A stretch of DNA of 64,000 nt from the NCBI RefSeq assembly GCF_014203735.1, contig NZ_JACHJQ010000006.1, positions 443,698 to 507,697 of the forward strand, written 5' to 3'. Of the stretch, positions 1-64,000 are shown piece after piece; positions within the stretch are counted from its first letter, which is position 1, and each line of letters begins with the position of its first letter. Made by a program: the position numbers and the translations under genes. Source of the stretch: Actinophytocola algeriensis (GTDB taxonomy: Bacteria; Actinomycetota; Actinomycetes; Mycobacteriales; Pseudonocardiaceae). The notes beneath the pieces were generated by a model. It had not been told where the DNA came from. It saw only the letters and a program-made list of their open reading frames with translations, and did no database searches.

Positions 1-1437
1 GACGGCGCGCTGTACGTCCTCGACTACGGCACCGGGTCGAACAACCAGGCCCTGTGGCGGATCGAGTACATCGGCGGGACGAACCGCAACCCGATCGCGA
101 AGGCGGCGGCGAACAAGACGTCCGGCCCGTCCCCGCTGACGGTGACCTTCTCGTCCGCGGGCAGCTCCGACCCGGAGGGCGGCGCGCTCACCTACTCGTG
201 GAACTTCGGTGACGGCACCACGTCGACGGCGGCGAACCCGACGAAGACGTACAACACCAACGGGAACTACACGGCCACCCTGACCGTGCGGGACCCGCAG
301 GGCCTCACCGGTTCGGCGAACGTGCAGATCTCGGTCGGCAACACGGCACCGTCGGTCACGCTCTCGTCGCCGGGCGACGGCGCGTTGTTCTCCTTCGGCG
401 ACACGGTGTCGTTCCAGATCACCGCCACCGACCCGGAGGACGGCACGATCGACTGCTCGCGGGTGAAGATCCGGTACCTGCTGGGCCACGACAGCCACGA
501 GCACGAGATCACGTCCAGGACCGGGTGCTCCGGCACGATCACCACTCCGGTAGACGGCGAGCACGATCCGGCCGCGAACGTGTTCGGCGTGCTCGACGCC
601 GAGTACACCGACAACGGTGGCCTGACCACGCACAGCAAGCGGAAGCTCCAGCCGCGACACCGGCAGGGTGAACACTTCAGTGCGCAGAACGGCATCCAAC
701 TCGCTCAGCACGGTGGCGCGGAAGGTGGCCAGACGGTCGGGTTCACCGACAACGGCGACTGGATCTCGTACACGCCGTACGTGCTGTCGGGTGCGGGGAG
801 TTTCACCGCCCGCGTCTCCTCCGGCGGGGCCGGTGGCACGCTCGAGGTCCGCGCCGGCTCGGCCACCGGCACGTTGCTCGGCTCCGCCGCCGTCGCCAAC
901 ACCGGCAACTGGGACACGTTCGTGAACGTCAACGGCACGTTGTCCGGGGCGCCATCCGGGACCACACAGCTGTTCCTGGTGTTCAAGGGCGTCACCGGGC
1001 AGGGGAACCTGTTCGACCTGGACGCGTTCACGCTCAACCCGGGCAGTGCGGGGACGAACCGCACGGTCGAGGGCGAGGCGTGGACGTCGACCGGTGGTGT
1101 GCAGGCCGCTGCCCACGCCGGGGCCTCGGGTGGTGCGACGGCCGGGTACATCGAGACGGGTGACTGGGCCGGGTACTCGCAGCTCAACACCAGTGGCGCC
1201 AAGGGGTTCTCGGCCCGGATCTCGTCCGCCGGGGCGGGCGGGACCATCACGATCCGGTCCGGGTCCCAGACCGGGACCGTGCTCGGGTCGGTCCCCGTGC
1301 CGGTCACCGGCGGGTGGGAGACGTTCCAGGACGTCTCGACCACGTTGACGGGCAACGTGTCCGGACCGTTGTTCCTGTCGTTCACGGGCGGCGCGGGCTC
1401 GCTGTTCGACGTGGACACGGTGACAGTCCGGTACTAG
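1..1437 (+). CDS. Secreted PQQ-type sugar dehydrogenase-like protein, PKD + two CBM6-like domains (5' partial)
   Basis: The frame is open from the first base, so the start lies outside the window. The first ~23 residues (LYVLDYG, then ALWRIEY) match the closing blade of the PQQ-dependent/soluble glucose dehydrogenase beta-propeller. A PKD domain follows at about residues 28-113 (SSAGSSDPEGG, WNFGDG, YNTNGNYTATLTV), then an Ig-like/cysteine-containing linker, then two related beta-sandwich modules near residues 235-350 and 355-475, both with the GDW(I/A)xY signature of CBM6-like carbohydrate-binding modules. In actinomycetes such proteins are secreted and often carry an N-terminal ThuA domain. 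It probably oxidises or binds sugars outside the cell, held on polysaccharide by the CBMs. The substrate cannot be read from the sequence. A strong hairpin follows the stop. Confidence 0.85.
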   Translation, partial: DGALYVLDYGTGSNNQALWRIEYIGGTNRNPIAKAAANKTSGPSPLTVTFSSAGSSDPEGGALTYSWNFGDGTTSTAANPTKTYNTNGNYTATLTVRDPQGLTGSANVQISVGNTAPSVTLSSPGDGALFSFGDTVSFQITATDPEDGTIDCSRVKIRYLLGHDSHEHEITSRTGCSGTITTPVDGEHDPAANVFGVLDAEYTDNGGLTTHSKRKLQPRHRQGEHFSAQNGIQLAQHGGAEGGQTVGFTDNGDWISYTPYVLSGAGSFTARVSSGGAGGTLEVRAGSATGTLLGSAAVANTGNWDTFVNVNGTLSGAPSGTTQLFLVFKGVTGQGNLFDLDAFTLNPGSAGTNRTVEGEAWTSTGGVQAAAHAGASGGATAGYIETGDWAGYSQLNTSGAKGFSARISSAGAGGTITIRSGSQTGTVLGSVPVPVTGGWETFQDVSTTLTGNVSGPLFLSFTGGAGSLFDVDTVTVRY

Positions 1438-1444
1438 TGCGTAG

Positions 1445-1478
1445 AACGGGCGCCCACGAACGAACGTGGGCGCCCGTT
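1445..1478. terminator. Hairpin terminator between convergent genes
   Basis: Perfect 14-bp inverted repeat (AACGGGCGCCCACG at 1445-1458 against 1465-1478) with a 6-nt loop. It lies 8 bp after the stop of the CBM protein and just before the 3' end of the opposing gene, so it can terminate both. There is no long U-tract, which is usual for high-GC actinomycetes. Confidence 0.8.
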
Positions 1479-1496
1479 CCCGTGCTCAGCGATCGC

Positions 1497-1931
1497 TCAC
1501 TCGGGGATCGACTCGGTGGCGTACCAGCGCCACAGGACGCACACGCCGTCCACGTCCGGGTGGCGGAACACGCTGCCGCGGAAGACCTTGCGGTGGCGGA
1601 TGCCGTTCAGTGGCGGCACGTGGCTCGTGCGCTCCAGGACGTCGATGTGGTCCGGTGGCAGCTCGACCGACACGAACGCGAGGAACTCCTCTCCCGCGCC
1701 CTCGGCCAGTTCCAGCGGGCACGGCCACCGCTCCTGGCCGACCAGCTCCGTGAAGTACGCGACCGCCTTGTGCGTGTACAGCGCGCTGAACGACGTCGGC
1801 TGGCTGTCGCCGATCGCCGACCTGATGTCGACCGGGCGTTCCGCCAGGGCCCGCTCGTAGGTGTCCCACGCCTCGACCAGCCGGATGGGCTCGTATCGAG
1901 GCGCTCCGGCGAGCCATTCGCGGACGCCCAC
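1497..1931 (-). CDS. Hypothetical protein, 144 aa, downstream of ppx/gppA
   Basis: Acidic soluble protein that I do not recognise. Tryptophans and charged residues are spread along its length. There is no signal peptide, membrane span or cysteine-rich motif. The GTG start at 1931 lies 9 bp beyond the stop of the Ppx/GppA-like gene read in the same direction, so the two are probably co-transcribed. Third-position GC matches the flanking genes. The 3' end faces the terminator at 1445-1478. Confidence 0.75.
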   Translation of the reverse strand: MGVREWLAGAPRYEPIRLVEAWDTYERALAERPVDIRSAIGDSQPTSFSALYTHKAVAYFTELVGQERWPCPLELAEGAGEEFLAFVSVELPPDHIDVLERTSHVPPLNGIRHRKVFRGSVFRHPDVDGVCVLWRWYATESIPE

Positions 1932-1940
1932 CGACCCAGT

Positions 1941-2822
1941 CTAGGTTCGCTGCTCCCGCAACAGGTCGAGCAACAGGCCTTCTTTCGTCGACCACGGGCT
2001 GATCTCGATGGTCTTGTGGCCCGTCGCGTGCATCAGGGCCTCCGCCATCACCGCGCCTGCCAGCGACTGGCGAGCCCGGTGCCGGGAGATGCCGGGGAGC
2101 CGCGCCCGCTCGCGCGGCGTCATCTCCGCCAGGCGGGGGATCCATTCGGCCAGGTCAGCCGCGCGCAGGCGGGCCGGGGAGCCGGTCAGCACGGCCAGCT
2201 GCTGGAACACCTTCGAACAGCCGACCGCGCGGCCGTCCGCCAGCTCGGCCAGTGCGGCCGAGGGGAGCGCGTCGACGATGCGGCGGGGCAGCGTGGCCCG
2301 CAGTTGCCGCAAAGAAAGACCCGATCGGGTGAGCGTGCGGGCACCCAGCGGGAGCGAGCGGGCGAACGCGGGCTTGCGGGCGTCCCCCGCGGCCAGCTCG
2401 ATCGTGCCGCCGCCGATGTCGAGCACCGCCAGCGCGTCGGTGGTGCCGAACCACGACCGGCACGCCGTGTACGACATCCTGGCCTCGCGCTCGCCGGACA
2501 GCAGGCGCAGCTCGAGGCCGGTGCGCTTGGCGACCTTGTTGACCACCTGTGACGAGTTGACCGCGTCCCGTACCGACGATGTCGCGAACGCCATGAAAGC
2601 GGGCACGCGCACTTCCTGCAGCCGTTCCTGCACCTCGGCGACCGCGGCGGAGATGTTGTCGATGCCGTCCGGGGAGATCCGGTTGGTCTCGTCGAGCGCC
2701 CTGTCCAGCCGCAGCCGCACCTTGTGGGACACCAAAGGCCTGGTCAGGGACCTTTCCACCACCATGAGATGGGCGCTGAAGCACCCGACATCGAGTACCG
2801 CGGCTCTTGGTGGCTCCTTCAT
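1941..2822 (-). CDS. Ppx/GppA-family phosphatase
   Basis: Member of the exopolyphosphatase/guanosine pentaphosphate phosphatase family (ASKHA fold), which splits phosphate from polyphosphate or pppGpp. The N-terminal phosphate-1 motif (VLDVGCFSAHLMVVE) starts a few residues after the chosen Met. Mid-protein are the switch region (ATSSVRDAVNS), the LSGEREA loop and the second glycine motif (VLDIGGGTIELA). The C-terminus carries the family motif ending in STKEGLLLDLL. About 293 aa, matching the short actinobacterial Ppx type without a C-terminal HD domain. I chose the ATG at 2822 because the domain begins there. An in-frame ATG at 2879 with GGGGGAG ten bases upstream is a real alternative. The gene is divergent from asnB, with at most about 100 bp for two promoters. 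Confidence 0.85.
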   Translation of the reverse strand: MKEPPRAAVLDVGCFSAHLMVVERSLTRPLVSHKVRLRLDRALDETNRISPDGIDNISAAVAEVQERLQEVRVPAFMAFATSSVRDAVNSSQVVNKVAKRTGLELRLLSGEREARMSYTACRSWFGTTDALAVLDIGGGTIELAAGDARKPAFARSLPLGARTLTRSGLSLRQLRATLPRRIVDALPSAALAELADGRAVGCSKVFQQLAVLTGSPARLRAADLAEWIPRLAEMTPRERARLPGISRHRARQSLAGAVMAEALMHATGHKTIEISPWSTKEGLLLDLLREQRT

Positions 2823-2923
2823 GGTGATCCAGGTTCCCACAGCGCGGTCGAGACAAACACCCATTTCGGCATACGGCATAGTGGAAGCACTCCCCCAAAC
2901 CCGTGAACGAGGTGTGACCACGC

Positions 2924-4849
2924 GTGTGCGGCCTGATCGGACTTGTCTGCGCCACCCCCCACCACGCGGCCGCCAGGCGCGAGGCCGTGCGGGCGGCCAT
3001 GCGCTGCCAGCGCCACCGCGGCCCGGACGAGACCGACACGTGGGCGGGCGGCGAGGTCGTCTACGGGTTCAACCGGCTCGCGTTCATCGACCTCGAGCAC
3101 TCCCACCAGCCGCTGGTCTGGGGCCCGCCGGAGAACCCGACCCGGTACACACTGAACTTCAACGGCGAGATCTACAACTACCGCGAGCTGCGGCAGTGGC
3201 TCTCGGACCGGTTCGGTGCGCGGTTCCGCACGCAGGGTGACGGTGAGGCGATCGTCGCCGCGTTCCACTACCTCGGGCCGGACTCGGTCAAGAAGCTGCG
3301 GGGCATGTTCGCGTTCCTGATCTGGGACGCGCAGGAGCGGGTCGTGTTCGGCGCGCGGGACCCGTTCGGCATCAAGCCGCTGTACTGGTCGGGCGGCCCG
3401 GGCGGGGTCGCGTTCGCCAGCGAGAAGAAGAGCCTCCTCGAACTGTCCGGCCCACTGGGCGTACGTGAGCAACTCGACAAGCGTGCTCTGCAGCACTATC
3501 TGGTGCTGCAGTACGTGCCGGAGCCCGAGTCGATGCACACCGGCATCCGCCGCATCGAGTCCGGCACCTCGTTCTACGTGCGGCCTGGCCAGCGCATCCA
3601 GTTCAACCGGTACTTCCACCCGACGTTCGACGCGAAGCCGGTGCCCGAGCCGGAGAAGCTGTACGACGAGATCGCCGAGGTCATGCGCGACTCGGTCGCC
3701 AAGCACATGATCTCCGACCCGGACGTCACGGTCGGCGCGTTCCTGTCCGGCGGCATCGACTCCACCGCGACCGCGACCCTGGCCCGCGAGTCCAACCCGA
3801 ACCTGATCGCGTTCACCACCGGGTTCGAGCGCGAGGGCTACTCCGAGGTCGACGTGGCCGCCGAGACCGCGGCGGCGATCGGCGTGCGGCATGTGGTCCG
3901 GACCGTGTCGCCGCAGGAGATGATGGACGCGCTGCCGCTCATCGTCTGGTACCTCGACGACCCGGTGGCCGACCCGGCGCTCGTGCCGCTGTGGTTCATC
4001 GCCAGGGAGGCACGCAAGTACGTCAAGGCCGTGCTGTCCGGGGAGGGCGCCGACGAGCTGTTCGGCGGCTACACGATCTACAACGAGCCGGTGTCGCTGG
4101 CGCCGTTCGAGAAGATGCCGAACGGCATGCGCAGGGCACTCGGCAACCTGTCCACCAAGATCCCCGAGGGCACCCGGGGCAAGGACCTGCTCCGCCGCGG
4201 CGCGCTCAAGCTGGAGGACCGCTACTACGGCAACGCCCGCAACTTCCGCGACGAGCAGCTGCGGGCCGTGTTGCGCGACTACAACCCGAACATCGGGTTC
4301 AAGGACGTGACCATGCCGTGGTACCGGGAGTCCTACGACTGGGACCCGGTGGCGCGCATGCAGCACGTCGACCTGTTCACCTGGCTGCGCGGCGACATCC
4401 TCGTGAAGGCCGACAAGGTCACCATGGCCAACTCGCTGGAGCTGCGGGTGCCGTTCCTCGACATCGAGGTGTTCGAGGTCGCGTCCCGGCTGCCGCGTGA
4501 GGAGAAGCTGGCAGGCGGCACCACCAAGTACGCGCTGCGGCAGGCGCTGAAGCGGATCATCCCGCCGCACGTGCTCAACCGCCGCAAGCTGGGCTTCCCC
4601 GTGCCGATCCGGCACTGGCTGCGCAACGAGATGTACGACTGGGCGCGCTCGATCATCGCGTCGTCGCAGACCGACGAGCACCTGGACCGGCGTGCGGTGA
4701 TGGCGCTGCTCGACGAGCACCGGGAAGGCAACCTCGACCGGTCGCGGCAGCTGTGGGCGCTGATCGTGTTCATGCTCTGGCACGGCATCTTCGTCGAGAA
4801 CCGGATCAAGGTCGCGGTTCCTGAGCCTGCCTACCCGGTGAAGCTCTGA
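2924..4849 (+). CDS. asnB: Asparagine synthase (glutamine-hydrolysing)
   Basis: 641 aa, the usual length for AsnB. The nucleophilic Cys2 directly follows Met1 (MCGLIGLVC), giving a class II glutamine amidotransferase domain over about residues 2-210 (RGPDETDTW, FNGEIYNYREL). The synthetase domain follows, with the ATP-pyrophosphatase signature SGGIDS near residue 274 and GEGADELFGGY near residue 375. It makes Asn from Asp, Gln and ATP in the cytoplasm. The GTG start at 2924 is fixed by the Cys2 requirement. AsnB homologues can also amidate peptidoglycan or natural-product precursors. With no biosynthetic cluster adjacent, housekeeping asparagine synthesis is the simpler reading. Confidence 0.95.
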   Translation: MCGLIGLVCATPHHAAARREAVRAAMRCQRHRGPDETDTWAGGEVVYGFNRLAFIDLEHSHQPLVWGPPENPTRYTLNFNGEIYNYRELRQWLSDRFGARFRTQGDGEAIVAAFHYLGPDSVKKLRGMFAFLIWDAQERVVFGARDPFGIKPLYWSGGPGGVAFASEKKSLLELSGPLGVREQLDKRALQHYLVLQYVPEPESMHTGIRRIESGTSFYVRPGQRIQFNRYFHPTFDAKPVPEPEKLYDEIAEVMRDSVAKHMISDPDVTVGAFLSGGIDSTATATLARESNPNLIAFTTGFEREGYSEVDVAAETAAAIGVRHVVRTVSPQEMMDALPLIVWYLDDPVADPALVPLWFIAREARKYVKAVLSGEGADELFGGYTIYNEPVSLAPFEKMPNGMRRALGNLSTKIPEGTRGKDLLRRGALKLEDRYYGNARNFRDEQLRAVLRDYNPNIGFKDVTMPWYRESYDWDPVARMQHVDLFTWLRGDILVKADKVTMANSLELRVPFLDIEVFEVASRLPREEKLAGGTTKYALRQALKRIIPPHVLNRRKLGFPVPIRHWLRNEMYDWARSIIASSQTDEHLDRRAVMALLDEHREGNLDRSRQLWALIVFMLWHGIFVENRIKVAVPEPAYPVKL

Positions 4850-4893
4850 CCTGCGGAGCTGCTTCCGCGCGCACGACTTGGAATACTGGCCGG

Positions 4894-5694
4894 GTGCGTT
4901 CTCTCGGTCTGCGGTTCGTCGGGCACTCCACCGTGCGGGTGGAGCTGGCCGGGCACGCCGTGCTGACCGATCCCGTGCTCACCGACCGGGTGTCGGCCCT
5001 CACCAGGGTGACGCCGTCCTGCACCGCGGCGGACCGGGCCGACGTCGACCTGGTCCTGCTGTCCCACCTGCACGGGGACCACGTCCACCTGCCCTCGCTG
5101 CGGCTGCTGAGCGAGCACGTGCGGGTCGTGGTGCCGCGCGGCGCCGGTGACTGGCTGCGGAGCAAGGGCGTCCGGCGGGTCGACGAGCTGGCGCCCGGTG
5201 AGGTGCTGGAGCACGGCGACCTGCGCGTCACCGGTGTCCGCGCCGACCACTCCGGGCACCGCTGGGGGCCGAGGTCGACCCGGGGGCCACAGGCCGTCGC
5301 CATGGGGCACCTCATCGAGGGCGCCGACCGGAAGGTCTACGCCGCGGGCGACACCGACCTCTTCCCCGAGATGGCCGACCTGACCGACGTCGACGTCGCG
5401 CTCCTGCCCGTCTGGGGCTGGGGACCGACGCTCGGACCCGGGCACATGAACCCGGAACGGGCCGCGGCCGCCGCGGACCTCATCAAGCCCCGCGTGGCCG
5501 TGCCGGTGCACTGGGGGACGCTCGCGGTCACCGGGCTGCCCAAGGTGCCGGGGAAGCACGGCAAGCGGATGCGACGGCTGCTCAAGGACCCACCGCACGA
5601 GTTCGCCAACGCCGTCACCGGGCCCACGCGGGTCCTGGTCACGCAACCCGGCGAGACCGTGCGGCTGCCCGGCGCTGTCCCCGGTGCTTCGTGA
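4894..5694 (+). CDS. Metallo-beta-lactamase-fold hydrolase (UlaG/RomA-like)
   Basis: 266 aa MBL-fold protein. The zinc motif HxHxDH is present as HLHGDH near residue 58. A second metal-site Asp lies in AAGDTDLF, and a His in the HWGTL segment near the C-terminus. The opening strand GHSTVRVEL and the MNPERAA element are typical of the UlaG-like branch, which holds lactonases and N-acyl-PE-hydrolysing phospholipase D relatives. No signal peptide, so cytoplasmic. The GTG start at 4894 fits domain onset. Its stop overlaps the next start by 4 bp (GTGA), so it is translationally coupled to the DedA-like gene. The substrate cannot be told. Confidence 0.88.
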   Translation: MRSLGLRFVGHSTVRVELAGHAVLTDPVLTDRVSALTRVTPSCTAADRADVDLVLLSHLHGDHVHLPSLRLLSEHVRVVVPRGAGDWLRSKGVRRVDELAPGEVLEHGDLRVTGVRADHSGHRWGPRSTRGPQAVAMGHLIEGADRKVYAAGDTDLFPEMADLTDVDVALLPVWGWGPTLGPGHMNPERAAAAADLIKPRVAVPVHWGTLAVTGLPKVPGKHGKRMRRLLKDPPHEFANAVTGPTRVLVTQPGETVRLPGAVPGAS

Positions 5695-6299
5695 GTGGCT
5701 TCCTCGGGATCGACTGGACGCAGCCGTCGTCCATCGGCTACCCGGTGATCTTCGGCGGGGTGCTGCTCGGGTCGATCGTGCCCGTCGTGCCCACCGGTGC
5801 GGTGGTCGGCGCCGGGGCGGCGATCGCGGTCAGCGGCGGTGACCTCAACCTCGTGCTCGTGGTCGTGTTCTCCACCCTCGGCGCCCTGCTCGGCGACCTC
5901 GTCACGTTCGGCGCGGGCCGGGGCGGGCGGGGCACGCTCGCGCGGTGGTTCGAGAAGCGGCAGTCACAGGAGAAGCTCGACAACGCGCGGGCGAAGTTCG
6001 TCGAACGCGGCTGGCTGCTCGTCGTGATCGGGCGGATGGTGCCCGCCGGGCGGATCCCCGTGCTGCTCGCCGCCGGGGCGCTCGACTACCCGTGGCGGCG
6101 GCTCGTGGTGGCCGCGACCGGCGCGTGCCTGCTGTGGGCGGTCGCGTACTCGGCACTGGGCGTCGTCAGCGGTGGGCTGTTCGACAACCCGCTGGTCGCG
6201 ACCGTGATCGCCACGTTCCTGATCCTGATCGTGACGCTGGTGGCCGGGTTGGTCAGCAGGCAGCGGGAAGCACGCAAGAAGGCGCGAAACCATGCCTGA
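5691..6299 (+). CDS. DedA/SNARE-associated (VTT-domain) membrane protein
   Basis: 202 aa integral membrane protein with about five hydrophobic segments. The VTT/DedA core is visible: a glycine-rich re-entrant stretch (PTGAVVGAGAAIA), the GRMVPAGR(I)P motif near residue 110 and a terminal helix ending in a basic tail. DedA proteins move C55-phosphate carriers and lipids across the membrane in both Gram types. The gene overlaps the MBL gene by 4 bp and the next phosphatase-like gene by 8 bp, so four genes (4894-9500) form one coupled unit that could act on envelope lipids or phosphate esters. That shared role is inference. Confidence 0.88.
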   Translation: MSGFLGIDWTQPSSIGYPVIFGGVLLGSIVPVVPTGAVVGAGAAIAVSGGDLNLVLVVVFSTLGALLGDLVTFGAGRGGRGTLARWFEKRQSQEKLDNARAKFVERGWLLVVIGRMVPAGRIPVLLAAGALDYPWRRLVVAATGACLLWAVAYSALGVVSGGLFDNPLVATVIATFLILIVTLVAGLVSRQREARKKARNHA

Positions 6300-8394
6300 A
6301 CCCACTGAGCGCGGCCGGTTGCTGCGTGGCGGGCGGGCCGTGGCCCGCCTGCTGCTCGTCTGGGCGCTCGTCGCGGTCAGCCTGCACCTGCTCGACCTGT
6401 GGCTCACCGGCTTCGCCATGCCGCTGTGGTGGCAGCCGACCGTGTTCGCGGCGATGCTCGGCCTGCTCAGCGCCGTGGTCTGGCCGCTGATCATGCGGTT
6501 CGCGCCGCCCGGCGCGGTCCTGTTCCTCGGCCTGTTCTCGTTCCTGCTGCTGGGGGCGGGCATCCTCGGCATCTCGTTCGCGGTGCCGTACGTCTACATC
6601 GCGAACCTGCGGACGGCGGTCGTGGTCGCCGTCGTGATGGCGGGCGTCGCGAGCCTGGTCAGCAGCATGCTCGCCATCGACGAGGACGAGGTGTTCTTCC
6701 GGCGCGCGGCCCGCAGGGCCCGCCGCGACGGGTCCGACCCCCGCGACGACCCGCCGGGCGTGCTGCTCCTGCAGATCGACGGTCTCGGCCACGACACCGT
6801 GCGCCGCGCGGTCCGCGACGGTGACCTGCCCACCCTCGCCCGCTGGGTGTCCGAGGGCAGCCACGTGCTCACCGACTGGCACTGCGACTGGAGCTCGCAG
6901 ACCGGCGCGAGCGTGTGCGCGCTGCTGCACGGCAGCAACGACGACATCCTCGGGTTCCGCTGGTACGAGAAGGACCGCGACCACGTGATGGCGTGCGCGC
7001 ACCCCGTGGACGCGGCCGAGATCGAGCGGCGGCACACCAGCGGGCAGGGCCTGCTCGCGAACGGCGGCGCGGCCCGCGGCGGGTTGTTCACCGGGGAGGC
7101 CGACCACACGAGCCTCACGATGAGCGCCGTGCCGTTCCTGACCAGGTCGTACCGCAAGCGCCGCGACCCGGCCGGCTCCGGCTACTCGGCCTACTTCGCG
7201 AACCCCATCAACGTGGTGCGGACGTTCGGGTCCGCGCTCGTCGACGTGCTCCGGGAGATCTCCGCGTCGGTGCGGCAGCACCGGGCGCGGGTGCGGCCGA
7301 GGATCAGGCGCGGCGGCTTCTTCCCGTTCGCGCGGGCGGGCACCACGGTCATCGCCAGGGACCTGGTGGTGTCCGCGATCATCGGGGACATGCTGGCCGG
7401 CAGGCCGGTCGTGTACGCCGACTTCCTCGGCTACGACGAGGTCGCCCACCACACCGGCATCGAGCGGTTCGACGCGCTCGCCGTGATCCGGTCCATCGAC
7501 CAGCAGATCGGCCGCCTGCACCGGGCCGCCCGGCTGGCCCCGCGCCGGTACAAGCTCGTCGTGCTGTCCGACCACGGCGTGACGCAGGGCTGGGCGTTCA
7601 CCAACCGGTTCGGCGAGTCGATCGAGCAGCTCGTCGGGCGGCTGTGCGGCGGGACGCCACCCGCCAACGGGTCGCGGCGCAAGCCGAGAACCGGTGCGTG
7701 GCAGTTGGGCGCGGCGCTCGCGGAGGCGTCCACCGGCGCGGGCCCGATCGCGATGGCGTTGCGGAAGCGGGCGGGCAGGCAGAGCACCAGGGACCAGCAC
7801 CGCACCGAGGAGGGCAGGCCCTCGGCGGTGACCCGCGCGGCGCCCGGTGTGGTGGTCGTGGTGTCCGGGCACGTCGCGATGGTGTCGTTCACCGAACACG
7901 AGGGCCGAGTCGACATGGAGACCGTCGAGCGCGAGTTCCCCGACCTGCTGCCCTCGCTCGTCGACCACCCCGGTGTCGGGTTCATGCTGGTCCGCAGCGC
8001 CCGGTCGGGTCCGATCGTGCTGGGCCGCGACGGCGTGCGGCGGCTGCGGGACGACTCGGTGTCCGGCGAGGACCCCCTGGCCGACTACGGCCCGCACGCG
8101 GCCGACCTGATCCGGCGCACCGACGGGTTCGCGCACTGCCCGGACATCCTCATCAACAGCCGCTACCACCCGGCCACCGACGACGCGTCGCCGTACGAGA
8201 TCCACGTCGGCTCGCACGGCGGACTCGGCGGCGGCCAGTCCCGCGGCTTCCTCCTGTACCCGGCGGACCTGCCCGCGCCCGGGGAGATCGTCGGCGCGGA
8301 GCAGCTGCACCGGGTGGTGCGCGGCTGGCTCGGCCACCTCGGCCACCCGGAACCGGTGCGAGAGAAGGAAACCGAACTGGTGGCGGAGACATGA
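6292..8394 (+). CDS. Membrane protein: phage-holin-like TM domain fused to alkaline-phosphatase-fold hydrolase
   Basis: 700 aa. Residues ~15-130 form four hydrophobic helices like the phage-holin-4/PspC-type membrane module. Residues ~155-690 are an alkaline phosphatase/type I phosphodiesterase domain. Metal ligands are visible: the nucleophile site (LLQIDGLGHD, Asp near 163, with T/S just after), SDHG near 426, and a late His in GSHGG near 642. The catalytic domain probably sits on one face of the membrane, but the topology is uncertain. This fusion is common in actinomycetes and its substrate is unknown. It overlaps the DedA gene upstream (8 bp) and the second phosphatase-like gene downstream (ATGA). 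Confidence 0.88.
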   Translation: MPEPTERGRLLRGGRAVARLLLVWALVAVSLHLLDLWLTGFAMPLWWQPTVFAAMLGLLSAVVWPLIMRFAPPGAVLFLGLFSFLLLGAGILGISFAVPYVYIANLRTAVVVAVVMAGVASLVSSMLAIDEDEVFFRRAARRARRDGSDPRDDPPGVLLLQIDGLGHDTVRRAVRDGDLPTLARWVSEGSHVLTDWHCDWSSQTGASVCALLHGSNDDILGFRWYEKDRDHVMACAHPVDAAEIERRHTSGQGLLANGGAARGGLFTGEADHTSLTMSAVPFLTRSYRKRRDPAGSGYSAYFANPINVVRTFGSALVDVLREISASVRQHRARVRPRIRRGGFFPFARAGTTVIARDLVVSAIIGDMLAGRPVVYADFLGYDEVAHHTGIERFDALAVIRSIDQQIGRLHRAARLAPRRYKLVVLSDHGVTQGWAFTNRFGESIEQLVGRLCGGTPPANGSRRKPRTGAWQLGAALAEASTGAGPIAMALRKRAGRQSTRDQHRTEEGRPSAVTRAAPGVVVVVSGHVAMVSFTEHEGRVDMETVEREFPDLLPSLVDHPGVGFMLVRSARSGPIVLGRDGVRRLRDDSVSGEDPLADYGPHAADLIRRTDGFAHCPDILINSRYHPATDDASPYEIHVGSHGGLGGGQSRGFLLYPADLPAPGEIVGAEQLHRVVRGWLGHLGHPEPVREKETELVAET

Positions 8395-9500
8395 CCCCCG
8401 AGTACGGCGTGCGGTCGCTCGCCGACGTGCTGCCGTCCGTGCTGGGTGAGCAAACCCTGCTCGACCCCGCCCGCGCGACCGCGTTGCTGCTGGTCGACGG
8501 GCTCGGTTCGGAGCTGCTGCGGGCACATCCGGGGGACGCGCCGTTCCTCGCGTCGATGGCCGACGCCGGTCCGCTCACCGTCGGGTTCCCGTCCAGTACC
8601 GCCATCAGCCTCGCGTCGCTCGGCACCGGTCTGCCACCCGGTGCGCACGGGCTGCTCGGCACGTCGCTGCGGCTGTCCGACGACATCGTGATGGACACGC
8701 TGCGGTGGGCCGAGCACGGCACGCACGGGAAGGTGGACCTGCGCAAGTCGTTCCCGCCCGAGGTCGTCCAGCCCGCCGACACCGTGTTCCAGCGCGCGGA
8801 GGCCGCCGGGATCGGCGTGACCGTAGTGTCGCAACCCAAGTTCGAGGGGTCCGGGCTCACCAGGGCGGCGCTGCGCGGCGGCACGTTCACCGGCACCCAC
8901 GCGTTCGGCGACCTGGCCGCGGCCATCGTGACGGCCCTGGCCCGACCGGGCAGACAGCTGGTGTACGGCTACCACGCGGACCTCGACGCGATGGGTCACG
9001 TGTACGGGCCGGGCTCGCTCCAGTGGCGGCTGCAGCTGCGGCAGGTGGACCGGCTCGTGGAGACCGTCGTGTCGTTGCTGCCACCGGACGCGCAGCTCGC
9101 GGTGACCGGCGACCACGGCATGGTTACGATGGACCACACCTTCGACGCCGACACCGATCCCGTGTTGCAGGCCGGAGTCCGCGCGCTGAGCGGTGAACCG
9201 CGGGCCCGGCACGCGCACGTTGCGCCGGGTGCGGCGGCGGACGTGCTCGCGACGTGGCAGGGCGTGCTCGGCGACGCGGCGTGGACGGTGTCCCGCGAGC
9301 AGGCGGTGGACGAGGGTTGGTTCGGGCCGCTGTCGCCGCACTTCGCCGACCGGATCGGGGGCGTGGTCGCGGCCGCCCGCGGCACGGCCGGGGTGATCCG
9401 GTCGGAAGCCGAGGCGTTCCTGTCCCGGCTGATCGGTCAGCACGGGTCGCTCACGTCCGCCGAGCAGCTGGTGCCACTGCTCGTCGCACGCCGTGACTGA
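8391..9500 (+). CDS. Alkaline-phosphatase-fold hydrolase (nucleotide pyrophosphatase/phosphodiesterase-like)
   Basis: 369 aa soluble member of the type I phosphodiesterase/nucleotide pyrophosphatase family. Metal ligands: LLLVDGLG near residue 35, the presumed Ser/Thr nucleophile in FPSSTA near residue 70, the HADLDAMGH motif near 195 and TGDHGMV near 240. The long frame is open for about 1.5 kb upstream, but the start is set by an ATGA overlap with the previous stop at 8391-8394 and by the onset of the domain. It pairs with the membrane-bound phosphatase just upstream, so both probably act on the same class of phosphodiester. No signal peptide, so cytoplasmic. Confidence 0.9.
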   Translation: MTPEYGVRSLADVLPSVLGEQTLLDPARATALLLVDGLGSELLRAHPGDAPFLASMADAGPLTVGFPSSTAISLASLGTGLPPGAHGLLGTSLRLSDDIVMDTLRWAEHGTHGKVDLRKSFPPEVVQPADTVFQRAEAAGIGVTVVSQPKFEGSGLTRAALRGGTFTGTHAFGDLAAAIVTALARPGRQLVYGYHADLDAMGHVYGPGSLQWRLQLRQVDRLVETVVSLLPPDAQLAVTGDHGMVTMDHTFDADTDPVLQAGVRALSGEPRARHAHVAPGAAADVLATWQGVLGDAAWTVSREQAVDEGWFGPLSPHFADRIGGVVAAARGTAGVIRSEAEAFLSRLIGQHGSLTSAEQLVPLLVARRD

Positions 9501-9560
9501 GCCGTCGGTGGTCTGGGCTCGGCCTTCCCGCACCAGCTCTTGTGCGGTAGTACTGCGGGC

Positions 9561-10334
9561 ATGCCGCTCCTCCAAGATCTCCTCGCCGCCATCGCGGGCG
9601 GCCGGGTCGAGATCGTCGACCTGACCGCGCCACTGTCCAACGAGACGCCGATCCTGCAGCTGCCGGAGCCGTTCTCGAACACGATCCCGTTCTCGCTGGA
9701 GCTGATCAGCCGCTACGACGACGCAGGGCCCGGCTGGTACTGGAACAACATCCACACCGGTGAGCACACCGGCACGCACGTCGACGCGCCCGTGCACTGG
9801 GCCACCGGCAAGGACGGCGCCGACGTCTCCCAGCTCGCGCTGACCCAGCTCGTCGCGCCCGCCGTCGTGGTCGACGTGTCCGGCCGGGTGGCCGACGACG
9901 CCGACTTCCTGCTGGGCATCGACGACGTGAAGGCGTGGGAGGCCGCGAACGGGCCCCTTCCCGACGGCGCCTGGCTGTTGCTGCGCACCGGCTGGGACGC
10001 ACGGTCGACCGACGCGGGCCGGTTCCTCAACGCCGACGAGAACGGCCCGCACTCCCCCGGCATCTCGGCGGAGTGCGCGCGGTGGCTCGCGGAGGACACC
10101 GGGCTCGTGGGGCTCGGGGTGGAGACGGTCGGCACCGACGCGGGTGCCGCGCACTCGTTCGAGCCCGCTTTCCCGTGTCACCACTACTTCCTGGGCGCCG
10201 GGAAGATGGGGCTGACGCAACTGCGGAACGTCGCGTCGCTGCCGCCGACTGGCGCGGTGCTCGTGGTGTCGCCGCTGCCGATCGTCGGCGGTTCCGGCAG
10301 CCCGGCGCGGGTGTACGCACTGGTCGAGCGGTGA
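9561..10334 (+). CDS. Cyclase-family protein (kynurenine-formamidase-like metal hydrolase)
   Basis: 257 aa from the ATG at 9561. A TTG 21 bp upstream would add a few unsupported residues. The metal-binding motif HxGTHxDxPxH appears as HTGTHVDAPVH near residue 75, with DLTAPLS at the N-terminus and GLGVETVGTD near residue 190, all typical of the cyclase/KynB/isatin hydrolase family. These Zn or Mn enzymes hydrolyse amides and lactones. The stop overlaps the GTG start of the TPP enzyme (GTGA), so the pair is translationally coupled. A hydrolase-plus-decarboxylase pathway for a keto-acid or aryl substrate is plausible but unproven. Confidence 0.88.
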   Translation: MPLLQDLLAAIAGGRVEIVDLTAPLSNETPILQLPEPFSNTIPFSLELISRYDDAGPGWYWNNIHTGEHTGTHVDAPVHWATGKDGADVSQLALTQLVAPAVVVDVSGRVADDADFLLGIDDVKAWEAANGPLPDGAWLLLRTGWDARSTDAGRFLNADENGPHSPGISAECARWLAEDTGLVGLGVETVGTDAGAAHSFEPAFPCHHYFLGAGKMGLTQLRNVASLPPTGAVLVVSPLPIVGGSGSPARVYALVER

Positions 10335-12190
10335 GCGGGCCGCCGGTGTCTGGACCGACGAGCAGCGCAGGAAGCTCGGCCACGAGCGACCGAGCAGCGC
10401 AGGAGGGAAGACACCGGGACAAGGCCCGCGAACACCGAGCGGAGCGAGGCAAGCCGACACTGAGCGGGCCGCCGGTGTCTGGACCGACGAGCAGCGCAGG
10501 GAGCTCGGCCACGAGCGACCGAGCAGCGCAGGAGGGAAGACACCGGGACAAGGCCCGCGAACGCCGAGCGGAGCGAGGCAAGTCGACACTGAGCACGACC
10601 GCGGACCTGGTCGGCGCCACGCTCGCGGAACTCGGTGTGGCGCAGGCGTTCGGGGTGGTCGGCAGCGGCAACTTCGTCGTCACGGGCGCGTTGGTGGCCC
10701 GCGGGGTGCCGTTCGTCGCGGCGCGGCACGAGTGCGGCGCGACCGTGATGGCCGACGCGTACGCGCGGATGAGCGACCGGCTGCCGGTGGTCACGCTGCA
10801 CCAGGGGTGCGGGCTGACCAACGCGCTGACCGGCATCACGGAGGCGGCGAAGAGCCGCACTCCGCTGCTCGTGCTGACCGCCGACACACCCGGTGCGGCG
10901 GTGACCGCGAACTTCCGGATCGACCAGGACGCGGCGATCAGGGCGGTGGGCGCGGTCTCCGAACGCGTCCACTCGCCCGCGTCGGCGGTGGCGGACACCG
11001 TGCGCGCGTACCGGAAAGCCGTGCACGAGCGGCGGACCGTCGTGCTGAACCTGCCGCTGGACGTGCAGGCGGCACCCGCGGTACCCGGCCCGGCGACGGT
11101 GCCCGTGGTGCCGCGACCGGTCCGGCCGGACGCGGACGCCGTGGCCTCGTTGGCGAACGCTCTGCGCGGCGCCCGGCGTCCGGTGTTCGTGGCGGGGCGC
11201 GGCGCCCGGCACGCGGCCGATTCCTTGCGGGCACTCGCGGAGGCCACCGGCGCCCTGCTGGCGACGTCCGCGGTGGCGCACGGGTTGTTCGCCGGCGATC
11301 CGTGGTCGCTGGGGATCTCCGGCGGGTTCGCGTCGCCGCGCACGGCCGCGTTGATCGCCGACGCGGATCTCGTGGTGGGCTGGGGCTGTGCGCTCAACAA
11401 GTGGACGACGAAGCACGGCGCCCTGCTCGGCGCGACCGTCGCGCAGGTCGACCTGGACCCGGCGGCGTTCGGCGCGCACACGCGGGTCGGCCTCGGTGTG
11501 GTCGGGGACGTGGCGTGGACCGCGCGGGACGTGCTCGCCGCGCTCGACGGGTACACACAGGACGGTTACCGCACCGCACCCCTCGGCGAGGTCCGGTGGA
11601 CCCCGCCGGCCGACGAGTCCACCGCGGACCGCATCGACCCTCGGGTGCTGAGCGCGCGACTCGACGCGCTGCTGCCCGCCGCGCGGACCGTGTCGGTGGA
11701 CTCGGGGAACTTCATGGGGTACCCGAGCGCGTACCTGTCGGTGCCCGACGAGTACGGGTTCTGCTTCACACAGGCGTTCCAGTCGATCGGCCTCGGCCTG
11801 GCGACCGCGCTCGGCGCCGCGCTCGCCCGGCCGGACCGGCTGCCGGTCGCGGCACTGGGCGATGGCGGGTTCCTCATGGGGGTCGCCGAGCTGGAAACCG
11901 TGGTGCGACTGGGTATCCCGATGGTGGTGGTCGTGTACGACGACGCCGCGTACGGCGCGGAGATCCACCACTTCGGCAGGGACGCCGACCTGTCGACGGT
12001 CACCTTCCCCGACACCGGCCTCGCGGCGATCGGCGAAGGCTTCGGCTGCGCGGGCCTGACCGTCCGCACGGTCGCCGACCTCGACGGCGTGACCCGGTGG
12101 CTCGACGGTCCCCGCGACCGCCCCCTGCTGGTCGACGCGAAGATCACCGACGACGGCGGCTCGTGGTGGCTGGCGGAGGCGTTCCGGTAG
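10331..12190 (+). CDS. Thiamine-pyrophosphate enzyme (acetolactate-synthase-like) with an 86-residue repeat insert
   Basis: 619 aa from GTG 10331, which overlaps the cyclase stop. Family features begin only after residue ~88: TADLVGATLAELGV, the activating Glu in RHECGATVMADAYAR, a central Rossmann-like domain, and the C-terminal TPP site GDGG with YDDAAYG replacing the usual NNxxYG. Without residues 2-87 the protein would be ~533 aa, normal for acetolactate synthase, benzoylformate decarboxylase or sulfopyruvate decarboxylase relatives. The extra N-terminus is two near-identical 43-residue units encoded by the 129-bp tandem repeat. It is Ser/Ala/Arg-rich and unlikely to fold. The ancestral start was probably the same GTGAGC, now separated from the rest. 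An internal start is possible, but none with a good ribosome site is seen. Confidence 0.87.
   Translation: MSGPPVSGPTSSAGSSATSDRAAQEGRHRDKAREHRAERGKPTLSGPPVSGPTSSAGSSATSDRAAQEGRHRDKARERRAERGKSTLSTTADLVGATLAELGVAQAFGVVGSGNFVVTGALVARGVPFVAARHECGATVMADAYARMSDRLPVVTLHQGCGLTNALTGITEAAKSRTPLLVLTADTPGAAVTANFRIDQDAAIRAVGAVSERVHSPASAVADTVRAYRKAVHERRTVVLNLPLDVQAAPAVPGPATVPVVPRPVRPDADAVASLANALRGARRPVFVAGRGARHAADSLRALAEATGALLATSAVAHGLFAGDPWSLGISGGFASPRTAALIADADLVVGWGCALNKWTTKHGALLGATVAQVDLDPAAFGAHTRVGLGVVGDVAWTARDVLAALDGYTQDGYRTAPLGEVRWTPPADESTADRIDPRVLSARLDALLPAARTVSVDSGNFMGYPSAYLSVPDEYGFCFTQAFQSIGLGLATALGAALARPDRLPVAALGDGGFLMGVAELETVVRLGIPMVVVVYDDAAYGAEIHHFGRDADLSTVTFPDTGLAAIGEGFGCAGLTVRTVADLDGVTRWLDGPRDRPLLVDAKITDDGGSWWLAEAFR
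10332..10589 (+). repeat. Two tandem copies of a 129-bp element inserted in frame at the start of the TPP gene
   Basis: Copies run 10332-10460 and 10461-10589, each opening with TGAGC. A third TGAGC at 10590 resumes the gene, so TGAGC looks like a target duplication. The copies differ at only a few positions (for example aagctc/gagctc, aacacc/aacgcc, agccg/agtcg). Because 129 is a multiple of three and neither strand has a stop in this frame, the TPP reading frame survives. The unit contains GCAGCGCAGGA-type sub-repeats. No coding role is evident and it is probably a mobile intergenic repeat. Confidence 0.9.
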
Positions 12191-12284
12191 CGCACCGGCG
12201 TGCGCCCGCCCACCGCACCGGCGCGGCCCCGGGGTTTCTCGGCGGGCCTGGCGGGAATCCCGCTGTTCCGGGGAGGTGAGGACC

Positions 12285-12695
12285 GTGACCGCGACAATGG
12301 CGAAGTCGGCCAGGTCAGCGCGGGTCGCCGTGCTGGTGCTCGGCGTGGTGTACCTGGCGCTCGCCGTGACGGGCATCCTCGTCGTCGGGTGGGGCGCGAT
12401 CCACGAGGCGGATCCCGCGCTGCTGCTCGGCGTGTTCGGGGTGAGCAGGCTGCTGGACATCGCGCACGCCGTGCTCGGGGTCGTGGCCGTGCTGGCGGCG
12501 GTCCGCGGCGCGGCGAGCCTGTTCGCGGCGATCGGGACGGTCGTGTTCACCGCGATGGCGGCGTACGGCGTGATCGCCGGGGTGATCGGCGACGTCGGCG
12601 ACCCGCTGCACATGACGTGGTGGAACGTCGGTCTGTACGTGTTGTCCGCGCTGACCTGCGCGCTCGTCTACGCGTTGCGCCTGAGGGCGCGCTGA
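12285..12695 (+). CDS. Four-helix integral membrane protein (DUF4383-like)
   Basis: 136 aa with four hydrophobic segments (about residues 12-32, 48-72, 74-95 and 108-130) separated by short loops. The pattern, including the HAVLGV element in helix two, fits the DUF4383 family of small actinobacterial membrane proteins with no known function. I chose GTG 12285 because GGGGAGG lies 8 bp upstream. An in-frame GTG 9 bp earlier overlaps that ribosome site. It is followed after 9 bp by the acidic DUF5709-like protein, and the pair may be co-transcribed. Confidence 0.8.
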   Translation: MTATMAKSARSARVAVLVLGVVYLALAVTGILVVGWGAIHEADPALLLGVFGVSRLLDIAHAVLGVVAVLAAVRGAASLFAAIGTVVFTAMAAYGVIAGVIGDVGDPLHMTWWNVGLYVLSALTCALVYALRLRAR

Positions 12696-12704
12696 GGAGG
12701 AACC

Positions 12705-13100
12705 ATGACTACCGACGAACCGGCCCCCGAGGGGCTCTCCGCGGCAGAGGACCTCGACGAGGACCGGCTGCGGCTGGACCCGCTCGAGGACGGCATGGAC
12801 CCGCCGGAGCACTGGTCGCAGGCGATGGAACACGGGACGACCGAGCGGGAGACCCGCGAGGGCCAGGACCTCGACGAGCGCCTCCGCGAGGAACAACCCG
12901 ACACCGCCGCGCCCCGCGAGCCCCGCGACGAGATCGACCGCATGGACGCGGCGGGCGAACTGGAGGGCCACCCCACGGACGACGGCGTGCCCGCCTACGC
13001 CCGCGACACCGAGACACCACCGGAGGAAGCCCGCCGGGGCCAGACCGCTGACGAAGGCGCGGGCTCGGTGGCCAGGGAACTGCGCACACCGCGCACCTGA
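12705..13100 (+). CDS. Acidic disordered protein (DUF5709-like)
   Basis: 131 aa, rich in Glu, Asp, Pro and Arg, with no hydrophobic core. The segment LDEDRLRLDPLEDGMDPPEH near residue 17 and DERLREE near residue 63 match the conserved core of DUF5709, a soluble actinobacterial family of unknown role that is often stress-linked. A GAGGA ribosome site precedes the ATG at 12705. A strong hairpin follows at 13110-13145. Confidence 0.82.
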   Translation: MTTDEPAPEGLSAAEDLDEDRLRLDPLEDGMDPPEHWSQAMEHGTTERETREGQDLDERLREEQPDTAAPREPRDEIDRMDAAGELEGHPTDDGVPAYARDTETPPEEARRGQTADEGAGSVARELRTPRT

Positions 13101-13109
13101 CGCCCGCGC

Positions 13110-13145
13110 GCGAGTCCCCCGTGCCCACCCGGACGGGGGACTCGC
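13110..13145. terminator. Bidirectional hairpin terminator
   Basis: Perfect 13-bp stem (GCGAGTCCCCCGT, 13110-13122, against 13133-13145) with a 10-nt loop. It lies between the 3' ends of the DUF5709-like gene (+) and the corA gene (-), which are convergent. Confidence 0.85.
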
Positions 13146-13149
13146 CGCG

Positions 13150-14121
13150 TCATAGCCAGTCCCGGTGTTTGAACAGGGCGTAGAGAGCACCGCCCACCAG
13201 CAAGATCAACGCCGTGGACATCCAGAAGCCCCACACCTCCCCGTCGCCGGGGTACGGGACGTTCTGGCCGTAGAAACCGGTGATCGCGGTCGGGACGGCG
13301 ATGATCGCGGCCCACCCGGTCACCTTCTTCATGATCAGGTTGAGCCGGTTGCCCTGGATGTTGAGCTGCGTCTCGCGGATGGTGGTCACCAGGTCCCGCA
13401 ACGACTCCGTCCACTCCGACGCACGCAGCACGTGGTCGTAGACGTCCTGGAAGTAGGGCGTCATCGCCTGGTCGACGATGCGGTCCTCCCGCCGCAGCAA
13501 CGTGTTCACGACCTCCCGCATCGGCAGCACCACCCGCCGCAGCGTCACGAGCGACTTCCGCAGCGCGAGCGCCCGCCGCTGCGCCTCCGGCGCCGACGCG
13601 TTCTCGTCGAACACGGTGTCCTCGAGGTCCTCGATCAGGTCGTCGAGGCTCTGCACAGCCGCGAAGTGCGTGTCGACCACGTAGTCCAGCAGCCCGTGGA
13701 CCAGGAACCCGACGCCGCTCTTCGCGAGGTGCGACAGCTCGTCCCACCGCCGCACCACCGCGCCGATGTCGAAGGCATCGCCCGCCCGGACCGTCACCAC
13801 CACGCGGTCGGTGACGAACATGCCCAGCTCCGCGGTCGTCACCAGGCACGTGTCCTGGTCCAGCTCGACCGAGTACGCCGTCACGTAACTGTGGGTGTCG
13901 TACCGGTCGACCTTGGGCCGCTGCCGCAGGTGCATGGCGTCCTCGATCGCCAGCTCGTGCAGCCCCAGCTCGGACGACACCAGCGCGAGGTCCGCCTCGG
14001 TCGGGTCGCCGAGGTCGATCCACACGGTCAGCGCGTCGTCGCGGAGGTGGTCGGAGATGTCCTCCGGCGGGAAGTCCTCGGCCTCCAGGACCCCGTTCCG
14101 GTACAAGCGCGTGCGTGCCAC
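13150..14121 (-). CDS. CorA-family divalent cation transporter
   Basis: 323 aa from GTG 14121 (VARTRLYRNG). A longer frame to 14172 overlaps the intergenic palindrome and is unlikely. The N-terminal cytoplasmic domain is followed by a long helical segment with paired Glu/Asp (LEDTVFDEN) and two C-terminal membrane helices. The pore loop reads YGQN, where canonical Mg2+ CorA has YGMN. This Gln variant recurs in actinobacterial CorA relatives and in Zn-exporting branches often has altered selectivity, so the transported ion is uncertain. It probably forms pentamers. It is divergent from the methyltransferase gene across a palindromic site. Confidence 0.9.
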   Translation of the reverse strand: MARTRLYRNGVLEAEDFPPEDISDHLRDDALTVWIDLGDPTEADLALVSSELGLHELAIEDAMHLRQRPKVDRYDTHSYVTAYSVELDQDTCLVTTAELGMFVTDRVVVTVRAGDAFDIGAVVRRWDELSHLAKSGVGFLVHGLLDYVVDTHFAAVQSLDDLIEDLEDTVFDENASAPEAQRRALALRKSLVTLRRVVLPMREVVNTLLRREDRIVDQAMTPYFQDVYDHVLRASEWTESLRDLVTTIRETQLNIQGNRLNLIMKKVTGWAAIIAVPTAITGFYGQNVPYPGDGEVWGFWMSTALILLVGGALYALFKHRDWL

Positions 14122-14149
14122 CAGGCCAACGGTAGCCGCGCGTGGCCAG

Positions 14150-14183
14150 CCGCACAGAACATCGTTGTACACGTTCTGTGCGG
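14150..14183. promoter_or_regulatory. Inverted repeat between divergent corA and methyltransferase genes
   Basis: Perfect 11-bp arms CCGCACAGAAC and GTTCTGTGCGG separated by 12 nt. Because the flanking genes diverge, it cannot be a simple 3' terminator. It could be an operator for a dimeric regulator or a structured leader. No regulator is adjacent to suggest which. Confidence 0.5.
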
Positions 14184-14237
14184 ACTCGCATGCGGGGAGG
14201 AACCCGTCGGTGCTCCCGGTTGGGCGAAACTTGTCGG

Positions 14238-15011
14238 ATGGCCGAACCGATGGACTTCTACGACTCCCTCGCCGAGGACTACCACCTCATGTTCGCCGAC
14301 TGGTGGACGAGCGCGGTCGCGCAGGGCGAGACACTGGACGGGATCCTGCGTGACCGCGGCGTTCCCGAGGGAGCGACGCTGCTCGACTGCACGTGTGGCA
14401 TCGGCACGCAGGCCTTGCCGCTCGCCGCGCGCGGGTACCGGGTCACCGGTTCCGACCTGTCGGCGAGCGCCGTCGCGCGGGCACGGGACGAGGCCGCCCG
14501 CCGCGGCATCCCGATCACGCTGGGCACGGCCGATGTCCGTGAGCTGACCGCGGCCGAGCCGTTCGACGTGGTGATCTCCGCGGACAACTCGCTCCCCCAC
14601 CTGCGCACCGACGACGATCTCGGCGCCGCGCTGGCGGCGATCCGCACCGTGCTCGCGCCGGACGGGGTGTTCCTCGCGAGCGTCCGCGACTACGACGCGC
14701 TCGCCCGCGACCGGGTCGCGGGCGTCATGCCCGTCACCCACACCGAGAACGGCGCCCGCCGCATCGTCGGCCAGTCGTGGACCTGGACCGACGACCTCCG
14801 CACGGTCACGTTCGACCTGTTCATGTTGCGGCAGCGGGAAGACGGGTGGACCGCGTCTGTCCGGACCACCGTCTACCGGGCGTGGCGGCGGGCCGAGCTG
14901 ACCGCCGCGCTCACCGCCGCCGGGTTCACCGACATCGTCTGGGCCGACCCGCCGGACAGCGGCTACTACCAGCCGGTGGTCACCGCGCGGACGATGCGGC
15001 GGGACACCTGA
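14238..15011 (+). CDS. Class I SAM-dependent methyltransferase
   Basis: 257 aa. Motif I is visible near residue 55 (CTCGIGTQALPLA), followed by the acidic end of strand 2 (VTGSDLS) and motif II/III (FDVVISADNSLPHL), typical of Rossmann-type SAM methyltransferases (methyltransf_25/11 type). I chose ATG 14238, 36 bp upstream of the family's conserved YDSLAEDYH opening. The longer frame reads through the palindrome upstream. Substrate unknown. The C-terminal strand pair (TVYRAWRRAEL, SGYYQPVV) suits a small-molecule rather than rRNA enzyme. Confidence 0.88.
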   Translation: MAEPMDFYDSLAEDYHLMFADWWTSAVAQGETLDGILRDRGVPEGATLLDCTCGIGTQALPLAARGYRVTGSDLSASAVARARDEAARRGIPITLGTADVRELTAAEPFDVVISADNSLPHLRTDDDLGAALAAIRTVLAPDGVFLASVRDYDALARDRVAGVMPVTHTENGARRIVGQSWTWTDDLRTVTFDLFMLRQREDGWTASVRTTVYRAWRRAELTAALTAAGFTDIVWADPPDSGYYQPVVTARTMRRDT

Positions 15012-15067
15012 CGGCAGGACGAAGCTGCGGGTGTGCAAAGTAGGCGGTCGAGGCGTCCCACCAGGAC

Positions 15068-15469
15068 TCACGTGGCGAGCTGGTCCGGCGCGACTGGTTC
15101 CGGCACCACCCGCACGTCGGCCTGCTCGACCTCGACGTGGGAGCCCAGCCGGGTGAGCCGGTCGACGTCGCGCCGGGCGGTCACGCCTTGGCGGGCGGCG
15201 AAGTCCGGACCGTGGGACACGACGACGCCGGTGACGTCGACGCGTTCGCCCGGCTGGACCGGCATCGCGGAGCGGCCCGCCAGCTTCAGCTTCACCCACA
15301 CGTAGTCGTCGCGGGTGGTGGTCGCCCAGAAGCCGGTGTCGGCGGGCACGGACTCGACGGTCATCCCGCGCAGGGTGACCCGGTGCGGCGCGGACGGCTC
15401 GGACGCCGCGGTGGTGCCGCACCCCGCGGTCAGCAGTGCCATCACGACCACGAGCCAACGCATGCGCAC
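15068..15469 (-). CDS. Small secreted lipoprotein
   Basis: 133 aa with an N-terminal signal ending in a lipobox (LLTAGC, Cys near residue 17), so it should be lipidated and anchored on the outer face of the membrane. The mature part is a small beta-rich domain with no recognised catalytic motif (TRDDYVWVKLKL, RVDVTGVVV). It resembles OB-like, DNA-binding-free domains seen in short actinobacterial lipoproteins. Two starts, at 15469 and 15463, are equally possible. It is convergent with the methyltransferase gene. Confidence 0.75.
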   Translation of the reverse strand: MRMRWLVVVMALLTAGCGTTAASEPSAPHRVTLRGMTVESVPADTGFWATTTRDDYVWVKLKLAGRSAMPVQPGERVDVTGVVVSHGPDFAARQGVTARRDVDRLTRLGSHVEVEQADVRVVPEPVAPDQLAT

Positions 15470-15575
15470 ACAGTTACTCGCGCCCGACGCGGCCCGCCAC
15501 CGGGAGCAGCCGATTGCACCAGGTCGGGTGGAATATGGTTCGGCACCGTTACAGGCGCTGCTCTACGCTCCGGCC

Positions 15576-16607
15576 ATGCTGCCCTGGTCCTCGCCGCTGG
15601 CCGGCCGAATCGAGAACGACGTCATCCACAGTGAGTTGCTGCGGGACAACCCGCTGGGCGACCCGCACGAGCGACCGGTGTACGTGTACCTGCCGCCCGG
15701 CTATGACGATTCGGACCGTCGCTACCCGGTGGTGTACGTGATCCAGGGCTACACCGGCCACGTGACCATGTGGTTCAACCGCAGACCGTTCGCCCGCCCG
15801 TACCCGGAAATGGCCGACGACGTCTTCGCCGAGGGCGACACCCCACCCGCGATCCTGGTGTACGTCGACGCGTGGACCGCGTTCGGCGGCAGCCAGTTCG
15901 TGGACTCTCCCGCCACCGGCCGCTACCACTCGTATCTCTGCGACGAGGTGGTCCCGTGGGTCGACGCCCGCTACCGCACCCTGGCATCCCCCGCCCACCG
16001 GGCGATCTCCGGCAAGTCGAGCGGGGGCTACGGCGCCATGATCACCCCGATGCTCCGCCCCGACCTGTTCGGCGCCCTGGCCACCCACGCCGGCGACGCC
16101 CTGTTCGACGTGTGCTATCCGTCGGACTTCCCGAAAGCGGCCCGCATCCTCCGGGACACGTACGAGGGCGACTACCGGAAGTTCTTCGCCGACGTGGCGC
16201 AGCGCGTGCACGGCACGAGGGACTCGGACATGGAACTGATGGAGATCTACGGCTACGCGGCGGCCTACTCGGGCAACGAGGACGGCACGGTGTCCCTGCC
16301 GTTCGACGACACGGGCGCACTGGTACCGGAGGTCTGGGCACGGTGGCTGCGCTGGGACCCGGTCCGCATGGCCGCACAGGAAGAACACGCGACCACCCTC
16401 CGCGACCTGAAAGCCATCTGGATAGACGCGGGCCGCGGCGACGAGTACTACCTCGACCTGGGCGCCACGGCGTTCCACCGAGCAGTGGCGGCAGCGGGCG
16501 CGGCGGCCGACCGAGTCCACTTCGAACTGTTCGAAGGCCGCCACGGCAACATCGACTACCGCTACCCGATGGCCCTGAAGTGGCTCTGCGAACGCATCGC
16601 CCCCTGA
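15576..16607 (+). CDS. Alpha/beta hydrolase, esterase-D/enterochelin-esterase-like
   Basis: 343 aa. The nucleophile elbow GKSSGG (Ser near residue 148) follows the family pattern GxSxG. PVVYVIQGYTG supplies the oxyanion-hole strand near residue 52, and the His is probably in RHGNIDYRYP near the C-terminus. No signal peptide, so this is a cytoplasmic esterase of the D/Fes type, which hydrolyses siderophore esters or S-formylglutathione-like substrates. The ATG at 15576 was preferred to the much longer open frame upstream, which overlaps the divergent lipoprotein gene. Confidence 0.87.
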   Translation: MLPWSSPLAGRIENDVIHSELLRDNPLGDPHERPVYVYLPPGYDDSDRRYPVVYVIQGYTGHVTMWFNRRPFARPYPEMADDVFAEGDTPPAILVYVDAWTAFGGSQFVDSPATGRYHSYLCDEVVPWVDARYRTLASPAHRAISGKSSGGYGAMITPMLRPDLFGALATHAGDALFDVCYPSDFPKAARILRDTYEGDYRKFFADVAQRVHGTRDSDMELMEIYGYAAAYSGNEDGTVSLPFDDTGALVPEVWARWLRWDPVRMAAQEEHATTLRDLKAIWIDAGRGDEYYLDLGATAFHRAVAAAGAAADRVHFELFEGRHGNIDYRYPMALKWLCERIAP

Positions 16608-16669
16608 AGGGCCCCGGGGCACCCTCACGACGAGAGAAGCCGAGCGCAGGCCCGAACCCACACCTGCCT

Positions 16670-16700
16670 GCCCCTCCGGCGAGGACAAAGCACCCCGTGC
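16670..16700. repeat. Fragment of the TCCGGCGAGGACA intergenic repeat family
   Basis: 31-bp stretch that matches 59008-59038 at 28 of 31 positions. It shares the reverse-strand core TTTGTCCTCGCCGGA with 45257-45271. It lies in the ~100-bp gap between the convergent esterase and PhoD genes, ahead of the PhoD stop. The rest of the gap shows nothing else I recognise. Confidence 0.7.
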
Positions 16701-16707
16701 AGAACCC

Positions 16708-18249
16708 CTATCGCTGCGGCGCAAGCGTTCTGGACCACAGACTCACACCCTGACCATCACGCAGCCAGACCGTCAGCGCCCCGGAACCACCGTCCACCCG
16801 TACCTCACCGAAGTGCTGGAATCCTTCCAGCGGCGAGGTGTTCGCCCTCGGCGGCGCGTGCGTGAACACCGCCTCGGGGCCGAATGTCGGGTCGAGGGTG
16901 TTGGGCCCGAAGGCGCCGGCGTGCAGCGGGCCGGACACGAACTCCCAGAACGGGTCGAAGTCCCCGACCGCCGCGCGATCCGGTGAGTAGTGGTGTGCCG
17001 CGGTGTAGTGCACGTCCGCGGTCAGCCACACGACATTCCGCACCCGCCTGCGCGCGAGCGTGCGCAGCACTCCGGCCAGCTCGTGCTCCCGGCCACCGGG
17101 AACCCCGGGCAGCCCGTTGGCGACGCCCTCGATGTCGGCGCCGTCGGGCACGGTCAGCCCGATCGGCAGGTCAGCGGCGACGATCTTCCACGTCGCCGTG
17201 CTGCGCGCGAGGCCGTCGACCAGCCAGCGCGCCTGCCGCGCCCCCAGGACCACGCCCCGGCCGTCGCGGGGCGAGTTGTTCGCGTCCTTGTACGTGCGCA
17301 TGTCGAGCACGAACACCTCGACGTGCCGCCCGTACGAGAAGCTCCGGTACACCCGCCCGTCGACGGCGCGGCGCTCGTCGATCGGCTGCCACTCGTGGAA
17401 CGCACGGAACGCGCGCGCGGCGAGCACGTCGACGCGCTTCTCGGTGTACTGCGGCAGGTCCAGGATCTCGCCCGGGTACCAGTTGTTGGTGACCTCGTGA
17501 TCGTCCCACTGGACGACCGAAGGCACGCGCGCGGCGAAGGCACGCACGTTCTCGTCCAGCATGTTGTACGCGAACTGCCCCCGGTACTCGTCGAGCGTCT
17601 CGGCGACCTTCGTCTTCTCCCGCGTCACGAGGTTGCGCCAGACCCGGCCGTCGGGCAGCGCCACGGTCTCGGCGAGCGGGCCGTCGGCGTACACGGTGTC
17701 GCCGCTGTGCAGGAAGAAGTCGGGGCGGCGGGCGAGCATCGACCGGTACGCGGTCATGCCGCCGATGTCCGGGTTGATCCCCCAGCCCTGTCCGGCGACG
17801 TCACCGGACCACGTGAACCGGACGTCCTCGCGGCCGGCCGGCGCGGTGCGGAACGACCCGGTGAGCGCCTCGCTGCGGGCGCGGCCGTCGAGGTCCTCCG
17901 CGGTGACGCGGTAGTGCACGGTCCGGCCGGGTGCGAGGTGGTCGAGCCGGAGCTTACCGGTGCCGCCGGTCTCCGGCGTGAGCACGGGCCCGCGCACCAC
18001 CCGGGACCGGCGGAAGTCCGCGACACCGTCCCTGTCGTAGGCGACCTCCACCAGCATGCGGGCCGGCCGGTCGGCGCGGGTCCACACGATCGCGCCGTCG
18101 GTGGTCACGTCACCGGTCTGCACGCCGTGCGTGAGGACCGGCCGCTGCCGCGTCGCCAGCGCGACACCCGGCACACCCGCCGCGAGCACCCCCGCGCCGA
18201 CCGCACCCGCCCGCAACACCGTCCGCCTGCTGACCCGCTCGTTCGTCAT
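16708..18249 (-). CDS. PhoD-family alkaline phosphatase, Tat-secreted
   Basis: 513 aa. The N-terminus carries a twin-arginine signal (VSRRTVLRAGAVGAG, cleavage near VALA). The mature enzyme has the PhoD N-domain (TDGAIVWTRADRP) and the Ca2+/Fe3+ site motifs HSGDTVYADG, WDDHEVTNNW and TADVHYTAAHH. PhoD enzymes are secreted phosphodiesterases/monoesterases released by Tat, normally under phosphate-starvation control. I see no obvious PHO box, but the start codon is inside a perfect hairpin (18240-18278), suggesting control of translation. The 3' end abuts the intergenic repeat at 16670. Confidence 0.93.
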   Translation of the reverse strand: MTNERVSRRTVLRAGAVGAGVLAAGVPGVALATRQRPVLTHGVQTGDVTTDGAIVWTRADRPARMLVEVAYDRDGVADFRRSRVVRGPVLTPETGGTGKLRLDHLAPGRTVHYRVTAEDLDGRARSEALTGSFRTAPAGREDVRFTWSGDVAGQGWGINPDIGGMTAYRSMLARRPDFFLHSGDTVYADGPLAETVALPDGRVWRNLVTREKTKVAETLDEYRGQFAYNMLDENVRAFAARVPSVVQWDDHEVTNNWYPGEILDLPQYTEKRVDVLAARAFRAFHEWQPIDERRAVDGRVYRSFSYGRHVEVFVLDMRTYKDANNSPRDGRGVVLGARQARWLVDGLARSTATWKIVAADLPIGLTVPDGADIEGVANGLPGVPGGREHELAGVLRTLARRRVRNVVWLTADVHYTAAHHYSPDRAAVGDFDPFWEFVSGPLHAGAFGPNTLDPTFGPEAVFTHAPPRANTSPLEGFQHFGEVRVDGGSGALTVWLRDGQGVSLWSRTLAPQR

Positions 18250-18278
18250 GGGCGATGTCTAACCGCCCATGACGAACG
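18240..18278 (-). promoter_or_regulatory. Perfect 15-bp hairpin sequestering the PhoD start codon
   Basis: CGTTCGTCATGGGCG (18240-18254) and its exact complement (18264-18278) flank a 9-nt loop. On the mRNA the start ATG of the PhoD gene lies in the 3' arm, and the 5' arm contains another ATG opening a three-codon ORF that stops inside the loop. The stem would block initiation unless melted. No ribosome site is visible outside it. Confidence 0.65.
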
Positions 18279-18300
18279 GCGAGTCAACCGGAGGTGAACG

Positions 18301-20253
18301 TCAGCCCTGCGGAATCAGGCCAGATTCGCGGTCCGGCTCCTCCGCGTACACCCTCGGTGCCGGGGCCGAGACCTTCGGCGCCACGGTCGCGTCGGGCAGT
18401 GCGGTCGCGCCCGGCGCCAGCGACACCGGCAGTCCGAGCCTGCTGCGCGACAGGTCGACCTGGACGGTCGCGCCGGTCGACGTCGGCACCGTGTACTGCG
18501 TGTCGGACAGCGTCAGCACCAGACCCAGCACGCGGCCGGCCGGCAGGACCGCGTCGTGCGCGTTGAGGTCGAACGTCACCGTGTACCAGCGGCCCGGCCG
18601 CAGCTGCGTCGGCCGCGTCAGCGAGTCGCGGTGTGCGGCGTCGACCCAGCCGCGGGTCATGATCGCGGCGTCGGCGGTCACGACGTCCTTGGCGGTCTCG
18701 AGGTAGCAGGCGTCGTCGGCCGGGATCGAGGCGCCGTGGCAGGACTCCGTGGTGAGGTTCCTGATGCCCTCCTTGGCGCCCTGGTAGTTGATCCTGGTCG
18801 CGGTGCCGTAGTCGACGAGCCGCGCGGAGATCTCCGTGTTCGGCTTGTCGACCTTGACCCGCAGCGAGACCGTGGCGGTGCCGCTGATCCGCAGGTTCCT
18901 CTCCAGCGGCGCGGACAGGAACACCGACCGGCCGGCGACCACGGTGTTCGGGTTCGCGACCGCGGCCCGCTCCCGCAGCGCCGGGTTGTCCACAATGGAC
19001 ATCTCGCCGCGGCTGGGCCTCAGTCCGAGCGTGCCGGTGGTGCCGTCGCCGGCACCGAGTGACACCGGCAGCGTGAACGCGCCCCGGGCGGGCCACGCCG
19101 GCTCGTCGACCCACACGTCCGGCGCCCGCTCGATCGTGGCCATCGGCTCACGCATGATGCCGTTGTCCAGGTCCTGCAGCCAGTAGTCGAACCAGCGGTG
19201 CAGGGTGTCGACCCATTCGGCGCGGCGGAAGTCGAACGGGTCGACGTGCCCCTCCTGGCCGAGCCAGATCTTGCGCGGCACGCCTGCGCGGGCCAGGGCG
19301 TCCCACCACTGCGCGAAGTGCTTGGTCTCCACGTTGTTGTCGTTGATGCCGTGTGCGATGAACACGCTGGCCCTGACCTTGCGCGCGTCGGGCACGAAGT
19401 TCCGCTCGGCCCAGAACGAGTTGTAGTCGCCGGTGGCGTTCGCGGAGCCCTCGTACAGGGCGTCGCGGACCGGCTGGCACACCTCGTCCGGCCTGCCGTT
19501 GACGTAACCGGAGAGCCATGCGGGCCCGCCGTCGATGGTGTAGAGGGCGCCGTTGTCGCGGTAGTAGTCGTACCAGCTGGAGATCGCGGCGATCGGCACG
19601 ATGGTCTCGAGCCCCTCGACCCCGGTGGCGGCGACACCGTTCGCGACGGAACCGTCCCAGGACTTGCCGATCATGCCGACCTTGCCGGTGGTCCAGGAGG
19701 CGCGGGCCGGGGTGCCGTCGGCGTAGGCGCCCTTCGCGCGGCCGTTCAGCCAGTCGATGACGGCCTTGACACCCTCGATCTCCTCACGGCCGCCGACGTC
19801 ACCACACCCGGTGGACCGACTGGTCCCGTTGAAGTCGACGGCGGCGAACGCGTACCCGCGTGGCACGAAGTAGTTGTCGTAGAACAGCGGGAATTTCGTC
19901 ACAGAACCGTCGGCGGCGTACTCCTTGAGCTCGCTCTCGTTGCCGCGGCCGCAGCACTGGTAGTACGGCGAGGCGTCCATGATCACCGGCACCTTGCCCG
20001 CGGCCGCCTCACGGGGCCGGACGAGGTCGACGACGACCTTGTCGGGTGCGCCGTCACCGTCGTTGTCGAGCTTCGTGGTGACCCACACGCTCTCCCGGAC
20101 GGCGCTGGCGTAGTCGTAGACGGGCGCGGTTTCCGTGCCCTTGATGTGCGGAGGCCGGGGTGCCGCCGCAGCGGCGGGCGGCGCGATCACCAGACCGGCG
20201 AGACCGATCACCGCCGCGACCAGAGCGGCCCGGCGCAGGGAGGGAAAGGCCAT
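18301..20253 (-). CDS. Secreted CocE/NonD-family hydrolase (X-Pro dipeptidyl-peptidase-like)
   Basis: 650 aa from the ATG at 20253, which begins a Sec signal (LRRAALVAAVIGLAGLVIA, cleavage after an AAAA run). The frame is open 8 codons further, to 20277. The serine hydrolase elbow GKSWDG (Ser near residue 198) and a His late in the catalytic domain (GQEGHVDPF) place it in the S15/CocE clan. The last ~220 residues form the jelly-roll PepX_C domain. Actinomycete homologues are annotated as Xaa-Pro dipeptidyl-peptidases and cut proline-containing peptides outside the cell. The stop is 51 bp upstream of the PhoD start in the same direction, so the two may share a transcript. Confidence 0.9.
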   Translation of the reverse strand: MAFPSLRRAALVAAVIGLAGLVIAPPAAAAAPRPPHIKGTETAPVYDYASAVRESVWVTTKLDNDGDGAPDKVVVDLVRPREAAAGKVPVIMDASPYYQCCGRGNESELKEYAADGSVTKFPLFYDNYFVPRGYAFAAVDFNGTSRSTGCGDVGGREEIEGVKAVIDWLNGRAKGAYADGTPARASWTTGKVGMIGKSWDGSVANGVAATGVEGLETIVPIAAISSWYDYYRDNGALYTIDGGPAWLSGYVNGRPDEVCQPVRDALYEGSANATGDYNSFWAERNFVPDARKVRASVFIAHGINDNNVETKHFAQWWDALARAGVPRKIWLGQEGHVDPFDFRRAEWVDTLHRWFDYWLQDLDNGIMREPMATIERAPDVWVDEPAWPARGAFTLPVSLGAGDGTTGTLGLRPSRGEMSIVDNPALRERAAVANPNTVVAGRSVFLSAPLERNLRISGTATVSLRVKVDKPNTEISARLVDYGTATRINYQGAKEGIRNLTTESCHGASIPADDACYLETAKDVVTADAAIMTRGWVDAAHRDSLTRPTQLRPGRWYTVTFDLNAHDAVLPAGRVLGLVLTLSDTQYTVPTSTGATVQVDLSRSRLGLPVSLAPGATALPDATVAPKVSAPAPRVYAEEPDRESGLIPQG

Positions 20254-20567
20254 GGCCAGCAACCTACTGGCGGTCACGACGCGGAGGAAGACTCACCGTT
20301 TGCCGAACAGGGGTCGGCGAACCCTCGCGACTCCGCCGTGTGACGGCCTGGAATACAGCGTGACGTCTCGGCACGGTGGTTGGCCGCGGGGGCAGCCACG
20401 AACGAAGAGCCTGAGATGCTCGCAGAAGGTGACGACGGTTCGCGCCAGGGCAGCGTCGAGCGAGCGAACCGATGAGCGGCACACAGGGTCCTTCGAGGGA
20501 CCAGCGGATCGCGGTGGTCAGCAGGCGCGTCGTCTTCGTCGTGGGACTGGTCCTGGTGGTGCACTGG
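20254..20567. other. 314-bp gap with hairpins; possible dispersed repeat
   Basis: No convincing gene. Both strands stay open for 60-100 codons (for example 20293-20484, minus), but start sites are poor and the translations have no recognisable domain. Inverted arms CGGTTCGC/GCGAACCG (near 20440-20475) and an imperfect TTTGCCGA/TCGGCGAA pair near 20300 suggest structured, repeat-like DNA. No second copy is present in this window. Confidence 0.45.
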
Positions 20568-21536
20568 TCAGCGCACCGTGTACACACCCGTCGGCGACGC
20601 GTGGTAGCCCTTCGCGCCCACCTCGAGTGCCAGCGGGCTCCGGAAGTCCGTCCCCGCCGCCAGACAGGCGAGCACGTGCGCGAAGTCGTACCGGGGCCGC
20701 CAACCCAGCACCGTGCGGGCCCGGTCGTTGACGTACACGCGGTCGACCTCGTCGAACATGCGCCACCCGCGGTCCGCGTACCGGGCGGGCTGCTCCGGGA
20801 ACAGTTCGGCCACCACAGACGGCGCGTCGCCGTGCAGGCGGGAGACGTGCGACGGGAGGAACGGGGTCGTGGCGCTCACGATCAGGCGGTCGAACCCGAT
20901 CGACGGGGCCTTCTCCAGCGCCAGCAGGTGCGCGTCGACGATGTCCTGGAGGTCGGCGCGGCGGTACAGGTACTCGTTGGCCTTCAGGTTCGCGTCCTCG
21001 TACGCGGTGCGGACCTCGTCGCGGTCGTCGGCCTCCGGGAAGAAGCGGGACGTGCGCAGGACCACCACCGGCAGGCCGTGGTCGCGGTGCACCAGCTCGC
21101 ACAGGTTCTCCGCGGCGACCTTCGTGACGCCGTAGATGTTCTTGGGCAACGGGACCACGTCCTCGGTGATCCACCCCGACAGCGCGCGGCCGAACGAACT
21201 GGTGGTGCTCGTGAAGACGAAGCTGCCCACCCCGGCGGCGACCGACTCCTCCAGCAGCGTCAGCGTGCCGGTGACGTTGGTGTCGACGAAGTCCTGCCGC
21301 GAGTGGGACCCGACGTGCGGCTTGTGCAGCGTCGCCGGGTGGAGGACCGAGGTGACACCGCGCAGCGCGGCCCGCACCACGTCCCGGTCCGCCGCCGAGC
21401 CGACCACCGACGTGAACGGCGACGCCCGCACGTCGAGTCCGACCACGTCACGGCCCTGCGCGGACAGCACCCGCACCAGCGCCTCGCCGAGGTGCCCGGC
21501 ACTTCCCGTCACCAGAATCCGCTCCACGACGATCAC
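20568..21536 (-). CDS. NAD-dependent epimerase/dehydratase (extended SDR)
   Basis: About 322 aa. The Rossmann motif GSAGHLG sits at the N-terminus (ILVTGSAGHLGEALV), with LDVR after strand 2 and the catalytic YxxxK as YGVTK preceded by STTSSFG, all diagnostic of extended short-chain dehydrogenases acting on nucleotide sugars or related substrates. Two GTG codons (21536, 21527) are possible starts. I chose the first. Genes on both sides are unrelated, so the substrate is not suggested by context. It is divergent from the secreted esterase gene with an 80-bp spacer. Confidence 0.87.
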   Translation of the reverse strand: MIVVERILVTGSAGHLGEALVRVLSAQGRDVVGLDVRASPFTSVVGSAADRDVVRAALRGVTSVLHPATLHKPHVGSHSRQDFVDTNVTGTLTLLEESVAAGVGSFVFTSTTSSFGRALSGWITEDVVPLPKNIYGVTKVAAENLCELVHRDHGLPVVVLRTSRFFPEADDRDEVRTAYEDANLKANEYLYRRADLQDIVDAHLLALEKAPSIGFDRLIVSATTPFLPSHVSRLHGDAPSVVAELFPEQPARYADRGWRMFDEVDRVYVNDRARTVLGWRPRYDFAHVLACLAAGTDFRSPLALEVGAKGYHASPTGVYTVR

Positions 21537-21616
21537 CGTACGGGCCCGCCGCAACCGGGTTTGTTGACCACCCCGAGCCGACCCCGTTGACTGCTCGTGA
21601 CGACTAGGAGGTCATC

Positions 21617-22561
21617 GTGCGTCTGAAGGGATTCCTGCTGGCGCTGGTGCTGGTGTTCAGCACCGTGCTCACCCTGCCCGCCACCGCGGAACGCGCGGGC
21701 GCGTACATCGTCTCGGCGCAAGCGCTCGACGAGCGGCTGGTGGAGCTGACCGTGCACTCCCCGGCGGTCGGCCGCGACGTCGGCGTGCGGCTGCTGCTCC
21801 CACCCGACTACGAGCGCAAGCCGCACAAGAAGTGGCCGACACTGTATCTGCTGCACGGCTGCTGCGACGGCGACCGCGGCTACCAGAGCTGGACCAACAA
21901 CACCGACGTGGAGGAGCTGTCGGCACGCACCAACGTGCTGATCGTGATGCCGGAGGCCGGGCCTGCCGGCTTCTACTCGGACTGGCTCGACGGCCCCGGC
22001 TGGGAGACCTTCCACCTCACCGAGCTGCGCCGGATCATCGAGCGCGAGTACCGGTCCGGCAGCCACCGCGCGGTCGCCGGGCTGTCCATGGGCGGCTTCG
22101 GCGCGCTGACCTACGCGGCGCGCCATCCCGGGTTCTTCCGCGCGGCGGCGTCCTACAGCGGCGTCGTGCACCCGACCTACGAGGGCGCGCGCAGCACGGA
22201 CCTGGTCCTCGGCATCGTCGGCGCGTACGGGGACGACCCACTCGCGCTGTGGGGCGACCCGGTGGCCGACGCGGGCGTCTGGGCCGCGCACAACCCCTTT
22301 GACCTGGCACGGAAGCTGCGCGGGACGATTGTGTACCTGTCGACCGGCAACGGGGAACCGGGGCCGCTCGACCCGCCGGACGCGACGCACGACGGACTCG
22401 AGGAGCTGCTCGGCGAGCAGACGGTCGCGGTCGCGGACCGCCTGCGTGATGTGGGAGTTCGGGTCAGGACCGACTTCTACGGGCCGGGACGGCACACGTG
22501 GCCCTACTGGGAGCGGGCGCTGCACCGCTCGTTCCCGCTGCTCGTGAATTCGATCATGTAA
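21617..22561 (+). CDS. Secreted esterase (mycolyltransferase/antigen-85-like alpha/beta hydrolase)
   Basis: 314 aa. GTG start with a strong ribosome site (TAGGAGG, 6 bp upstream). A cleavable Sec signal covers residues 1-24 (LLALVLVFSTVLTLPATA). The catalytic Ser is in GLSMGGFG (near residue 157), with LYLLHGCC as the oxyanion strand and the His in GRHTWPYW near the C-terminus. The family (esterase D/antigen 85 fold) includes mycolyltransferases and many generic secreted esterases. Since mycolic-acid genes are not seen here, generic extracellular esterase is safer. A convergent hairpin follows. Confidence 0.88.
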   Translation: MRLKGFLLALVLVFSTVLTLPATAERAGAYIVSAQALDERLVELTVHSPAVGRDVGVRLLLPPDYERKPHKKWPTLYLLHGCCDGDRGYQSWTNNTDVEELSARTNVLIVMPEAGPAGFYSDWLDGPGWETFHLTELRRIIEREYRSGSHRAVAGLSMGGFGALTYAARHPGFFRAAASYSGVVHPTYEGARSTDLVLGIVGAYGDDPLALWGDPVADAGVWAAHNPFDLARKLRGTIVYLSTGNGEPGPLDPPDATHDGLEELLGEQTVAVADRLRDVGVRVRTDFYGPGRHTWPYWERALHRSFPLLVNSIM

Positions 22562-22578
22562 GAGGTGTTACCCAAAGG

Positions 22579-22624
22579 AATAGCCCATTCGGCCTGAAAT
22601 GGAACCAGCGCCGAATGGGCTATT
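22579..22624. terminator. Hairpin terminator shared by convergent genes
   Basis: Perfect 15-bp arms AATAGCCCATTCGGC and GCCGAATGGGCTATT with a 16-nt spacer. It lies 18 bp after the esterase stop and 27 bp from the 3' end of the opposing sigma-factor gene. On the minus strand it is followed by CCTTT. Confidence 0.8.
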
Positions 22625-22650
22625 CGCGTTGCTCTGAACGGATAAACCAA

Positions 22651-23202
22651 CTATTCCTTCTCGAGGGCGTTCCTCAACGCTCTCAGTGCGTAGTAGACGC
22701 GGGACTTCACCGTCCCCTGCGGCACACCCAGCACCGCAGCCGCCTCCTCGATGGTCCTATCCCGCAGGTAGGTCTCGGCAAGTGCCTCGCGATGCTTGGG
22801 GCTCAACGCCTGCAGCGCGTCGGCGATCACCATGGCGGACAAGGAGTTCTCCGAATCGTCAGGGATGGTCATGGTCTCCAGCGGCGTGGGGTCGACCTCG
22901 TGCGGGCGCACACTCGAACTGCGCCTGCCGTCGATCACCAGGTTGCGCGCCACCGTGTACAGCCACGCGCGTACGCCGATGGACTCGCGGTCCAATCGAT
23001 CCGCGTTGCGCCAGGCGCGGACCAGGGTCTCTTGCACTACGTCTTCGGCCCATTGCCGATCGTTGCCGGTCAGGTACAGTACGTGACCGAACAACGCTCC
23101 GCCGAACTCTCGATAGAGCATCCTGACCAACGCCTCGTGTCTGTCCGAAGCGTCGTCCGCGCCGGCGACTTCCAATCTTGGACGCCGGCTCACGGCGGAC
23201 AT
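22651..23202 (-). CDS. ECF-type RNA polymerase sigma factor
   Basis: 183 aa from ATG 23202 (GAGG at 5-nt spacing). An in-frame ATG at 23223 would add 7 residues. Region 2 is visible (LVRMLYREFGGALFGHV, WAEDVVQETLVRAWRN), and region 4 has ALSPKHREALAETYLRDRT and the HTH GVPQGTVKSRVYYALRALR. No anti-sigma zinc motif or membrane partner is encoded next to it. The divergent neighbours are the DUF4142/DUF1996/redox genes, its most likely targets. A GGAAAC motif on the minus strand about 30 bp upstream could be an ECF -35 and suggests self-control, but this is weak. Confidence 0.93.
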   Translation of the reverse strand: MSAVSRRPRLEVAGADDASDRHEALVRMLYREFGGALFGHVLYLTGNDRQWAEDVVQETLVRAWRNADRLDRESIGVRAWLYTVARNLVIDGRRSSSVRPHEVDPTPLETMTIPDDSENSLSAMVIADALQALSPKHREALAETYLRDRTIEEAAAVLGVPQGTVKSRVYYALRALRNALEKE

Positions 23203-23351
23203 CTTTGCCTCAATGGGCACCATAAGTCGAGTGACCCAGGTCACACTTGTTTCCCGGCCGTGATTGAACCGTGATTCTCGCGTGTCCGTATTTGCTGGTG
23301 ACCGCACGTGCTGGTGTCCCAGGGAAGTCCTTGCACCAGAAAGGAAACCGC

Positions 23352-23432
23352 ATGAGCACCCGATGCGACCGGCTGGTTTCGGTCGCGGAGATCGCCCCTC
23401 TCGATCACCGCGACGTCACCGGCGACGCCTGA
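23352..23432 (+). CDS. Possible 26-aa leader peptide upstream of DUF4142 gene
   Basis: ATG 23352 with AAGGAAA seven bases upstream encodes 26 residues with one Cys (start MSTRCDRLV). It ends 7 bp before the next ATG, so it could couple translation to the DUF4142 gene, whose own ribosome site is poor. Not supported by any recognised family. Confidence 0.35.
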   Translation: MSTRCDRLVSVAEIAPLDHRDVTGDA

Positions 23433-23439
23433 GTCCACT

Positions 23440-24240
23440 ATGGAGGGAGAACGGCTCGGTCGTGTCGTGGCGGTGACGCTGCTGGCGTTGCTCACCCCGC
23501 TGGCCTTCGCGGCCATCGGGCTGGGCACGCCCGTCGCGTCCGGCCTCCCGTCGTCGTCCGGCAGCGCATCCCCCGCCGCGCAGCCGGGCGACGACGCGGA
23601 GGCCACCACCGGCCCCGTCACCGACGAGGCGTTCCTCACCACAGTGCGACAGGCCAGTCTGTGGGCGATACCGGCTGGCCAGTTTGCAGAAGAACAGGCG
23701 GACAACGCGGAACTGCAGGACATCGGCCGGGGGCTGGCCGAGGACCTGACGACGCTCGACGACGAGGCCGGGGCGATAGCGACCCGTCTCGAGCTGACCT
23801 TGCCCGACCAGGCGAACGAAGAGCAGCAGGGCTGGCTGGACCAGCTCGGTGGTCTGTCCGGCGCGGACTACGACCTCGCCTTCGTGAACCGGCTGCGTGG
23901 CGCGCTCGGCGAGCTCTTCCTCGTCGCCGCGCACACCCGCGCCGGGTCCTGGGACGACGAGGTGCGCGCGTTCGCCTCCCTAGTCAACGACGTGGTCGAC
24001 CGGCACATGACCGACCTGGAGAACACCGGGCTGGTCACGGACAACGCGCCACCGGAGCCGACGCGCGATGCGTCGACCACCGAACCAGCAGTGGGACCGG
24101 CGACCTCGACACCCGAGGTAACGCCTGTCGCGAGCACGAGCACCGCGGGCGGAGGGATCAGCTTCTGGCTGGTCGCCCTCGTCTGTTTGGCGGAGGCCGG
24201 CCTGACCGTCGGCCTGGTGCGTTACGCGCGCTCGCGCTGA
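23440..24240 (+). CDS. Secreted or membrane-anchored DUF4142 protein
   Basis: 266 aa. The hydrophobic N-terminus (residues 9-30) is a signal or anchor. Residues ~62-205 form the four-helix DUF4142 domain (TDEAFLTTVRQASLW, AELQDIGRGLAEDL, FVNRLRGALGE, VNDVVDRHMTDLE), a ferritin-like fold of unknown function. A low-complexity Thr/Pro/Ala stretch then leads to a C-terminal membrane helix with a basic tail (FWLVALVCLAEAG...RYARSR), so the domain is probably displayed outside the membrane. First gene of the block divergent from the ECF sigma gene. Family members elsewhere are linked to envelope stress. Confidence 0.87.
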   Translation: MEGERLGRVVAVTLLALLTPLAFAAIGLGTPVASGLPSSSGSASPAAQPGDDAEATTGPVTDEAFLTTVRQASLWAIPAGQFAEEQADNAELQDIGRGLAEDLTTLDDEAGAIATRLELTLPDQANEEQQGWLDQLGGLSGADYDLAFVNRLRGALGELFLVAAHTRAGSWDDEVRAFASLVNDVVDRHMTDLENTGLVTDNAPPEPTRDASTTEPAVGPATSTPEVTPVASTSTAGGGISFWLVALVCLAEAGLTVGLVRYARSR

Positions 24241-24274
24241 GTCCCGAGCACACACGAAATGAGGCAGACGAACG

Positions 24275-25705
24275 ATGGGTCGACACAAGACCTCGCGATA
24301 CAACCGGAAACGCCTGGTCATCGCGGGTACCGCCGCCGTGACGGTGTTCGGTGCCATGGTTGGCATCGGCATCTACGGCAGCGCTCTGGCCGACCAGAAC
24401 CAGAGGAGGGCGTCGGACTCGAGCCAAGCGTGTCTGCCGCCGCCCCCGACGGCCAGCGCCCCGCCCAGCTCGACGACCACGGCGCCGCCGTCCTCTGAAA
24501 CGGCTCCGCCGGAGACGGCACCGCCCGAGGACACCGCCACCGACACGGCGACCGAGACCGCGACCGACACGGCCACTGACACAGCGACGGAAACCCCGTC
24601 CGACACGGCGACGGAGACCGCCACCGACACAGCGACCGAGACCGAGGCCCCGGAAGGTGAGGAGCCGATGGGCTACGCGTCCGACCGGCTCCTGTCCATG
24701 AACGGCGAGCGTCCCGGCGGCCGGGGCGGCCAGCCGACGCCTCCCGACTACGGCGGCCCCGTGCCGTCCGAGCAGGCTCCCTCGGCACCCGCCGACAGCA
24801 CCATGCGCAAGTTCGGCGGCCCGAACTGCCAGGACCCGCTCGGCCCGTTCCCGCAGGACTTCGTCGACATCCGCAAGGTCCGGCCGTCGAACCTGAACGC
24901 CCAGCCCCGGGTCCGCCGCGGCGGCTCGGCAGGCACGTTCACGGTCAACTGCGGCCGCAACGAGAACGGCCACAACAACTCGGCGAACATGATCGCCGCG
25001 CCGGGCAACGTGAACGGCGCCCAGCACACGCACGACTACGTCGGCAACCTGACCACGGACGGCTTCTCCAGCAACGAGAGCCTCGCGGCGGGCGGCACCA
25101 CCTGCACCAACGGTGACAAGTCGGCGTACTTCTGGCCGATCATCCGGATCCGCAACGCGGGCTCGACCGCCGTCGACCCGCTGAACGCGCACAACGTCGG
25201 CGACCCGATCCTGCCCGCTTCGGTGAAGATCCAGTTCCGCGGCAACCCGAGCCAGCAGGTGACCGCGGCGCCGCAGTTCCTCCGGATCCTCACCGGTGAC
25301 GCGAAGTCGTCGACCAACGGCGGGGCCAACGCCAACGCCAAGTGGACGTGCACCGGGTTCGAGAACCGGATCACCACGAAGTACCCGCTGTGCCCCCGGG
25401 GCAGCCAGACCGTCCGGATCGCGGACTTCCCCGGCTGCAACGACGGGAACACCGACAGCGCCAACCACCGCACGCACCTCGCGTTCGCGGACCGCAACGG
25501 CAACTGCCCCGAGGGCTTCGAGCCGATCCCACAGCTGCGGATCACGCTGAAGTACAACCTCCCCCGGGGCAAGGTGTTCGCGCTGGACGCGTTCCCGGAC
25601 GAGAAGCACAACCCGCTCACCGACCACAACGACTTCGTCAACGTGATGGGTGAGCGGCTGATGAACCAGGTCGTGCGCTGCATCAACACCGGACGGCGAT
25701 GCTAG
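24275..25705 (+). CDS. Secreted DUF1996 protein with a Thr-Asp/Glu repeat stalk
   Basis: 476 aa. A basic N-terminus and signal (residues 12-38) are followed by a Pro/Thr stretch and a TATD/TATE repeat segment near residues 85-128, encoded by degenerate 12-bp repeats (24535-24645). From ~165 to the end lies the DUF1996 domain (FTVNCGRNENGHNNSANMI, HTHDYVGN, RTHLAFADRNGNCP, HNDFVNVM), a family known from secreted fungal and actinobacterial proteins with conserved His/Asp clusters. The stalk probably crosses the cell wall, holding the domain at the surface. The stop overlaps the next start by 7 bp, so it is coupled to the heme membrane protein. Confidence 0.9.
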   Translation: MGRHKTSRYNRKRLVIAGTAAVTVFGAMVGIGIYGSALADQNQRRASDSSQACLPPPPTASAPPSSTTTAPPSSETAPPETAPPEDTATDTATETATDTATDTATETPSDTATETATDTATETEAPEGEEPMGYASDRLLSMNGERPGGRGGQPTPPDYGGPVPSEQAPSAPADSTMRKFGGPNCQDPLGPFPQDFVDIRKVRPSNLNAQPRVRRGGSAGTFTVNCGRNENGHNNSANMIAAPGNVNGAQHTHDYVGNLTTDGFSSNESLAAGGTTCTNGDKSAYFWPIIRIRNAGSTAVDPLNAHNVGDPILPASVKIQFRGNPSQQVTAAPQFLRILTGDAKSSTNGGANANAKWTCTGFENRITTKYPLCPRGSQTVRIADFPGCNDGNTDSANHRTHLAFADRNGNCPEGFEPIPQLRITLKYNLPRGKVFALDAFPDEKHNPLTDHNDFVNVMGERLMNQVVRCINTGRRC

Positions 25706-26271
25706 AACTGGCGGCGGCAAGCCACGATGACGGCGTACGCGAGCTGTCCGTGCTCTCGGCACGGCTCGCGTACGCCCTCATGTGCATGACCCTCACGTGG
25801 GGCGTGCTGGTCTCGACGGGCTGGTTCGACCGGCTCACGGGCCGGCACGCCCTGCGTGGCACCCACCAGGTGTTCGCGACGCTGACGCTCGCGTTCGCGT
25901 TCGTCCACGGCGTGTCGTTCACGCTGCTCGACCAGGCGAGGTCGGTCGCGGACCTGATCATCCCGTTCCGCGGGGTGCTCCGGGACACGTTCGGGGTCCT
26001 CGCGTTCGAGGGCATGCTGACGGCCGCGATCGCGGTGGGGCTGAAGCGGTGGACGAGCTACTGGCGGTGGCTGTGGCTGCACCGGCTCGCGTACCCGGCG
26101 TTCGTGCTCGGCGTGCTGCACGCGTTCTTCCAGGCACTCGCGAAGGGCACGCTGTCGACGGTGTACCTGGGCGGGCTCACGCTGCTCGTGCCCGCGCTGA
26201 CCGTGATCCTCCTGCGGCTCGTCCCCGCGAAGACCCTCGAAGCGGCCGGACTGGCGGAGGACGGGCCATGA
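25699..26271 (+). CDS. Ferric-reductase-like cytochrome b membrane protein
   Basis: 190 aa with about five membrane helices. Four His residues sit where heme b ligands occur in the ferric reductase-like transmembrane domain: GTHQ and FVHGV in helices 2-3, and WLHRLAY and VLHAFF in helices 4-5. No flavin/NAD(P)H domain is attached, so electrons must come from another protein. The two genes directly downstream, a ferredoxin and a ferredoxin reductase with overlapping or touching reading frames, supply the obvious donor. ATG 25699 overlaps the DUF1996 stop by 7 bp. Confidence 0.87.
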   Translation: MLELAAASHDDGVRELSVLSARLAYALMCMTLTWGVLVSTGWFDRLTGRHALRGTHQVFATLTLAFAFVHGVSFTLLDQARSVADLIIPFRGVLRDTFGVLAFEGMLTAAIAVGLKRWTSYWRWLWLHRLAYPAFVLGVLHAFFQALAKGTLSTVYLGGLTLLVPALTVILLRLVPAKTLEAAGLAEDGP

Positions 26272-26474
26272 AACACAGCTACCGGGTCAGTGTCGACAAC
26301 GACCGCTGCCGCCGATTCGGCATCTGTGCCGATGAGGCGGCTCAGCTGTTCCGGCTGACCCCCAGAGGCGGGCTGAACTACCAGCGAGCGGTGCCCGCCG
26401 ACGCGCTGGAGGCCGCGCAGGCGGCCGTGCGCAGCTGCCCGACCCTCGCGATCTCGTTGGAAGAGAGGCGTTAG
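26268..26474 (+). CDS. Small [3Fe-4S]-type ferredoxin
   Basis: 68 aa. Three cysteines, Cys14, Cys20 and Cys57 (C-x5-C, then CP), match single-cluster ferredoxins of the type that serve P450s, usually [3Fe-4S]. No fourth ligand is seen. The ATG overlaps the previous stop (ATGA), and the next gene starts one base after its stop, giving strict 1:1:1 coupling. It probably carries single electrons between the reductase and the cytochrome b protein in the cytoplasm. Confidence 0.93.
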   Translation: MKHSYRVSVDNDRCRRFGICADEAAQLFRLTPRGGLNYQRAVPADALEAAQAAVRSCPTLAISLEERR

Positions 26475-27737
26475 ATGGCCGAGCGAATCGTCGTCGTCGG
26501 AGCGGGCCCCGCCGGGTTGCGTGCGGCGGAGCGGCTGCGGGAGCTGAAGTACGACGGAGAGCTGGTCGTCGTCGGCGAGGAGCCGTACCGCCCGTACCAC
26601 CGGCCGGGGCTCATCAGACCGCTGCTGACGGGCCGCATGCGGCCCCGCGACCTGCGGCTTCCGGTGCTCACCACGCTCGACGCGACCTGGCGGTACAACA
26701 CCCGCGCTTCGCACCTGGAGCCCGACGAGCACCTGCTGCACCTCCCCGGTGGCGAGGAGATCCGCTACGACGGCCTGATCATCGCGACCGGCGCGCAGGC
26801 GCGGCACCTGCCCGGCGCACCACGCCACGACCCGCGCGTGCACGTGCTGCGGACCGTCGCCGACGCGGTCGCGCTGCAGAAGACCATGACCCGCTTCCGC
26901 GGCCCGGTCGCCGTCATCGGCGGCGGCTTCGTGGCGTGCGAGGTGGCGTCGGCGGCCCGCTCGATGGGCCGCGACGCGACGATCATCGTGCGCGGCAAGT
27001 CGCTGCTGCGGCACGTGCCCGGCGAGGACTTCAGCTCCACGGTCCACGCACTGCACGAGGCCAACGGCGTCCAGGTGGTGACGAACGCGGCCGTGCACCA
27101 CTGGGTCCCCCAGCCCGACGGGATCGCGATGCACCTGACCACCGGCCAGGTCGTGTTCGCGGGCTGCGTCGTGCTCGCCGTCGGCAGCGTGCCCGCGGTG
27201 AGCTGGCTACGCGGCTCGGGCCTGATCATCGACGACGGCGTGATGTGCGGCCCCACCTGCCACGCCATCGGCGCCCAGGACATCGTGGTGGCGGGCGACG
27301 CGGCGCGGTGGCCGAACCTGCGCTTCGACACCGCCCCCCGCCGCGTGGAGCACTGGCTCAACGCCGTCGAGATGGGCCGCGCCGCCGCCGCGAACCTCCT
27401 GGCCGGCCAGGAGAACGCCAAGCCGTACACCCCGCTCCCCCGCTTCTGGACCGACCAGCACGGCATGCGCATCCAGGGTGCGGGCACACCGGCCCTCGCG
27501 AAGGACCGCGTACAACTGGCCAGCCCCGCGATGGTCGGCCGCCGCGTGACGGGTTACGTCACGAACGGCAGCCTCGTCGGCATCATCGGCTGGGACACCC
27601 CACCCGCGATGCTCAAGTGGACCAAGGAGCTGGACCGCCAGACCACGAAGGCCATGCGCGAGCGTCTCGTCCGCCGCAAGCCCGCCACCCACACCCCGGC
27701 AGGCGAGCGCACCCTCCCCGTCGTCCGCCTGCGCTGA
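26475..27737 (+). CDS. FAD-dependent ferredoxin reductase
   Basis: 420 aa. Two dinucleotide folds are visible: FAD at residues 5-20 (VVVGAGPAGLRAAERL) and NAD(P)H near residue 145 (VAVIGGGFVACEVASAARSMG). ATGAQARHLPG is the ATG-box, and VVAGDAARWPN near residue 275 is the second FAD motif. The C-terminus has the small reductase domain. This is the rubredoxin/ferredoxin reductase type paired with [3Fe-4S] ferredoxins. It should feed NAD(P)H electrons to the ferredoxin encoded directly upstream. A hairpin after the stop closes the block. Confidence 0.92.
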   Translation: MAERIVVVGAGPAGLRAAERLRELKYDGELVVVGEEPYRPYHRPGLIRPLLTGRMRPRDLRLPVLTTLDATWRYNTRASHLEPDEHLLHLPGGEEIRYDGLIIATGAQARHLPGAPRHDPRVHVLRTVADAVALQKTMTRFRGPVAVIGGGFVACEVASAARSMGRDATIIVRGKSLLRHVPGEDFSSTVHALHEANGVQVVTNAAVHHWVPQPDGIAMHLTTGQVVFAGCVVLAVGSVPAVSWLRGSGLIIDDGVMCGPTCHAIGAQDIVVAGDAARWPNLRFDTAPRRVEHWLNAVEMGRAAAANLLAGQENAKPYTPLPRFWTDQHGMRIQGAGTPALAKDRVQLASPAMVGRRVTGYVTNGSLVGIIGWDTPPAMLKWTKELDRQTTKAMRERLVRRKPATHTPAGERTLPVVRLR

Positions 27738-27759
27738 AGGCACCCGTCGGGACGCGCAG

Positions 27760-27788
27760 CCTGGATCGTGGAGCCTTCACGATCCAGG
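27760..27788 (+). terminator. Hairpin terminator after the redox operon
   Basis: Perfect 11-bp arms CCTGGATCGTG and CACGATCCAGG with a 7-nt loop, 22 bp after the reductase stop. It marks the 3' end of the 23.4-27.7 kb block. Confidence 0.8.
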
Positions 27789-28296
27789 CCATATCCCGGC
27801 GCGCGCGTCCGGCTCTCACCCTCGAGAGGTTGCGAAAGGGCAACGTGAGTCCGAGGTCGCGGTGACGGTGCGTTCAGCGATCCGCCGGCACACGTTCACG
27901 ATCGCGAGAACGCTGAAATCCCGCGTCGCCCACGAGGGATTTCTTCACTCCCTGTAGCCCCGACGGGTGCACCGACCTACGCCACACGGCTGAACCGCCA
28001 TGCGGTGCACCGAGTCGGCCACTTGCGTCGAGGCCGCCCTATCCAGCACGCTCGGTTGGGGTGAACCGGCGATAACACCGATCGTGTGCGGCGATCGGGT
28101 CGCCGGTACGCGGGTGCGCGCGGTTGGAGGTGTGGGGCTCCATGGCCTGACAAATGGTGACGGGCGCGTAGAGGAGGCCCTGTCGACCTGTCCCTATTCC
28201 GGGCGAAATTCCGGTTTGGCGCGCAGTGAATCGACCTCCTGATTCTACGATGTCCAGACAGCACCGAAAGCAGGTGACGAAGCGATGGGCTGAGGC
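27789..28296. other. Low-GC gap of ~500 bp with a second hairpin
   Basis: No gene seen. A hairpin at 27915-27943 (GAAATCCC/GGGATTTC, 13-nt loop, then TTCACT) could be another terminator or leader. The last ~150 bp before the NB-ARC gene are unusually AT-rich for the window and probably hold its promoter. I cannot place a -35/-10 pair with confidence. Base composition drops here and stays lower to about 36.5 kb. Confidence 0.5.
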
Positions 28297-30582
28297 ATGG
28301 GCGGCGACGAGTATCGAAGAATCCGCAACGTGGTCGATGGCACGATCAGCGGCCCATTCGTCCAGGCGGGTGTGATACACGGGGGAATAACCGTCCAGAG
28401 CCAGAGCGAGCCGCTTCCGGTGCCACGACAGCTTCCCCCGTCGCCGTCGAACTTCACGAACCGGGCCACGGAGTCGGCGGTTCTCGATGAAGTCCTGCAC
28501 CTGTCCGCCGAAAATCCCGGCGCCCCGAAACTCGCGCTCCTGGTCGGTCCGGGCGGGGTGGGAAAATCGGCTCTCGCCGTCTGGTGGGGCACCAACAACG
28601 CCGGGGCATTCACCGACGGTCAATTATACGCCGACCTGCGTGGCTTTTCCGTCGACGACACCGTCCGGCCCGAGGAAACGCTCGCCAGGTTCCTCCGCGA
28701 CCTCGGTGTGCCACCGGCACGGGTGCCCATCGAGCTCGCCGAGCTGACCGGCCTGTACCGGAGTGTCACCAGCGGCAGGCGCATCCTGGTGGTCCTCGAC
28801 AACGCCTTCTCCGCCGCACAGGTGCGCCCGCTGCTCCCGACCAGCGGCGAGAGCATGGTCCTGGTCACGAGCCGGTTCCGCCTTGGTGGCCTGCACAACG
28901 AAGGTGCCGTCTTCGTCGAGCTCACTCCCCTGCCCCACGAAGACGCGGTCGACATGCTGGCGCACTCGCTCGGCAGAACCCGGGTCGTCGAGCAGATGCA
29001 ACAGGTCGACGAACTGGTGTCGTTATGCGGCAGGCTGCCCATCGCGATCCGGGTCGTCGGCGCACGACTCGCCTCTCGTCCGAAGTGGACAGTGAACCGG
29101 CTCGTCACGGAACTCGCGGACGAGCAGCAGCGCCTGGCACGGCTCTCCATCGGTGACGACGTCTCCGTTCGTGCCGCGTTCGACCTGTCCTACCAGGCGC
29201 TCGACGACGCACCCGCTCGCCTGTACCGGTTGACGAGCTTGCACCCCGGGCCGCACTTCAGCGCGGGGATGGCGGCGAGCGCCGCGGACATCCCCGTTCC
29301 CAATGCGGAGACCGGGCTGCAGGAACTGGTCGACGCCAGCCTCGTCGAGGAAATCGGCGACGACCTGTATCGCTTTCACGACCTGGTCAAACTGCACGGG
29401 AAAGCACATGCCGAAACCCAGGACAACGAACCGGACGGCCCGCTGAGACGGATCGCCGAGTGGCTCCTCCGCCAGGTCACTCGCGCGAACATGGTCGTCA
29501 TTCCGAATCGGTGGCGGGTCAGCAAGGTGTGGCAGCGGGTTCGGGACACACCACCGATGTTCTCCCGGGGCAGCGACGCCGTCGAATGGCTGGACACGCA
29601 GTTGCCGAACGTGATCGCGATCCTCAACGAGGTCGCGAAACGCGGTTGGGACGAGCTCGCGTGGCAGTTGTGCGAATCGCTGTGGGAACTGTTGTTGCAC
29701 CGCAAGCACTACCAGATCTGGCTCTCCTCGCACGAGGTCGGCGTGCGGGCCGCTCATCGATGCGGTGACGTGGTCGCCGAGTCCCGGTTGAGGTGCCAGC
29801 TCGGCCGGGCCTTTCTCGACCTGCACGACTACGACGCGGCCGAACGGGAGTGCCGCACCGCGTCGGACCTCGCGAGGAGCGCGGGCAGCAGGCTCAACGA
29901 GTCCGTGGCGGTCAACCAGCTCGGCCTGGCCGCGCAGGGGCGCGGTGACATCGACACCGCCATCGCGTTCTTCGAGAAGAGCCTCCGGATCGAGAGCGAA
30001 CTGGGCATCGACCGCGGTGTCGCACTGCGGCACCGCCGGATCGGCGAGGCCCTGTCACAGGCTCGCCGCGACGACGAAGCCGCCGTGCGGTTGACGCGGG
30101 CCCGCGAGATGTTCGCCGAGCTGTCCGACCAGAAGGACGAGGCCAAGACCCTGGTCGCACTGGCCAGGATCGCCGCCCGCCAGGGCAGGCCGGACCTCGC
30201 GACACGTCAGCTCCGCGAGGCCCTGACCGTGCTCCGTTCGTCAGGATCGGCCGTCTACCACGCGGAGGTGCTCATCGCCCTCGCGGAAGTCAGCCGTGAC
30301 AACGACGATCCGGCGACCGCCAGGACCCACCTCCTGGAAGCCCTCGAGCTGTCCCGCCTGCCCGGTGGACCGCTCACCGCGCGGATAACCGCGTTGCTGG
30401 CCGAACTGCCATCCACCGGCGCCGACGAACCAGAGCTCGTCGAGCCGCCGCCGCACGGTGAGCCACAGGCACCCGACGACAGCCACCAGCTCTCCGGAGA
30501 CACCGGCGACGACCGTGGTCTGACCGTCACGCGCCACCAGGCAGAACCGATCCCGCCCACACCGCGTGACCACCAACAGTGA
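28297..30582 (+). CDS. NB-ARC/TPR regulatory ATPase (STAND protein)
   Basis: 761 aa. The first 35 residues carry the actinobacterial lead-in NVVDGTISGPFVQAGVIHGG. The P-loop GPGGVGKS is at 84-91, Walker B ILVVLDNAF near 168, and a GLPL-like motif (GRLPIAIRV) near 249. TPR helices follow from about 490 to 705 (ESRLRCQLGRAFLDL, ALRHRRIGEALSQA). No DNA-binding domain is present, so this is a STAND switch without the SARP head. It may sense or recruit a partner. The last ~57 residues are disordered and lie where the opposing gene overlaps. Confidence 0.9.
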   Translation: MGGDEYRRIRNVVDGTISGPFVQAGVIHGGITVQSQSEPLPVPRQLPPSPSNFTNRATESAVLDEVLHLSAENPGAPKLALLVGPGGVGKSALAVWWGTNNAGAFTDGQLYADLRGFSVDDTVRPEETLARFLRDLGVPPARVPIELAELTGLYRSVTSGRRILVVLDNAFSAAQVRPLLPTSGESMVLVTSRFRLGGLHNEGAVFVELTPLPHEDAVDMLAHSLGRTRVVEQMQQVDELVSLCGRLPIAIRVVGARLASRPKWTVNRLVTELADEQQRLARLSIGDDVSVRAAFDLSYQALDDAPARLYRLTSLHPGPHFSAGMAASAADIPVPNAETGLQELVDASLVEEIGDDLYRFHDLVKLHGKAHAETQDNEPDGPLRRIAEWLLRQVTRANMVVIPNRWRVSKVWQRVRDTPPMFSRGSDAVEWLDTQLPNVIAILNEVAKRGWDELAWQLCESLWELLLHRKHYQIWLSSHEVGVRAAHRCGDVVAESRLRCQLGRAFLDLHDYDAAERECRTASDLARSAGSRLNESVAVNQLGLAAQGRGDIDTAIAFFEKSLRIESELGIDRGVALRHRRIGEALSQARRDDEAAVRLTRAREMFAELSDQKDEAKTLVALARIAARQGRPDLATRQLREALTVLRSSGSAVYHAEVLIALAEVSRDNDDPATARTHLLEALELSRLPGGPLTARITALLAELPSTGADEPELVEPPPHGEPQAPDDSHQLSGDTGDDRGLTVTRHQAEPIPPTPRDHQQ

Positions 30583-30828
30583 GCCCGGCCAGCAGGCCAG
30601 TGCCGTGGTCGCGCCCTGTTCCGCGTCGGCGACGGTGGGATGGCGAAGCTCCTGCACCAGCCCGTCGACGAGCGACAGCCGCGCGCTGCCTGCCAGGTCC
30701 GCGAGGCTGAAGACGTGCCGCACACCGTCGATGTCGCACTGCCACCTCCGCGACCCGTCGGACAGCGGGGTGCGGTCGGCACGGACCGTCAGCTCCTGTG
30801 CGCCCGTCGCGCGCCGCCCCGGTCTCAT
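30241..30828 (-). CDS. Hypothetical protein overlapping the NB-ARC gene tail
   Basis: 195 aa and of no family I recognise. It is accepted as real because its ATG overlaps the stop of the upstream GT-B-like gene (ATGA, 30825-30828) and because residues ~1-139 show regular beta-strand spacing (RHVFSLADLAG, SLLVVTRCGRDRFCLVA). From residue ~140 it is simply antisense to the TPR region, so the original stop has probably been lost. The overlap with the convergent NB-ARC gene is 342 bp. The true functional part may end near 30411. Confidence 0.6.
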   Translation of the reverse strand: MRPGRRATGAQELTVRADRTPLSDGSRRWQCDIDGVRHVFSLADLAGSARLSLVDGLVQELRHPTVADAEQGATTALACWPGSLLVVTRCGRDRFCLVARDGQTTVVAGVSGELVAVVGCLWLTVRRRLDELWFVGAGGWQFGQQRGYPRGERSTGQAGQLEGFQEVGPGGRRIVVVTADFREGDEHLRVVDGRS

Positions 30829-32042
30829 CGCACCACCCGAGGCAGTGGGACAGGGCTCGCGGCCACGGGACGATCGGGCTCACTCAAACCCATGAGCCGG
30901 TACATGGTCTGCCGCAGCACCCGCGCGGCTTGTCCCGGTCGCGTCGTGAGCAGGGCGCGGACATCGCCGTAGGCGTCCGGCCGGTGCGCCACCGCGAGGG
31001 CGTTGAGCTGCGGCACCAGCGGCCGGTCGAAGGACCACCGGGGTGCCCGGTCGTACATGATGGCGGTCGGGCTCCCTTCCAGGAGTGGCACGGCCGGTCC
31101 GTCGACGAGGAGAACCGGAGCGCCCAGCCCGGCCGCGAAGCCGGTGACAGAACCGTAGTCGCCGATCACATGGTCGGCCGCGACCAGCGCTCCCCGCCAT
31201 CCCTCCTCCGGGCGAACCAGCGACAAGCCGTCGCGCAGGCAGCCCGCCAGCCACGCACGCACCTGCCATTCTCCGTGCTGGGACCAGATCGCCGGGTGCA
31301 GTAGTCCCACGACCTTGTACCGCTCGGGCGGCAGTTCGGCCAGCACCCGGGAGAACAGGTCCGGGTACCGTCCGAACGCCGACCGCTCGGACCAGGTGGA
31401 ACTCACCACCACGAGCTGCTGTCCGGCGCCGACCTCGAGTGCCGAGCGGTACCGCGCCCGGTAGGCCGTACTGGCCACGAGCCGGTCGAAGGCGATGTTG
31501 CCGACCACGACGGCCTTCGACACGGCCCGCGGGCAGGTTCGCCGCAGCACGGCCAGCTCCGAGTCGTGGGTCAGGACGATCGCCTCCGCGCGAACACGGC
31601 CCTCGTTGACCAACCGGCTCGGGTCGAGACCCAGCAGCGGTTCTCTGCCATCGTCACCGGTCGGCGGACGGTAGGAACGGTACTGCGCGAACCCACCACC
31701 GTGCGGGACGAGCAACGCGGGACCTGCCACGTCGTCGAGGCCTCGGACGCTTCCCGCCAACACGAGGTCGTACTCCAGCTGCCGTGCCTGGCACCACGGG
31801 AGCACGACACCGCCGAGCCCCCGCACGTACTCGGTCGTGGCCGTCCACGACGCGTGGGTCTCGGGGATGGTGAACACGACCTGGACACGGTGGTCCGCCT
31901 CGAGCAACGGCAACAGGTCCGCGAGCCGGGTGCCGGCGACCATGTGCGGCACCATGACCAGAACGACGCGGCATCCCAGGCGTGTGGACCAGTGCCGGTC
32001 CCGTTTGCCAACCGGACCGCGCACCCAGGCGACGTCAGACAT
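30825..32042 (-). CDS. Putative GT-B-like transferase (CDP-glycerol glycerophosphotransferase-like)
   Basis: 405 aa with a two-Rossmann layout: VVLVMVPHMVAGTRLADLLPLL at the N-terminus, then LVPHGGGF near 135, a second-domain start QQLVVVSSTWSER near 212 and a late DYGSVTGFAAGLGAPVLLVD segment near 300. The last resembles the UDP/CDP-binding loop of the TagB/TagF and capsule-transferase group. No membrane span is present. It could transfer glycerol-phosphate or a sugar in cell-wall or natural-product decoration, but the identification rests on fold pattern only. Coupled downstream to the 195-aa protein. Confidence 0.6.
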   Translation of the reverse strand: MSDVAWVRGPVGKRDRHWSTRLGCRVVLVMVPHMVAGTRLADLLPLLEADHRVQVVFTIPETHASWTATTEYVRGLGGVVLPWCQARQLEYDLVLAGSVRGLDDVAGPALLVPHGGGFAQYRSYRPPTGDDGREPLLGLDPSRLVNEGRVRAEAIVLTHDSELAVLRRTCPRAVSKAVVVGNIAFDRLVASTAYRARYRSALEVGAGQQLVVVSSTWSERSAFGRYPDLFSRVLAELPPERYKVVGLLHPAIWSQHGEWQVRAWLAGCLRDGLSLVRPEEGWRGALVAADHVIGDYGSVTGFAAGLGAPVLLVDGPAVPLLEGSPTAIMYDRAPRWSFDRPLVPQLNALAVAHRPDAYGDVRALLTTRPGQAARVLRQTMYRLMGLSEPDRPVAASPVPLPRVVR

Positions 32043-32471
32043 CGCCGCCCCCGCGAATTCCCGTCACGCGAAGACAATCCGGTCGTGATTCACCGCAGGT
32101 CCATGACAAATACATGACGCCTCCAGAAGCCCCGTCCGGTTCCCCGGCCAGGGCACGTCCCCGATTCAGTGCCCCCAGCGTGCACCGCCGGTCCTGCAGA
32201 ACGCTGTCACCCAACGTTCTGACCGTGTGCGAAAGAAACGGGTCAGCCACTCGTGGCGCAGTACGCGACCGACGGACAGGACAAATCATGGACATCGCGC
32301 GGAACCCCACCTTTCAACGGACTGTCAGCGGGCTTTCAGGCGCCGATATCGCCGTCTCCGTTGCCATATCGGAACCTTCTCCGTATCCACTCCACGAGGT
32401 AACTCCTTGGTTTGATCATGCCTTTGGCGGCACACTCGACAGAGCTGAAGGTTCAGCGATGGGGTGAAACC
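32043..32471. other. Divergent intergenic region, AT-rich, with a possible small ORF
   Basis: About 430 bp between the GT-B-like gene (-) and the SARP gene (+). GC content is clearly lower than in coding DNA, as expected for two promoters. I see direct repeats of TGACAAATACATGA type but no confident operator. The 3' half holds the 59-codon ORF listed separately. Confidence 0.5.
32288..32467 (+). CDS. Possible 59-aa peptide upstream of the SARP gene
   Basis: ATG 32288, with AGGA seven bases upstream, encodes 59 residues (start MDIARNPTFQ, later HEVTPWFDHAFGG) and stops 4 bp before the SARP GTG. Codon third positions are only about half G/C, unlike real genes here, so this may be an open leader rather than a gene. 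If translated, it would couple to the regulator. No family recognised. Confidence 0.3.
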   Translation: MDIARNPTFQRTVSGLSGADIAVSVAISEPSPYPLHEVTPWFDHAFGGTLDRAEGSAMG

Positions 32472-35408
32472 GTGGAAATAATCTTCGGGATTCTGGGGCG
32501 CACCGCGATCAGGATCGGCGACACCTTCGAGGAAGACTGGGCTTCTCCGAAGGTGCAGGCATTGCTCGCGACCCTGCTCGCGCACGCGGGACGACGGGTC
32601 ACGCTGGACACGCTCACCGAATGGGCGTGGCCGGAGGAGAAGCCATTACCACGGAACCGCGCGGCAACCTTCCACACCTACGCGACGAGGATTCGGAAGG
32701 TGCTGCGGCGGTTGCCCTCTCCGTCCACTTTGTACACGGGAAACGGCGGCTTCCGGCTCGAGGTCGACAAGGAGACGATCGACTACCACCGCTTCCGTTC
32801 GCTCGCGGGCAAGGCCCGCCTGCACGCGCGCGAACAACGGCCCCACGAGGCAGCGGAATGCGCCGAGCAGGCGCTCGCACTGTGGCGCGGTCGTCCACTC
32901 GACGACCTGATCAGCGAACGCGCACAGGCATGGCGCACCGGTATCGAACGCGACGAGTGGATTCCCGTCAATGCCGTTCTGTTCGAAGCACTCCTCAGCA
33001 TGGGCGACGCCGATCAGGTACTCGCGATGCTGAACACACTTCCGACCGAATATGCGGACGACATTGCATTCGCACGGCTGCGCATGTCGGCGCTGCACAT
33101 GCTGTCGCGTTCGTCGGAGGCCACGACGTACTACTTCCACCTCCGGCGCAGGCTCCTCGACGAAGGCGACGAGCAGCGGGCCGACCACCTCCGCCACCAC
33201 CACGAACAACTCCGGACCCGCCGCACCGGGACACCACCGGGCGACCCCACGCCGACGATCGCTCCACCACGCCAGCTGCCGATGGACATCCCGGAGTTCG
33301 TCGGCCGCGCGGACCTCATGCGGGAACTGGACCGGGCCGCGACAACACGCTCCGGGGAGCTGGGCGCCGGTGTGGTGATCATCGACGGCATGCCAGGCGT
33401 CGGCAAGTCGGCTCTTGCCGTGCACTGGGCGCACCAGGTGCGCGACAGGTTCGAGGACGGCGATTTCTTCGTCAACCTCAACGGGTTCTCGGACACCGGC
33501 GTGGTCGACGACTCCGCCGTCGTCGACGACCTGCTCGTCGCACTGGGAACCCCGCCGGACGAATCGATGAACCCGAGAGCAAGAGAACTGTTGTTGAGCA
33601 GACTCATGATGAACCGGCGAACGCTCGTCGTCCTGGACAACGCACGCAGTAGCGATCACGTCCGGAAACTGATCTCACTGCTCAACCACAGCCTGATTCT
33701 GATCACCAGTCGCCAGCGCCTCACCTCGCTCAGCACCGCGATGGGGGCACGCCGCATTCAGGTGCCACCGATGCCGGCACGAGAGGGCGCGGAACTACTC
33801 ACCCGCAGGCTCGACTCCACCGTCGAGCTCCCGGAAGAAGCCGGCAGGGAACTGGTGGCGCGATGCGGCGGACTTCCGCTGGTGATCGCCATTCTCGCGG
33901 AGCACCTGGTGACGTTCCGGCCACCGGAGATAGCCAGCGTCACCAAGCACCTCGACCTCCGCAGGCTCATCGCGGAACTCGGCGAGGACGGCGACGGGTC
34001 GAACTCGGCGAGGACTTTCTTCTCCTGGTCCTACGAAGCCCTTCCCGCGGAAGAACGCCGCCTGTTCCGATTGCTCGGGCTGCACCCCGGACCCAACATC
34101 GGTATCGAAGCAGCGGCGTCGTGCGGCGGGCGTACGACCGCGGCGATCAAAAGGAGTCTGGGTATTCTTGTCGGTGCCCACCTACTCGAACGACCGGATG
34201 TTCTGGACCGCTACCAGTTTCACGATCTTCTTCGGGAGTTCGCCACCTTCTGCGCCGAACGGGATGAATCCCCCGATCGGGTAAGGGCGGCCGAACGCCG
34301 TATGATCGGCCACTATCTCGCGTCCGCCACCGCGGCGCACCACACGATGTATCCGGGTCATTTGACCCCACCCCCGCTCCCGTTGGAGAAAGACGTTGTT
34401 CCAGTCCAGTTCGTCGACGCCGCGCACGCGCAGGGCTGGGCCAGCAGGGAACGCACGAACATCAATTCGGTCATACACATGGCCAGCGCCCACGGCCATC
34501 ACGACCACGCATGGCGCCTCGCGGACACGGCGGCCACCTTCCTCGACAGGTACGGACAGTTCGAGGACAGCCGGTCAGTCCGCGAGATCGCCGTCAAGGC
34601 AGCGGCGGCCGCGGGCGACCGCGAAGCGGAGGCGTCATCCCAGGTGGGACTCGGAATGACCTTGGGAACCCTGGGATTGCCCACCGAAGCTCGCCGGTGC
34701 CTTGACCTCGCTCTCCGGTACGCAGAGGAAACCGGCAACGAACGCGGCCAGGCGTCGACCCTTTACCAGCTGGGAAAGCTGGCGATGACGATGGGCGCGG
34801 CCGACACGGCAGCACAGCTTTTCCAGCGCTGCCTGGACATCGCGCAACGCATCAACGACGCGGAGGCGCTGTGCTGGACGCATGTCGACCTGGGCAATGC
34901 GTTGCGCGTGCTGAAAGATCACGACAACGCCTTGCTGCACCTCAGGCAGAGCGAGTTCCACGCGCAGCGGATAGCCGACACGTCGGCACATGCGAAGAGC
35001 CTCGCGGGCATCGGCGCCGTGTACCGCGATCAAGGTGACCACGACGCCGCGCTGTCCTACTGCAGACAGGCATTGGCGCTCACCGAAGGTCTTCCTGACA
35101 TGGCTGTCACAGCCGAAACCTGCGTAACTCTCGCAGAGGTGTCGCATGTCCGTGGTGACACGACGATGGCGCACGCGTACATCCAGCAAGCGCTCGACGT
35201 ATGCAACGAGTCACATCTGATCGCGGAAGAAGCAAGAGCAAGAACAGTAATGGGTAACATAGCGTCGGCCGAAAACGATGCAATCGGCGCTGCCACTTCG
35301 TGGCGGCACGCTCTGGTGCACTACGAGCGTTTGGGGAACACGGCGCAGAGCGCGGCACTGCAGGCGAAGATCGCCAAGGCGGCAACTCCGCTTGACGAAG
35401 GCATCTGA
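32472..35408 (+). CDS. AfsR/SARP-family regulator: OmpR-HTH, BTAD, NB-ARC and TPR
   Basis: 978 aa from GTG 32472. The usual SARP opening (here VEIIFGILG) begins there, with GGGGTG six bases upstream. An ATG at 32418 is open but less likely. Winged helix residues ~1-95 (RRVTLDTLTEWAWPEE, FHTYATRIRKVLR) and the BTAD domain ~100-250 are followed by a P-loop IDGMPGVGKSALAVHWAH near 300, Walker B TLVVLDNAR near 390 and TPRs from ~700 to the end. This is the full AfsR architecture, controlling antibiotic or developmental genes in response to nucleotide and partner binding. No biosynthetic cluster is adjacent, so the target genes are not visible. Confidence 0.95.
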   Translation: MEIIFGILGRTAIRIGDTFEEDWASPKVQALLATLLAHAGRRVTLDTLTEWAWPEEKPLPRNRAATFHTYATRIRKVLRRLPSPSTLYTGNGGFRLEVDKETIDYHRFRSLAGKARLHAREQRPHEAAECAEQALALWRGRPLDDLISERAQAWRTGIERDEWIPVNAVLFEALLSMGDADQVLAMLNTLPTEYADDIAFARLRMSALHMLSRSSEATTYYFHLRRRLLDEGDEQRADHLRHHHEQLRTRRTGTPPGDPTPTIAPPRQLPMDIPEFVGRADLMRELDRAATTRSGELGAGVVIIDGMPGVGKSALAVHWAHQVRDRFEDGDFFVNLNGFSDTGVVDDSAVVDDLLVALGTPPDESMNPRARELLLSRLMMNRRTLVVLDNARSSDHVRKLISLLNHSLILITSRQRLTSLSTAMGARRIQVPPMPAREGAELLTRRLDSTVELPEEAGRELVARCGGLPLVIAILAEHLVTFRPPEIASVTKHLDLRRLIAELGEDGDGSNSARTFFSWSYEALPAEERRLFRLLGLHPGPNIGIEAAASCGGRTTAAIKRSLGILVGAHLLERPDVLDRYQFHDLLREFATFCAERDESPDRVRAAERRMIGHYLASATAAHHTMYPGHLTPPPLPLEKDVVPVQFVDAAHAQGWASRERTNINSVIHMASAHGHHDHAWRLADTAATFLDRYGQFEDSRSVREIAVKAAAAAGDREAEASSQVGLGMTLGTLGLPTEARRCLDLALRYAEETGNERGQASTLYQLGKLAMTMGAADTAAQLFQRCLDIAQRINDAEALCWTHVDLGNALRVLKDHDNALLHLRQSEFHAQRIADTSAHAKSLAGIGAVYRDQGDHDAALSYCRQALALTEGLPDMAVTAETCVTLAEVSHVRGDTTMAHAYIQQALDVCNESHLIAEEARARTVMGNIASAENDAIGAATSWRHALVHYERLGNTAQSAALQAKIAKAATPLDEGI

Positions 35409-35446
35409 CGTGGGGACCGAGGCGATGACGATGAGGGAGGTACGCC

Positions 35447-36022
35447 TTGCCGCCGCGAACTTCTGCCGACCAGGCAGCCGACCACACTGACACCTCGATG
35501 CCGAACAGGCCGAGTGCCGACCAGGAAACCTTGACCGACGGCAGCGTCAACCGCGCCATCGGCGACGAGCTGCGACGGGTCCGCGACGATCTCGGTTGGA
35601 CCAGGGGCATGGTCATCGACCGGATGGCGTCGGACATCAGCGTTCAGGCCCTCGCCAACTACGAGTACGGGCTGCGTCCCTGCACCCTGCCAAGACTTGT
35701 CGAAATCTGCGAGGCACTCGACGTGCCGACGCCAACCCTCGTCGCCCTTGCGCTGCAAAGGATCTCGGTCGAGCCGGACGCGGACAGCCTGCAGATCGAC
35801 CTGAAAGCCGTGATCGCCACGGAGGATTCAGCGTATCCCACATTGCGCCAGTGGGCACAGAACCGCCTCAAGAGCAACCCCGAAGGCACAGGTGTCGCAC
35901 GGCTGGAACGAGCGGCCATCGAGGAGATGGCGACCATCTTCGATCTTCCCGTCGCCGAGTTCCTTCGATATCTCCGCCAGTTCATTCCCGAGCGGACACC
36001 GCGCAGAATGCTCTGGGACTGA
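35447..36022 (+). CDS. XRE-family HTH regulator with C-terminal dimer/sensor region
   Basis: 191 aa. TTG 35447 is taken as the start because GGGAGG lies 6 nt upstream. An ATG at 35498 is the alternative. The HTH covers residues ~36-95 (LRRVRDDLGWTRGMVIDRMA, QALANYEYG) and is followed by a helical C-terminal half (PTLRQWAQNRL, LERAAIEEMATIF) seen in actinomycete regulators that work beside SARP or anti-sigma systems. It starts 38 bp after the SARP stop in the same direction, so it is probably co-transcribed and may modulate that regulator. Confidence 0.85.
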   Translation: MPPRTSADQAADHTDTSMPNRPSADQETLTDGSVNRAIGDELRRVRDDLGWTRGMVIDRMASDISVQALANYEYGLRPCTLPRLVEICEALDVPTPTLVALALQRISVEPDADSLQIDLKAVIATEDSAYPTLRQWAQNRLKSNPEGTGVARLERAAIEEMATIFDLPVAEFLRYLRQFIPERTPRRMLWD

Positions 36023-36454
36023 CCCGCCGCCGTCAGCCCTGTTTCCGCGTCACCCAACTGAGTGGCGATTGACGAGCAATAGCAGCGGTGCAAATTACTC
36101 CTGTCGGGTAATTATTCATCGGCGCCAATCACATTGTTGACACTCTGAGTTGAGCGCATCCAACTCTTGCGCCGCTCCAGATAACACTGAAACGTTTCAT
36201 GGATTTCGCGAGCCTTCGAGGCTTGACCTGTCGGCCGAAATCAGATAGTCACCACAGAAGCCGCGTCTCACCAGAATGTGTACATCTCTGGCTCCGGTGT
36301 CACAAAGGGACCCACCGAGAGCATCCACGCACACTTGTGGCACGCTACGCACCGTGGATAACACCGTGCGTCCGTTGCATGTCTCCTCACCGGACGACCA
36401 GCCGAACGACCACCGATGCCGTCCTTCCGGCAGTGTTGATGCAGGGGGGAACTG
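36023..36454. other. AT-rich intergenic region with promoter-like motifs
   Basis: 430 bp, visibly lower in GC than any gene here. A TTGACA at 36134 has no good -10. TTGTGG near 36333, followed by TAACAC about 18 bp on, is a better promoter candidate and would drive a short transcript through the mini-ORF at 36455 to the palindrome at 36500. No gene is seen on either strand. Confidence 0.45.
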
Positions 36455-36487
36455 ATGTTCTTTCTTCTCTGGTGGCCGTTCCACTGA
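36455..36487 (+). CDS. Possible ten-residue aromatic peptide MFFLLWWPFH
   Basis: ATG 36455 has one of the strongest ribosome sites in the window (AGGGGGG, 5-nt spacing). It encodes MFFLLWWPFH and stops at 36487, 13 bp before a perfect palindrome. It looks like a leader or attenuator peptide, but no plus-strand gene follows for over 3 kb. It could be a stand-alone mini-protein transcript. Confidence 0.3.
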   Translation: MFFLLWWPFH

Positions 36488-36499
36488 CAGGCCAGAACG

Positions 36500-36537
36500 C
36501 CGTGGGCCGCAACGGAAGCTTCCGTTGCGGCCCACGG
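36500..36537. terminator. Perfect 38-bp palindrome (terminator)
   Basis: CCGTGGGCCGCAACGGAA and its exact complement with a two-base centre (GC), making a loopless palindrome centred on AAGCTT. It lies 18 bp from the 3' end of the minus-strand gene at 36556, so it most likely terminates that operon. It is equally placed after the mini-ORF on the plus strand. Confidence 0.75.
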
Positions 36538-36555
36538 GTCTTGATGGGGTTCTCG

Positions 36556-36924
36556 TTACCTCGGCGGCCCTGGCCGGCGGCGGGGCAGGTACGTCTCGTC
36601 GGCCTGGGGGTCGTACAGCGCGAGGTCGTGCTGGTCGGCGAGGGCGATGATCTTCTCGATCGCCTGCTCGCCGGCCGGGCCGATGCGCAGGCGCATGAGG
36701 ACGTGGTCCGCGCCCAGTGACAGCGGTGTCACCGCCCATGGGGAGTCCGGGGTGGGCTCGTGGTCGGGGAACACCGCGGCCAGCGACTCGTGGAAGCGGG
36801 CGATCCGCACGTCGATGTCGCCGTCCTGGTGGTCGTCACGGGTGCAGCGGGCGTACGTCTCGCGTGCGGCCTCCGCGTCGGCAGGGGCGGAGAGCACAGC
36901 CAGGTCGAAACTCACGCCGGTCAT
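36556..36924 (-). CDS. Hypothetical protein, 122 aa, co-transcribed with secDF
   Basis: Starts at ATG 36924 (MTGVSFDLAVL). The longer frame upstream overlaps secDF and is a shadow. Small soluble mixed alpha/beta protein. FDLAVL, RIARFHESLAAVFPDH, SPWAVTPLSL and the end LALYDPQADETYLP match a widespread actinobacterial family of unknown function, sometimes seen near secretion or contact-system genes. It begins 7 bp after the SecDF stop in the same direction. Confidence 0.72.
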   Translation of the reverse strand: MTGVSFDLAVLSAPADAEAARETYARCTRDDHQDGDIDVRIARFHESLAAVFPDHEPTPDSPWAVTPLSLGADHVLMRLRIGPAGEQAIEKIIALADQHDLALYDPQADETYLPRRRPGPPR

Positions 36925-36931
36925 TATCGCC

Positions 36932-39133
36932 TCACACCACCGCGCCACTTCCCTCCCGCTCCCTGCGCACCGGCTTGCGCTTGCCGGCACCCGGCCAGCG
37001 CCGGTCCAGCAGGATCGCCGCGGGCCCGGCCGTGACGACCGTGGAGAACGTGCCGATCACCAGTCCGAGCAGCAGCGCGAGCGCGAAGTCGGCCAGTGAG
37101 CCGTCACCGAGCACCAGCAGCGCGCCCAGCACGAACAGCACGCCGATGCCGGTGTTGACCGTGCGCGGCAGCGTCTGCAGCACGGCGTCGCCGACCACGT
37201 GCGGGAACGGCCTGTTCCCCCGCAGCTCGCGGACCCGGTCGAACACGACGACCGTGTCGTTGACCGAGTAGCCGATCACGGTCAGCAGCGCCGCGAGGAA
37301 CACGCCGTCCATGGTCTTGCCGAACCACGCGAAGATCCCGAGCAGCAGCAGGACGTCCTGCGCGAGCGCGATCACCGTGGCGAGGCCGAGCCGCCAGTCG
37401 AAGCGGATGGCGAGGTAGGTGAGCTGCGCGGCGATCGCGAGCCCGAGCGCGAGCAGCGCCTTGTCCCGCAGCTCCGCGCCGAGGCTCGGGCCGACCTTCT
37501 CGTCGCGCACCTCCTGGGCCTGCCCGAGCGACGCGACGGCGTCGGCGACCCGGTCCGCGCCCGCCTCGTCGAGCGGCGCGGTGCGCACGGACACGCCGCC
37601 GCCGGACTCCTGCACCACCGCGTCGCCGTACCCGGCCTCGGACAGCGCCTCCCGCACCTGGTCGACGCCCGCCGCCGTCGTGTACTCGAAGAGGCGGCCG
37701 CCGGTGAACTCGACCCCGAGGTTCGGCCCGACGAGCACGAGCCCCGCGAGCGCGATGAGCACCGCCGCCCCTGCGCCGAGGAGCCAGCGCTTCGCGTTCA
37801 CCAGGAAACCCGTGTCGCGGCCGCGGATCCAGCGCCGCACCCGCCCCTGGTGCGCGATCCCGCTCCAGCTCGGCCGGGCGCGGGTCATGGCGAGGTGGAT
37901 GAACACGCGGTTGAGGACGAGCGAGGTGAACATCGACGCGAGCACGCCGATGGTGAGCGTCACGCCGAACCCGCGCACCGGCCCGGACGCGAGCAGGAAC
38001 AGCAGACCGGCGGCGAGGAGCGTGGTGACGTTGGAGTCGACGACCGCGGACAGCGCGCCCCGGAACCCCTGGTCGGCGGCTCTCGGCAGGTTCCCGTTGT
38101 ACTCCTCGCGCGCGCGTTCGTAGGCGAGCACGGTCGCGTCGACGGCCATGCCGATGGCGAGCACGAACCCGGCCAGTCCGGGGAGGGTGAGGGTCGCGCC
38201 GATCGCCAGCAGTGCCGCGTAGGACACGGCCGTGTAGCCGACGAGCGCCACCACCGCGACGAGTCCGGCGAGCCGGTACACCGCGATCAGGAACAACGCG
38301 ACGAGCGCGAGCCCGATGACCGCGGCGCGGGCACTGGTGTCGATGGCTTCCTCGCCGAGGGTGGGCCCGACGGTCCGCTGCTCGATGATCTCGACCGGCA
38401 CCGGCAGCGCCCCCGCGTTGATGAGCAGGGCGAGGTCGGCGGCCTCGGCCTGGGTGAAGCGGCCGGTGATGCTGGTCGACCCGCCGATCATGCCGACCCC
38501 GCAGGCGATCGAGGGATCGACCTGCGGGGAGGAGATCACCTTGTCGTCGAGCACGATCGCGACGCGGCGGCGCGGGTCGCCCGGGGACGCGCAGGCGGCC
38601 TCGGCGGTGAGGTTCTCCCAGGCCCGTTCGCCGCCGTCCTGGAACTCGACGGACACGATGCGCCCGGTCCCGTTGGGGTCGGGCCCGGAGCGTGCGTTCG
38701 CGACCCCGCTGCCGTCCAGCGCGGCAGGCCCGACCTGGATGGGTTCGCCGCTCTCGGCCGTCAGGGCGTCGCCACCCTCGAGGACGACGGGGTGGAACGT
38801 GAGCGCGGCGGTGCGCCCGATGACCTCGGCGGCTTCCCTGGGGTCCTGCACGTCGGGCAGCTCGACGACGATGCGCCGCTCCCCGCTGCGGTGGAGGTTC
38901 GGTTCGTTGACCCCGAGCGCGTCGACGCGGCGGCGCAGCACCTCGAGCGTGCGGTCGGTGCTCTCGGCATCGGCGGTGACGGTGGGTGAGTCGTGGGTCT
39001 CGAGCACGATCTGCGTGCCGCCACGCAGGTCGAGCCCGAGCCGCGGCGAGGCGGTGAGGACGAGATAGACAGCGGCGACGAGCACGCCGAACGACAGCAA
39101 CGCTCGTCCCCGCCAGGAAATGCGGCGTGACAT
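36932..39133 (-). CDS. secDF: SecD-SecF fused protein-export membrane subunit
   Basis: 733 aa from ATG 39133, with a GAAGGAA ribosome site. The first half is SecD (DLRGGTQIVLET near residue 35, periplasmic head domain, GLALVALFLIAVYR, GMAVDATVLAYERAREE). The second half is SecF (VEFTGGRLFEYTT, DVLLLLGIFAWFGKTMDG, IGYSVNDTVVVFDRVRE). It uses the proton gradient to pull proteins through SecYEG. Actinomycetes usually encode separate secD and secF as well. A fused copy is a paralogue type and may serve special cargo. It lies upstream of the 122-aa gene in one operon. Confidence 0.93.
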   Translation of the reverse strand: MSRRISWRGRALLSFGVLVAAVYLVLTASPRLGLDLRGGTQIVLETHDSPTVTADAESTDRTLEVLRRRVDALGVNEPNLHRSGERRIVVELPDVQDPREAAEVIGRTAALTFHPVVLEGGDALTAESGEPIQVGPAALDGSGVANARSGPDPNGTGRIVSVEFQDGGERAWENLTAEAACASPGDPRRRVAIVLDDKVISSPQVDPSIACGVGMIGGSTSITGRFTQAEAADLALLINAGALPVPVEIIEQRTVGPTLGEEAIDTSARAAVIGLALVALFLIAVYRLAGLVAVVALVGYTAVSYAALLAIGATLTLPGLAGFVLAIGMAVDATVLAYERAREEYNGNLPRAADQGFRGALSAVVDSNVTTLLAAGLLFLLASGPVRGFGVTLTIGVLASMFTSLVLNRVFIHLAMTRARPSWSGIAHQGRVRRWIRGRDTGFLVNAKRWLLGAGAAVLIALAGLVLVGPNLGVEFTGGRLFEYTTAAGVDQVREALSEAGYGDAVVQESGGGVSVRTAPLDEAGADRVADAVASLGQAQEVRDEKVGPSLGAELRDKALLALGLAIAAQLTYLAIRFDWRLGLATVIALAQDVLLLLGIFAWFGKTMDGVFLAALLTVIGYSVNDTVVVFDRVRELRGNRPFPHVVGDAVLQTLPRTVNTGIGVLFVLGALLVLGDGSLADFALALLLGLVIGTFSTVVTAGPAAILLDRRWPGAGKRKPVRREREGSGAVV

Positions 39134-39326
39134 GGGATTCCTTCGCACGAGTGAGGGTGGTTGTCCACAGCCGGGTGAGTTGTCCACAGATCAGCCCGCG
39201 CCCCTGGCCTGCACGCCACCCAACTGGTAGACTGGCAAGGCGGGACGCCCCCGGGACAGGGTGGGGGTTGCGTTCCGGCGGGTTCGCGGTTGCGCGCGCC
39301 GTTTTCGCTGGTCTGTGGTGCCCGAT

Positions 39327-39620
39327 TCAGGCTCGTGCTGGCGGTGCCCGGCCCGCGGCGGGCTCGCGATGGGCCCTCGGGTGCGCGTCCGGCTCGGCCT
39401 CGACGTGCACTTGCCGCGGCGCGACCGGTGGGTGCAGCGTGGTCTCCGCGCCGGCCAGCGGAATCTCGGGGGTGGTGTTCGGCGCGGGCAGGGTCGGGGC
39501 AGCGTTGCTCACGACCGTGTGCGGGGACATGGTGCCCGGCTCGTGGTGGGCCGGGGTCACCATCGCGAACACGGCGAGCAGCGCGATGAGCAGGCCAGTG
39601 GCCATCGCACGCCGGTTCAT
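39327..39620 (-). CDS. Small secreted or membrane-anchored protein, 97 aa
   Basis: The N-terminus is a hydrophobic signal/anchor (residues 5-24: MATGLLIALLAVFAMVTPAH). The rest is Pro/His/Thr-rich with no fold recognised. The ATG at 39620 has GGTGGCGGC directly upstream. It could be a DUF6153-like short secreted protein, but the tail is low-complexity and the gene may be marginal. Third-position GC is high on both strands, so confidence is moderate. Confidence 0.5.
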   Translation of the reverse strand: MNRRAMATGLLIALLAVFAMVTPAHHEPGTMSPHTVVSNAAPTLPAPNTTPEIPLAGAETTLHPPVAPRQVHVEAEPDAHPRAHREPAAGRAPPARA

Positions 39621-39733
39621 GCCGCCACCGTATCCGATCAGTGGTCCGATGGTTTCCCACCTGTGTGAGTTGCCGTTAGTTTCCCTTGCGACGCAACGGT
39701 TGTGCGCTCGCTCAGGGTAACTACCATCGATTC

Positions 39734-41005
39734 ATGCGGCCAAGCACGCTCAGATGGCGCCTCTACGTGCTCGTAGGCGGCCTGGTGATGTTGTTGCTGG
39801 TGGCCGTCGCGGCGACGACCATGACCCGGCAGCGGGTCGCGGACCTCAGCAGCCAGATCCGCAACACCCTGCGGCCAGCGCAGTCGTCGACGGCCGCGCT
39901 CGCGAAGGCGTACGTCGACATGGAGACCGGCGTGCGTGGTTACCAGCTGAGCGGCGCCGCGCAGTTGCTCGAACCGTACGACGACGGCAGCAACACCGCG
40001 TCGGCCAACCACGCGCGCCTGCGCGCCCTGCTCGCCGAGGACGCGGAGGGCAGCAGGCTGCTGGCGGCGGTCGACCGCGCGGCGACGGACTGGGAACGCA
40101 CGGTCGCCGCCCCGGCCCTGCGCGACGAGAACCCCGCCGCCGCGAGCGACAAGGCCCGGTTCGACTCGGTGCGCGGCCTGCTCACGGCCCTGCAGGCCCA
40201 CATCGACCGCCGCACGGCCGCGGTGATCCAGTCGTGGACCGACGCCCAGGCACGGGCGAACCTGGTGACCACGCTCTGCGGCGGACTCGCGCTCGTGATC
40301 GGCGGGGGCGTCATCGTGCTGGTGCGCCGCTCCCTCGTCCGCCCGGTGAACGACCTGGTCGCGAACGTGCGCCGGGTAGCGGAGGGCGACCTGTCCCACC
40401 CGGTGCCCGCCCGCGGCCCGGCGGAGGTCATCACGGTCGGTCACGCGGTCGAGTCGATGCGGCAGCGCATCCTGCGGGAGAGCGCCCGCGCGGCCCGGTC
40501 GTCGGAGCAACTGGTCCGGCTGCACGAGGCGGACCGCATCGCCCAGGACCTCGGCGCCACGACCATCCGCGACCTGTTCGGCATCAGCCTGTCCCTCCAG
40601 TCGGCGGCGGCACGGCACCCGTCGGCGGCTCCTGCTCTGCGCGCGGTGACCGCCGACGTGGACCGCGTGCTGCAGGAACTGCGCTCCCGCCTCTTCGACG
40701 GCGACCGTTCGATCGCGGACGTGCTGACAGCACTGGAACCCGAACTGGCAGCACCCCCGACGGTGACGGGCCCGGCGGACACCCCGGCGCCGGTGGCACT
40801 GGAAACCTTCCTCCGACACGTGCTCCCGCTCTACCCGGAGGCGACGACCGTCCTGATCACGACGAGCGACACGGAACTCCGCGTCAGCCTGACCGGACCG
40901 GCGGCGCACGACCCCACGCTGCTGAAGGAGGCCGCCTCGGACCACTCGGCGACCGCGATCTTCGAACCGGACCAGGTGACGATCGAATGGTCGACGGAAC
41001 TCTGA
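39734..41005 (+). CDS. Degenerate sensor: CHASE3-HAMP membrane protein with kinase remnants
   Basis: 423 aa from ATG 39734. Transmembrane helices at ~11-28 and ~183-198 enclose a CHASE3 domain, followed by HAMP (RRSLVRPVNDLVANV). A DHp-like helix reads RIAQDLGATTIRDLFGISLSLQS near 268-290. In HisKA_3 kinases this segment is RIAxELHDxxxQ-like, so the phospho-accepting His is Gly274 here. The C-terminal ~90 residues look like a worn HATPase without N or G boxes. It therefore cannot phosphorylate a partner and probably signals by conformation or binds another kinase. No response regulator is adjacent. Confidence 0.85.
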   Translation: MRPSTLRWRLYVLVGGLVMLLLVAVAATTMTRQRVADLSSQIRNTLRPAQSSTAALAKAYVDMETGVRGYQLSGAAQLLEPYDDGSNTASANHARLRALLAEDAEGSRLLAAVDRAATDWERTVAAPALRDENPAAASDKARFDSVRGLLTALQAHIDRRTAAVIQSWTDAQARANLVTTLCGGLALVIGGGVIVLVRRSLVRPVNDLVANVRRVAEGDLSHPVPARGPAEVITVGHAVESMRQRILRESARAARSSEQLVRLHEADRIAQDLGATTIRDLFGISLSLQSAAARHPSAAPALRAVTADVDRVLQELRSRLFDGDRSIADVLTALEPELAAPPTVTGPADTPAPVALETFLRHVLPLYPEATTVLITTSDTELRVSLTGPAAHDPTLLKEAASDHSATAIFEPDQVTIEWSTEL

Positions 41006-41164
41006 CGAGCTGAGGCACCCCTGGGAGCGGCGGGCTCGACAAGCCCGGCGCCTGCGGGGAGTCCGCGAGAGGTGGCAGGGCGAGACCGGCTGTTGCGAAG
41101 CGGCAGAGACAACGAAGTCCCGACGGTCCCAAGGCGGCGGGGTCGGTGCGGCCCGCGAAGGTGG
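41006..41164. other. 159-bp intergenic stretch, no gene seen
   Basis: Gap between two converging genes, rich in GGCGGC-type runs and short inverted pieces (GGGCTCGACAAGCCC), with no clean hairpin or promoter. It has the look of intergenic repeat DNA, but no other copy is present in this window. Confidence 0.4.
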
Positions 41165-42121
41165 CTAGGACTCGGTGGTGGGGACCGGTTCTGGGACCAG
41201 GCGCACTTGGTCTTTGTCGTCCGGTGACGGTTCTTCCTGCCAGCCCTGTGGCCACTCGCGTTTGTCCGCTGCCTTGGCGGCTGTGGCGCCGGTCAGGTCG
41301 ACTCTTCTGCCTGCTGTTGGTTCTTCGCCGAACTCCACGTCCGCGTCGAAGGTCGTGTTGCGGAAGTTGGCCCTGCGGGGGCCGAAGGCGGCTCGGCGGA
41401 GGTCGGCGGTGCCGGTGAAGTGGGCGCGGTGGAAGTCCGCTTCCTCGGTGAACTCTGTGTCCCGGAAGGCGGCTATCGCCAGGAAGGTGGTGTGGCGGAA
41501 GGTCGCTTTGCGGACCCGGCAGTTGCGGAACCAGAAGAACTCGAGTGTCGTGCCGGTGATCTTCAGATCCATGTCCGGCCAGAAGCGGGTCTGGTCTGCT
41601 GGACGCAGGTGGGTTTCCAGCACGTCCTGCACGGTCATGCGGACCAGTTGTTCTTGTGCGGCTTCCGCTTCCTCCGGCGTCTGCGGCGGGGTGTACGGCA
41701 TCCGCAGGTACGCGCACAACAGGTTCACCACCGTCTGGCGGTGTTGTGGCTGGTCCTGTGCCAGGCGCTCCAGTGCGTAGACGCCCGCCAGTCGTACCGG
41801 GGCCTTCTCGCTGCCCAGTTGGTCCGCCGCTTTGCCGTACAGCTCGGTCACCCGGCGCTCGTTCGCGTCGTGTTCCTTCTGCTCCAGGTCCAGTTCCACG
41901 TACCGCTGCCGTCGTGCTGCCAGGAGCAGGGCCGCGGCGCCGCCCGCACCGATCACCAGGCTCGCCGCTGTGCGCAGTGCGTCCAGCCGGTGCGCCGAGG
42001 CCTGGTCACCGCCGCCAAGGAACAGCCACAGCACCGTGACGGCCACCGCCGCCATCACCGCAAGGCCCACCGCCCACCAGACGATCGTCCTGCTCGACAA
42101 GGCCTTCGACACGGGACGCAT
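41165..42121 (-). CDS. Pentapeptide-repeat membrane protein
   Basis: 318 aa from ATG 42121. Two N-terminal helices (~8-30 and ~45-65) precede a cytoplasmic helical region and then a pentapeptide-repeat stretch near residues 205-285, with A(D/N)F-type repeats (ATFRHTTF, AAFRDTEF, ADFHRAHF, ADLRRAAF, ANFRNTTF) that form a right-handed quadrilateral beta-helix. Such membrane-bound pentapeptide proteins are common in actinomycetes with unknown partners. Some cytosolic ones protect gyrase. It follows the HAF-repeat protein gene by 44 bp in the same direction. Confidence 0.88.
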   Translation of the reverse strand: MRPVSKALSSRTIVWWAVGLAVMAAVAVTVLWLFLGGGDQASAHRLDALRTAASLVIGAGGAAALLLAARRQRYVELDLEQKEHDANERRVTELYGKAADQLGSEKAPVRLAGVYALERLAQDQPQHRQTVVNLLCAYLRMPYTPPQTPEEAEAAQEQLVRMTVQDVLETHLRPADQTRFWPDMDLKITGTTLEFFWFRNCRVRKATFRHTTFLAIAAFRDTEFTEEADFHRAHFTGTADLRRAAFGPRRANFRNTTFDADVEFGEEPTAGRRVDLTGATAAKAADKREWPQGWQEEPSPDDKDQVRLVPEPVPTTES

Positions 42122-42165
42122 GATGTCAGGTGGTCCCGGCCGGGTGCGGCCGGCCGGGTGGATCA

Positions 42166-43161
42166 TCATCGGCAGCGCCAGCGGACCGGTGCGGCGCCGT
42201 CGCCGTCCTCCGGGTAGGCGAAGCCTGCCGCCTCGGTCGAGTTCACGGCCGTGACCGAGCCCGGCGTGTGGCCGGCCGGGGTGGGAAGCGGCGTTGGCAG
42301 CACGCCGGTCCACGCCAGCGGCTCGCCGTTCCTGCCCTCGCCCACCACCACGCCATCGTCGTTCAGCGCCACCGCCGCGGCGCCGCCGAGGTACGCGCGC
42401 AGGTCGCGGTCCGTGCCCCAGCTCGCCGCCGCGGTCACGACGGCCGGGTCGCCTGTGACGCCGACGATCCGGCCGTGCCGCAGGTCCTGCACGTCTGCCG
42501 GCGGCAGCGACACCCGCTCACCGGCCGGTGTCCACGCGTACGCACGCCACCGCAGTGCTCCCGCCGCGACGTGCCCGGTCCTGGCCGCGACGGTGCCGTC
42601 GTCGTCGATCGCTGCCCGGCCGTACGGGGCCTCTCCCGGCGGCGTGTCCAGGAACCGGGGTGGTCCCGTGGCCGGCCACACGACCAGGCGGCCGCCGTCG
42701 TGGCCCACGACGTCTCCTCGTGCGTTGATGTCCAGTGCCGTTGACGAACCTCCTGATTCCGGCAGTCGTTCGTAGTGGCCGTCCTGGTGACGGAACGCGT
42801 GCTGTGCTCCCTCCTGGTCCGTGGCGGTGCCGACCACCACGCCGTCCTCGTTCACCGCCGTCACCGCGGTGTCCAGGCCGAACGCCGGGCCCAGTGGCTC
42901 CACCTCGCCGGCACGCCATCGCACCGCCTCGTTCGAGCCGTCGATCCCCGCCACGCCTGCCAGCCACTCGCCCGCGCCCGCCGTCACGCGACCGTGGAAG
43001 GCGTACTCCGGCAGCGGGAGCACGTCCGGTACCCAGTCGCACGCGCTCCGCGCCGGTTCCACGGCCGCCGCAGGCGTGACGACGGCCGGTACCGACGCCC
43101 CGGCCACCACCACCAGTGACGCCACCGCCGTGGCTCCCCGGCGGAACCGGCTACCGCGCAT
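42166..43161 (-). CDS. Secreted HAF-repeat (beta-propeller-like) protein
   Basis: 331 aa with a Sec or Tat signal (RRGATAVASLVVVAGASV, cleavage near AAA). The mature part has repeated units of ~45 residues containing the pattern AVNEDGVVVG, DINARGDVVG, AIDDDGTVAA and ALNDDGVVVG. These are HAF-type extracellular repeats predicted to form a propeller. No catalytic motif is seen, so it is probably a surface or secreted binding protein. The pentapeptide gene lies 44 bp downstream and may share its transcript. Confidence 0.82.
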   Translation of the reverse strand: MRGSRFRRGATAVASLVVVAGASVPAVVTPAAAVEPARSACDWVPDVLPLPEYAFHGRVTAGAGEWLAGVAGIDGSNEAVRWRAGEVEPLGPAFGLDTAVTAVNEDGVVVGTATDQEGAQHAFRHQDGHYERLPESGGSSTALDINARGDVVGHDGGRLVVWPATGPPRFLDTPPGEAPYGRAAIDDDGTVAARTGHVAAGALRWRAYAWTPAGERVSLPPADVQDLRHGRIVGVTGDPAVVTAAASWGTDRDLRAYLGGAAAVALNDDGVVVGEGRNGEPLAWTGVLPTPLPTPAGHTPGSVTAVNSTEAAGFAYPEDGDGAAPVRWRCR

Positions 43162-43249
43162 GGGCGGATCCGGGTGCTGTTCGCGTTGTTTCGTTCATGT
43201 GTTCGAATCTACCCGCAATCTCCTCTCGCCGGGGGCACTTCGACCGTCG

Positions 43250-44383
43250 TCAGGCAGCCGCCACCGCTGCGCGCATCCGGCTCAGCATCTCCTCGACCAG
43301 TGGGCCGGAGGTCGCGAAGTTCAGGCGCACGAAGCCCGCCGAACCGAAGTCCGGACCGGAGCTCAGCAGGACGTCCGCGCGTTCCAGGAAGAACGCGGCC
43401 GGGTCCGCGTCCAGCTCCAGCTCGCGGCAGTCCAGCCACGCCAGGTACGTCGCCTCCGGGCTGTGGTGGCGCACGCCACCGGGTAAGCCCTCGGCCACCA
43501 GCGCGCGGTTGCGGGAGAGCGTCGCCTTCGCCTCGGCGAGCCAGTCGTCGCACTGCTGCCACGCGGCGAGCGTCGCCAGCACACTCAGCACGCTCACCTC
43601 GCCCAGCAGCGCGGACGGCAGCTTGGCCAGCCCGGACCGCACCCGCGCGTCACCGACGTGCACGACGGCACACCGCAGCCCCGCCAGGTTGTACGTCTTG
43701 CTCGCCGAGTACAGCGTCACCGTCCGGTGTGGACACAACGAGGCGAACGGCACGTGCTTGAAGCCGTCGTAGGTCAGGTCCGAGTGGATCTCGTCGGCGA
43801 TCACCACCAGGTCGTGTTCCTCGGCCACCGCCGCGATCGCGGTCAGCTCGGCGCGCGTGAACACCCGGCCCGTCGGGTTGTGCGGGTTCACGAGCACGAG
43901 CGCCCGCACCTCGTGCCGCACGACGTCGGCCGCCAGCCGGTCCACGTCGAAGGTCCAGCCCGATCCGTTGTCCGACAACGGGATCGGCACCAGCCGCCGC
44001 CCCATCCCGTGCACGGAGTCGAGGAACGGCGGGTAGGTCGGAGTGTGCATGGCGACGGCGTCGCCCGGTTCGGTCGCGACGTGCAGAACGGTCTGCAACG
44101 CCTGGGTCAGCTCGGTGAACAGCCGCACGTGCGCGGGGTCGAACGCCACGCCGTACCACGCCGCCATGCGCCCGGCGAACGCCTCGCGTAACGGGTTCCG
44201 CTCCGGCCGCTCGTCCCACGCCGGGTAGGTGAAGTCCGTGTGCCGCAACAGGGCTGCGCGCACCGCCTCCGGCGCGGCGAAGTCCATGTCGGCCACCCAT
44301 GCGGGCAGGACGCCGGGTCCGGCCTGCGCCCACTTGATGCCGGGGCGCAGTCGGAGGTCGTCGAGATCGAGCTGATCGAACAT
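43250..44383 (-). CDS. MalY/PatB-family PLP aminotransferase or C-S lyase
   Basis: 377 aa from ATG 44383 (MFDQLDLDDLRLR). The extra ~145 codons open upstream are a shadow of the XRE gene. Fold-type I PLP enzyme: catalytic Lys in SASKTYNLAGL near residue 226, substrate Arg near the C-terminus (FVRLNFATS), and VNPHNPTGRVF near 158 for PLP phosphate contacts. The GIKWAQAG and WVADMDF openings are diagnostic of the MalY/PatB cystathionine beta-lyase branch, also seen as regulators. Its direction and distance to the XRE regulator at 44430 (46 bp) suggest one transcript. Confidence 0.92.
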   Translation of the reverse strand: MFDQLDLDDLRLRPGIKWAQAGPGVLPAWVADMDFAAPEAVRAALLRHTDFTYPAWDERPERNPLREAFAGRMAAWYGVAFDPAHVRLFTELTQALQTVLHVATEPGDAVAMHTPTYPPFLDSVHGMGRRLVPIPLSDNGSGWTFDVDRLAADVVRHEVRALVLVNPHNPTGRVFTRAELTAIAAVAEEHDLVVIADEIHSDLTYDGFKHVPFASLCPHRTVTLYSASKTYNLAGLRCAVVHVGDARVRSGLAKLPSALLGEVSVLSVLATLAAWQQCDDWLAEAKATLSRNRALVAEGLPGGVRHHSPEATYLAWLDCRELELDADPAAFFLERADVLLSSGPDFGSAGFVRLNFATSGPLVEEMLSRMRAAVAAA

Positions 44384-44429
44384 GCGGGCGAGAGTAGACG
44401 ATGCCACCGACAATTCCGCTCCGCGCAGG

Positions 44430-45203
44430 TCAGGCGGGCAGGTAGACCACGAGACGGTGCTCCTCGATCCCCGGCAGCGCAAGGGTTTCGTATGCCAGGC
44501 GGCGCGTACCCGACGCGACCGACCACCGCTCGACACCGGTCTGCGCGGGCAGCGCGGCCGCCGCCGCGTAGCGGTCGCCGAACTCGGTGCCCGCCGTGAT
44601 CGACAGCTCGACCGCGAGCGCGCCCGCCGCCAGATCACCGAGGTCGGCGGCGGCGCGGACGGCCGCCGCACGCTCGTCCGCGACGTCCGGCCAGTCCGGG
44701 AAAGTGGCCCGGGAACGCGGATCGGCGAACACGTACCGCGCCAGATTGGGACGCTCGTCGTCCAGCAGACCGACCGGGCCTGCGAGGGACCGGAAGCCGT
44801 CGGTGCACGCGAGCACGTCACCAGCCGGGTCGGTCACGTAGGCAGGTGTGGCGCTCAGCCGGTCCAGTAGCGCGCGGACAGTGGGGCGCAACACCGGTGC
44901 TGTGCTCGTGGCCTGGCAATGCGCACCGCTCTCCGCCTTGATGAGGCGGTACAGGTGCACGCGCTCGTCCGGGGTGAGCACCAGCGCGTCGGCGAGCGAG
45001 CCGAGGACCTGGCCGGACGGGTAGCGGTCGCTGCCGCGTTCGAGGCGGGTGAGGTACTCGACGCTGATCCCGGCGCGTTCGGCCAGCTCCCCGCGCCGCA
45101 ACCCCGGAGCGCGGCGGCGCGGGCCGGCGGGCAGCCCGAAGGAGGCCGGCGTGGTCGCGTCCCGCCGGGCGCGCAGGAACCGGCCCAGTGCGTTGTCGGC
45201 CAT
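44430..45203 (-). CDS. XRE-family regulator with MmyB-like ligand domain
   Basis: 257 aa from ATG 45203. An N-terminal HTH (RRAPGLRRGELAERAGISVEYLTRLE near residues 28-55) is followed by the MmyB-like C-terminal domain (PAYVTDPAGDVLACTD near 118, PNLARYVFADP), which binds a small hydrophobic ligand. It is divergent from the aldo/keto reductase gene across a 145-bp repeat element and probably controls it, as is common for this family. The upstream long frame on the same strand is a shadow of that region. Confidence 0.9.
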   Translation of the reverse strand: MADNALGRFLRARRDATTPASFGLPAGPRRRAPGLRRGELAERAGISVEYLTRLERGSDRYPSGQVLGSLADALVLTPDERVHLYRLIKAESGAHCQATSTAPVLRPTVRALLDRLSATPAYVTDPAGDVLACTDGFRSLAGPVGLLDDERPNLARYVFADPRSRATFPDWPDVADERAAAVRAAADLGDLAAGALAVELSITAGTEFGDRYAAAAALPAQTGVERWSVASGTRRLAYETLALPGIEEHRLVVYLPA

Positions 45204-45214
45204 GATCACCGAGT

Positions 45215-45359
45215 CTAGTGCTGTGTCCACTTGCGTTGGCCGGGGTGGGTTCGTGGTTTGTCCTCGCCGGACGTCCTCGCCGGGCGGGTTTGCCTCCGGC
45301 GGCTCCTCGCCGGAGGGGCCGCCGCAGGACCCGGCACACGCTGGTGGACACAGCGCTAG
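45215..45359. repeat. 145-bp inverted-repeat element with CTAG ends (family member E1)
   Basis: Starts CTAGTGCTGTGTCCAC at 45215 and ends with the near-complement GTGGACACAGCGCTAG at 45359, with about 19 of 22 outer positions matching. Both outer ends carry CTAG, and the two halves resemble the heads at 48835-48862 and 58797-58822. No ORF is inside. It sits between the divergent XRE and aldo/keto reductase genes, so it may also carry their promoters. Confidence 0.75.
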
Positions 45360-45422
45360 TTTCCTGAGAGGGGCCCTGCCGCGGTCTCCCTCGGCGCGGA
45401 CAGCCGGGTCAGAGTGTCGGTC

Positions 45423-46382
45423 ATGCGTTATCGACTGTTCGGCAGGACCGGCCTGCGCGTCTCGGAACTCCTGCTCGGCACCATGACCCTGCGCGACGAG
45501 CAACAGGCACGGCGAATCCTCGACGTGTACGCCGAGGCGGGCGGCAACGTCCTCGACACCGCGTCGGCGTACGGCGAGAGCGAGGCCGTGCTCGGCGCGG
45601 TCATCGAGCGCCGCGACCGCTTCGTCATCGGCACCAAGTACACGCTGTCCCGCGACGCGGCCGACCCCAACGCGGCCGGCAACCACCGCAAGAACCTCGT
45701 GCTGTCGCTGGAACAGAGCCTGCGCCGCCTGCGCACCGACCACGTCGACATCTTCTGGGTGCACCTGTGGGACCGGCACACGCCCGTCGAGGAGACGATG
45801 CGGGCGCTCGACGACGTGGTGCGGGCGGGCAAGGTGCTGTACGTGGGTGCCTCTGACGCGCCCGCGTGGTTCGTGGCCAGGGCGAACACGCTCGCGGAGT
45901 GGCGGGACTGGACGCCGTTCGCCGGTCTGCAGGTGCCGTACAACCTGCTGCGCCGGGACGTCGAGCGGGAGCTGCTGCCGATGGCGGAGGCCCTGGGGAT
46001 GAGCGTGGCGGCGTGGGCGCCGCTGGCAGCGGGAGTGCTGTCCGGCGGGTCCACCCGGGTCGGTGAGCTGACCCCTCGGGACCAGGCCGCCGCGGCCGCG
46101 GTGCGGAAGGTCGCCGAGGAGCTGGGGGCGACGCCCGCGCAGGTCGCGCTCGCGTGGACCAGGGCGAAGTCACCGGCCGTGCTGCCGCTCGTGGGGGTCA
46201 GCCGGCCCGAGCAGCTGGCCGACAACCTCGGTGCGCTCGACCTCGTGCTGCCCGCAGAAGCGGTCACCGTGCTGGAGTCGGCGGCCGGGTTCGAACGGGG
46301 GTTCCCGGCCGACTTCATCGCCGAGTGCGAGCCGTCGCGGTTCGCGTTCGGGGACGCGGCGACGAAGGTCGTCGGCCGTTAG
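45423..46382 (+). CDS. Aldo/keto reductase
   Basis: 319 aa from ATG 45423. The tetrad is visible: Asp in NVLDTASAYG near residue 42, Tyr in that same AYG, Lys in VIGTKYT near residue 70, and His in FWVHLWD near residue 107. The NADPH phosphate site motif (GVSRPEQL) is near 255. Family members reduce aldehydes and ketones with NADPH. The MmyB-type regulator lies just upstream in the opposite direction and probably senses a related small molecule. The stop overlaps the convergent isomerase-family gene by 4 bp. Confidence 0.92.
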   Translation: MRYRLFGRTGLRVSELLLGTMTLRDEQQARRILDVYAEAGGNVLDTASAYGESEAVLGAVIERRDRFVIGTKYTLSRDAADPNAAGNHRKNLVLSLEQSLRRLRTDHVDIFWVHLWDRHTPVEETMRALDDVVRAGKVLYVGASDAPAWFVARANTLAEWRDWTPFAGLQVPYNLLRRDVERELLPMAEALGMSVAAWAPLAAGVLSGGSTRVGELTPRDQAAAAAVRKVAEELGATPAQVALAWTRAKSPAVLPLVGVSRPEQLADNLGALDLVLPAEAVTVLESAAGFERGFPADFIAECEPSRFAFGDAATKVVGR

Positions 46383-47053
46383 CGGTCCGGGACCGGGTGC
46401 GGTGGCCACGGGTTCAGCCCGACCGGCGGTCCAGCCACCGCGCCCATCGGTGTGCGGCCCGCGACCCAGGCGGCCAGGTCCCGCACCGTGCCGGACACCG
46501 GGTCGCCGGATCCCCAGTGCTCCCCCGTGTCGGTCGCGACCAGCGCCACGCCGGACGGCACCCGCGACCACAGGAAGTCGATGACGTGCGCGGCCAGCGA
46601 CTCCGGCCAGTCGGCAGGCGTCACGCCGACCGCGCAGTCGACCAGGTGGATCCACGTCTCACGCCAGCGCGCGAACACCGTCCCGGCGAGGTCGCCGTTG
46701 CGGAAGCGGACCGGGCGGCGCCAGTCCCCCGGTTCGGCGCGCGCCCACGCCGCCTCGAGCCTGGCGATGCCGTCCCCGAGACGGTCCATGAGGTCCGGTG
46801 CGGTCGCGAACTCCTCGATGCGCGCGTTGCGCTCGTCGACGCCGCCGGGGAAGAGGGAGACGATCTCACCGCGCAGTGCCGCCTCGGTCAGGTCGGCGAA
46901 GGCCCGGCCACCGTCGGCGACGTGGGCGACCACGTGCCCACGGGTCCACCCGGGCAACGCGGTCGGCACCGCCAGCTCCACCGCGGTCAGACCGGACACG
47001 TCCGCGACGAAACGACGATGTGCGGAGATCACCTCAGGCACTGGGACAGTCAT
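46379..47053 (-). CDS. Mycothiol-dependent maleylpyruvate isomerase-family protein (TIGR03083-like)
   Basis: 224 aa from ATG 47053, or 47059 with two more residues. The N-terminal DinB-like four-helix bundle has the metal motif LPGWTRGHVVAHVADGG near residue 36 and RWRETWIHLVD near 130. The C-terminal part has the WVAGR(x)P motif typical of the TIGR03083/MDMPI family, which uses mycothiol as a thiol cofactor instead of glutathione. Presence of this family supports an actinobacterial host. It converges on the aldo/keto reductase, with a 4-bp overlap. Confidence 0.85.
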   Translation of the reverse strand: MTVPVPEVISAHRRFVADVSGLTAVELAVPTALPGWTRGHVVAHVADGGRAFADLTEAALRGEIVSLFPGGVDERNARIEEFATAPDLMDRLGDGIARLEAAWARAEPGDWRRPVRFRNGDLAGTVFARWRETWIHLVDCAVGVTPADWPESLAAHVIDFLWSRVPSGVALVATDTGEHWGSGDPVSGTVRDLAAWVAGRTPMGAVAGPPVGLNPWPPHPVPDR

Positions 47054-47132
47054 GTACATGATCGTAGGTGGCCTGCTGAAATAGTCGTCGGACGACTTGT
47101 CTGCTGCGGATTCAGTTGTGAAGATGGCAGCC

Positions 47133-48566
47133 ATGACCGAGAAGCGTGTTCTGCGGAACTTCGTCGACGGCACCTGGACTGATCCCGCCGACGGTGAGCA
47201 CACCGACGTCGTCGACCCGAGCACCGGGGAGGTGTTCGCGTCCGCGCCGCGGTCCGGTACGGCCGATGTGGACCAGGCCATGCGGGCCGCGGCGCGGGCC
47301 TTCGAGGGCTGGCGGACGACGACGCCCAAGGACCGCCAGCTCGCGATGCTGAAGTTCGCGGACGCGCTCGAGGCCAGGACCGACGAGCTGCTCGACGCCG
47401 AGTGCCAGAACACGGGGAAGCCGCGGCAGCTCACGCTCGAGGAGGAGATGCCGCCCGCGATCGACCACTTCCGGTTCTTCGCCGGCGCGGCCAGGGTGCT
47501 GGAGGGCAAGTCGGCGGGTGAGTACCTGGCCGACCACACCAGTTACGTGCGCCGCGAGCCCATCGGGGTGTGCGCGCAGGTCACGCCGTGGAACTACCCC
47601 CTGATGATGGCCGTGTGGAAGATCGCGCCCGCGCTGGCCGCGGGGAACACGGTGGTGCTGAAGCCGTCCGACACGACACCGCTGTCGACGCTGCTGATGG
47701 CGGAGATCGCGGCGGAGTTCTTCCCGCCCGGTGTGTTCAACGTGCTGTGCGGCGACCGGGACACGGGCCGTGCGCTGGTGTCGCATCCCGTGCCCGCACT
47801 GGTGTCGATCACGGGGTCGGTGCGTGCCGGACGGGAGGTGGCTCAGGCCGCCGCCGCGGATCTCAAGCGAGTGCACCTCGAGCTGGGCGGCAAGGCCCCG
47901 GTCGTGGTGTTCGACGACGCCGACCTCGCGGCGGCCGCGGAGGCGATCGCGGTCGGCGGGTACTTCAACGCCGGACAGGACTGCACCGCCGCGACGCGGG
48001 TGCTCGCGGGGCCCGGGGTGCACGACGAGCTGGTGGCGGAGCTGACCTCGCAGGCCCGGTCCACGCGGACGGGGCCGCCGTCGGATCCGGACGTGTTGTA
48101 CGGGCCGCTGAACAACGCTCGGCAGCTGGAGCGGGTTCGCGGGTTCGTCGACCGGTTGCCTTCGCACGCCTCACTGGAGGCGGGTGGGTCGCAGGTCGGC
48201 TCTCGGGGGTTCTTCTATTCGCCCACGGTGGTTTCCGGGTTGCGGCAGGACGACGAGATCATCCAGGACGAGGTATTCGGGCCGGTGATCACCGTGCAGC
48301 GGTTCTCGTCGGAGGACGAGGCTGTGGCTTGGGCCAACGGGGTCGAGTACGGGCTTGCTTCCTCGGTGTGGACCAAGGACCACAGCCGGGCGATGCGGAT
48401 GACCGCGGCGCTGGATTTCGGGTGCGTGTGGGTGAACACGCACATTCCCTTCATTTCGGAGATGCCGCACGGCGGGTTCAAGCATTCCGGGTACGGCAAG
48501 GATTTGTCGATGTACGGGTTCGAGGACTACACGCGGGTCAAGCACGTGATGCACAACATCGGCTGA
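47133..48566 (+). CDS. Gamma-aminobutyraldehyde/betaine-aldehyde-type dehydrogenase
   Basis: 477 aa from ATG 47133. An in-frame ATG lies 9 bp upstream. Catalytic Cys is in [11 protein letters not shown] near residue 287, Glu in HLELGGKAP near 252, and the NAD+ site is TPWNYPLMM near 153 with SITGSVRAG near 230. The QNTGKPR and [16 protein letters not shown] elements match the 4-aminobutyraldehyde/betaine aldehyde dehydrogenases. With the aminotransferase and polyamine importer nearby it should oxidise 4-aminobutanal from putrescine to GABA. It faces an intergenic repeat block at its 3' end. Confidence 0.9.
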
Positions 48567-48648
48567 GCAGCACACGAATCACCCGATCTACCACGCACGG
48601 CGGCAATCGCAGCGCTGGATCGCTTTCAGGGCGTGGACCCATGTTCAT

Positions 48649-48780
48649 GAAGGGGCCCTTCGTCACATCGGGCGTGACGAAGGGGTCCTTCATCACGGTG
48701 AGCGCAACGAAGGGGTCCTTCATCGCGCCGGACGTTACGAAGGGGTCCTTCATCGCGCCGGAGGTCCTTCATCGCGCCGG
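48649..48780. repeat. 30-bp-period array of GAAGGGGTCCTTC palindromes
   Basis: Four copies of the GAAGGGG(T/C)CCTTC palindrome at 48649, 48679, 48709 and 48739, spaced exactly 30 bp, plus a shortened fifth at 48760 (GGAGGTCCTTC). Each sits in a conserved ~18-bp block. The ~12-bp spacers partly differ. Both strands stay open through it, giving a ten-residue peptide repeat that is not credible as protein. The leading 80 bp after the dehydrogenase stop (48567-48648) hold nothing recognised. Confidence 0.85.
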
Positions 48781-48862
48781 CGACCCACCCCGGTGGGCCG
48801 ATCACCGTCGGCTCGGCCGAACCCACCGGAGGTCCCGGCAAACGTTGGTGGACACAGCGCTA
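48781..48862 (-). repeat. Intergenic head module (family member E2) at the stop of the saccharopine-dehydrogenase-like gene
   Basis: Read on the minus strand it opens with the gene's own stop, TAGCGCTGTGTCCACC, then CAACGTTTGCCGG. The 22 bp at 48835-48856 are identical (inverted) to 58801-58822, and similarity to that copy continues for about 75 bp. The palindrome array at 48649-48780 follows directly. Confidence 0.8.
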
Positions 48863-50050
48863 ACGCATGCCCCACGGGGAGCCGTACTCCGTCAGCAGGT
48901 CCAGGAACGGGACGGCGTCGAAGGCTTCCGGCCCCAGTACTCCGGTGCCGGTCCACGTGCCTGACGCCAGCAACTCCAGTGCTACCACCGGGTTGATCGC
49001 CGTCTGCCAGGCGACTGCCTGGTGGCCGTACTCGCGCATGGACCACTCGTTGTCCACCACGTGGTACAGGTACACCTCTTTCGGGGCCCCGGAAGTGTCC
49101 AGGCCGCGTACCCACGTGCCCGCGCACGTCTTGCCGCGCATCCGAGGGCCCAGGCCCGCCGGGTCGGGGAGGCATGCCGCCACCACGTCGCGCGGGGAGA
49201 CCCGCACGTTGCCCACCTGCACCGGGTCGGCAGAGGAGAGGCCCAGCTTGTGCAGGGTGCGCAGCACCTCGATGAACTCGTTGCCAAGGCCGTACTTGAA
49301 GGTCACGCGGCCGGCTGACACCCAGCGCGGGATCAGCAGTACCTCCTCGTGCTCGACGTTCACGCACTCGACCGGGCCGATGCCCTCCGGGAAGTCGAAC
49401 ACCTCCGGCTCGGAGAACGGTTCTGTCGTGTACCAACCGCGATCGCGTTCCCAGATGACCGGGGGGTTCAGGCATTCCTCGATGGTCGTCCAGATGGAGA
49501 AGGTCGGGGCGAAGGCGTAGCCCTCGACCTCCAGGTTGGCGCCGTCGCGGACGCCGATCTCCTCGATCGAGGAGAACAGGTGGTCCGCGGCGTACCTGGC
49601 GAAGACGTCCGACAGGCCTGGTTCCACGCCGATGCCGACCAGCGCCAGGCGGCCGCGGTCGGTCCACGTCGACTCACGAGCGAACTGGTCGTCGCCCAGT
49701 TTCACGCCCGGCCGGGAGTAGGGGGCCGACTCGTCCGGAGTGGACAGTGACATCGCCATGTCCAGGTAGTCGGCGCCCGCCTCCAGCGCGCCTTCGAAGA
49801 TCGGCATCACGAACCTGGGGTCCACGGCGTTGAACACGTGCGTGATCCCGTGCGCGCGGCACAGCTCCGCCACCGCCGACGACGAGGACGCGTCGACCGT
49901 CGCCGACGTGAAGCGGGCGTCCGGGACGCAGGCGTCCGCTCTGGCCGTCGAGTAGTCCGCGACCACGTACGACTCGAAGAACTCGCGCCTCGCGGCGATG
50001 GCGACCGCCGCCGCGCCCACCGCGCCCGCGCCGATCTGCAGGATCCTCAT
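48860..50050 (-). CDS. Saccharopine-dehydrogenase-family oxidoreductase
   Basis: 396 aa from ATG 50050 with a GAGGGGG ribosome site. Rossmann start MRILQIGAGAVGAAAVAIA, then VVADYSTARAD (NAD adenine end), HVFNAVDPRFVMPIFEGAL and a long C-terminal half with no SPDH alpha-helical extension. Family members act on saccharopine or other amino-acid imines and may handle cyclic imines formed during polyamine or lysine breakdown. It is the last gene of the importer operon. Its stop codon TAG is the first three bases of the repeat head E2. Confidence 0.85.
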   Translation of the reverse strand: MRILQIGAGAVGAAAVAIAARREFFESYVVADYSTARADACVPDARFTSATVDASSSSAVAELCRAHGITHVFNAVDPRFVMPIFEGALEAGADYLDMAMSLSTPDESAPYSRPGVKLGDDQFARESTWTDRGRLALVGIGVEPGLSDVFARYAADHLFSSIEEIGVRDGANLEVEGYAFAPTFSIWTTIEECLNPPVIWERDRGWYTTEPFSEPEVFDFPEGIGPVECVNVEHEEVLLIPRWVSAGRVTFKYGLGNEFIEVLRTLHKLGLSSADPVQVGNVRVSPRDVVAACLPDPAGLGPRMRGKTCAGTWVRGLDTSGAPKEVYLYHVVDNEWSMREYGHQAVAWQTAINPVVALELLASGTWTGTGVLGPEAFDAVPFLDLLTEYGSPWGMR

Positions 50051-50099
50051 GACGCCCCCTCGCCCGCTCCGTGGCACCGGACCGCTCCGCAAGCTCCGC

Positions 50100-50900
50100 T
50101 CATACGTACCGCGCCTTTCGCCGTGACCTCAGCTGCACGATGACCACGAGCACGAACGCCAGCAGGAACACCGCCGTGCCGACCACGTTGACCTCTCGCG
50201 GGATCCCCCGCTGCGCCGCGCCCCACACGTACATCGGGAACGTCACCGTCGTGCCCGAGTTGAAGTTCGTGATGATGAAGTCGTCGAACGACAGCGACAG
50301 CGACAACAGCGCCGCCGCCGCGATGCCCGGCAGCACCAGGGGAAGCGTGACGCGCCGGAACGTCTGCCACTCGTTCGCGTACAGGTCCATCGCCGCCTCC
50401 TGCAGCCGAGGGTCGAGCCCGGCCAGGCGGGCCTTCACCGTGACCACCACGAACGACAGGCAGAAGAGGATGTGCGCGACCACCACGGTCCAGAACCCGA
50501 GCGGCACCCGCAGCGTCACGAACAACGCGAGCAGCGACGAGCCCATCACGACCTCGGGCGTCGCCATCGGCAGGAAGATGAGCACGTTCGTGGTGGCACG
50601 GCCGCGGAACCGGTGCCGTGCCAGCGCGAACGCCATCAACGTGCCGAGGACCGTCGCCACCAGTGTCGCCACCAGTGCGATGCCGACGCTCACCCGTAGC
50701 GCCGCGCCGAGCCCGGCCGCGCCGAACGGATCCGCCCAGTACTCGAGTGTCCACGACGGAGACAGGTCGTAGGACAGCCGGTTCGCTGGCCGGTTGACCG
50801 ACAGCAGGAACACGACGACGATCGGCAGGAACAGGTAGGCCAGCACGAGCAGGCCCACCACCATCACCCAGTGGTCCGCGACCCAGCGCCAGAACCGCAC
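50100..50900 (-). CDS. Polyamine ABC transporter permease, PotC-like
   Basis: 266 aa with six membrane helices and the EAA loop near residue 165 (QEAAMDLYANEWQTFRRVTLPLVLPGIAAA), the site docking the ATPase. The layout (N-terminal LVLAYLFLPIVVVFLLS, C-terminal VVIVQLRSRRK) matches PotC-type inner subunits of spermidine/putrescine importers. It starts directly after the PotB-like stop (GTG 50900), in an operon read from 54.2 to 48.9 kb. Confidence 0.92.
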   Translation of the reverse strand: MRFWRWVADHWVMVVGLLVLAYLFLPIVVVFLLSVNRPANRLSYDLSPSWTLEYWADPFGAAGLGAALRVSVGIALVATLVATVLGTLMAFALARHRFRGRATTNVLIFLPMATPEVVMGSSLLALFVTLRVPLGFWTVVVAHILFCLSFVVVTVKARLAGLDPRLQEAAMDLYANEWQTFRRVTLPLVLPGIAAAALLSLSLSFDDFIITNFNSGTTVTFPMYVWGAAQRGIPREVNVVGTAVFLLAFVLVVIVQLRSRRKARYV

Positions 50901-51815
50901 TCAGACCACCTCGTCCGTCCCCGCGGCGCGGATGTAGCTGAACACCATCACGAGGATCGTCGCCATCAGCAGGAACGACAGCGCCGCGGCCTGCGGGTAG
51001 TCCAGCCGCACCAGGAACGCCGAGTCGATCACGTTGCCGATCATGTACTCGCCGGGCGTGCCGAGCAGCTCCGCGTTGATGTAGTCACCGGCCGCCGGGA
51101 TGAACGTGAGCAGCGTCCCCGCGATCACGCCGGGCATCGACAGCGGCAGCGTCACGCGGCGGAACACCGTGGCCGGCTTGGCGTACAGGTCGCCGGCGGC
51201 CTCCAGGAGCCTGCCGTCGAGGCGTTCCAGGGTCGCGTACAGCGGCAGCACCATGAACGGCAGGAAGTTGTACACGAGCCCGCACACCACCGCGACCGGC
51301 GTGGCGAGCAGCCGGAAGTCGTCGGGGAAGAACGGCAGCGACCGGAAGAACCCGGTGACCGGCCCGTTGTCCGACAGGATCGACTTCCACGCGAGCGTGC
51401 GCACCAGGAACGTGGTGAAGAACGGCGCGATCACGCACACCAGCAACAGGTTCCGCCACCGGCCCGACTTCTGCGCGATGAAGTACGCGAGCGGGTAGCC
51501 GAGCACCGCGCAGATGATCGTCGCGATGCCCGCGTACAGCGCCGACCGCACGAGGTGCGGCCAGTACGCGATGATCGCGTCGCCGTAGTTGCCGAACGCG
51601 AAAGCCTGCGAGTAACCGAGTTCGAGGCTGCCGGACCGGTCGTACAGGCTGGTGCCCGCGAGCTGCACCGACGGCACGACGAAGAACAGCAGCAGCCACA
51701 ACCCGCCCGGCAGCAGCAACAGGTACGGCAGCCAGCGGCGCCGCCGCGCCGGTGGGGGCGGTGGTGGTGCCGTGCCACCGGGTGCCGCCGCGGTCGTGCC
51801 GACGAACGCGGTCAC
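50901..51815 (-). CDS. Polyamine ABC transporter permease, PotB-like
   Basis: 304 aa, GTG start 51815 overlapping the ATPase stop (GTGA). A Pro-rich lead, then six helices, with the EAA loop (LEAAGDLYAKPATVFRRVTLPLSMPGVIAG) near residue 205. With the PotC-like subunit it forms the import channel. Confidence 0.92.
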   Translation of the reverse strand: MTAFVGTTAAAPGGTAPPPPPPARRRRWLPYLLLLPGGLWLLLFFVVPSVQLAGTSLYDRSGSLELGYSQAFAFGNYGDAIIAYWPHLVRSALYAGIATIICAVLGYPLAYFIAQKSGRWRNLLLVCVIAPFFTTFLVRTLAWKSILSDNGPVTGFFRSLPFFPDDFRLLATPVAVVCGLVYNFLPFMVLPLYATLERLDGRLLEAAGDLYAKPATVFRRVTLPLSMPGVIAGTLLTFIPAAGDYINAELLGTPGEYMIGNVIDSAFLVRLDYPQAAALSFLLMATILVMVFSYIRAAGTDEVV

Positions 51816-52948
51816 GGGGCCACCCCGAGCGGGTCGGCCGAGTACCGCATGACCTCGTCGCCCTCGCCGGACTGTCGCGCCAGCACGAACGAGTGCGGCG
51901 GGTACCAGTGCGCGACGACCTCGGTGCCGGGCTGGAGCGGCTCACCGGCCGCCGCGTTCGCGGAGAACACCGACATCTCCTGTCCCCACGGGGTTTTCAG
52001 CAGGTACTCGGTGCTCACCCCCGCGTAGCAGGTGTCGGTGAGGACGCCGTGGACCTGGTTGTGCCCGGCTGGCGCGTCCTCGCCGGGCAGCGCGAGGCGC
52101 ACCTTCTCCGGCCGCACCCCGAGCCACACCCGGCCGTCAGCGGAATGCGCACGGGACGACGGCGCCGCGAACCGTCCCCCGTGCGCCGACAGCAGCAGGT
52201 CGTCGCCCGCGGTGCCGGACACCTCGGCGGCGAACAGGTTGGACTGGCCGAGGAAGTTCGCGACGAACGGCGACGAAGGGAACTCGTAGATGTCGGTGGG
52301 CGAACCGAGCTGGGCGATCTTCCCCTCCGTCATCACCGCGACCGTGTCGGCCATCCACATGGCCTCCTCCTGGTCGTGGGTGACGTGCAGGAAGGTGGTG
52401 CCGACCTCGGTCTGGATGCGTTTGAGCTCGATCTGCATCTGCCTGCGCAGCTTGAGGTCCAGCGCACCGAGCGGTTCGTCGAGCAGCAGCACCTTCGGCT
52501 CGTTGACCAGCGCGCGGGCGAGCGCGATGCGCTGCTGCTGCCCGCCGGAGAGCTGTGCGGGTTTGCGCTTGCCGAACGCGGGCAGCTGCACCAGCTCCAG
52601 CATCTCGGCGACCTTCTTCTTCGTGTCCTTGACACCGCGCTGCTTCAGCCCGAACGCGATGTTGTCCTCGACGGTCAGGTGCGGGAACAACGCGTAGCTC
52701 TGGAAGACGGTGTTGACCGGTCGCTTGTACGGCCGCAGGCCGGTGATGTCGCGGTCGCCGAGGCGGACCGTGCCCGACGACAGCTCCTCGAGCCCGGCGA
52801 CCATCCGCAGCGTCGTGGTCTTGCCGCAGCCGGAGGCGCCAAGGAGCGCGAAGAAACTGCCCTCCGGCACGGTGAGGGACAGGTCGTCGACGGCGGTCAC
52901 ACCACCGAACTGCTTGGTGACGTTTTCCAGCACGAGGTCATCTGCCAT
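51812..52948 (-). CDS. Polyamine ABC transporter ATP-binding protein, PotA-like
   Basis: 378 aa. Walker A GASGCGKTT near residue 34, Q-loop VFQSYALFPH near 80, signature LSGGQQQRIALARAL near 134, Walker B VLLLDEPLGALD near 153, H-loop VTHDQEEAM near 190. The C-terminal ~130 residues form the TOBE/MOP-type regulatory domain. ATP hydrolysis drives import through the two permeases. It overlaps the permease gene by 4 bp and lies 4 bp after the binding-protein gene. Confidence 0.95.
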   Translation of the reverse strand: MADDLVLENVTKQFGGVTAVDDLSLTVPEGSFFALLGASGCGKTTTLRMVAGLEELSSGTVRLGDRDITGLRPYKRPVNTVFQSYALFPHLTVEDNIAFGLKQRGVKDTKKKVAEMLELVQLPAFGKRKPAQLSGGQQQRIALARALVNEPKVLLLDEPLGALDLKLRRQMQIELKRIQTEVGTTFLHVTHDQEEAMWMADTVAVMTEGKIAQLGSPTDIYEFPSSPFVANFLGQSNLFAAEVSGTAGDDLLLSAHGGRFAAPSSRAHSADGRVWLGVRPEKVRLALPGEDAPAGHNQVHGVLTDTCYAGVSTEYLLKTPWGQEMSVFSANAAAGEPLQPGTEVVAHWYPPHSFVLARQSGEGDEVMRYSADPLGVAP

Positions 52949-52951
52949 GGT

Positions 52952-54166
52952 TCACGCTCCGATCACCTGCTGGAAGCCCTGCTCGAAGATGCGTTCCTGC
53001 GCCTCGTTCAACGCCATGAACACCTTGGCCGAAGACAGCGTGGACTCGCTCGGGAAGATCAGCTCGTTCTCGGCGAGCTCCGGGTCGATGGCGGCCATCG
53101 CGTCCTGCGCGCCCTGGACCGGGCAGATGAAGTTGACGTACGCGGCCAGCTCGGCGGCGACCTCGGGCTCGTAGTAGAAGTTCATGAGCGCCTCGGCGTT
53201 GGTCTGGTGCGTCGCGCGGTTGGGCACCTGCATGTTGTCCGACCACAGCATCACGCCGGACTCCGGTGTCACGAACTTGATGTTCTCGTCCTCGAAGTTC
53301 AGCTGGATCACGTCACCGGACCAGCCGACGCACGCGGCGATGTCGCCCTTCGCGAGATCCTGGGCGTAGTCGTTGCCGGTGAAGCGGCGGATCTGCCCGT
53401 CGTCGACCGCCCGCTGCAGCTTGTTCAGCGCCTCGTTGAACTGTTCCTCGGTGAAGTCGGACGGGTCGTGGCCCATCTGCAGCAGGATCAGCCCGACGGT
53501 GTCGCGCATCTCGGACAGCATCGTGACCTTGCCCTTGAGGTCCGGACGAGTCAGCAGCTCGTCCATCGTGCGGACCTCTCCGGTGACGTTGCCGTTGTAG
53601 GCGATGCCCGCGAGACCGGTCTGCCACGGCACGGCGTACTCGGTGTTCTTGTCCCACGGGCGGCCGCGCAGCGAGGGCAGTAGGTTCGCCTCGACGTTCG
53701 GGAGCTTGTCCTTCTGGAGCGGCTGCACCCAGCCGAGCCGGATCATCCGCGCCGCCATCCAGTCGGTGAGGACGATGATGTCCCGGTCGATCGTCTGGCA
53801 CGTGGAGAGCTGGTTGCGGACCTTGCCGAAGAACTCGTTGTTGTCGTTGACGTCCTCCTGGTACGTCACCTGGATGCCCGACTGCGCGACGAACGCGTCC
53901 AGCGTGGGCCGCACCGACTCGTCGTCCTCGGCGACGTCGATGTACAGGGGCCAGTTGGAGATGACGAGGCTCTTGTCACTCGCCGACTCGTCGGCGCTGC
54001 GGCACGCCGCGGGGTCCTGGCGGGTGCCCGGCATGCCACAGCTGGTGGCCGCCAGGGCGGTGGCGGCCACCAGGCCACGCAGGACAGTCCTGCGGGAAAA
54101 GCGGGTCTGTCCCGTCAGCAGTGCCGTCGCCTCCGGAGAGAGCGACGTAGGCGCCCTGGTTCGCAT
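52952..54166 (-). CDS. Polyamine-binding lipoprotein, PotD-like, Tat-exported
   Basis: 404 aa. N-terminal twin-arginine signal (FSRRTVLRGLVAATALAATSC) ends in the lipobox ATSC (Cys near residue 43), so it is a Tat-exported lipoprotein. The solute-binding type II fold follows, with WPLYIDV near 68, the hinge EYAVPWQTGLAGIAYN near 180 and the acidic pocket around VGWSGDV near 290, as in spermidine/putrescine receptors. The first gene of the importer operon. A leaderless promoter is visible at 54173-54203, placing the transcript start at or beside ATG 54166. Confidence 0.93.
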   Translation of the reverse strand: MRTRAPTSLSPEATALLTGQTRFSRRTVLRGLVAATALAATSCGMPGTRQDPAACRSADESASDKSLVISNWPLYIDVAEDDESVRPTLDAFVAQSGIQVTYQEDVNDNNEFFGKVRNQLSTCQTIDRDIIVLTDWMAARMIRLGWVQPLQKDKLPNVEANLLPSLRGRPWDKNTEYAVPWQTGLAGIAYNGNVTGEVRTMDELLTRPDLKGKVTMLSEMRDTVGLILLQMGHDPSDFTEEQFNEALNKLQRAVDDGQIRRFTGNDYAQDLAKGDIAACVGWSGDVIQLNFEDENIKFVTPESGVMLWSDNMQVPNRATHQTNAEALMNFYYEPEVAAELAAYVNFICPVQGAQDAMAAIDPELAENELIFPSESTLSSAKVFMALNEAQERIFEQGFQQVIGA

Positions 54167-54172
54167 GGCGAC

Positions 54173-54203
54173 TGATATTGACACGCACGTCACAGGTCGA
54201 CAA
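54173..54203 (-). promoter_or_regulatory. Sigma-70-type, leaderless promoter for the polyamine importer operon
   Basis: On the minus strand TTGTCG, 17 bp, CAATAT, then 6 bases to ATG 54166. The spacing makes the message start at or next to its initiation codon, a common arrangement in actinobacteria. The same match sets the start of the PotD-like gene. Confidence 0.6.
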
Positions 54204-54225
54204 GGGATTCCGTTGTCACGTTCGC

Positions 54226-54247
54226 GTTGCGCAACGAATTGCGTAAG
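54226..54247. promoter_or_regulatory. Lrp/AsnC-like operator
   Basis: Tandem half-sites TTGCGCAA (54227-54234) and TTGCGTAA (54239-54246), 12 bp centre to centre, inside GTTGCGCAAC, a perfect 10-bp palindrome. It lies 23 bp upstream of the -35 of the importer promoter and in the spacer shared with the Lrp-type regulator gene, the natural binder. Confidence 0.55.
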
Positions 54248-54393
54248 ACTTACGGCCGTAACACGGGAGCTGAACGACGTAGCGGGCGCCGTCTGGACTG
54301 AGGAGCGCGCACAGGCGCGCCAGCGCCGAGCACGCGACGAGGGAAGACCGCGTGGTAGCGGAGGGTGAAGCGACCCATGACACGGAGGGCTGA

Positions 54394-54840
54394 ATGGCGG
54401 ATCTGGACGACGTCTCCAAGGCGATCATCGAACAGTTGCAGGAGGACGGTCGCAGGCCGTACGCCACGATCGGGCGCGCGGTGGGACTGTCCGAGGCGGC
54501 CGTGCGGCAACGGGTGCAACGCCTGCTCGACGCGGGCGTGATGCAGATCGTGGCGGTGACCGACCCACTGCAACTCGGCTTCCCCCGCCAGGCGATGGTC
54601 GGCATCCGCACGTCGGCGGACCTCGAGGAGACCGCGGACCGGCTGGCCGAGATCGCCGAGGTGGACTACGTCGTGATCACGGCGGGCTCCTTCGACCTGC
54701 TGGCGGAGGTGGTGGCCCGCAACGACGACCACCTGCTGGAGATCCTGAAGCAGATGCGTGCGGTGCCGGGCGTGACGACGACCGAGGCGTTCATGTACCT
54801 GAAGCTGAGGAAGCAGACCTATTCGTGGGGCACCACCTGA
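54394..54840 (+). CDS. Lrp/AsnC-family transcriptional regulator
   Basis: 148 aa, ATG with a GGAGGG ribosome site. An N-terminal HTH (LDDVSKAIIEQLQEDGRRPYATIGRAVGLSEAAVRQRVQRL, residues 3-45) precedes the RAM/AsnC ligand domain (GFPRQAMVGIRT, VDYVVITAGSFDLLAEVV). Such proteins form octamers and respond to amino acids or their derivatives. It is divergent from the importer and upstream of the aminotransferase gene, and is probably their local regulator. Confidence 0.95.
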   Translation: MADLDDVSKAIIEQLQEDGRRPYATIGRAVGLSEAAVRQRVQRLLDAGVMQIVAVTDPLQLGFPRQAMVGIRTSADLEETADRLAEIAEVDYVVITAGSFDLLAEVVARNDDHLLEILKQMRAVPGVTTTEAFMYLKLRKQTYSWGTT

Positions 54841-54919
54841 GTGCGGATTCCGTCGCGATCGCAGCACATCACAGCCGTAATCACTTGCCGAACCCTGGTT
54901 GATATGCGGTAATCGAAGC

Positions 54920-56272
54920 ATGGCCGACAACCTCTGGATGCACTTCACCCGCATGTCGTCCTACGCGGACACCCCCGTGCCGACGATCGCGCGCGGCGAA
55001 GGCCCCTACGTCTGGGACACCAACGGCAAGCGGTACCTCGACGGGCTGTCCGGCCTGTTCGTGGTCCAGGCAGGTCACGGCCGCGAGGAACTGGCGGAGG
55101 CGGCGGCGAAACAAGCCCGCGAACTGGCCTACTTCCCCATCTGGTCCTACGCCCACCCGAAGGCGGTGGAGCTGGCGGAACGGCTCGCGACCCTCACCCC
55201 GGGCGACCTCAACCAGGTCTTCTTCACGACCGGCGGCTCGGAAGCCGTCGAGAGCGCGTGGAAGCTCGCCCGCGCGTACTTCAAGCTGGTCGGCAAGCCC
55301 ACCAAGCACAAGGTCATCTCCCGAGCGATCGCCTACCACGGCACCTCCATGGGCGCCCTGTCGATCACCGGCCTGCCGGGTTTGAAGGCCGACTTCGAAC
55401 CACTGGTCCCCTCGACGATCCGGGTGCCGAACACGAACCTGTACCGGGCGCCGGCCGGCACGGCAGGCCCCGACGGCACCGACGCCGAGGCGTTCGGCAG
55501 GTGGGCCGCCGACCGGATCGAGGAAGCGATCCTCTTCGAGGGCGCCGACACGATCGCCGCCGTCTACCTGGAACCCGTGCAGAACGCGGGTGGCTGCTTC
55601 CCGCCGCCGCCCGGCTACTTCCAGCGGGTCCGCGAGATCTGCGACCGGCACGACGTGCTGCTGGTGTCCGACGAGGTGATCTGCGCGTTCGGGCGGCTCG
55701 GCGAGTACTTCGGCGCCACCCGGTACGGCTACCAGCCCGACATCATCACCTGTGCGAAGGGCCTGACCAGTGGGTACGTGCCGCTGGGCGCGATGCTGGT
55801 GAGCGACCGGCTCGCGGAGCCGTTCCGGCACGGGGCGAACACGTTCGCCCACGGCGTCACGTTCGGCGGGCACCCGGTGGCGAGTGCGGTGGCCCTCGCG
55901 AACCTGGACCTGTTCGTGCGCGAGGACCTCAACGCGCACGTGCGCCGCAACTCCGGGCTGTTCCGGTCCTACCTGGAGCGGCTGCACGACCTGCCGATCG
56001 TCGGCGACGTGCGCGGCGACGGCTACTTCTTCGGCATCGAGCTGGTGAAGGACAAGGCCACGAAGGAGACCTTCGACGACGCGGAGTCGGAGCGGCTGCT
56101 GCGCGGCTACCTCTCCAAGGCGCTGTTCGACGCGGGCCTGTACTGCCGCGCCGACGACAGAGGCGACCCGGTCGTGCAGCTGGCACCGCCGCTGACCTGC
56201 GAAGAGCCGCAGTTCGCCGAGATCGAGGAGATCCTGCGCGCGGTGCTGACGGAGGCGTCGAACCGGCTGTAG
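54920..56272 (+). CDS. Class III (omega) aminotransferase, putrescine/GABA-pyruvate type
   Basis: 450 aa from ATG 54920 (MADNLWMHFTRMSSY). The PLP Lys sits in CAKGLTSGYVPLGAM near residue 281, with Asp in LVSDEVICAFGR near 250, GSEAVESAWKLAR near 108 and the HGVTFGGHPV arch near 312, all typical of omega-aminotransferases that use putrescine, GABA or beta-alanine with pyruvate. With the importer and aldehyde dehydrogenase it would convert imported putrescine to 4-aminobutanal. Lies 80 bp after the Lrp gene in the same direction. Confidence 0.93.
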   Translation: MADNLWMHFTRMSSYADTPVPTIARGEGPYVWDTNGKRYLDGLSGLFVVQAGHGREELAEAAAKQARELAYFPIWSYAHPKAVELAERLATLTPGDLNQVFFTTGGSEAVESAWKLARAYFKLVGKPTKHKVISRAIAYHGTSMGALSITGLPGLKADFEPLVPSTIRVPNTNLYRAPAGTAGPDGTDAEAFGRWAADRIEEAILFEGADTIAAVYLEPVQNAGGCFPPPPGYFQRVREICDRHDVLLVSDEVICAFGRLGEYFGATRYGYQPDIITCAKGLTSGYVPLGAMLVSDRLAEPFRHGANTFAHGVTFGGHPVASAVALANLDLFVREDLNAHVRRNSGLFRSYLERLHDLPIVGDVRGDGYFFGIELVKDKATKETFDDAESERLLRGYLSKALFDAGLYCRADDRGDPVVQLAPPLTCEEPQFAEIEEILRAVLTEASNRL

Positions 56273-56276
56273 CCGC

Positions 56277-57137
56277 TCAGATCAGGGCGGCGCACGCCTT
56301 GGACGCGAAGCGCGCGACCCACGACCTTTCCTTGCGCCGGGCGGAAAGCGGCAGTGGCACGCGGTCACCCGCCGCCAGAGCACCCAGCATGGCGGAGCAC
56401 GCCGCGGCGTCCGACCGCTCGCGCGGCTCGGTCGCGGTCATCGCGGTGAGCACCGCACGCCAGTCCCTCCCCCACGTGCCGGGCACCTTCGGCGGGTGGG
56501 CGAGCCGGGCCATCGCGGCCGCCGGGCCATCGCCCGGGTACTCGACCTGCCCGGTCATGCACTCCAGCAGCACCAGCCCGAGCGCGTACACGTCGACGGC
56601 CGGGCCGATCTCGCCGCGCCCCACCTGCTCCGGCGCGAGATAACCGGCGGTGCCGAGGAAGTCCGACACGGGACGGTCGTCGAGGCGCGCGATGCCGAAG
56701 TCGGCCAGGTAGCACTCACCCTCGGCGTCGAAGAGCAGGTTCTCGGGCTTGACGTCCCGGTGCACGATGCCCTGACTGTGCACATAGGCCAGCACGGACG
56801 CGACGGCGGCGCCGATCTCGGCGACCCGGTCGGCCTGCATCGGTCCCACTTCGAGCCGGTCGCGCAGCGTGCCCCCGGACGCGAGCTGCAGCACGAGGAA
56901 CGGCCGCTGCCCTTCGAAGCCGATGTCGTAGAGCCGCAACAGCCCGGGATGGGACAGTCCGGCGATGACCTCGGCCTCCTCGATGAGACGCTGACGGCGC
57001 CGGGTGGTGCGGCACCGCTTGAGCGCGACGGGTCGCCGGAGCCGGAGGTCACGAGCCTCGAACACATCGGCCATGCCGCCCCCGCCGAGCCTGGGGCCCA
57101 GCCGGTAGCGGTGGTCGATGATCGGGTTCGTGGACAT
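56277..57137 (-). CDS. Soluble Ser/Thr protein kinase
   Basis: 286 aa from ATG 57137 (CGGAG just upstream). The kinase domain fills the protein: glycine loop GGGGMADVFEA near 16, VALKRC near 35, HRDVKPENLL near 126, DFGIAR near 146, TAGYLAPEQ near 162 and the C-lobe to ~265. The short C-terminus (RSWVARFASKACAALI) is not long enough for the transmembrane/PASTA extension of PknB-type receptors, so this is a cytoplasmic eukaryotic-like kinase. It converges on the aminotransferase gene with a 4-bp gap. Confidence 0.93.
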   Translation of the reverse strand: MSTNPIIDHRYRLGPRLGGGGMADVFEARDLRLRRPVALKRCRTTRRRQRLIEEAEVIAGLSHPGLLRLYDIGFEGQRPFLVLQLASGGTLRDRLEVGPMQADRVAEIGAAVASVLAYVHSQGIVHRDVKPENLLFDAEGECYLADFGIARLDDRPVSDFLGTAGYLAPEQVGRGEIGPAVDVYALGLVLLECMTGQVEYPGDGPAAAMARLAHPPKVPGTWGRDWRAVLTAMTATEPRERSDAAACSAMLGALAAGDRVPLPLSARRKERSWVARFASKACAALI

Positions 57138-57218
57138 GATCTCCGGATACCCGGGGTCGCCACGTGGAAACCTGCCAGGTGCGGGTACCCGCACTTACAA
57201 CACAAGGAGGCGCTGGTC

Positions 57219-58799
57219 ATGGAGGAGTTCGACGCGGTAGTGGTCGGCGCCGGGCACAACGGGCTGGTGGCCGCGAACATGCTCGCGGACGCGGGCTGGC
57301 GCGTGCTCGTCTGCGAGGCGACCGACGCGCCCGGCGGCGCGGTGGCGTCCGCCGAACTGACCGCGCCCGGGTACATCTCCGACCTGTGCAGCGCGTTCTA
57401 CCCGCTCGCCGCGACCTCCCCCGCGCTGCTGCGGCTGGGACTGGAGGAGCACGGGTTGCGGTGGCGGCACGCGCCGTCCGTGCTCGCGCACGTGTTCCCC
57501 GACGGCAGGAACGTCGTGCTGTCCAGGGATCTCGAGGAGACGGCGAAGGCGGTGGGGGAGTTCGCGGCCGCCGACGCCGACGCGTGGCACGCGGAGTTCG
57601 CCTACTGGCAACGAATCCGGGACGACGTGCTCGACGCGATCCTGTCGCCGTTCCCGCCGGTCCGCGCCGGGGCACGGCTCGCCAGGCGGCTGGGGCCCGC
57701 CGAGATGCTGCGGTTCGCGCGCAGGGCGGTGATGCCGGTGCGGACGATGACCAGGGAACGGTTCGCCGGTGACGGTGCACGCGCGTTGTTCGCGGGCAGC
57801 GCGATGCACACCGACCTCGGCCCGGACCAGGCTGGTTCGGGGATCTTCGGGTGGCTGCTCACGATGCTGGGCCAGGAGGTCGGGTTCCCGGTGCCGGAAG
57901 GCGGCGCGGGACAGATCACGGCGGCGCTGGTACGTCGGCTGTCCACTCGGGACGCACGGGTGGACTGCGGGCGACCGGTCACGTCGCTGGTCGTCGGGAA
58001 CGGGGAGGTGCTCGGGGTGTGGGACGCGGAGGGGCAGGTGGTGCGGGCGCGGCGGGCGGTGCTCGCGGACGTGCCCGCGCCGGTGCTGTACCGGGACCTG
58101 GTCGGCGAGTCGCACCTGCCCGCCCGGCTCGTGGCCGACCTCGACAGCTTCCACTGGGACGACGCGACGATCAAGGTGGACTGGGCGCTGTCCGGTCCGG
58201 TCCCGTGGTCGGCGCCTGCTGTGCGCGGCGCCGGCACCGTGCACATGGGCGCGGACCTCGACGGGCTCGCCGGGGTCGCGAACGACCTCGCGTGCGGCCG
58301 CGTGCCGCGCGACCCGTTCCTGTTGCTCGGGCAGATGACGACGGCCGACCCGTCGCGGTCACCGGCCGGCACGGAGTCGGTGTGGGCGTACACGCACGTG
58401 CCGCGGGGTGAGAGGTGGTCGCCGTCGCGGCTGAAGCGGCGCGCGGACCGGATCGAGCAGGTGATCGAGGACCAGGCGCCCGGCTTCCGGTCGCTGATCG
58501 CCGGCCGGGCGATCGCGGGCCCCGCCGAGCTGGCGGAACACAACCCGAGCCTGGTCGAGGGCGCGATCAACGCGGGCACGTCCGCGATCCACCAGCAGCT
58601 GGTGTTCCGCCCGGTCCCGGGCCTCGGCCGCGCGGACACGGTGATCGACCGGCTGTTCCTGGCAGGCGCGTCGGCCCATCCCGGCGGCGGCGTGCACGGC
58701 GCCGCGGGCGCGAACGCGGCGAAGGCGGCACTGGCCCGCGACAAGGTCCCCGGCTACCACGGTCTCGTCTCGGCAGCCCACAAAATGCTCTACCGCTAG
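57219..58799 (+). CDS. FAD-dependent phytoene-desaturase-like oxidoreductase
   Basis: 526 aa, ATG with an AAGGAGG ribosome site. FAD motif VVVGAGHNGLVAANMLADAG at residues 7-26, ECATDAPGG-like continuation (CEATDAPGG), and the C-terminal GGGVHGAAGANAA motif that closes the FAD site in the CrtI/phytoene desaturase superfamily. Such proteins oxidise carotenoids, retinoids or amino acids. No carotenoid genes are nearby, so the substrate is open. The stop codon TAG (58797-58799) is also the start of the intergenic head E3. Confidence 0.9.
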   Translation: MEEFDAVVVGAGHNGLVAANMLADAGWRVLVCEATDAPGGAVASAELTAPGYISDLCSAFYPLAATSPALLRLGLEEHGLRWRHAPSVLAHVFPDGRNVVLSRDLEETAKAVGEFAAADADAWHAEFAYWQRIRDDVLDAILSPFPPVRAGARLARRLGPAEMLRFARRAVMPVRTMTRERFAGDGARALFAGSAMHTDLGPDQAGSGIFGWLLTMLGQEVGFPVPEGGAGQITAALVRRLSTRDARVDCGRPVTSLVVGNGEVLGVWDAEGQVVRARRAVLADVPAPVLYRDLVGESHLPARLVADLDSFHWDDATIKVDWALSGPVPWSAPAVRGAGTVHMGADLDGLAGVANDLACGRVPRDPFLLLGQMTTADPSRSPAGTESVWAYTHVPRGERWSPSRLKRRADRIEQVIEDQAPGFRSLIAGRAIAGPAELAEHNPSLVEGAINAGTSAIHQQLVFRPVPGLGRADTVIDRLFLAGASAHPGGGVHGAAGANAAKAALARDKVPGYHGLVSAAHKMLYR

Positions 58800-59095
58800 C
58801 TGTGTCCACCAACGTTTGCCGGTCCTGCGGCGGGTCCGGCAAAGCCAAGGTGATCGCCGTGCCGGGGGTGGGGCTGGGTTTGCCGTGAAAGGCGCGTTCA
58901 GGACATCGCCGGTGTTGTGAAAGGCGCGTTGAGGGCGTTGAGTGCCCTGAAAGCGCCTTTCACAGCGTGGCCAGTGCCGTGAAAGCGCCTTTCACAGCCG
59001 GCAGGACGCCCGTCCGGCGAGGACACACCACCCCGTGCTGAACGTCCGACGAGGACAACCCCGTCAATCCCCAACCCAACATGCGGACACAGCGC
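58800..59095. repeat. Composite intergenic repeat (E3): head, palindrome array, second head
   Basis: It opens with TGTGTCCACCAACG at 58801 (stop TAG just before it), a copy of the E2 head, and closes with GGACACAGCGCTCA at 59083-59098, where TCA is the stop of the opposing gene. In between lie the 32-bp palindrome array (58885-58995) and, at 59008-59038, the GCCCGTCCGGCGAGGACA segment shared with 16670-16700. No ORF worth calling. Both outer ends therefore coincide with stop codons of the convergent genes. Confidence 0.8.
58885..58995. repeat. 32-bp-period array of GTGAAAGGCGC palindromes
   Basis: Units at 58885 and 58917 (GTGAAAGGCGCGTT) and inverted units at 58947 and 58979 (ending AGCGCCTTTCAC). 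Spacing is 32, 30 and 32 bp. Unit 4 is itself a palindrome, GTGAAAGCGCCTTTCAC. The set could fold as one large hairpin or as four small ones. Confidence 0.8.
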
Positions 59096-59539
59096 TCAGC
59101 GACCCGCGCCCGCCAGTGCCAGGTCCGCGAGCCGGGACAGCGACTCGCGGTTGCGCGGGATCAGCATGACCGCCTGCACCGCTTTCGGCAGGACCTTCAA
59201 CGGACCGCGCACGACCTGCTCGGACATGAGGACCTTGGTGCGGCCCTCGTCGACCCGTGACAGCTCGATGCGGACGCGGGCCACGCCCATCGGCCACGCG
59301 CGCGCGTCCAGCTCGATGAACCGGCCCGGTTCGACATCGACGACCTCGGTCGTGTCGCTCACCGTCAGCGGCCACAGCCCGACGCTGTGGTGGATGCGGT
59401 TGCCGGTCCCCGGCCAGCCCTGGTCGACGGCCCGCACGTGCGACGCGCCCACCACCCACCCCGCGTACGTCCAGCCCTCGGCCAGCACCGCCCACACCTG
59501 CTCCAGCGGTGCGTCGATCTCCGCGGTCACATCGATCAT
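59096..59539 (-). CDS. SRPBCC-family (polyketide cyclase-like) protein
   Basis: 147 aa from ATG 59539 (MIDVTAEIDAPLEQVWAVL). Classic START/Bet v1 opening (DAPLEQVWAVLAEG), internal strand pattern (TRVE-like EVVDVEPGRFIELDARAW) and a long C-terminal helix (LSRLADLALAGAG). These hold a hydrophobic ligand in a helix-grip pocket. The single domain suggests ligand transport or a small cyclase step. Last gene of the signalling run, 59 bp after the NlpC-like gene. Its stop is the edge of repeat E3. Confidence 0.87.
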   Translation of the reverse strand: MIDVTAEIDAPLEQVWAVLAEGWTYAGWVVGASHVRAVDQGWPGTGNRIHHSVGLWPLTVSDTTEVVDVEPGRFIELDARAWPMGVARVRIELSRVDEGRTKVLMSEQVVRGPLKVLPKAVQAVMLIPRNRESLSRLADLALAGAGR

Positions 59540-59598
59540 GGGTAACGCCTCCCCGGGTCGGAGCCCTTCTGATACCCCGCCCGAGCCAGGGCAAACGG

Positions 59599-60012
59599 TC
59601 AGGACCGGGAGGTCACCCGCTTGTAGCCGACCAGCTCGCGGTAGCTGGGGCGCGCGGCGAACTGCGCGAGGTGCCACAGCGCGGGCCGCGCGGTCTCCGC
59701 GCACAGGTGCAGCACCCGGCCGTCATCCGCCCACACACCGACGTGTGCGCCCCACGGGTCGTTCGACGAGTTCACCAGCACGAGGTCGAGCGGACGCGGC
59801 ACCGCCACCCGCTGTGTCGACTCGGAGTCGTCCCACAGCTCGCTCGACCGCAGGTCCGGCGGGTCGTACCCGAAGTGCCGCAGCACCTCGTACGCGAACA
59901 GCTGGCAGTTCGCGCCGTCCGCGAGCCCGGGACTGGCCAGCACGGCTGGCGAGCCCGGGTAGCGGGCGCCGACATACCGGACCTCCCAGAAGGAGTCCGG
60001 CAGCTCGATCAT
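59599..60012 (-). CDS. NlpC/P60-like cysteine hydrolase
   Basis: 137 aa. Cys36 in [15 protein letters not shown] and His90 in PWGAHVGVW, with a further polar residue around RVLHL, have the order and spacing of NlpC/P60 papain-like hydrolases, which usually cut peptidoglycan cross-links. There is no signal peptide, so if active it works inside the cell or on another amide. Translationally coupled to the response regulator gene (ATGA, 60009-60012), an unusual place for a cell-wall-type hydrolase. Confidence 0.65.
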
Positions 60013-60452
60013 CCCGGCAGCTTCACCACCGTCACGAAGAAGTCGTCGATCTGGCGGATGACGTCGATGAACCGGTCGAAGTCCACCGGCTTGCTCACGT
60101 ACGCGTTCGCGTGCAGCGTGTAGCTGCGGAGGATGTCCTCCTCCGCCTCGGAGGTCGTCAGCACCACCACGGGGATCACCCGCAGCTCGGGGTCGGACTT
60201 CATCTCGGCGAGGACCTCGCGCCCGTCGCGGCGCGGCAGGTTCAGGTCCAGCAGGACGAGGCCCGGCCGGGGCGCGTCCGCGTACTCGCCCTCGCGCCGC
60301 AGGAACTGCAGCGCCTCCTCGCCGTCCCGCACCACGTGGAGGTGGTTGCGGATCTTGTGGTGCTCGAACGCCTCCCGTGTCATCAGCACGTCGCCGTCGT
60401 CGTCCTCGACGAGCAGCACGTCGATCACGTCCAGCGGGGTCGGGTCAGCCAT
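60009..60452 (-). CDS. Single-domain response regulator (Rcp1-like)
   Basis: 147 aa receiver without output domain. Phospho-acceptor Asp in [13 protein letters not shown] near residue 69, acidic pair EDDDGD near 16, Thr in VVVLTTSE near 98 and Lys in YVSKPVDF near 121. The [20 protein letters not shown] pattern is that of the Rcp1/bacteriophytochrome-partner family. It probably takes phosphate from the kinase encoded just upstream, whose reading frame overlaps by 8 bp, and passes it on or acts by protein binding. Confidence 0.95.
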
Positions 60453-61992
60453 CGGAATCCTTGTCTCGATCGATTGTGGCGTCGATCACCGGGAGAGTGA
60501 AGCAGAACCGGGAGCCGGATTCCACACTCGTGTCCAGCCAAATCGTCCCACCGTGATATTCGATGATCTTCCGGCACATCGCGAGGCCGATGCCCGTGCC
60601 CGGGTAGTCGGCCTTGTTGTGCAGTCGCTGGAAGATCACGAAGATGCGCTCCGCGTACTCGGGATCGATGCCGATCCCGTTGTCGGCGACGGCGATCTCC
60701 CAGAAGCCGCCGTCGCGGCGGGCGGTGATGCGCACCTTCGGCGGGTCGTCCCCCCGGAACTTGAGCGCGTTGCCGATCAGGTTCTGGAACACGGCCGTGA
60801 GCAGCGGCACCTCCGCCGACACGGTCGGCAGCTCCTCGGCCTCGACGGACGCCTCGGTCCGCTCGATCGCGTCCGCCAGGTTCGCCGTGGCCTGCTCCAG
60901 CACCGCGGCGCAGGACACCTCGACCGACTCGCGCACGACGCGGCCGACCCGGCTGAACGCGAGCAGGTCGTTGATCAGGATCTGCATGCGCTTCGCGCCG
61001 TCGACGGCGAACGCGATGTACTGGTCGGCCCGCTCGTCGAGCTTGCCCTTGTACCTGCGTTCGAGCAGCTGGCAGAAGCTCGCGACCTTGCGTAGCGGTT
61101 CCTGCAGGTCGTGGGAGGCGATGTAGGCGAACTGCTCCAGCTCGGCGTTCGACCGCTCCAGGTCCGTGGTCCGCGAGTCCAGCTCGGCGTGCGCGACCTT
61201 CGCGGCGGACAGGTCGGACAGGATCCGCTCCCGCATCACGTTCACGTCGGCACCCAGTTCGCGCAGCTCACGGGGGCCGCTCTGCTGGACCCGGTGGTCG
61301 AAGTCGCCCCGCGCGACCTGCCGGACCTCCTCGGCGAGCCGCGAGACGGGCCGGATCGCCGCCCGCCGCAGGCCGACCGCGAGTGTCGTGATGACCAGCG
61401 CGAACGCGATCGCGATGCCGATCAGCGCCAGGTTCGCCGAGTCCGCCGCGGACTGCAGGGCGGTGGTGGCGTCCTCGCGGGCGGCGTTGAGCTCGTCGTC
61501 GAGTGCCTCCAGCTCGTCGCGGACCGGGTCGAACAGCACGGTGCCCTGGGCGACCGTCATGTTCGGCTGCGCGGTGGGGCTGGTCGCGATGTCGGCGATC
61601 GTCGGCTGGGCGTAGCGCGTCCGCCAGGCCTCGGCGCGCTCGACCACCCGCGCGAGGTCGGACTCGGCGGCCGGCATGTCGCTGAGCAGGCGCTCGAGCT
61701 GCCGGATCGCGTCGTTCTGCTGCCGCACACCCGCCGTGTACGGGTTCAGGACGTCCTCGTCGGCGCCCAGCACGTAGCCGCGCAGGCCGGTCTCCTGGTC
61801 GACGAGCGCCGACTCGAGCCGCAGCGCCTGCTGCAGCGCGGGGTCGATGCGCCCGACGACGGTCTCGCGGGCGTCGCTGAGGTTGTTCAGCGCCATCCCG
61901 CCGACGACCACGGCGGCCAGCAGGAACAACGCCAGCGCCGCGACGCTGACGTTGATGATGCGGCGCAGCGGCCAGCGGTCCGCGTCAGCCAT
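60445..61992 (-). CDS. CHASE3-HAMP histidine kinase
   Basis: 515 aa. TM1 (residues ~15-35) and TM2 (~185-205) enclose a CHASE3 sensor domain ([17 protein letters not shown] near 58). HAMP follows ([18 protein letters not shown]), then HisKA with the phospho-accepting His in [17 protein letters not shown] near 293 and HATPase_c with N box NLIGNALKF near 388 and [16 protein letters not shown] near 430-465. A complete hybrid-free kinase, likely phosphorylating the receiver downstream. It also overlaps the receiver-phosphatase gene upstream by 8 bp. Confidence 0.95.
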
Positions 61993-63163
61993 GGCTCAGG
62001 GCCACCACGGCCATGTCGTCGTCGAGGTCACCACCGTTGAGCTCGCGCACCGCGTTGATCACGTGGTCGAGGAGCCCCTCGTCCCGCAGGCCCTCGGCGA
62101 TGCCCGTCTGGACCAGCTCGATGAGACCGTCGACGTCGAGCCGCCTGCGTTCGTTGCCGACCCGGCCCTCGATGAGACCGTCGGTGTACATCAGCACGGT
62201 CCACTTCTCGCCCAGCTCGACGTCGCAGCTCGGCCAGCGACTGCCGTCGCCGACACCGACCGGGGTGCGGACGGGTGCCTTCAGCTCGCGCACGTCCGAG
62301 CCGGTGATCAACAGTGGCGGCGGGTGGCCGACGAGGTGCAGCGTGCCGGTGGTGCGGGCCGGGTCGATGGAGAGCATGCAGAGCGTGGTGAACAGGTTGG
62401 GCTGGTACCGCTCGTGGGTGAACACCTGGTTCACGACCGTGAGCACCTCGGTGGACGGGCGGGCGGACAGCACCATCGTCCGCCAGGCGACGCGCATCGA
62501 CACGCCGAGCGCGGCCTCGTCGGGGCCGTGGCCGCAGACGTCGCCGACGACCGCGTGCACGCAGCCGTCGGCGGTCTGGACCACGTCGTAGAAGTCGCCG
62601 CCGAGCAGGAGCCGCTGCCCACCTGGCGAATAACGCGTGGTGACCCGCACGCCACTCTGCTCGTCCACGATCGGTGTCGGCAGCAGGCCACGTTCGAGGC
62701 GGCCGTTCTCCTCGGCGTAGATCTGGGCGTCCCGCAGCTGCCGCTGCAGCGAGTCGGACCGCTCGCGCTCGACGGCGTAGCGGATCACGCGGTCGAGCAG
62801 GTGCCCGTCGACCTGGCCCTTGACGAGGTAGTCCTGCGCGCCGAGCCGGACCGCCTCCTCGCCGAGGTACTCGTCGGCGAGGCCGGTGAGCACGACGACG
62901 GCGACCGAGGGCACGTTCCCCTGCAGCCAGCGCAGCCCGTCGAGCTCGTGTGTGTCGGGGAGGCCGAGGTCGAGCAGCACGCAGGCGGCGTCCTGCACGG
63001 CCGCCTTCGCCTCGGCCAGCGTGCGGACGCGGTGCAGGTCGACCGCGGCACCGGACTCGAGCAGCAGTTCCTCCACGAGGAACGCGTCGCCGTCGTCGTC
63101 CTCGATCAGCAGCACCCGCGTCGGCGCGGGACTTTCACGTGCCGCGCTCAGTGCACCAACCAT
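61985..63163 (-). CDS. Receiver-PP2C (SpoIIE-type) phosphatase
   Basis: 392 aa. N-terminal receiver (residues ~15-130: VLLIEDDDGDAFLVEELL, phospho-Asp in CVLLDLGLPDTHE, VVVLTGLAD, YLVKGQVDG) fused to a PP2C-like SpoIIE domain (~165-390: GGDFYDVV, VGDVCGHGPDEA, YTDGLIEGR, DDDMAVVAL) carrying the metal-binding Asp/Gly motifs. RsbU-like enzymes of this type switch anti-sigma antagonists. First gene of the operon 63163-59096. Confidence 0.93.
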   Translation of the reverse strand: MVGALSAARESPAPTRVLLIEDDDGDAFLVEELLLESGAAVDLHRVRTLAEAKAAVQDAACVLLDLGLPDTHELDGLRWLQGNVPSVAVVVLTGLADEYLGEEAVRLGAQDYLVKGQVDGHLLDRVIRYAVERERSDSLQRQLRDAQIYAEENGRLERGLLPTPIVDEQSGVRVTTRYSPGGQRLLLGGDFYDVVQTADGCVHAVVGDVCGHGPDEAALGVSMRVAWRTMVLSARPSTEVLTVVNQVFTHERYQPNLFTTLCMLSIDPARTTGTLHLVGHPPPLLITGSDVRELKAPVRTPVGVGDGSRWPSCDVELGEKWTVLMYTDGLIEGRVGNERRRLDVDGLIELVQTGIAEGLRDEGLLDHVINAVRELNGGDLDDDMAVVALSHG

Positions 63164-63347
63164 GTCCTGGCCGCTCGTCCCTCACTCCCCGGTGCCGACC
63201 ACGGGCGGTCGATACGGTCTGCCCATCGTAGTGGCTGAGGGCCGCGACGTAGTGATGGACACAGCCGCACGCCGAACAGGTGGAACCGTGACGGCGCTCA
63301 GCCACCCACCACCGGCCATCGGCGACCTTCGCCGGGCGGGACCACGT

Positions 63348-64000
63348 TCATACGCGGGGAGGCAGACCAGCGCTGCGCATGGCGGTTGTGGCGCGGTTCG
63401 TGCGGGTGTAAGGCGCGGTGAGCGCCGACAACGCCAGGTCCCAGGCCGGTTCGAGGCTGTAGAAACTGTGGCGGCGCATGGCGAGCCGGGGGCCGGTGTC
63501 GCCGTCGGCGGGCCACGGGTCGAGCAGCCGCCATTCCGCGCCGCAGCGCCGGATGCCGGTCACCGGGTCGGTCTCGTCGTCGGTGAGCGCCTCGCCGTCA
63601 CCGAGGCGGCAGGAGCGGAACCCGCCATCGTCGGTGCGGTCCCAGCTCAGCACCGGGCCGCCGATCGGGTCGGTCTCGCGGTACAGCGACACCCACTGGC
63701 GGTGCAGCACGTCCTCCTGCAGCCAGCACAGGAACGGGTGGTTGACGTACGCGGGGAACGCCCGCGCGTAGGCGACCTGCAGCTGCGACCCGTACGTCAG
63801 CAGCGCGACCCGCTGCCGGTACTCCGGCGCGAGCCGGGTCAGCGCGGCCGCCGCGATCAGGCTGCCCTGGCTGTGGCCCGCCAGCACGACGAACCGGGCC
63901 GGGCCCGAGACGTGGCACTCGATCCGCCTGCGGAGGTCGTCGATCACCTTCGGGGAGTACGGCGGCGGCACCAGCGGGTGCACCGCCGACGGCCAGAACG
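63348..64000 (-). CDS. Lipase-like alpha/beta hydrolase (5' partial)
   Basis: The frame stays open to the window edge, so the start is beyond 64000. The esterase elbow GHSQGS in VVLAGHSQGSLIAAAAL is near the visible N-terminus. LLTYGSQLQVAYARAFPAYV and the later DDETDPVTG segment recur in a large actinobacterial family, commonly membrane-anchored at its missing N-terminus. Ser is the likely nucleophile, but His and Asp cannot be fixed from this piece. The 184 bp between it and the operon start (63164-63347) show no clear promoter or repeat. Confidence 0.75.
   Translation of the reverse strand, partial: FWPSAVHPLVPPPYSPKVIDDLRRRIECHVSGPARFVVLAGHSQGSLIAAAALTRLAPEYRQRVALLTYGSQLQVAYARAFPAYVNHPFLCWLQEDVLHRQWVSLYRETDPIGGPVLSWDRTDDGGFRSCRLGDGEALTDDETDPVTGIRRCGAEWRLLDPWPADGDTGPRLAMRRHSFYSLEPAWDLALSALTAPYTRTNRATTAMRSAGLPPRV

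Follow-up and report, generated by a model that had tools for sequence, protein, structure and literature searches.

The palindrome regions at 48.6 and 58.8 kb of the window (the whole stretch of 64,000 nucleotides analysed here) share a common head, and this head is, very probably, the left-end region common to a family of IS630/Tc1-mariner MITEs, which is the best explanation of the data as a whole. The headed elements belong to a known kind, the IS630-linked MITE, of which they are a new family. The ends of these elements, their pairing, their copy number and the independence of the palindrome arrays were observed directly. So were empty sites and, in the same genome, an IS630 copy whose ends are like theirs; together with the TIRs and the TA target, these two support the mobile (MITE) role suggested in a preliminary description of this DNA.

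Headed elements in the window

A 23-mer, CTGTGTCCACCAACGTTTGCCGG, is identical at positions 48835-48857 (minus strand) and 58800-58822 (plus strand) and had no matches in 100 shuffles, while the likeness of the two heads spans about 75-80 bp, in agreement with the identical 22 bp and the similarity over about 75 bp first reported. A third copy, with two mismatches, lies at 45331-45353 (minus strand). Behind the 48.6-kb head, four GAAGGGGYCCTTC palindromes lie at 48649, 48679, 48709 and 48739, with the period of 30 bp already recognized. At 58.8 kb, copies of GTGAAAGGCGC lie at 58885 and 58917 (plus) and at 58950 and 58982 (minus). The 32-bp array described there is thus right as to spacing (32-33 bp) but not as to arrangement, since two forward and two inverted copies build one nested hairpin and no head-to-tail array. 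Hereafter, GTGAAAGGCGC is referred to as the A type and GAAGGGG (GAAGGGGTCCTTC) as the B type. Folding of both palindrome regions, correctly anticipated to be strong, surpasses that of every dinucleotide shuffle (z -7.5 and -5.4), and Rfam 15 gave no match above the gathering score across the window. The called genes around the arrays end at 48566 and 58799 on the plus strand and at 48860 and 59096 on the minus strand (Table 1). The 58.8-kb MITE begins at the G of a TAG stop codon, its right end adjoins the stop codon of a minus-strand gene and its junctions are partly decayed; no far TIR was found for the 48.6-kb element.

Table 1. Elements of the window, their parts and the genes beside them.
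Feature	Position	Strand	Remark
Third, short MITE (139 bp)	45218..45356	-	both TIRs, TA on each side; upstream of the aldo/keto reductase gene
Aldo/keto reductase family gene	45414..46382	+	flanking
Aldehyde dehydrogenase gene (Pfam Aldedh)	47097..48566	+	flanking
B-type array, GAAGGGGYCCTTC palindromes, 30-bp period	48649..48780	-	joins the head inside the B linker
Head, about 80 bp, very probable left end of the MITE family	48781..48860	-	
TIR of the 48.6-kb element	48848..48860	-	GCGCTGTGTCCAC read inwards; same end in paired elements
Target-site TA	48861..48862	.	with the element's first G (48860), forms the TAG stop of the minus-strand gene
Saccharopine dehydrogenase family gene	48860..50092	-	stop codon at element junction
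Flavin amine oxidoreductase family gene	56496..58799	+	stop codon TAG at element junction
MITE with both ends	58799..59095	+	left GCTGTGTCC, right GGACACAGCGC
A-type nested hairpin, two GTGAAAGGCGC forward and two inverted	58885..58995	+	
Polyketide cyclase/dehydrase family gene	59096..59704	-	flanking

Copies, ends and layout in the genome

The genome searched comprises 9.7 Mb in 23 contigs (C1, C2 and so on). A pattern made of the first 18 head bases gave 66 matches with at most three mismatches, versus two for the reversed control; the head is therefore repeated elsewhere in the genome, as the preliminary description had proposed to verify. A far-end pattern gave 92 matches versus 14 in its control, many of them again head ends, and because this pattern contains CTAG, the single-end target statistics given below rest on the 66 head-pattern ends. 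Once merged, both lists comprise 113 ends, including some chance matches inside genes, 56 of which pair into 28 elements whose inverted ends are close to GTGCTGTGTCCAC, a copy count that may be low as the assembly may break at repeats. MITE ends were also seen within about 350 bp of the ends of contigs C3, C9, C11, C14 and C19.

The paired elements are 43-955 bp long (median 342.5 bp) and follow a common layout: TA, GTGCTGTGTCCACC, a head of about 80 bp, usually a hairpin, further modules, GTGGACACAGCAC and TA. Among 19 near-full copies, the median pairwise identity is 87% and the best 93%, so the family is not a fresh burst. With up to two mismatches, the head was present in a single one of 150 genomes, its own; an exact scan of a collection of named genomes, from which the own genome is possibly absent, returned none; and a full-element query gave matches of 30-53 bp only, in three of five other genomes of the same genus. 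Spread between species was thus not seen. Some elements (L061, L014, L103, L145 and L149) also carry a further inverted repeat, CATCCCGTCGACCT...GATCAC... with its reverse, which occurs in the same-genus genome G004 as well and looks like another nested element.

Target site and empty sites

A TA adjoins 50 of the 66 head-pattern ends and CTAG is found at 38, the flank lying outside the search pattern and no ends having been dropped; the 16 ends that have no TA are read as decay or chance matches. In several elements, the bases beyond the TA are not the same left and right (for example, TTAG at one end and CTAG at the other), a difference explained by TA duplication in a CTAG-like target. A 4-bp target duplication was considered and set aside since the left and right flanks of these elements differ.

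Eight sites were searched in 37 genomes with their flanks joined and ten were compared with fetched loci. Five alignments reached or crossed the junction, and the others, which stopped short of it or started beyond it, are uninformative on the target. The search for empty sites in relatives, recommended at the outset, was rewarded twice: in G001, a genome of the same genus, the sites corresponding to C5:255480 and C7:205645 are empty and read uninterruptedly CCTAGTCGTC and GCCTAGCGGTC, each with a single CTAG. Together with the TA present on both sides of 21 of the 28 paired elements, these two sites show insertion at TA with a 2-bp duplication. At the C11:71504 site, the gene of G002 ends with GGGGCTAG. 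Two alignments fit less well, namely C5:255480 in G002, where the site is empty but reads CTCAG with no CTAG, and C6:871903 in G001, which has TGA. The site of the 48.6-kb element contains no TIR, A-type or B-type motif in G002 and G004, and is divided between two contigs in G005. That of the 58.8-kb element has no TIR or B-type motif in G001 (two copies), G002 and G005, with one lone A-like word in G001.

A candidate source of the IS630 type

The same genome contains, within C5:616630-619630 (L084), an IS630-type element of 1239 bp located between CTA and TAG, which is longer than any of the paired elements. Its ORF matches Pfam DDE_3 (1.3e-16) along with two HTH families, and 21-24 of the 27 bases of its ends are identical to those of the MITE ends, so that the TIRs of the 28 paired elements match those of a related IS. 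We infer that the MITEs were mobilised in trans by a transposase of the IS630 type, which would put them into the TA of CTAG-like sites.

Among relatives of the L084 transposase in named genomes, 80 of 501 were fetched, the closest of these being 87% identical and found in Amycolatopsis vastitatis. Inverted ends of the GTGC type beside TA were found at 20 of 81 loci (L084 included; one has ATGC on one side), in Actinoplanes, Dactylosporangium, Micromonospora, Winogradskya, Streptomyces and others, five of these 20 loci coming from a single Streptomyces genome. A C precedes the TA at all 19 loci with a readable left flank and TAG stands on the right at 19 of the 20; since TA at either end and an initial G at the left end were conditions of the search, independent evidence comes only from the outer C and G. 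Within the distance searched, no GTGC-type pair was found at the remaining 61 loci, five of which had an inverted pair of another kind.

This association between a MITE and a resident IS is reminiscent of RUP from S. pneumoniae which, in the excerpts of PMC2229807 and PMC3049150 considered here, is a non-autonomous MITE proposed to be mobilised by IS630-Spn1, with TIRs like those of the resident IS630, a TA target and about 110 copies. The present family likewise has TIRs resembling those of a resident IS630 and a TA target, and is probably non-autonomous as well. However, as portrayed in these excerpts, RUP is about 107 bp long and AT-rich, whereas the family described here ranges from 43 to 955 bp in a GC-rich genome, mostly with a long nested hairpin and often exactly on TAG stops. 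For the IS630 family itself, duplication of TA upon insertion is reported in part of PMC2170065, and a preference for the TA in CTAG appears in the title of a paper cited there (Tenzen and Ohtsubo, 1991). Both properties recur here; relative to these sources, the difference is that the present case concerns a MITE family, in an actinomycete, where the scarcity of CTAG makes siting at stop codons frequent.

Siting at stop codons

The exact stop codon of an ORF running into the element (at least 80 codons, GC3 of at least 0.8) is located at 39 of the 113 ends, no ends having been dropped. Four elements (C6:352677, C6:792561, C11:71504 and C13:157201) have stop codons at both ends, in line with what a single CTAG shared by two convergent genes would produce. 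The first base of the element is G, sometimes or rarely A, and insertion into TA(G) consequently leaves TAG (or TAA). Where an element enters a stop codon between the TA and the G, the gene on that side would thereby keep a working TAG, as would both genes of a convergent pair that share the CTAG.

To put this siting in context, a background of 464 kb (20 regions of 20 kb and the window; 80% called coding) contains 91 CTAG sites unrelated to MITEs. Stop codons account for 32 of them and other intergenic positions for 42, and only 17 lie within genes. The window has nine CTAG, versus 175 predicted from base composition. The tetranucleotide is rare within the genes of this GC-rich genome and common at TAG stops, and its scarcity, added to the preference for CTAG, leads to frequent siting at stop codons. 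Counted per site, a stop codon lies on at least one side of 14 of the 28 paired elements versus 32 of the 91 background sites (p 0.19, with slightly different gene criteria); counted per strand, 39 of 86 TA ends are at stops versus 14 of 70 CTAG in flanking DNA. The preference for CTAG explains most of the siting, and a modest excess of stop codons beyond it may exist, the difference being non-significant per site and looking larger per strand. Regeneration of the stop would place the elements between genes at little cost, and such insertions are probably harmless to the protein. A transposase preference and genome composition can jointly open up a low-cost niche for a transposon where genes end. 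In the open-licence literature, searched by means other than the palindrome letters themselves, we found no description of stop siting via a CTAG preference, of IS630 MITEs located at stop codons or of these palindromes.

Hairpins and gene ends

Their location raises the possibility that the elements are portable bidirectional terminators or 3'-end stabilisers, selected at gene ends, a reading which we consider unlikely although it fares best among the alternatives to a MITE family. The strong folding of both regions and the frequent placement at stop codons favor it, as do two-unit GAAGG hairpins with self-complementary linkers, which lie between convergent genes at 8 of 20 loci from five relatives. 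However, no terminator-like site with a T run is present: a search for intrinsic terminators (GC-rich stem followed by a T run) returned no sites at 48500-49000 and 58700-59200. Moreover, 22 A-type hairpins, kept from 49 by length and motif, show over 877 pair cells no both-side changes, versus 0.3 in shuffles, and 24 broken pairs, versus 21.8, that is, pairing kept no better than chance, in a test that the low variation makes weak. The looser set of 49 stretches, which includes unrelated ones, yielded no consensus fold. Gene orientation around the 28 paired MITEs is also mixed (6 convergent, 4 divergent, 3 tandem and 15 unclear). A role of the MITE hairpins as terminators or at 3' ends is unproven, and the elements may affect transcription. 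According to the part of PMC3049150 that deals with it, SPRITE from S. pneumoniae is a terminator-like repeat near convergent 3' ends with a U-rich tract; the elements described here are comparable as hairpin repeats at gene ends, but differ from SPRITE, as presented there, in that no T-run terminator was found. Hairpin clusters as terminators are the subject of PMC8355165, as far as its excerpt indicates.

The GAAGG hairpins extend beyond this genome. Two-unit forms were found in 9 of 120 genomes searched, the own genome included. The 20 loci from the five relatives comprise, besides the convergent ones, 2 tandem and 10 unclear cases, and among the 20 B arrays of the own genome, orientation was callable in three, all convergent. 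Their linkers are self-complementary at 5.5-7.7 of 8 pairs in the relatives and 4.4 in the own genome, versus about 2.1 when shuffled. Hairpins of the form GAAGGRNYCCTTC-N17-GAAGGRNYCCTTC (L285-L304) were observed in several genera, frequently where convergent genes end, and have genus-specific self-complementary linkers. This wider family may have a function even should the MITE copies have none and, as a separate set of hairpins near gene ends in related genera, is worth its own study.

A bolder proposal, to which we give somewhat less credence than to selected terminators, is that the MITE end regenerates the stop codon in which it lands and so spares the proteins, also where convergent genes share a CTAG, and at the same time brings in host-type hairpins by which transcripts are ended or shielded. 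If true, a transposon would be editing 3' untranslated regions genome-wide, alongside the older GAAGG hairpins found at gene ends in related genera.

Palindrome arrays and the head

The preliminary description had interpreted the head as the constant part of a cassette system in which the array varies. A conserved head serving as a platform for loading or exchanging different palindrome arrays would account for the two near-identical heads of the window, which precede two array types, and for one 955-bp element bounded by TIRs (C2:375577-376531) that contains both types. A census of the headed copies makes this very improbable. Among 69 copies, 51 have the A type only, 15 neither type, two both types and one, the 48.6-kb copy of the window, GAAGGGGTCCTTC only; the situation that had been named in advance as fatal to the cassette, the same array behind every head, is therefore nearly reached. 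Six ends judged to be chance matches were left out, two of which (C1:411691 and C5:274067) may be genuine decayed heads that leave the picture unaffected, and partnerless ends were read over 450 bp inwards, possibly past the end of the element. Any GAAGGGG-type match is thus limited to three of the 69 copies, only one of which lacks the A type, and in one of the three it is a single match within an A-type stretch. In the 955-bp element, the B-type repeat sits between both TIRs, and this copy therefore looks nested. Conversely, the head is absent from all 20 sampled GAAGGGG arrays (1.8-2 kb fetched for each; a non-random sample, with 14 on contig C1). The cassette plan is rejected by the census, the array type not being freely variable behind the head.

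The GAAGGGG arrays form a second repeat family, independent of the first, with 204 adjacent pairs genome-wide. By eye, B repeats carry their own flanking modules and show no regular CTAG-bounded or inverted ends at those loci whose extent could be measured (19 of 20); one sampled locus, L115, has a TIR-like word with two mismatches. Most members of the MITE family bear one long nested hairpin of the GTGAAAGGCGC type. The 48.6-kb copy matches the standard head as far as ACCGGGGTGGG, from where it continues into the B linker CCGGCGCGATGAAGGACC, and on its far side it looks like the decayed end of a B repeat. It is best read as a chimera, most simply formed by a deletion or recombination that would have fused the head to a neighboring B array. 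The modularity perceived at first persists in another form: the module CAGAGACCTGCCCCTCCGGCGAGGAG, with 115 genomic matches (at most three mismatches), is common to many MITEs and B loci (18 of the 28 paired elements and 13 of the 20 GAAGGGG loci); what they share is not the head. BOX from S. pneumoniae, for which the relevant portion of PMC3049150 describes boxA, boxB and boxC modules and a varying number of internal units, is similar as a modular repeat; here, by contrast, the apparent modularity stems from two repeat families joined or nested.

Least probable of all is a spread of the palindromes, as in REP/BIME, by a RAYT (Y1 transposase), which their regular spacing and high copy number would suit, but which was rejected because Y1_Tnp (PF01797) has no match in the own genome (5 of 14 control genomes were positive), the headed elements showing TIRs and a TA target instead.

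Other repeats of the window

At 54267-54388, the window contains an interspersed repeat of about 100 bp, with matches of 81-92% at several places in all five other genomes of the same genus. At 10332-10594, a 129-bp unit is present in two tandem copies (97%) and, by eye, resembles the 54267-54388 repeat in its wording.
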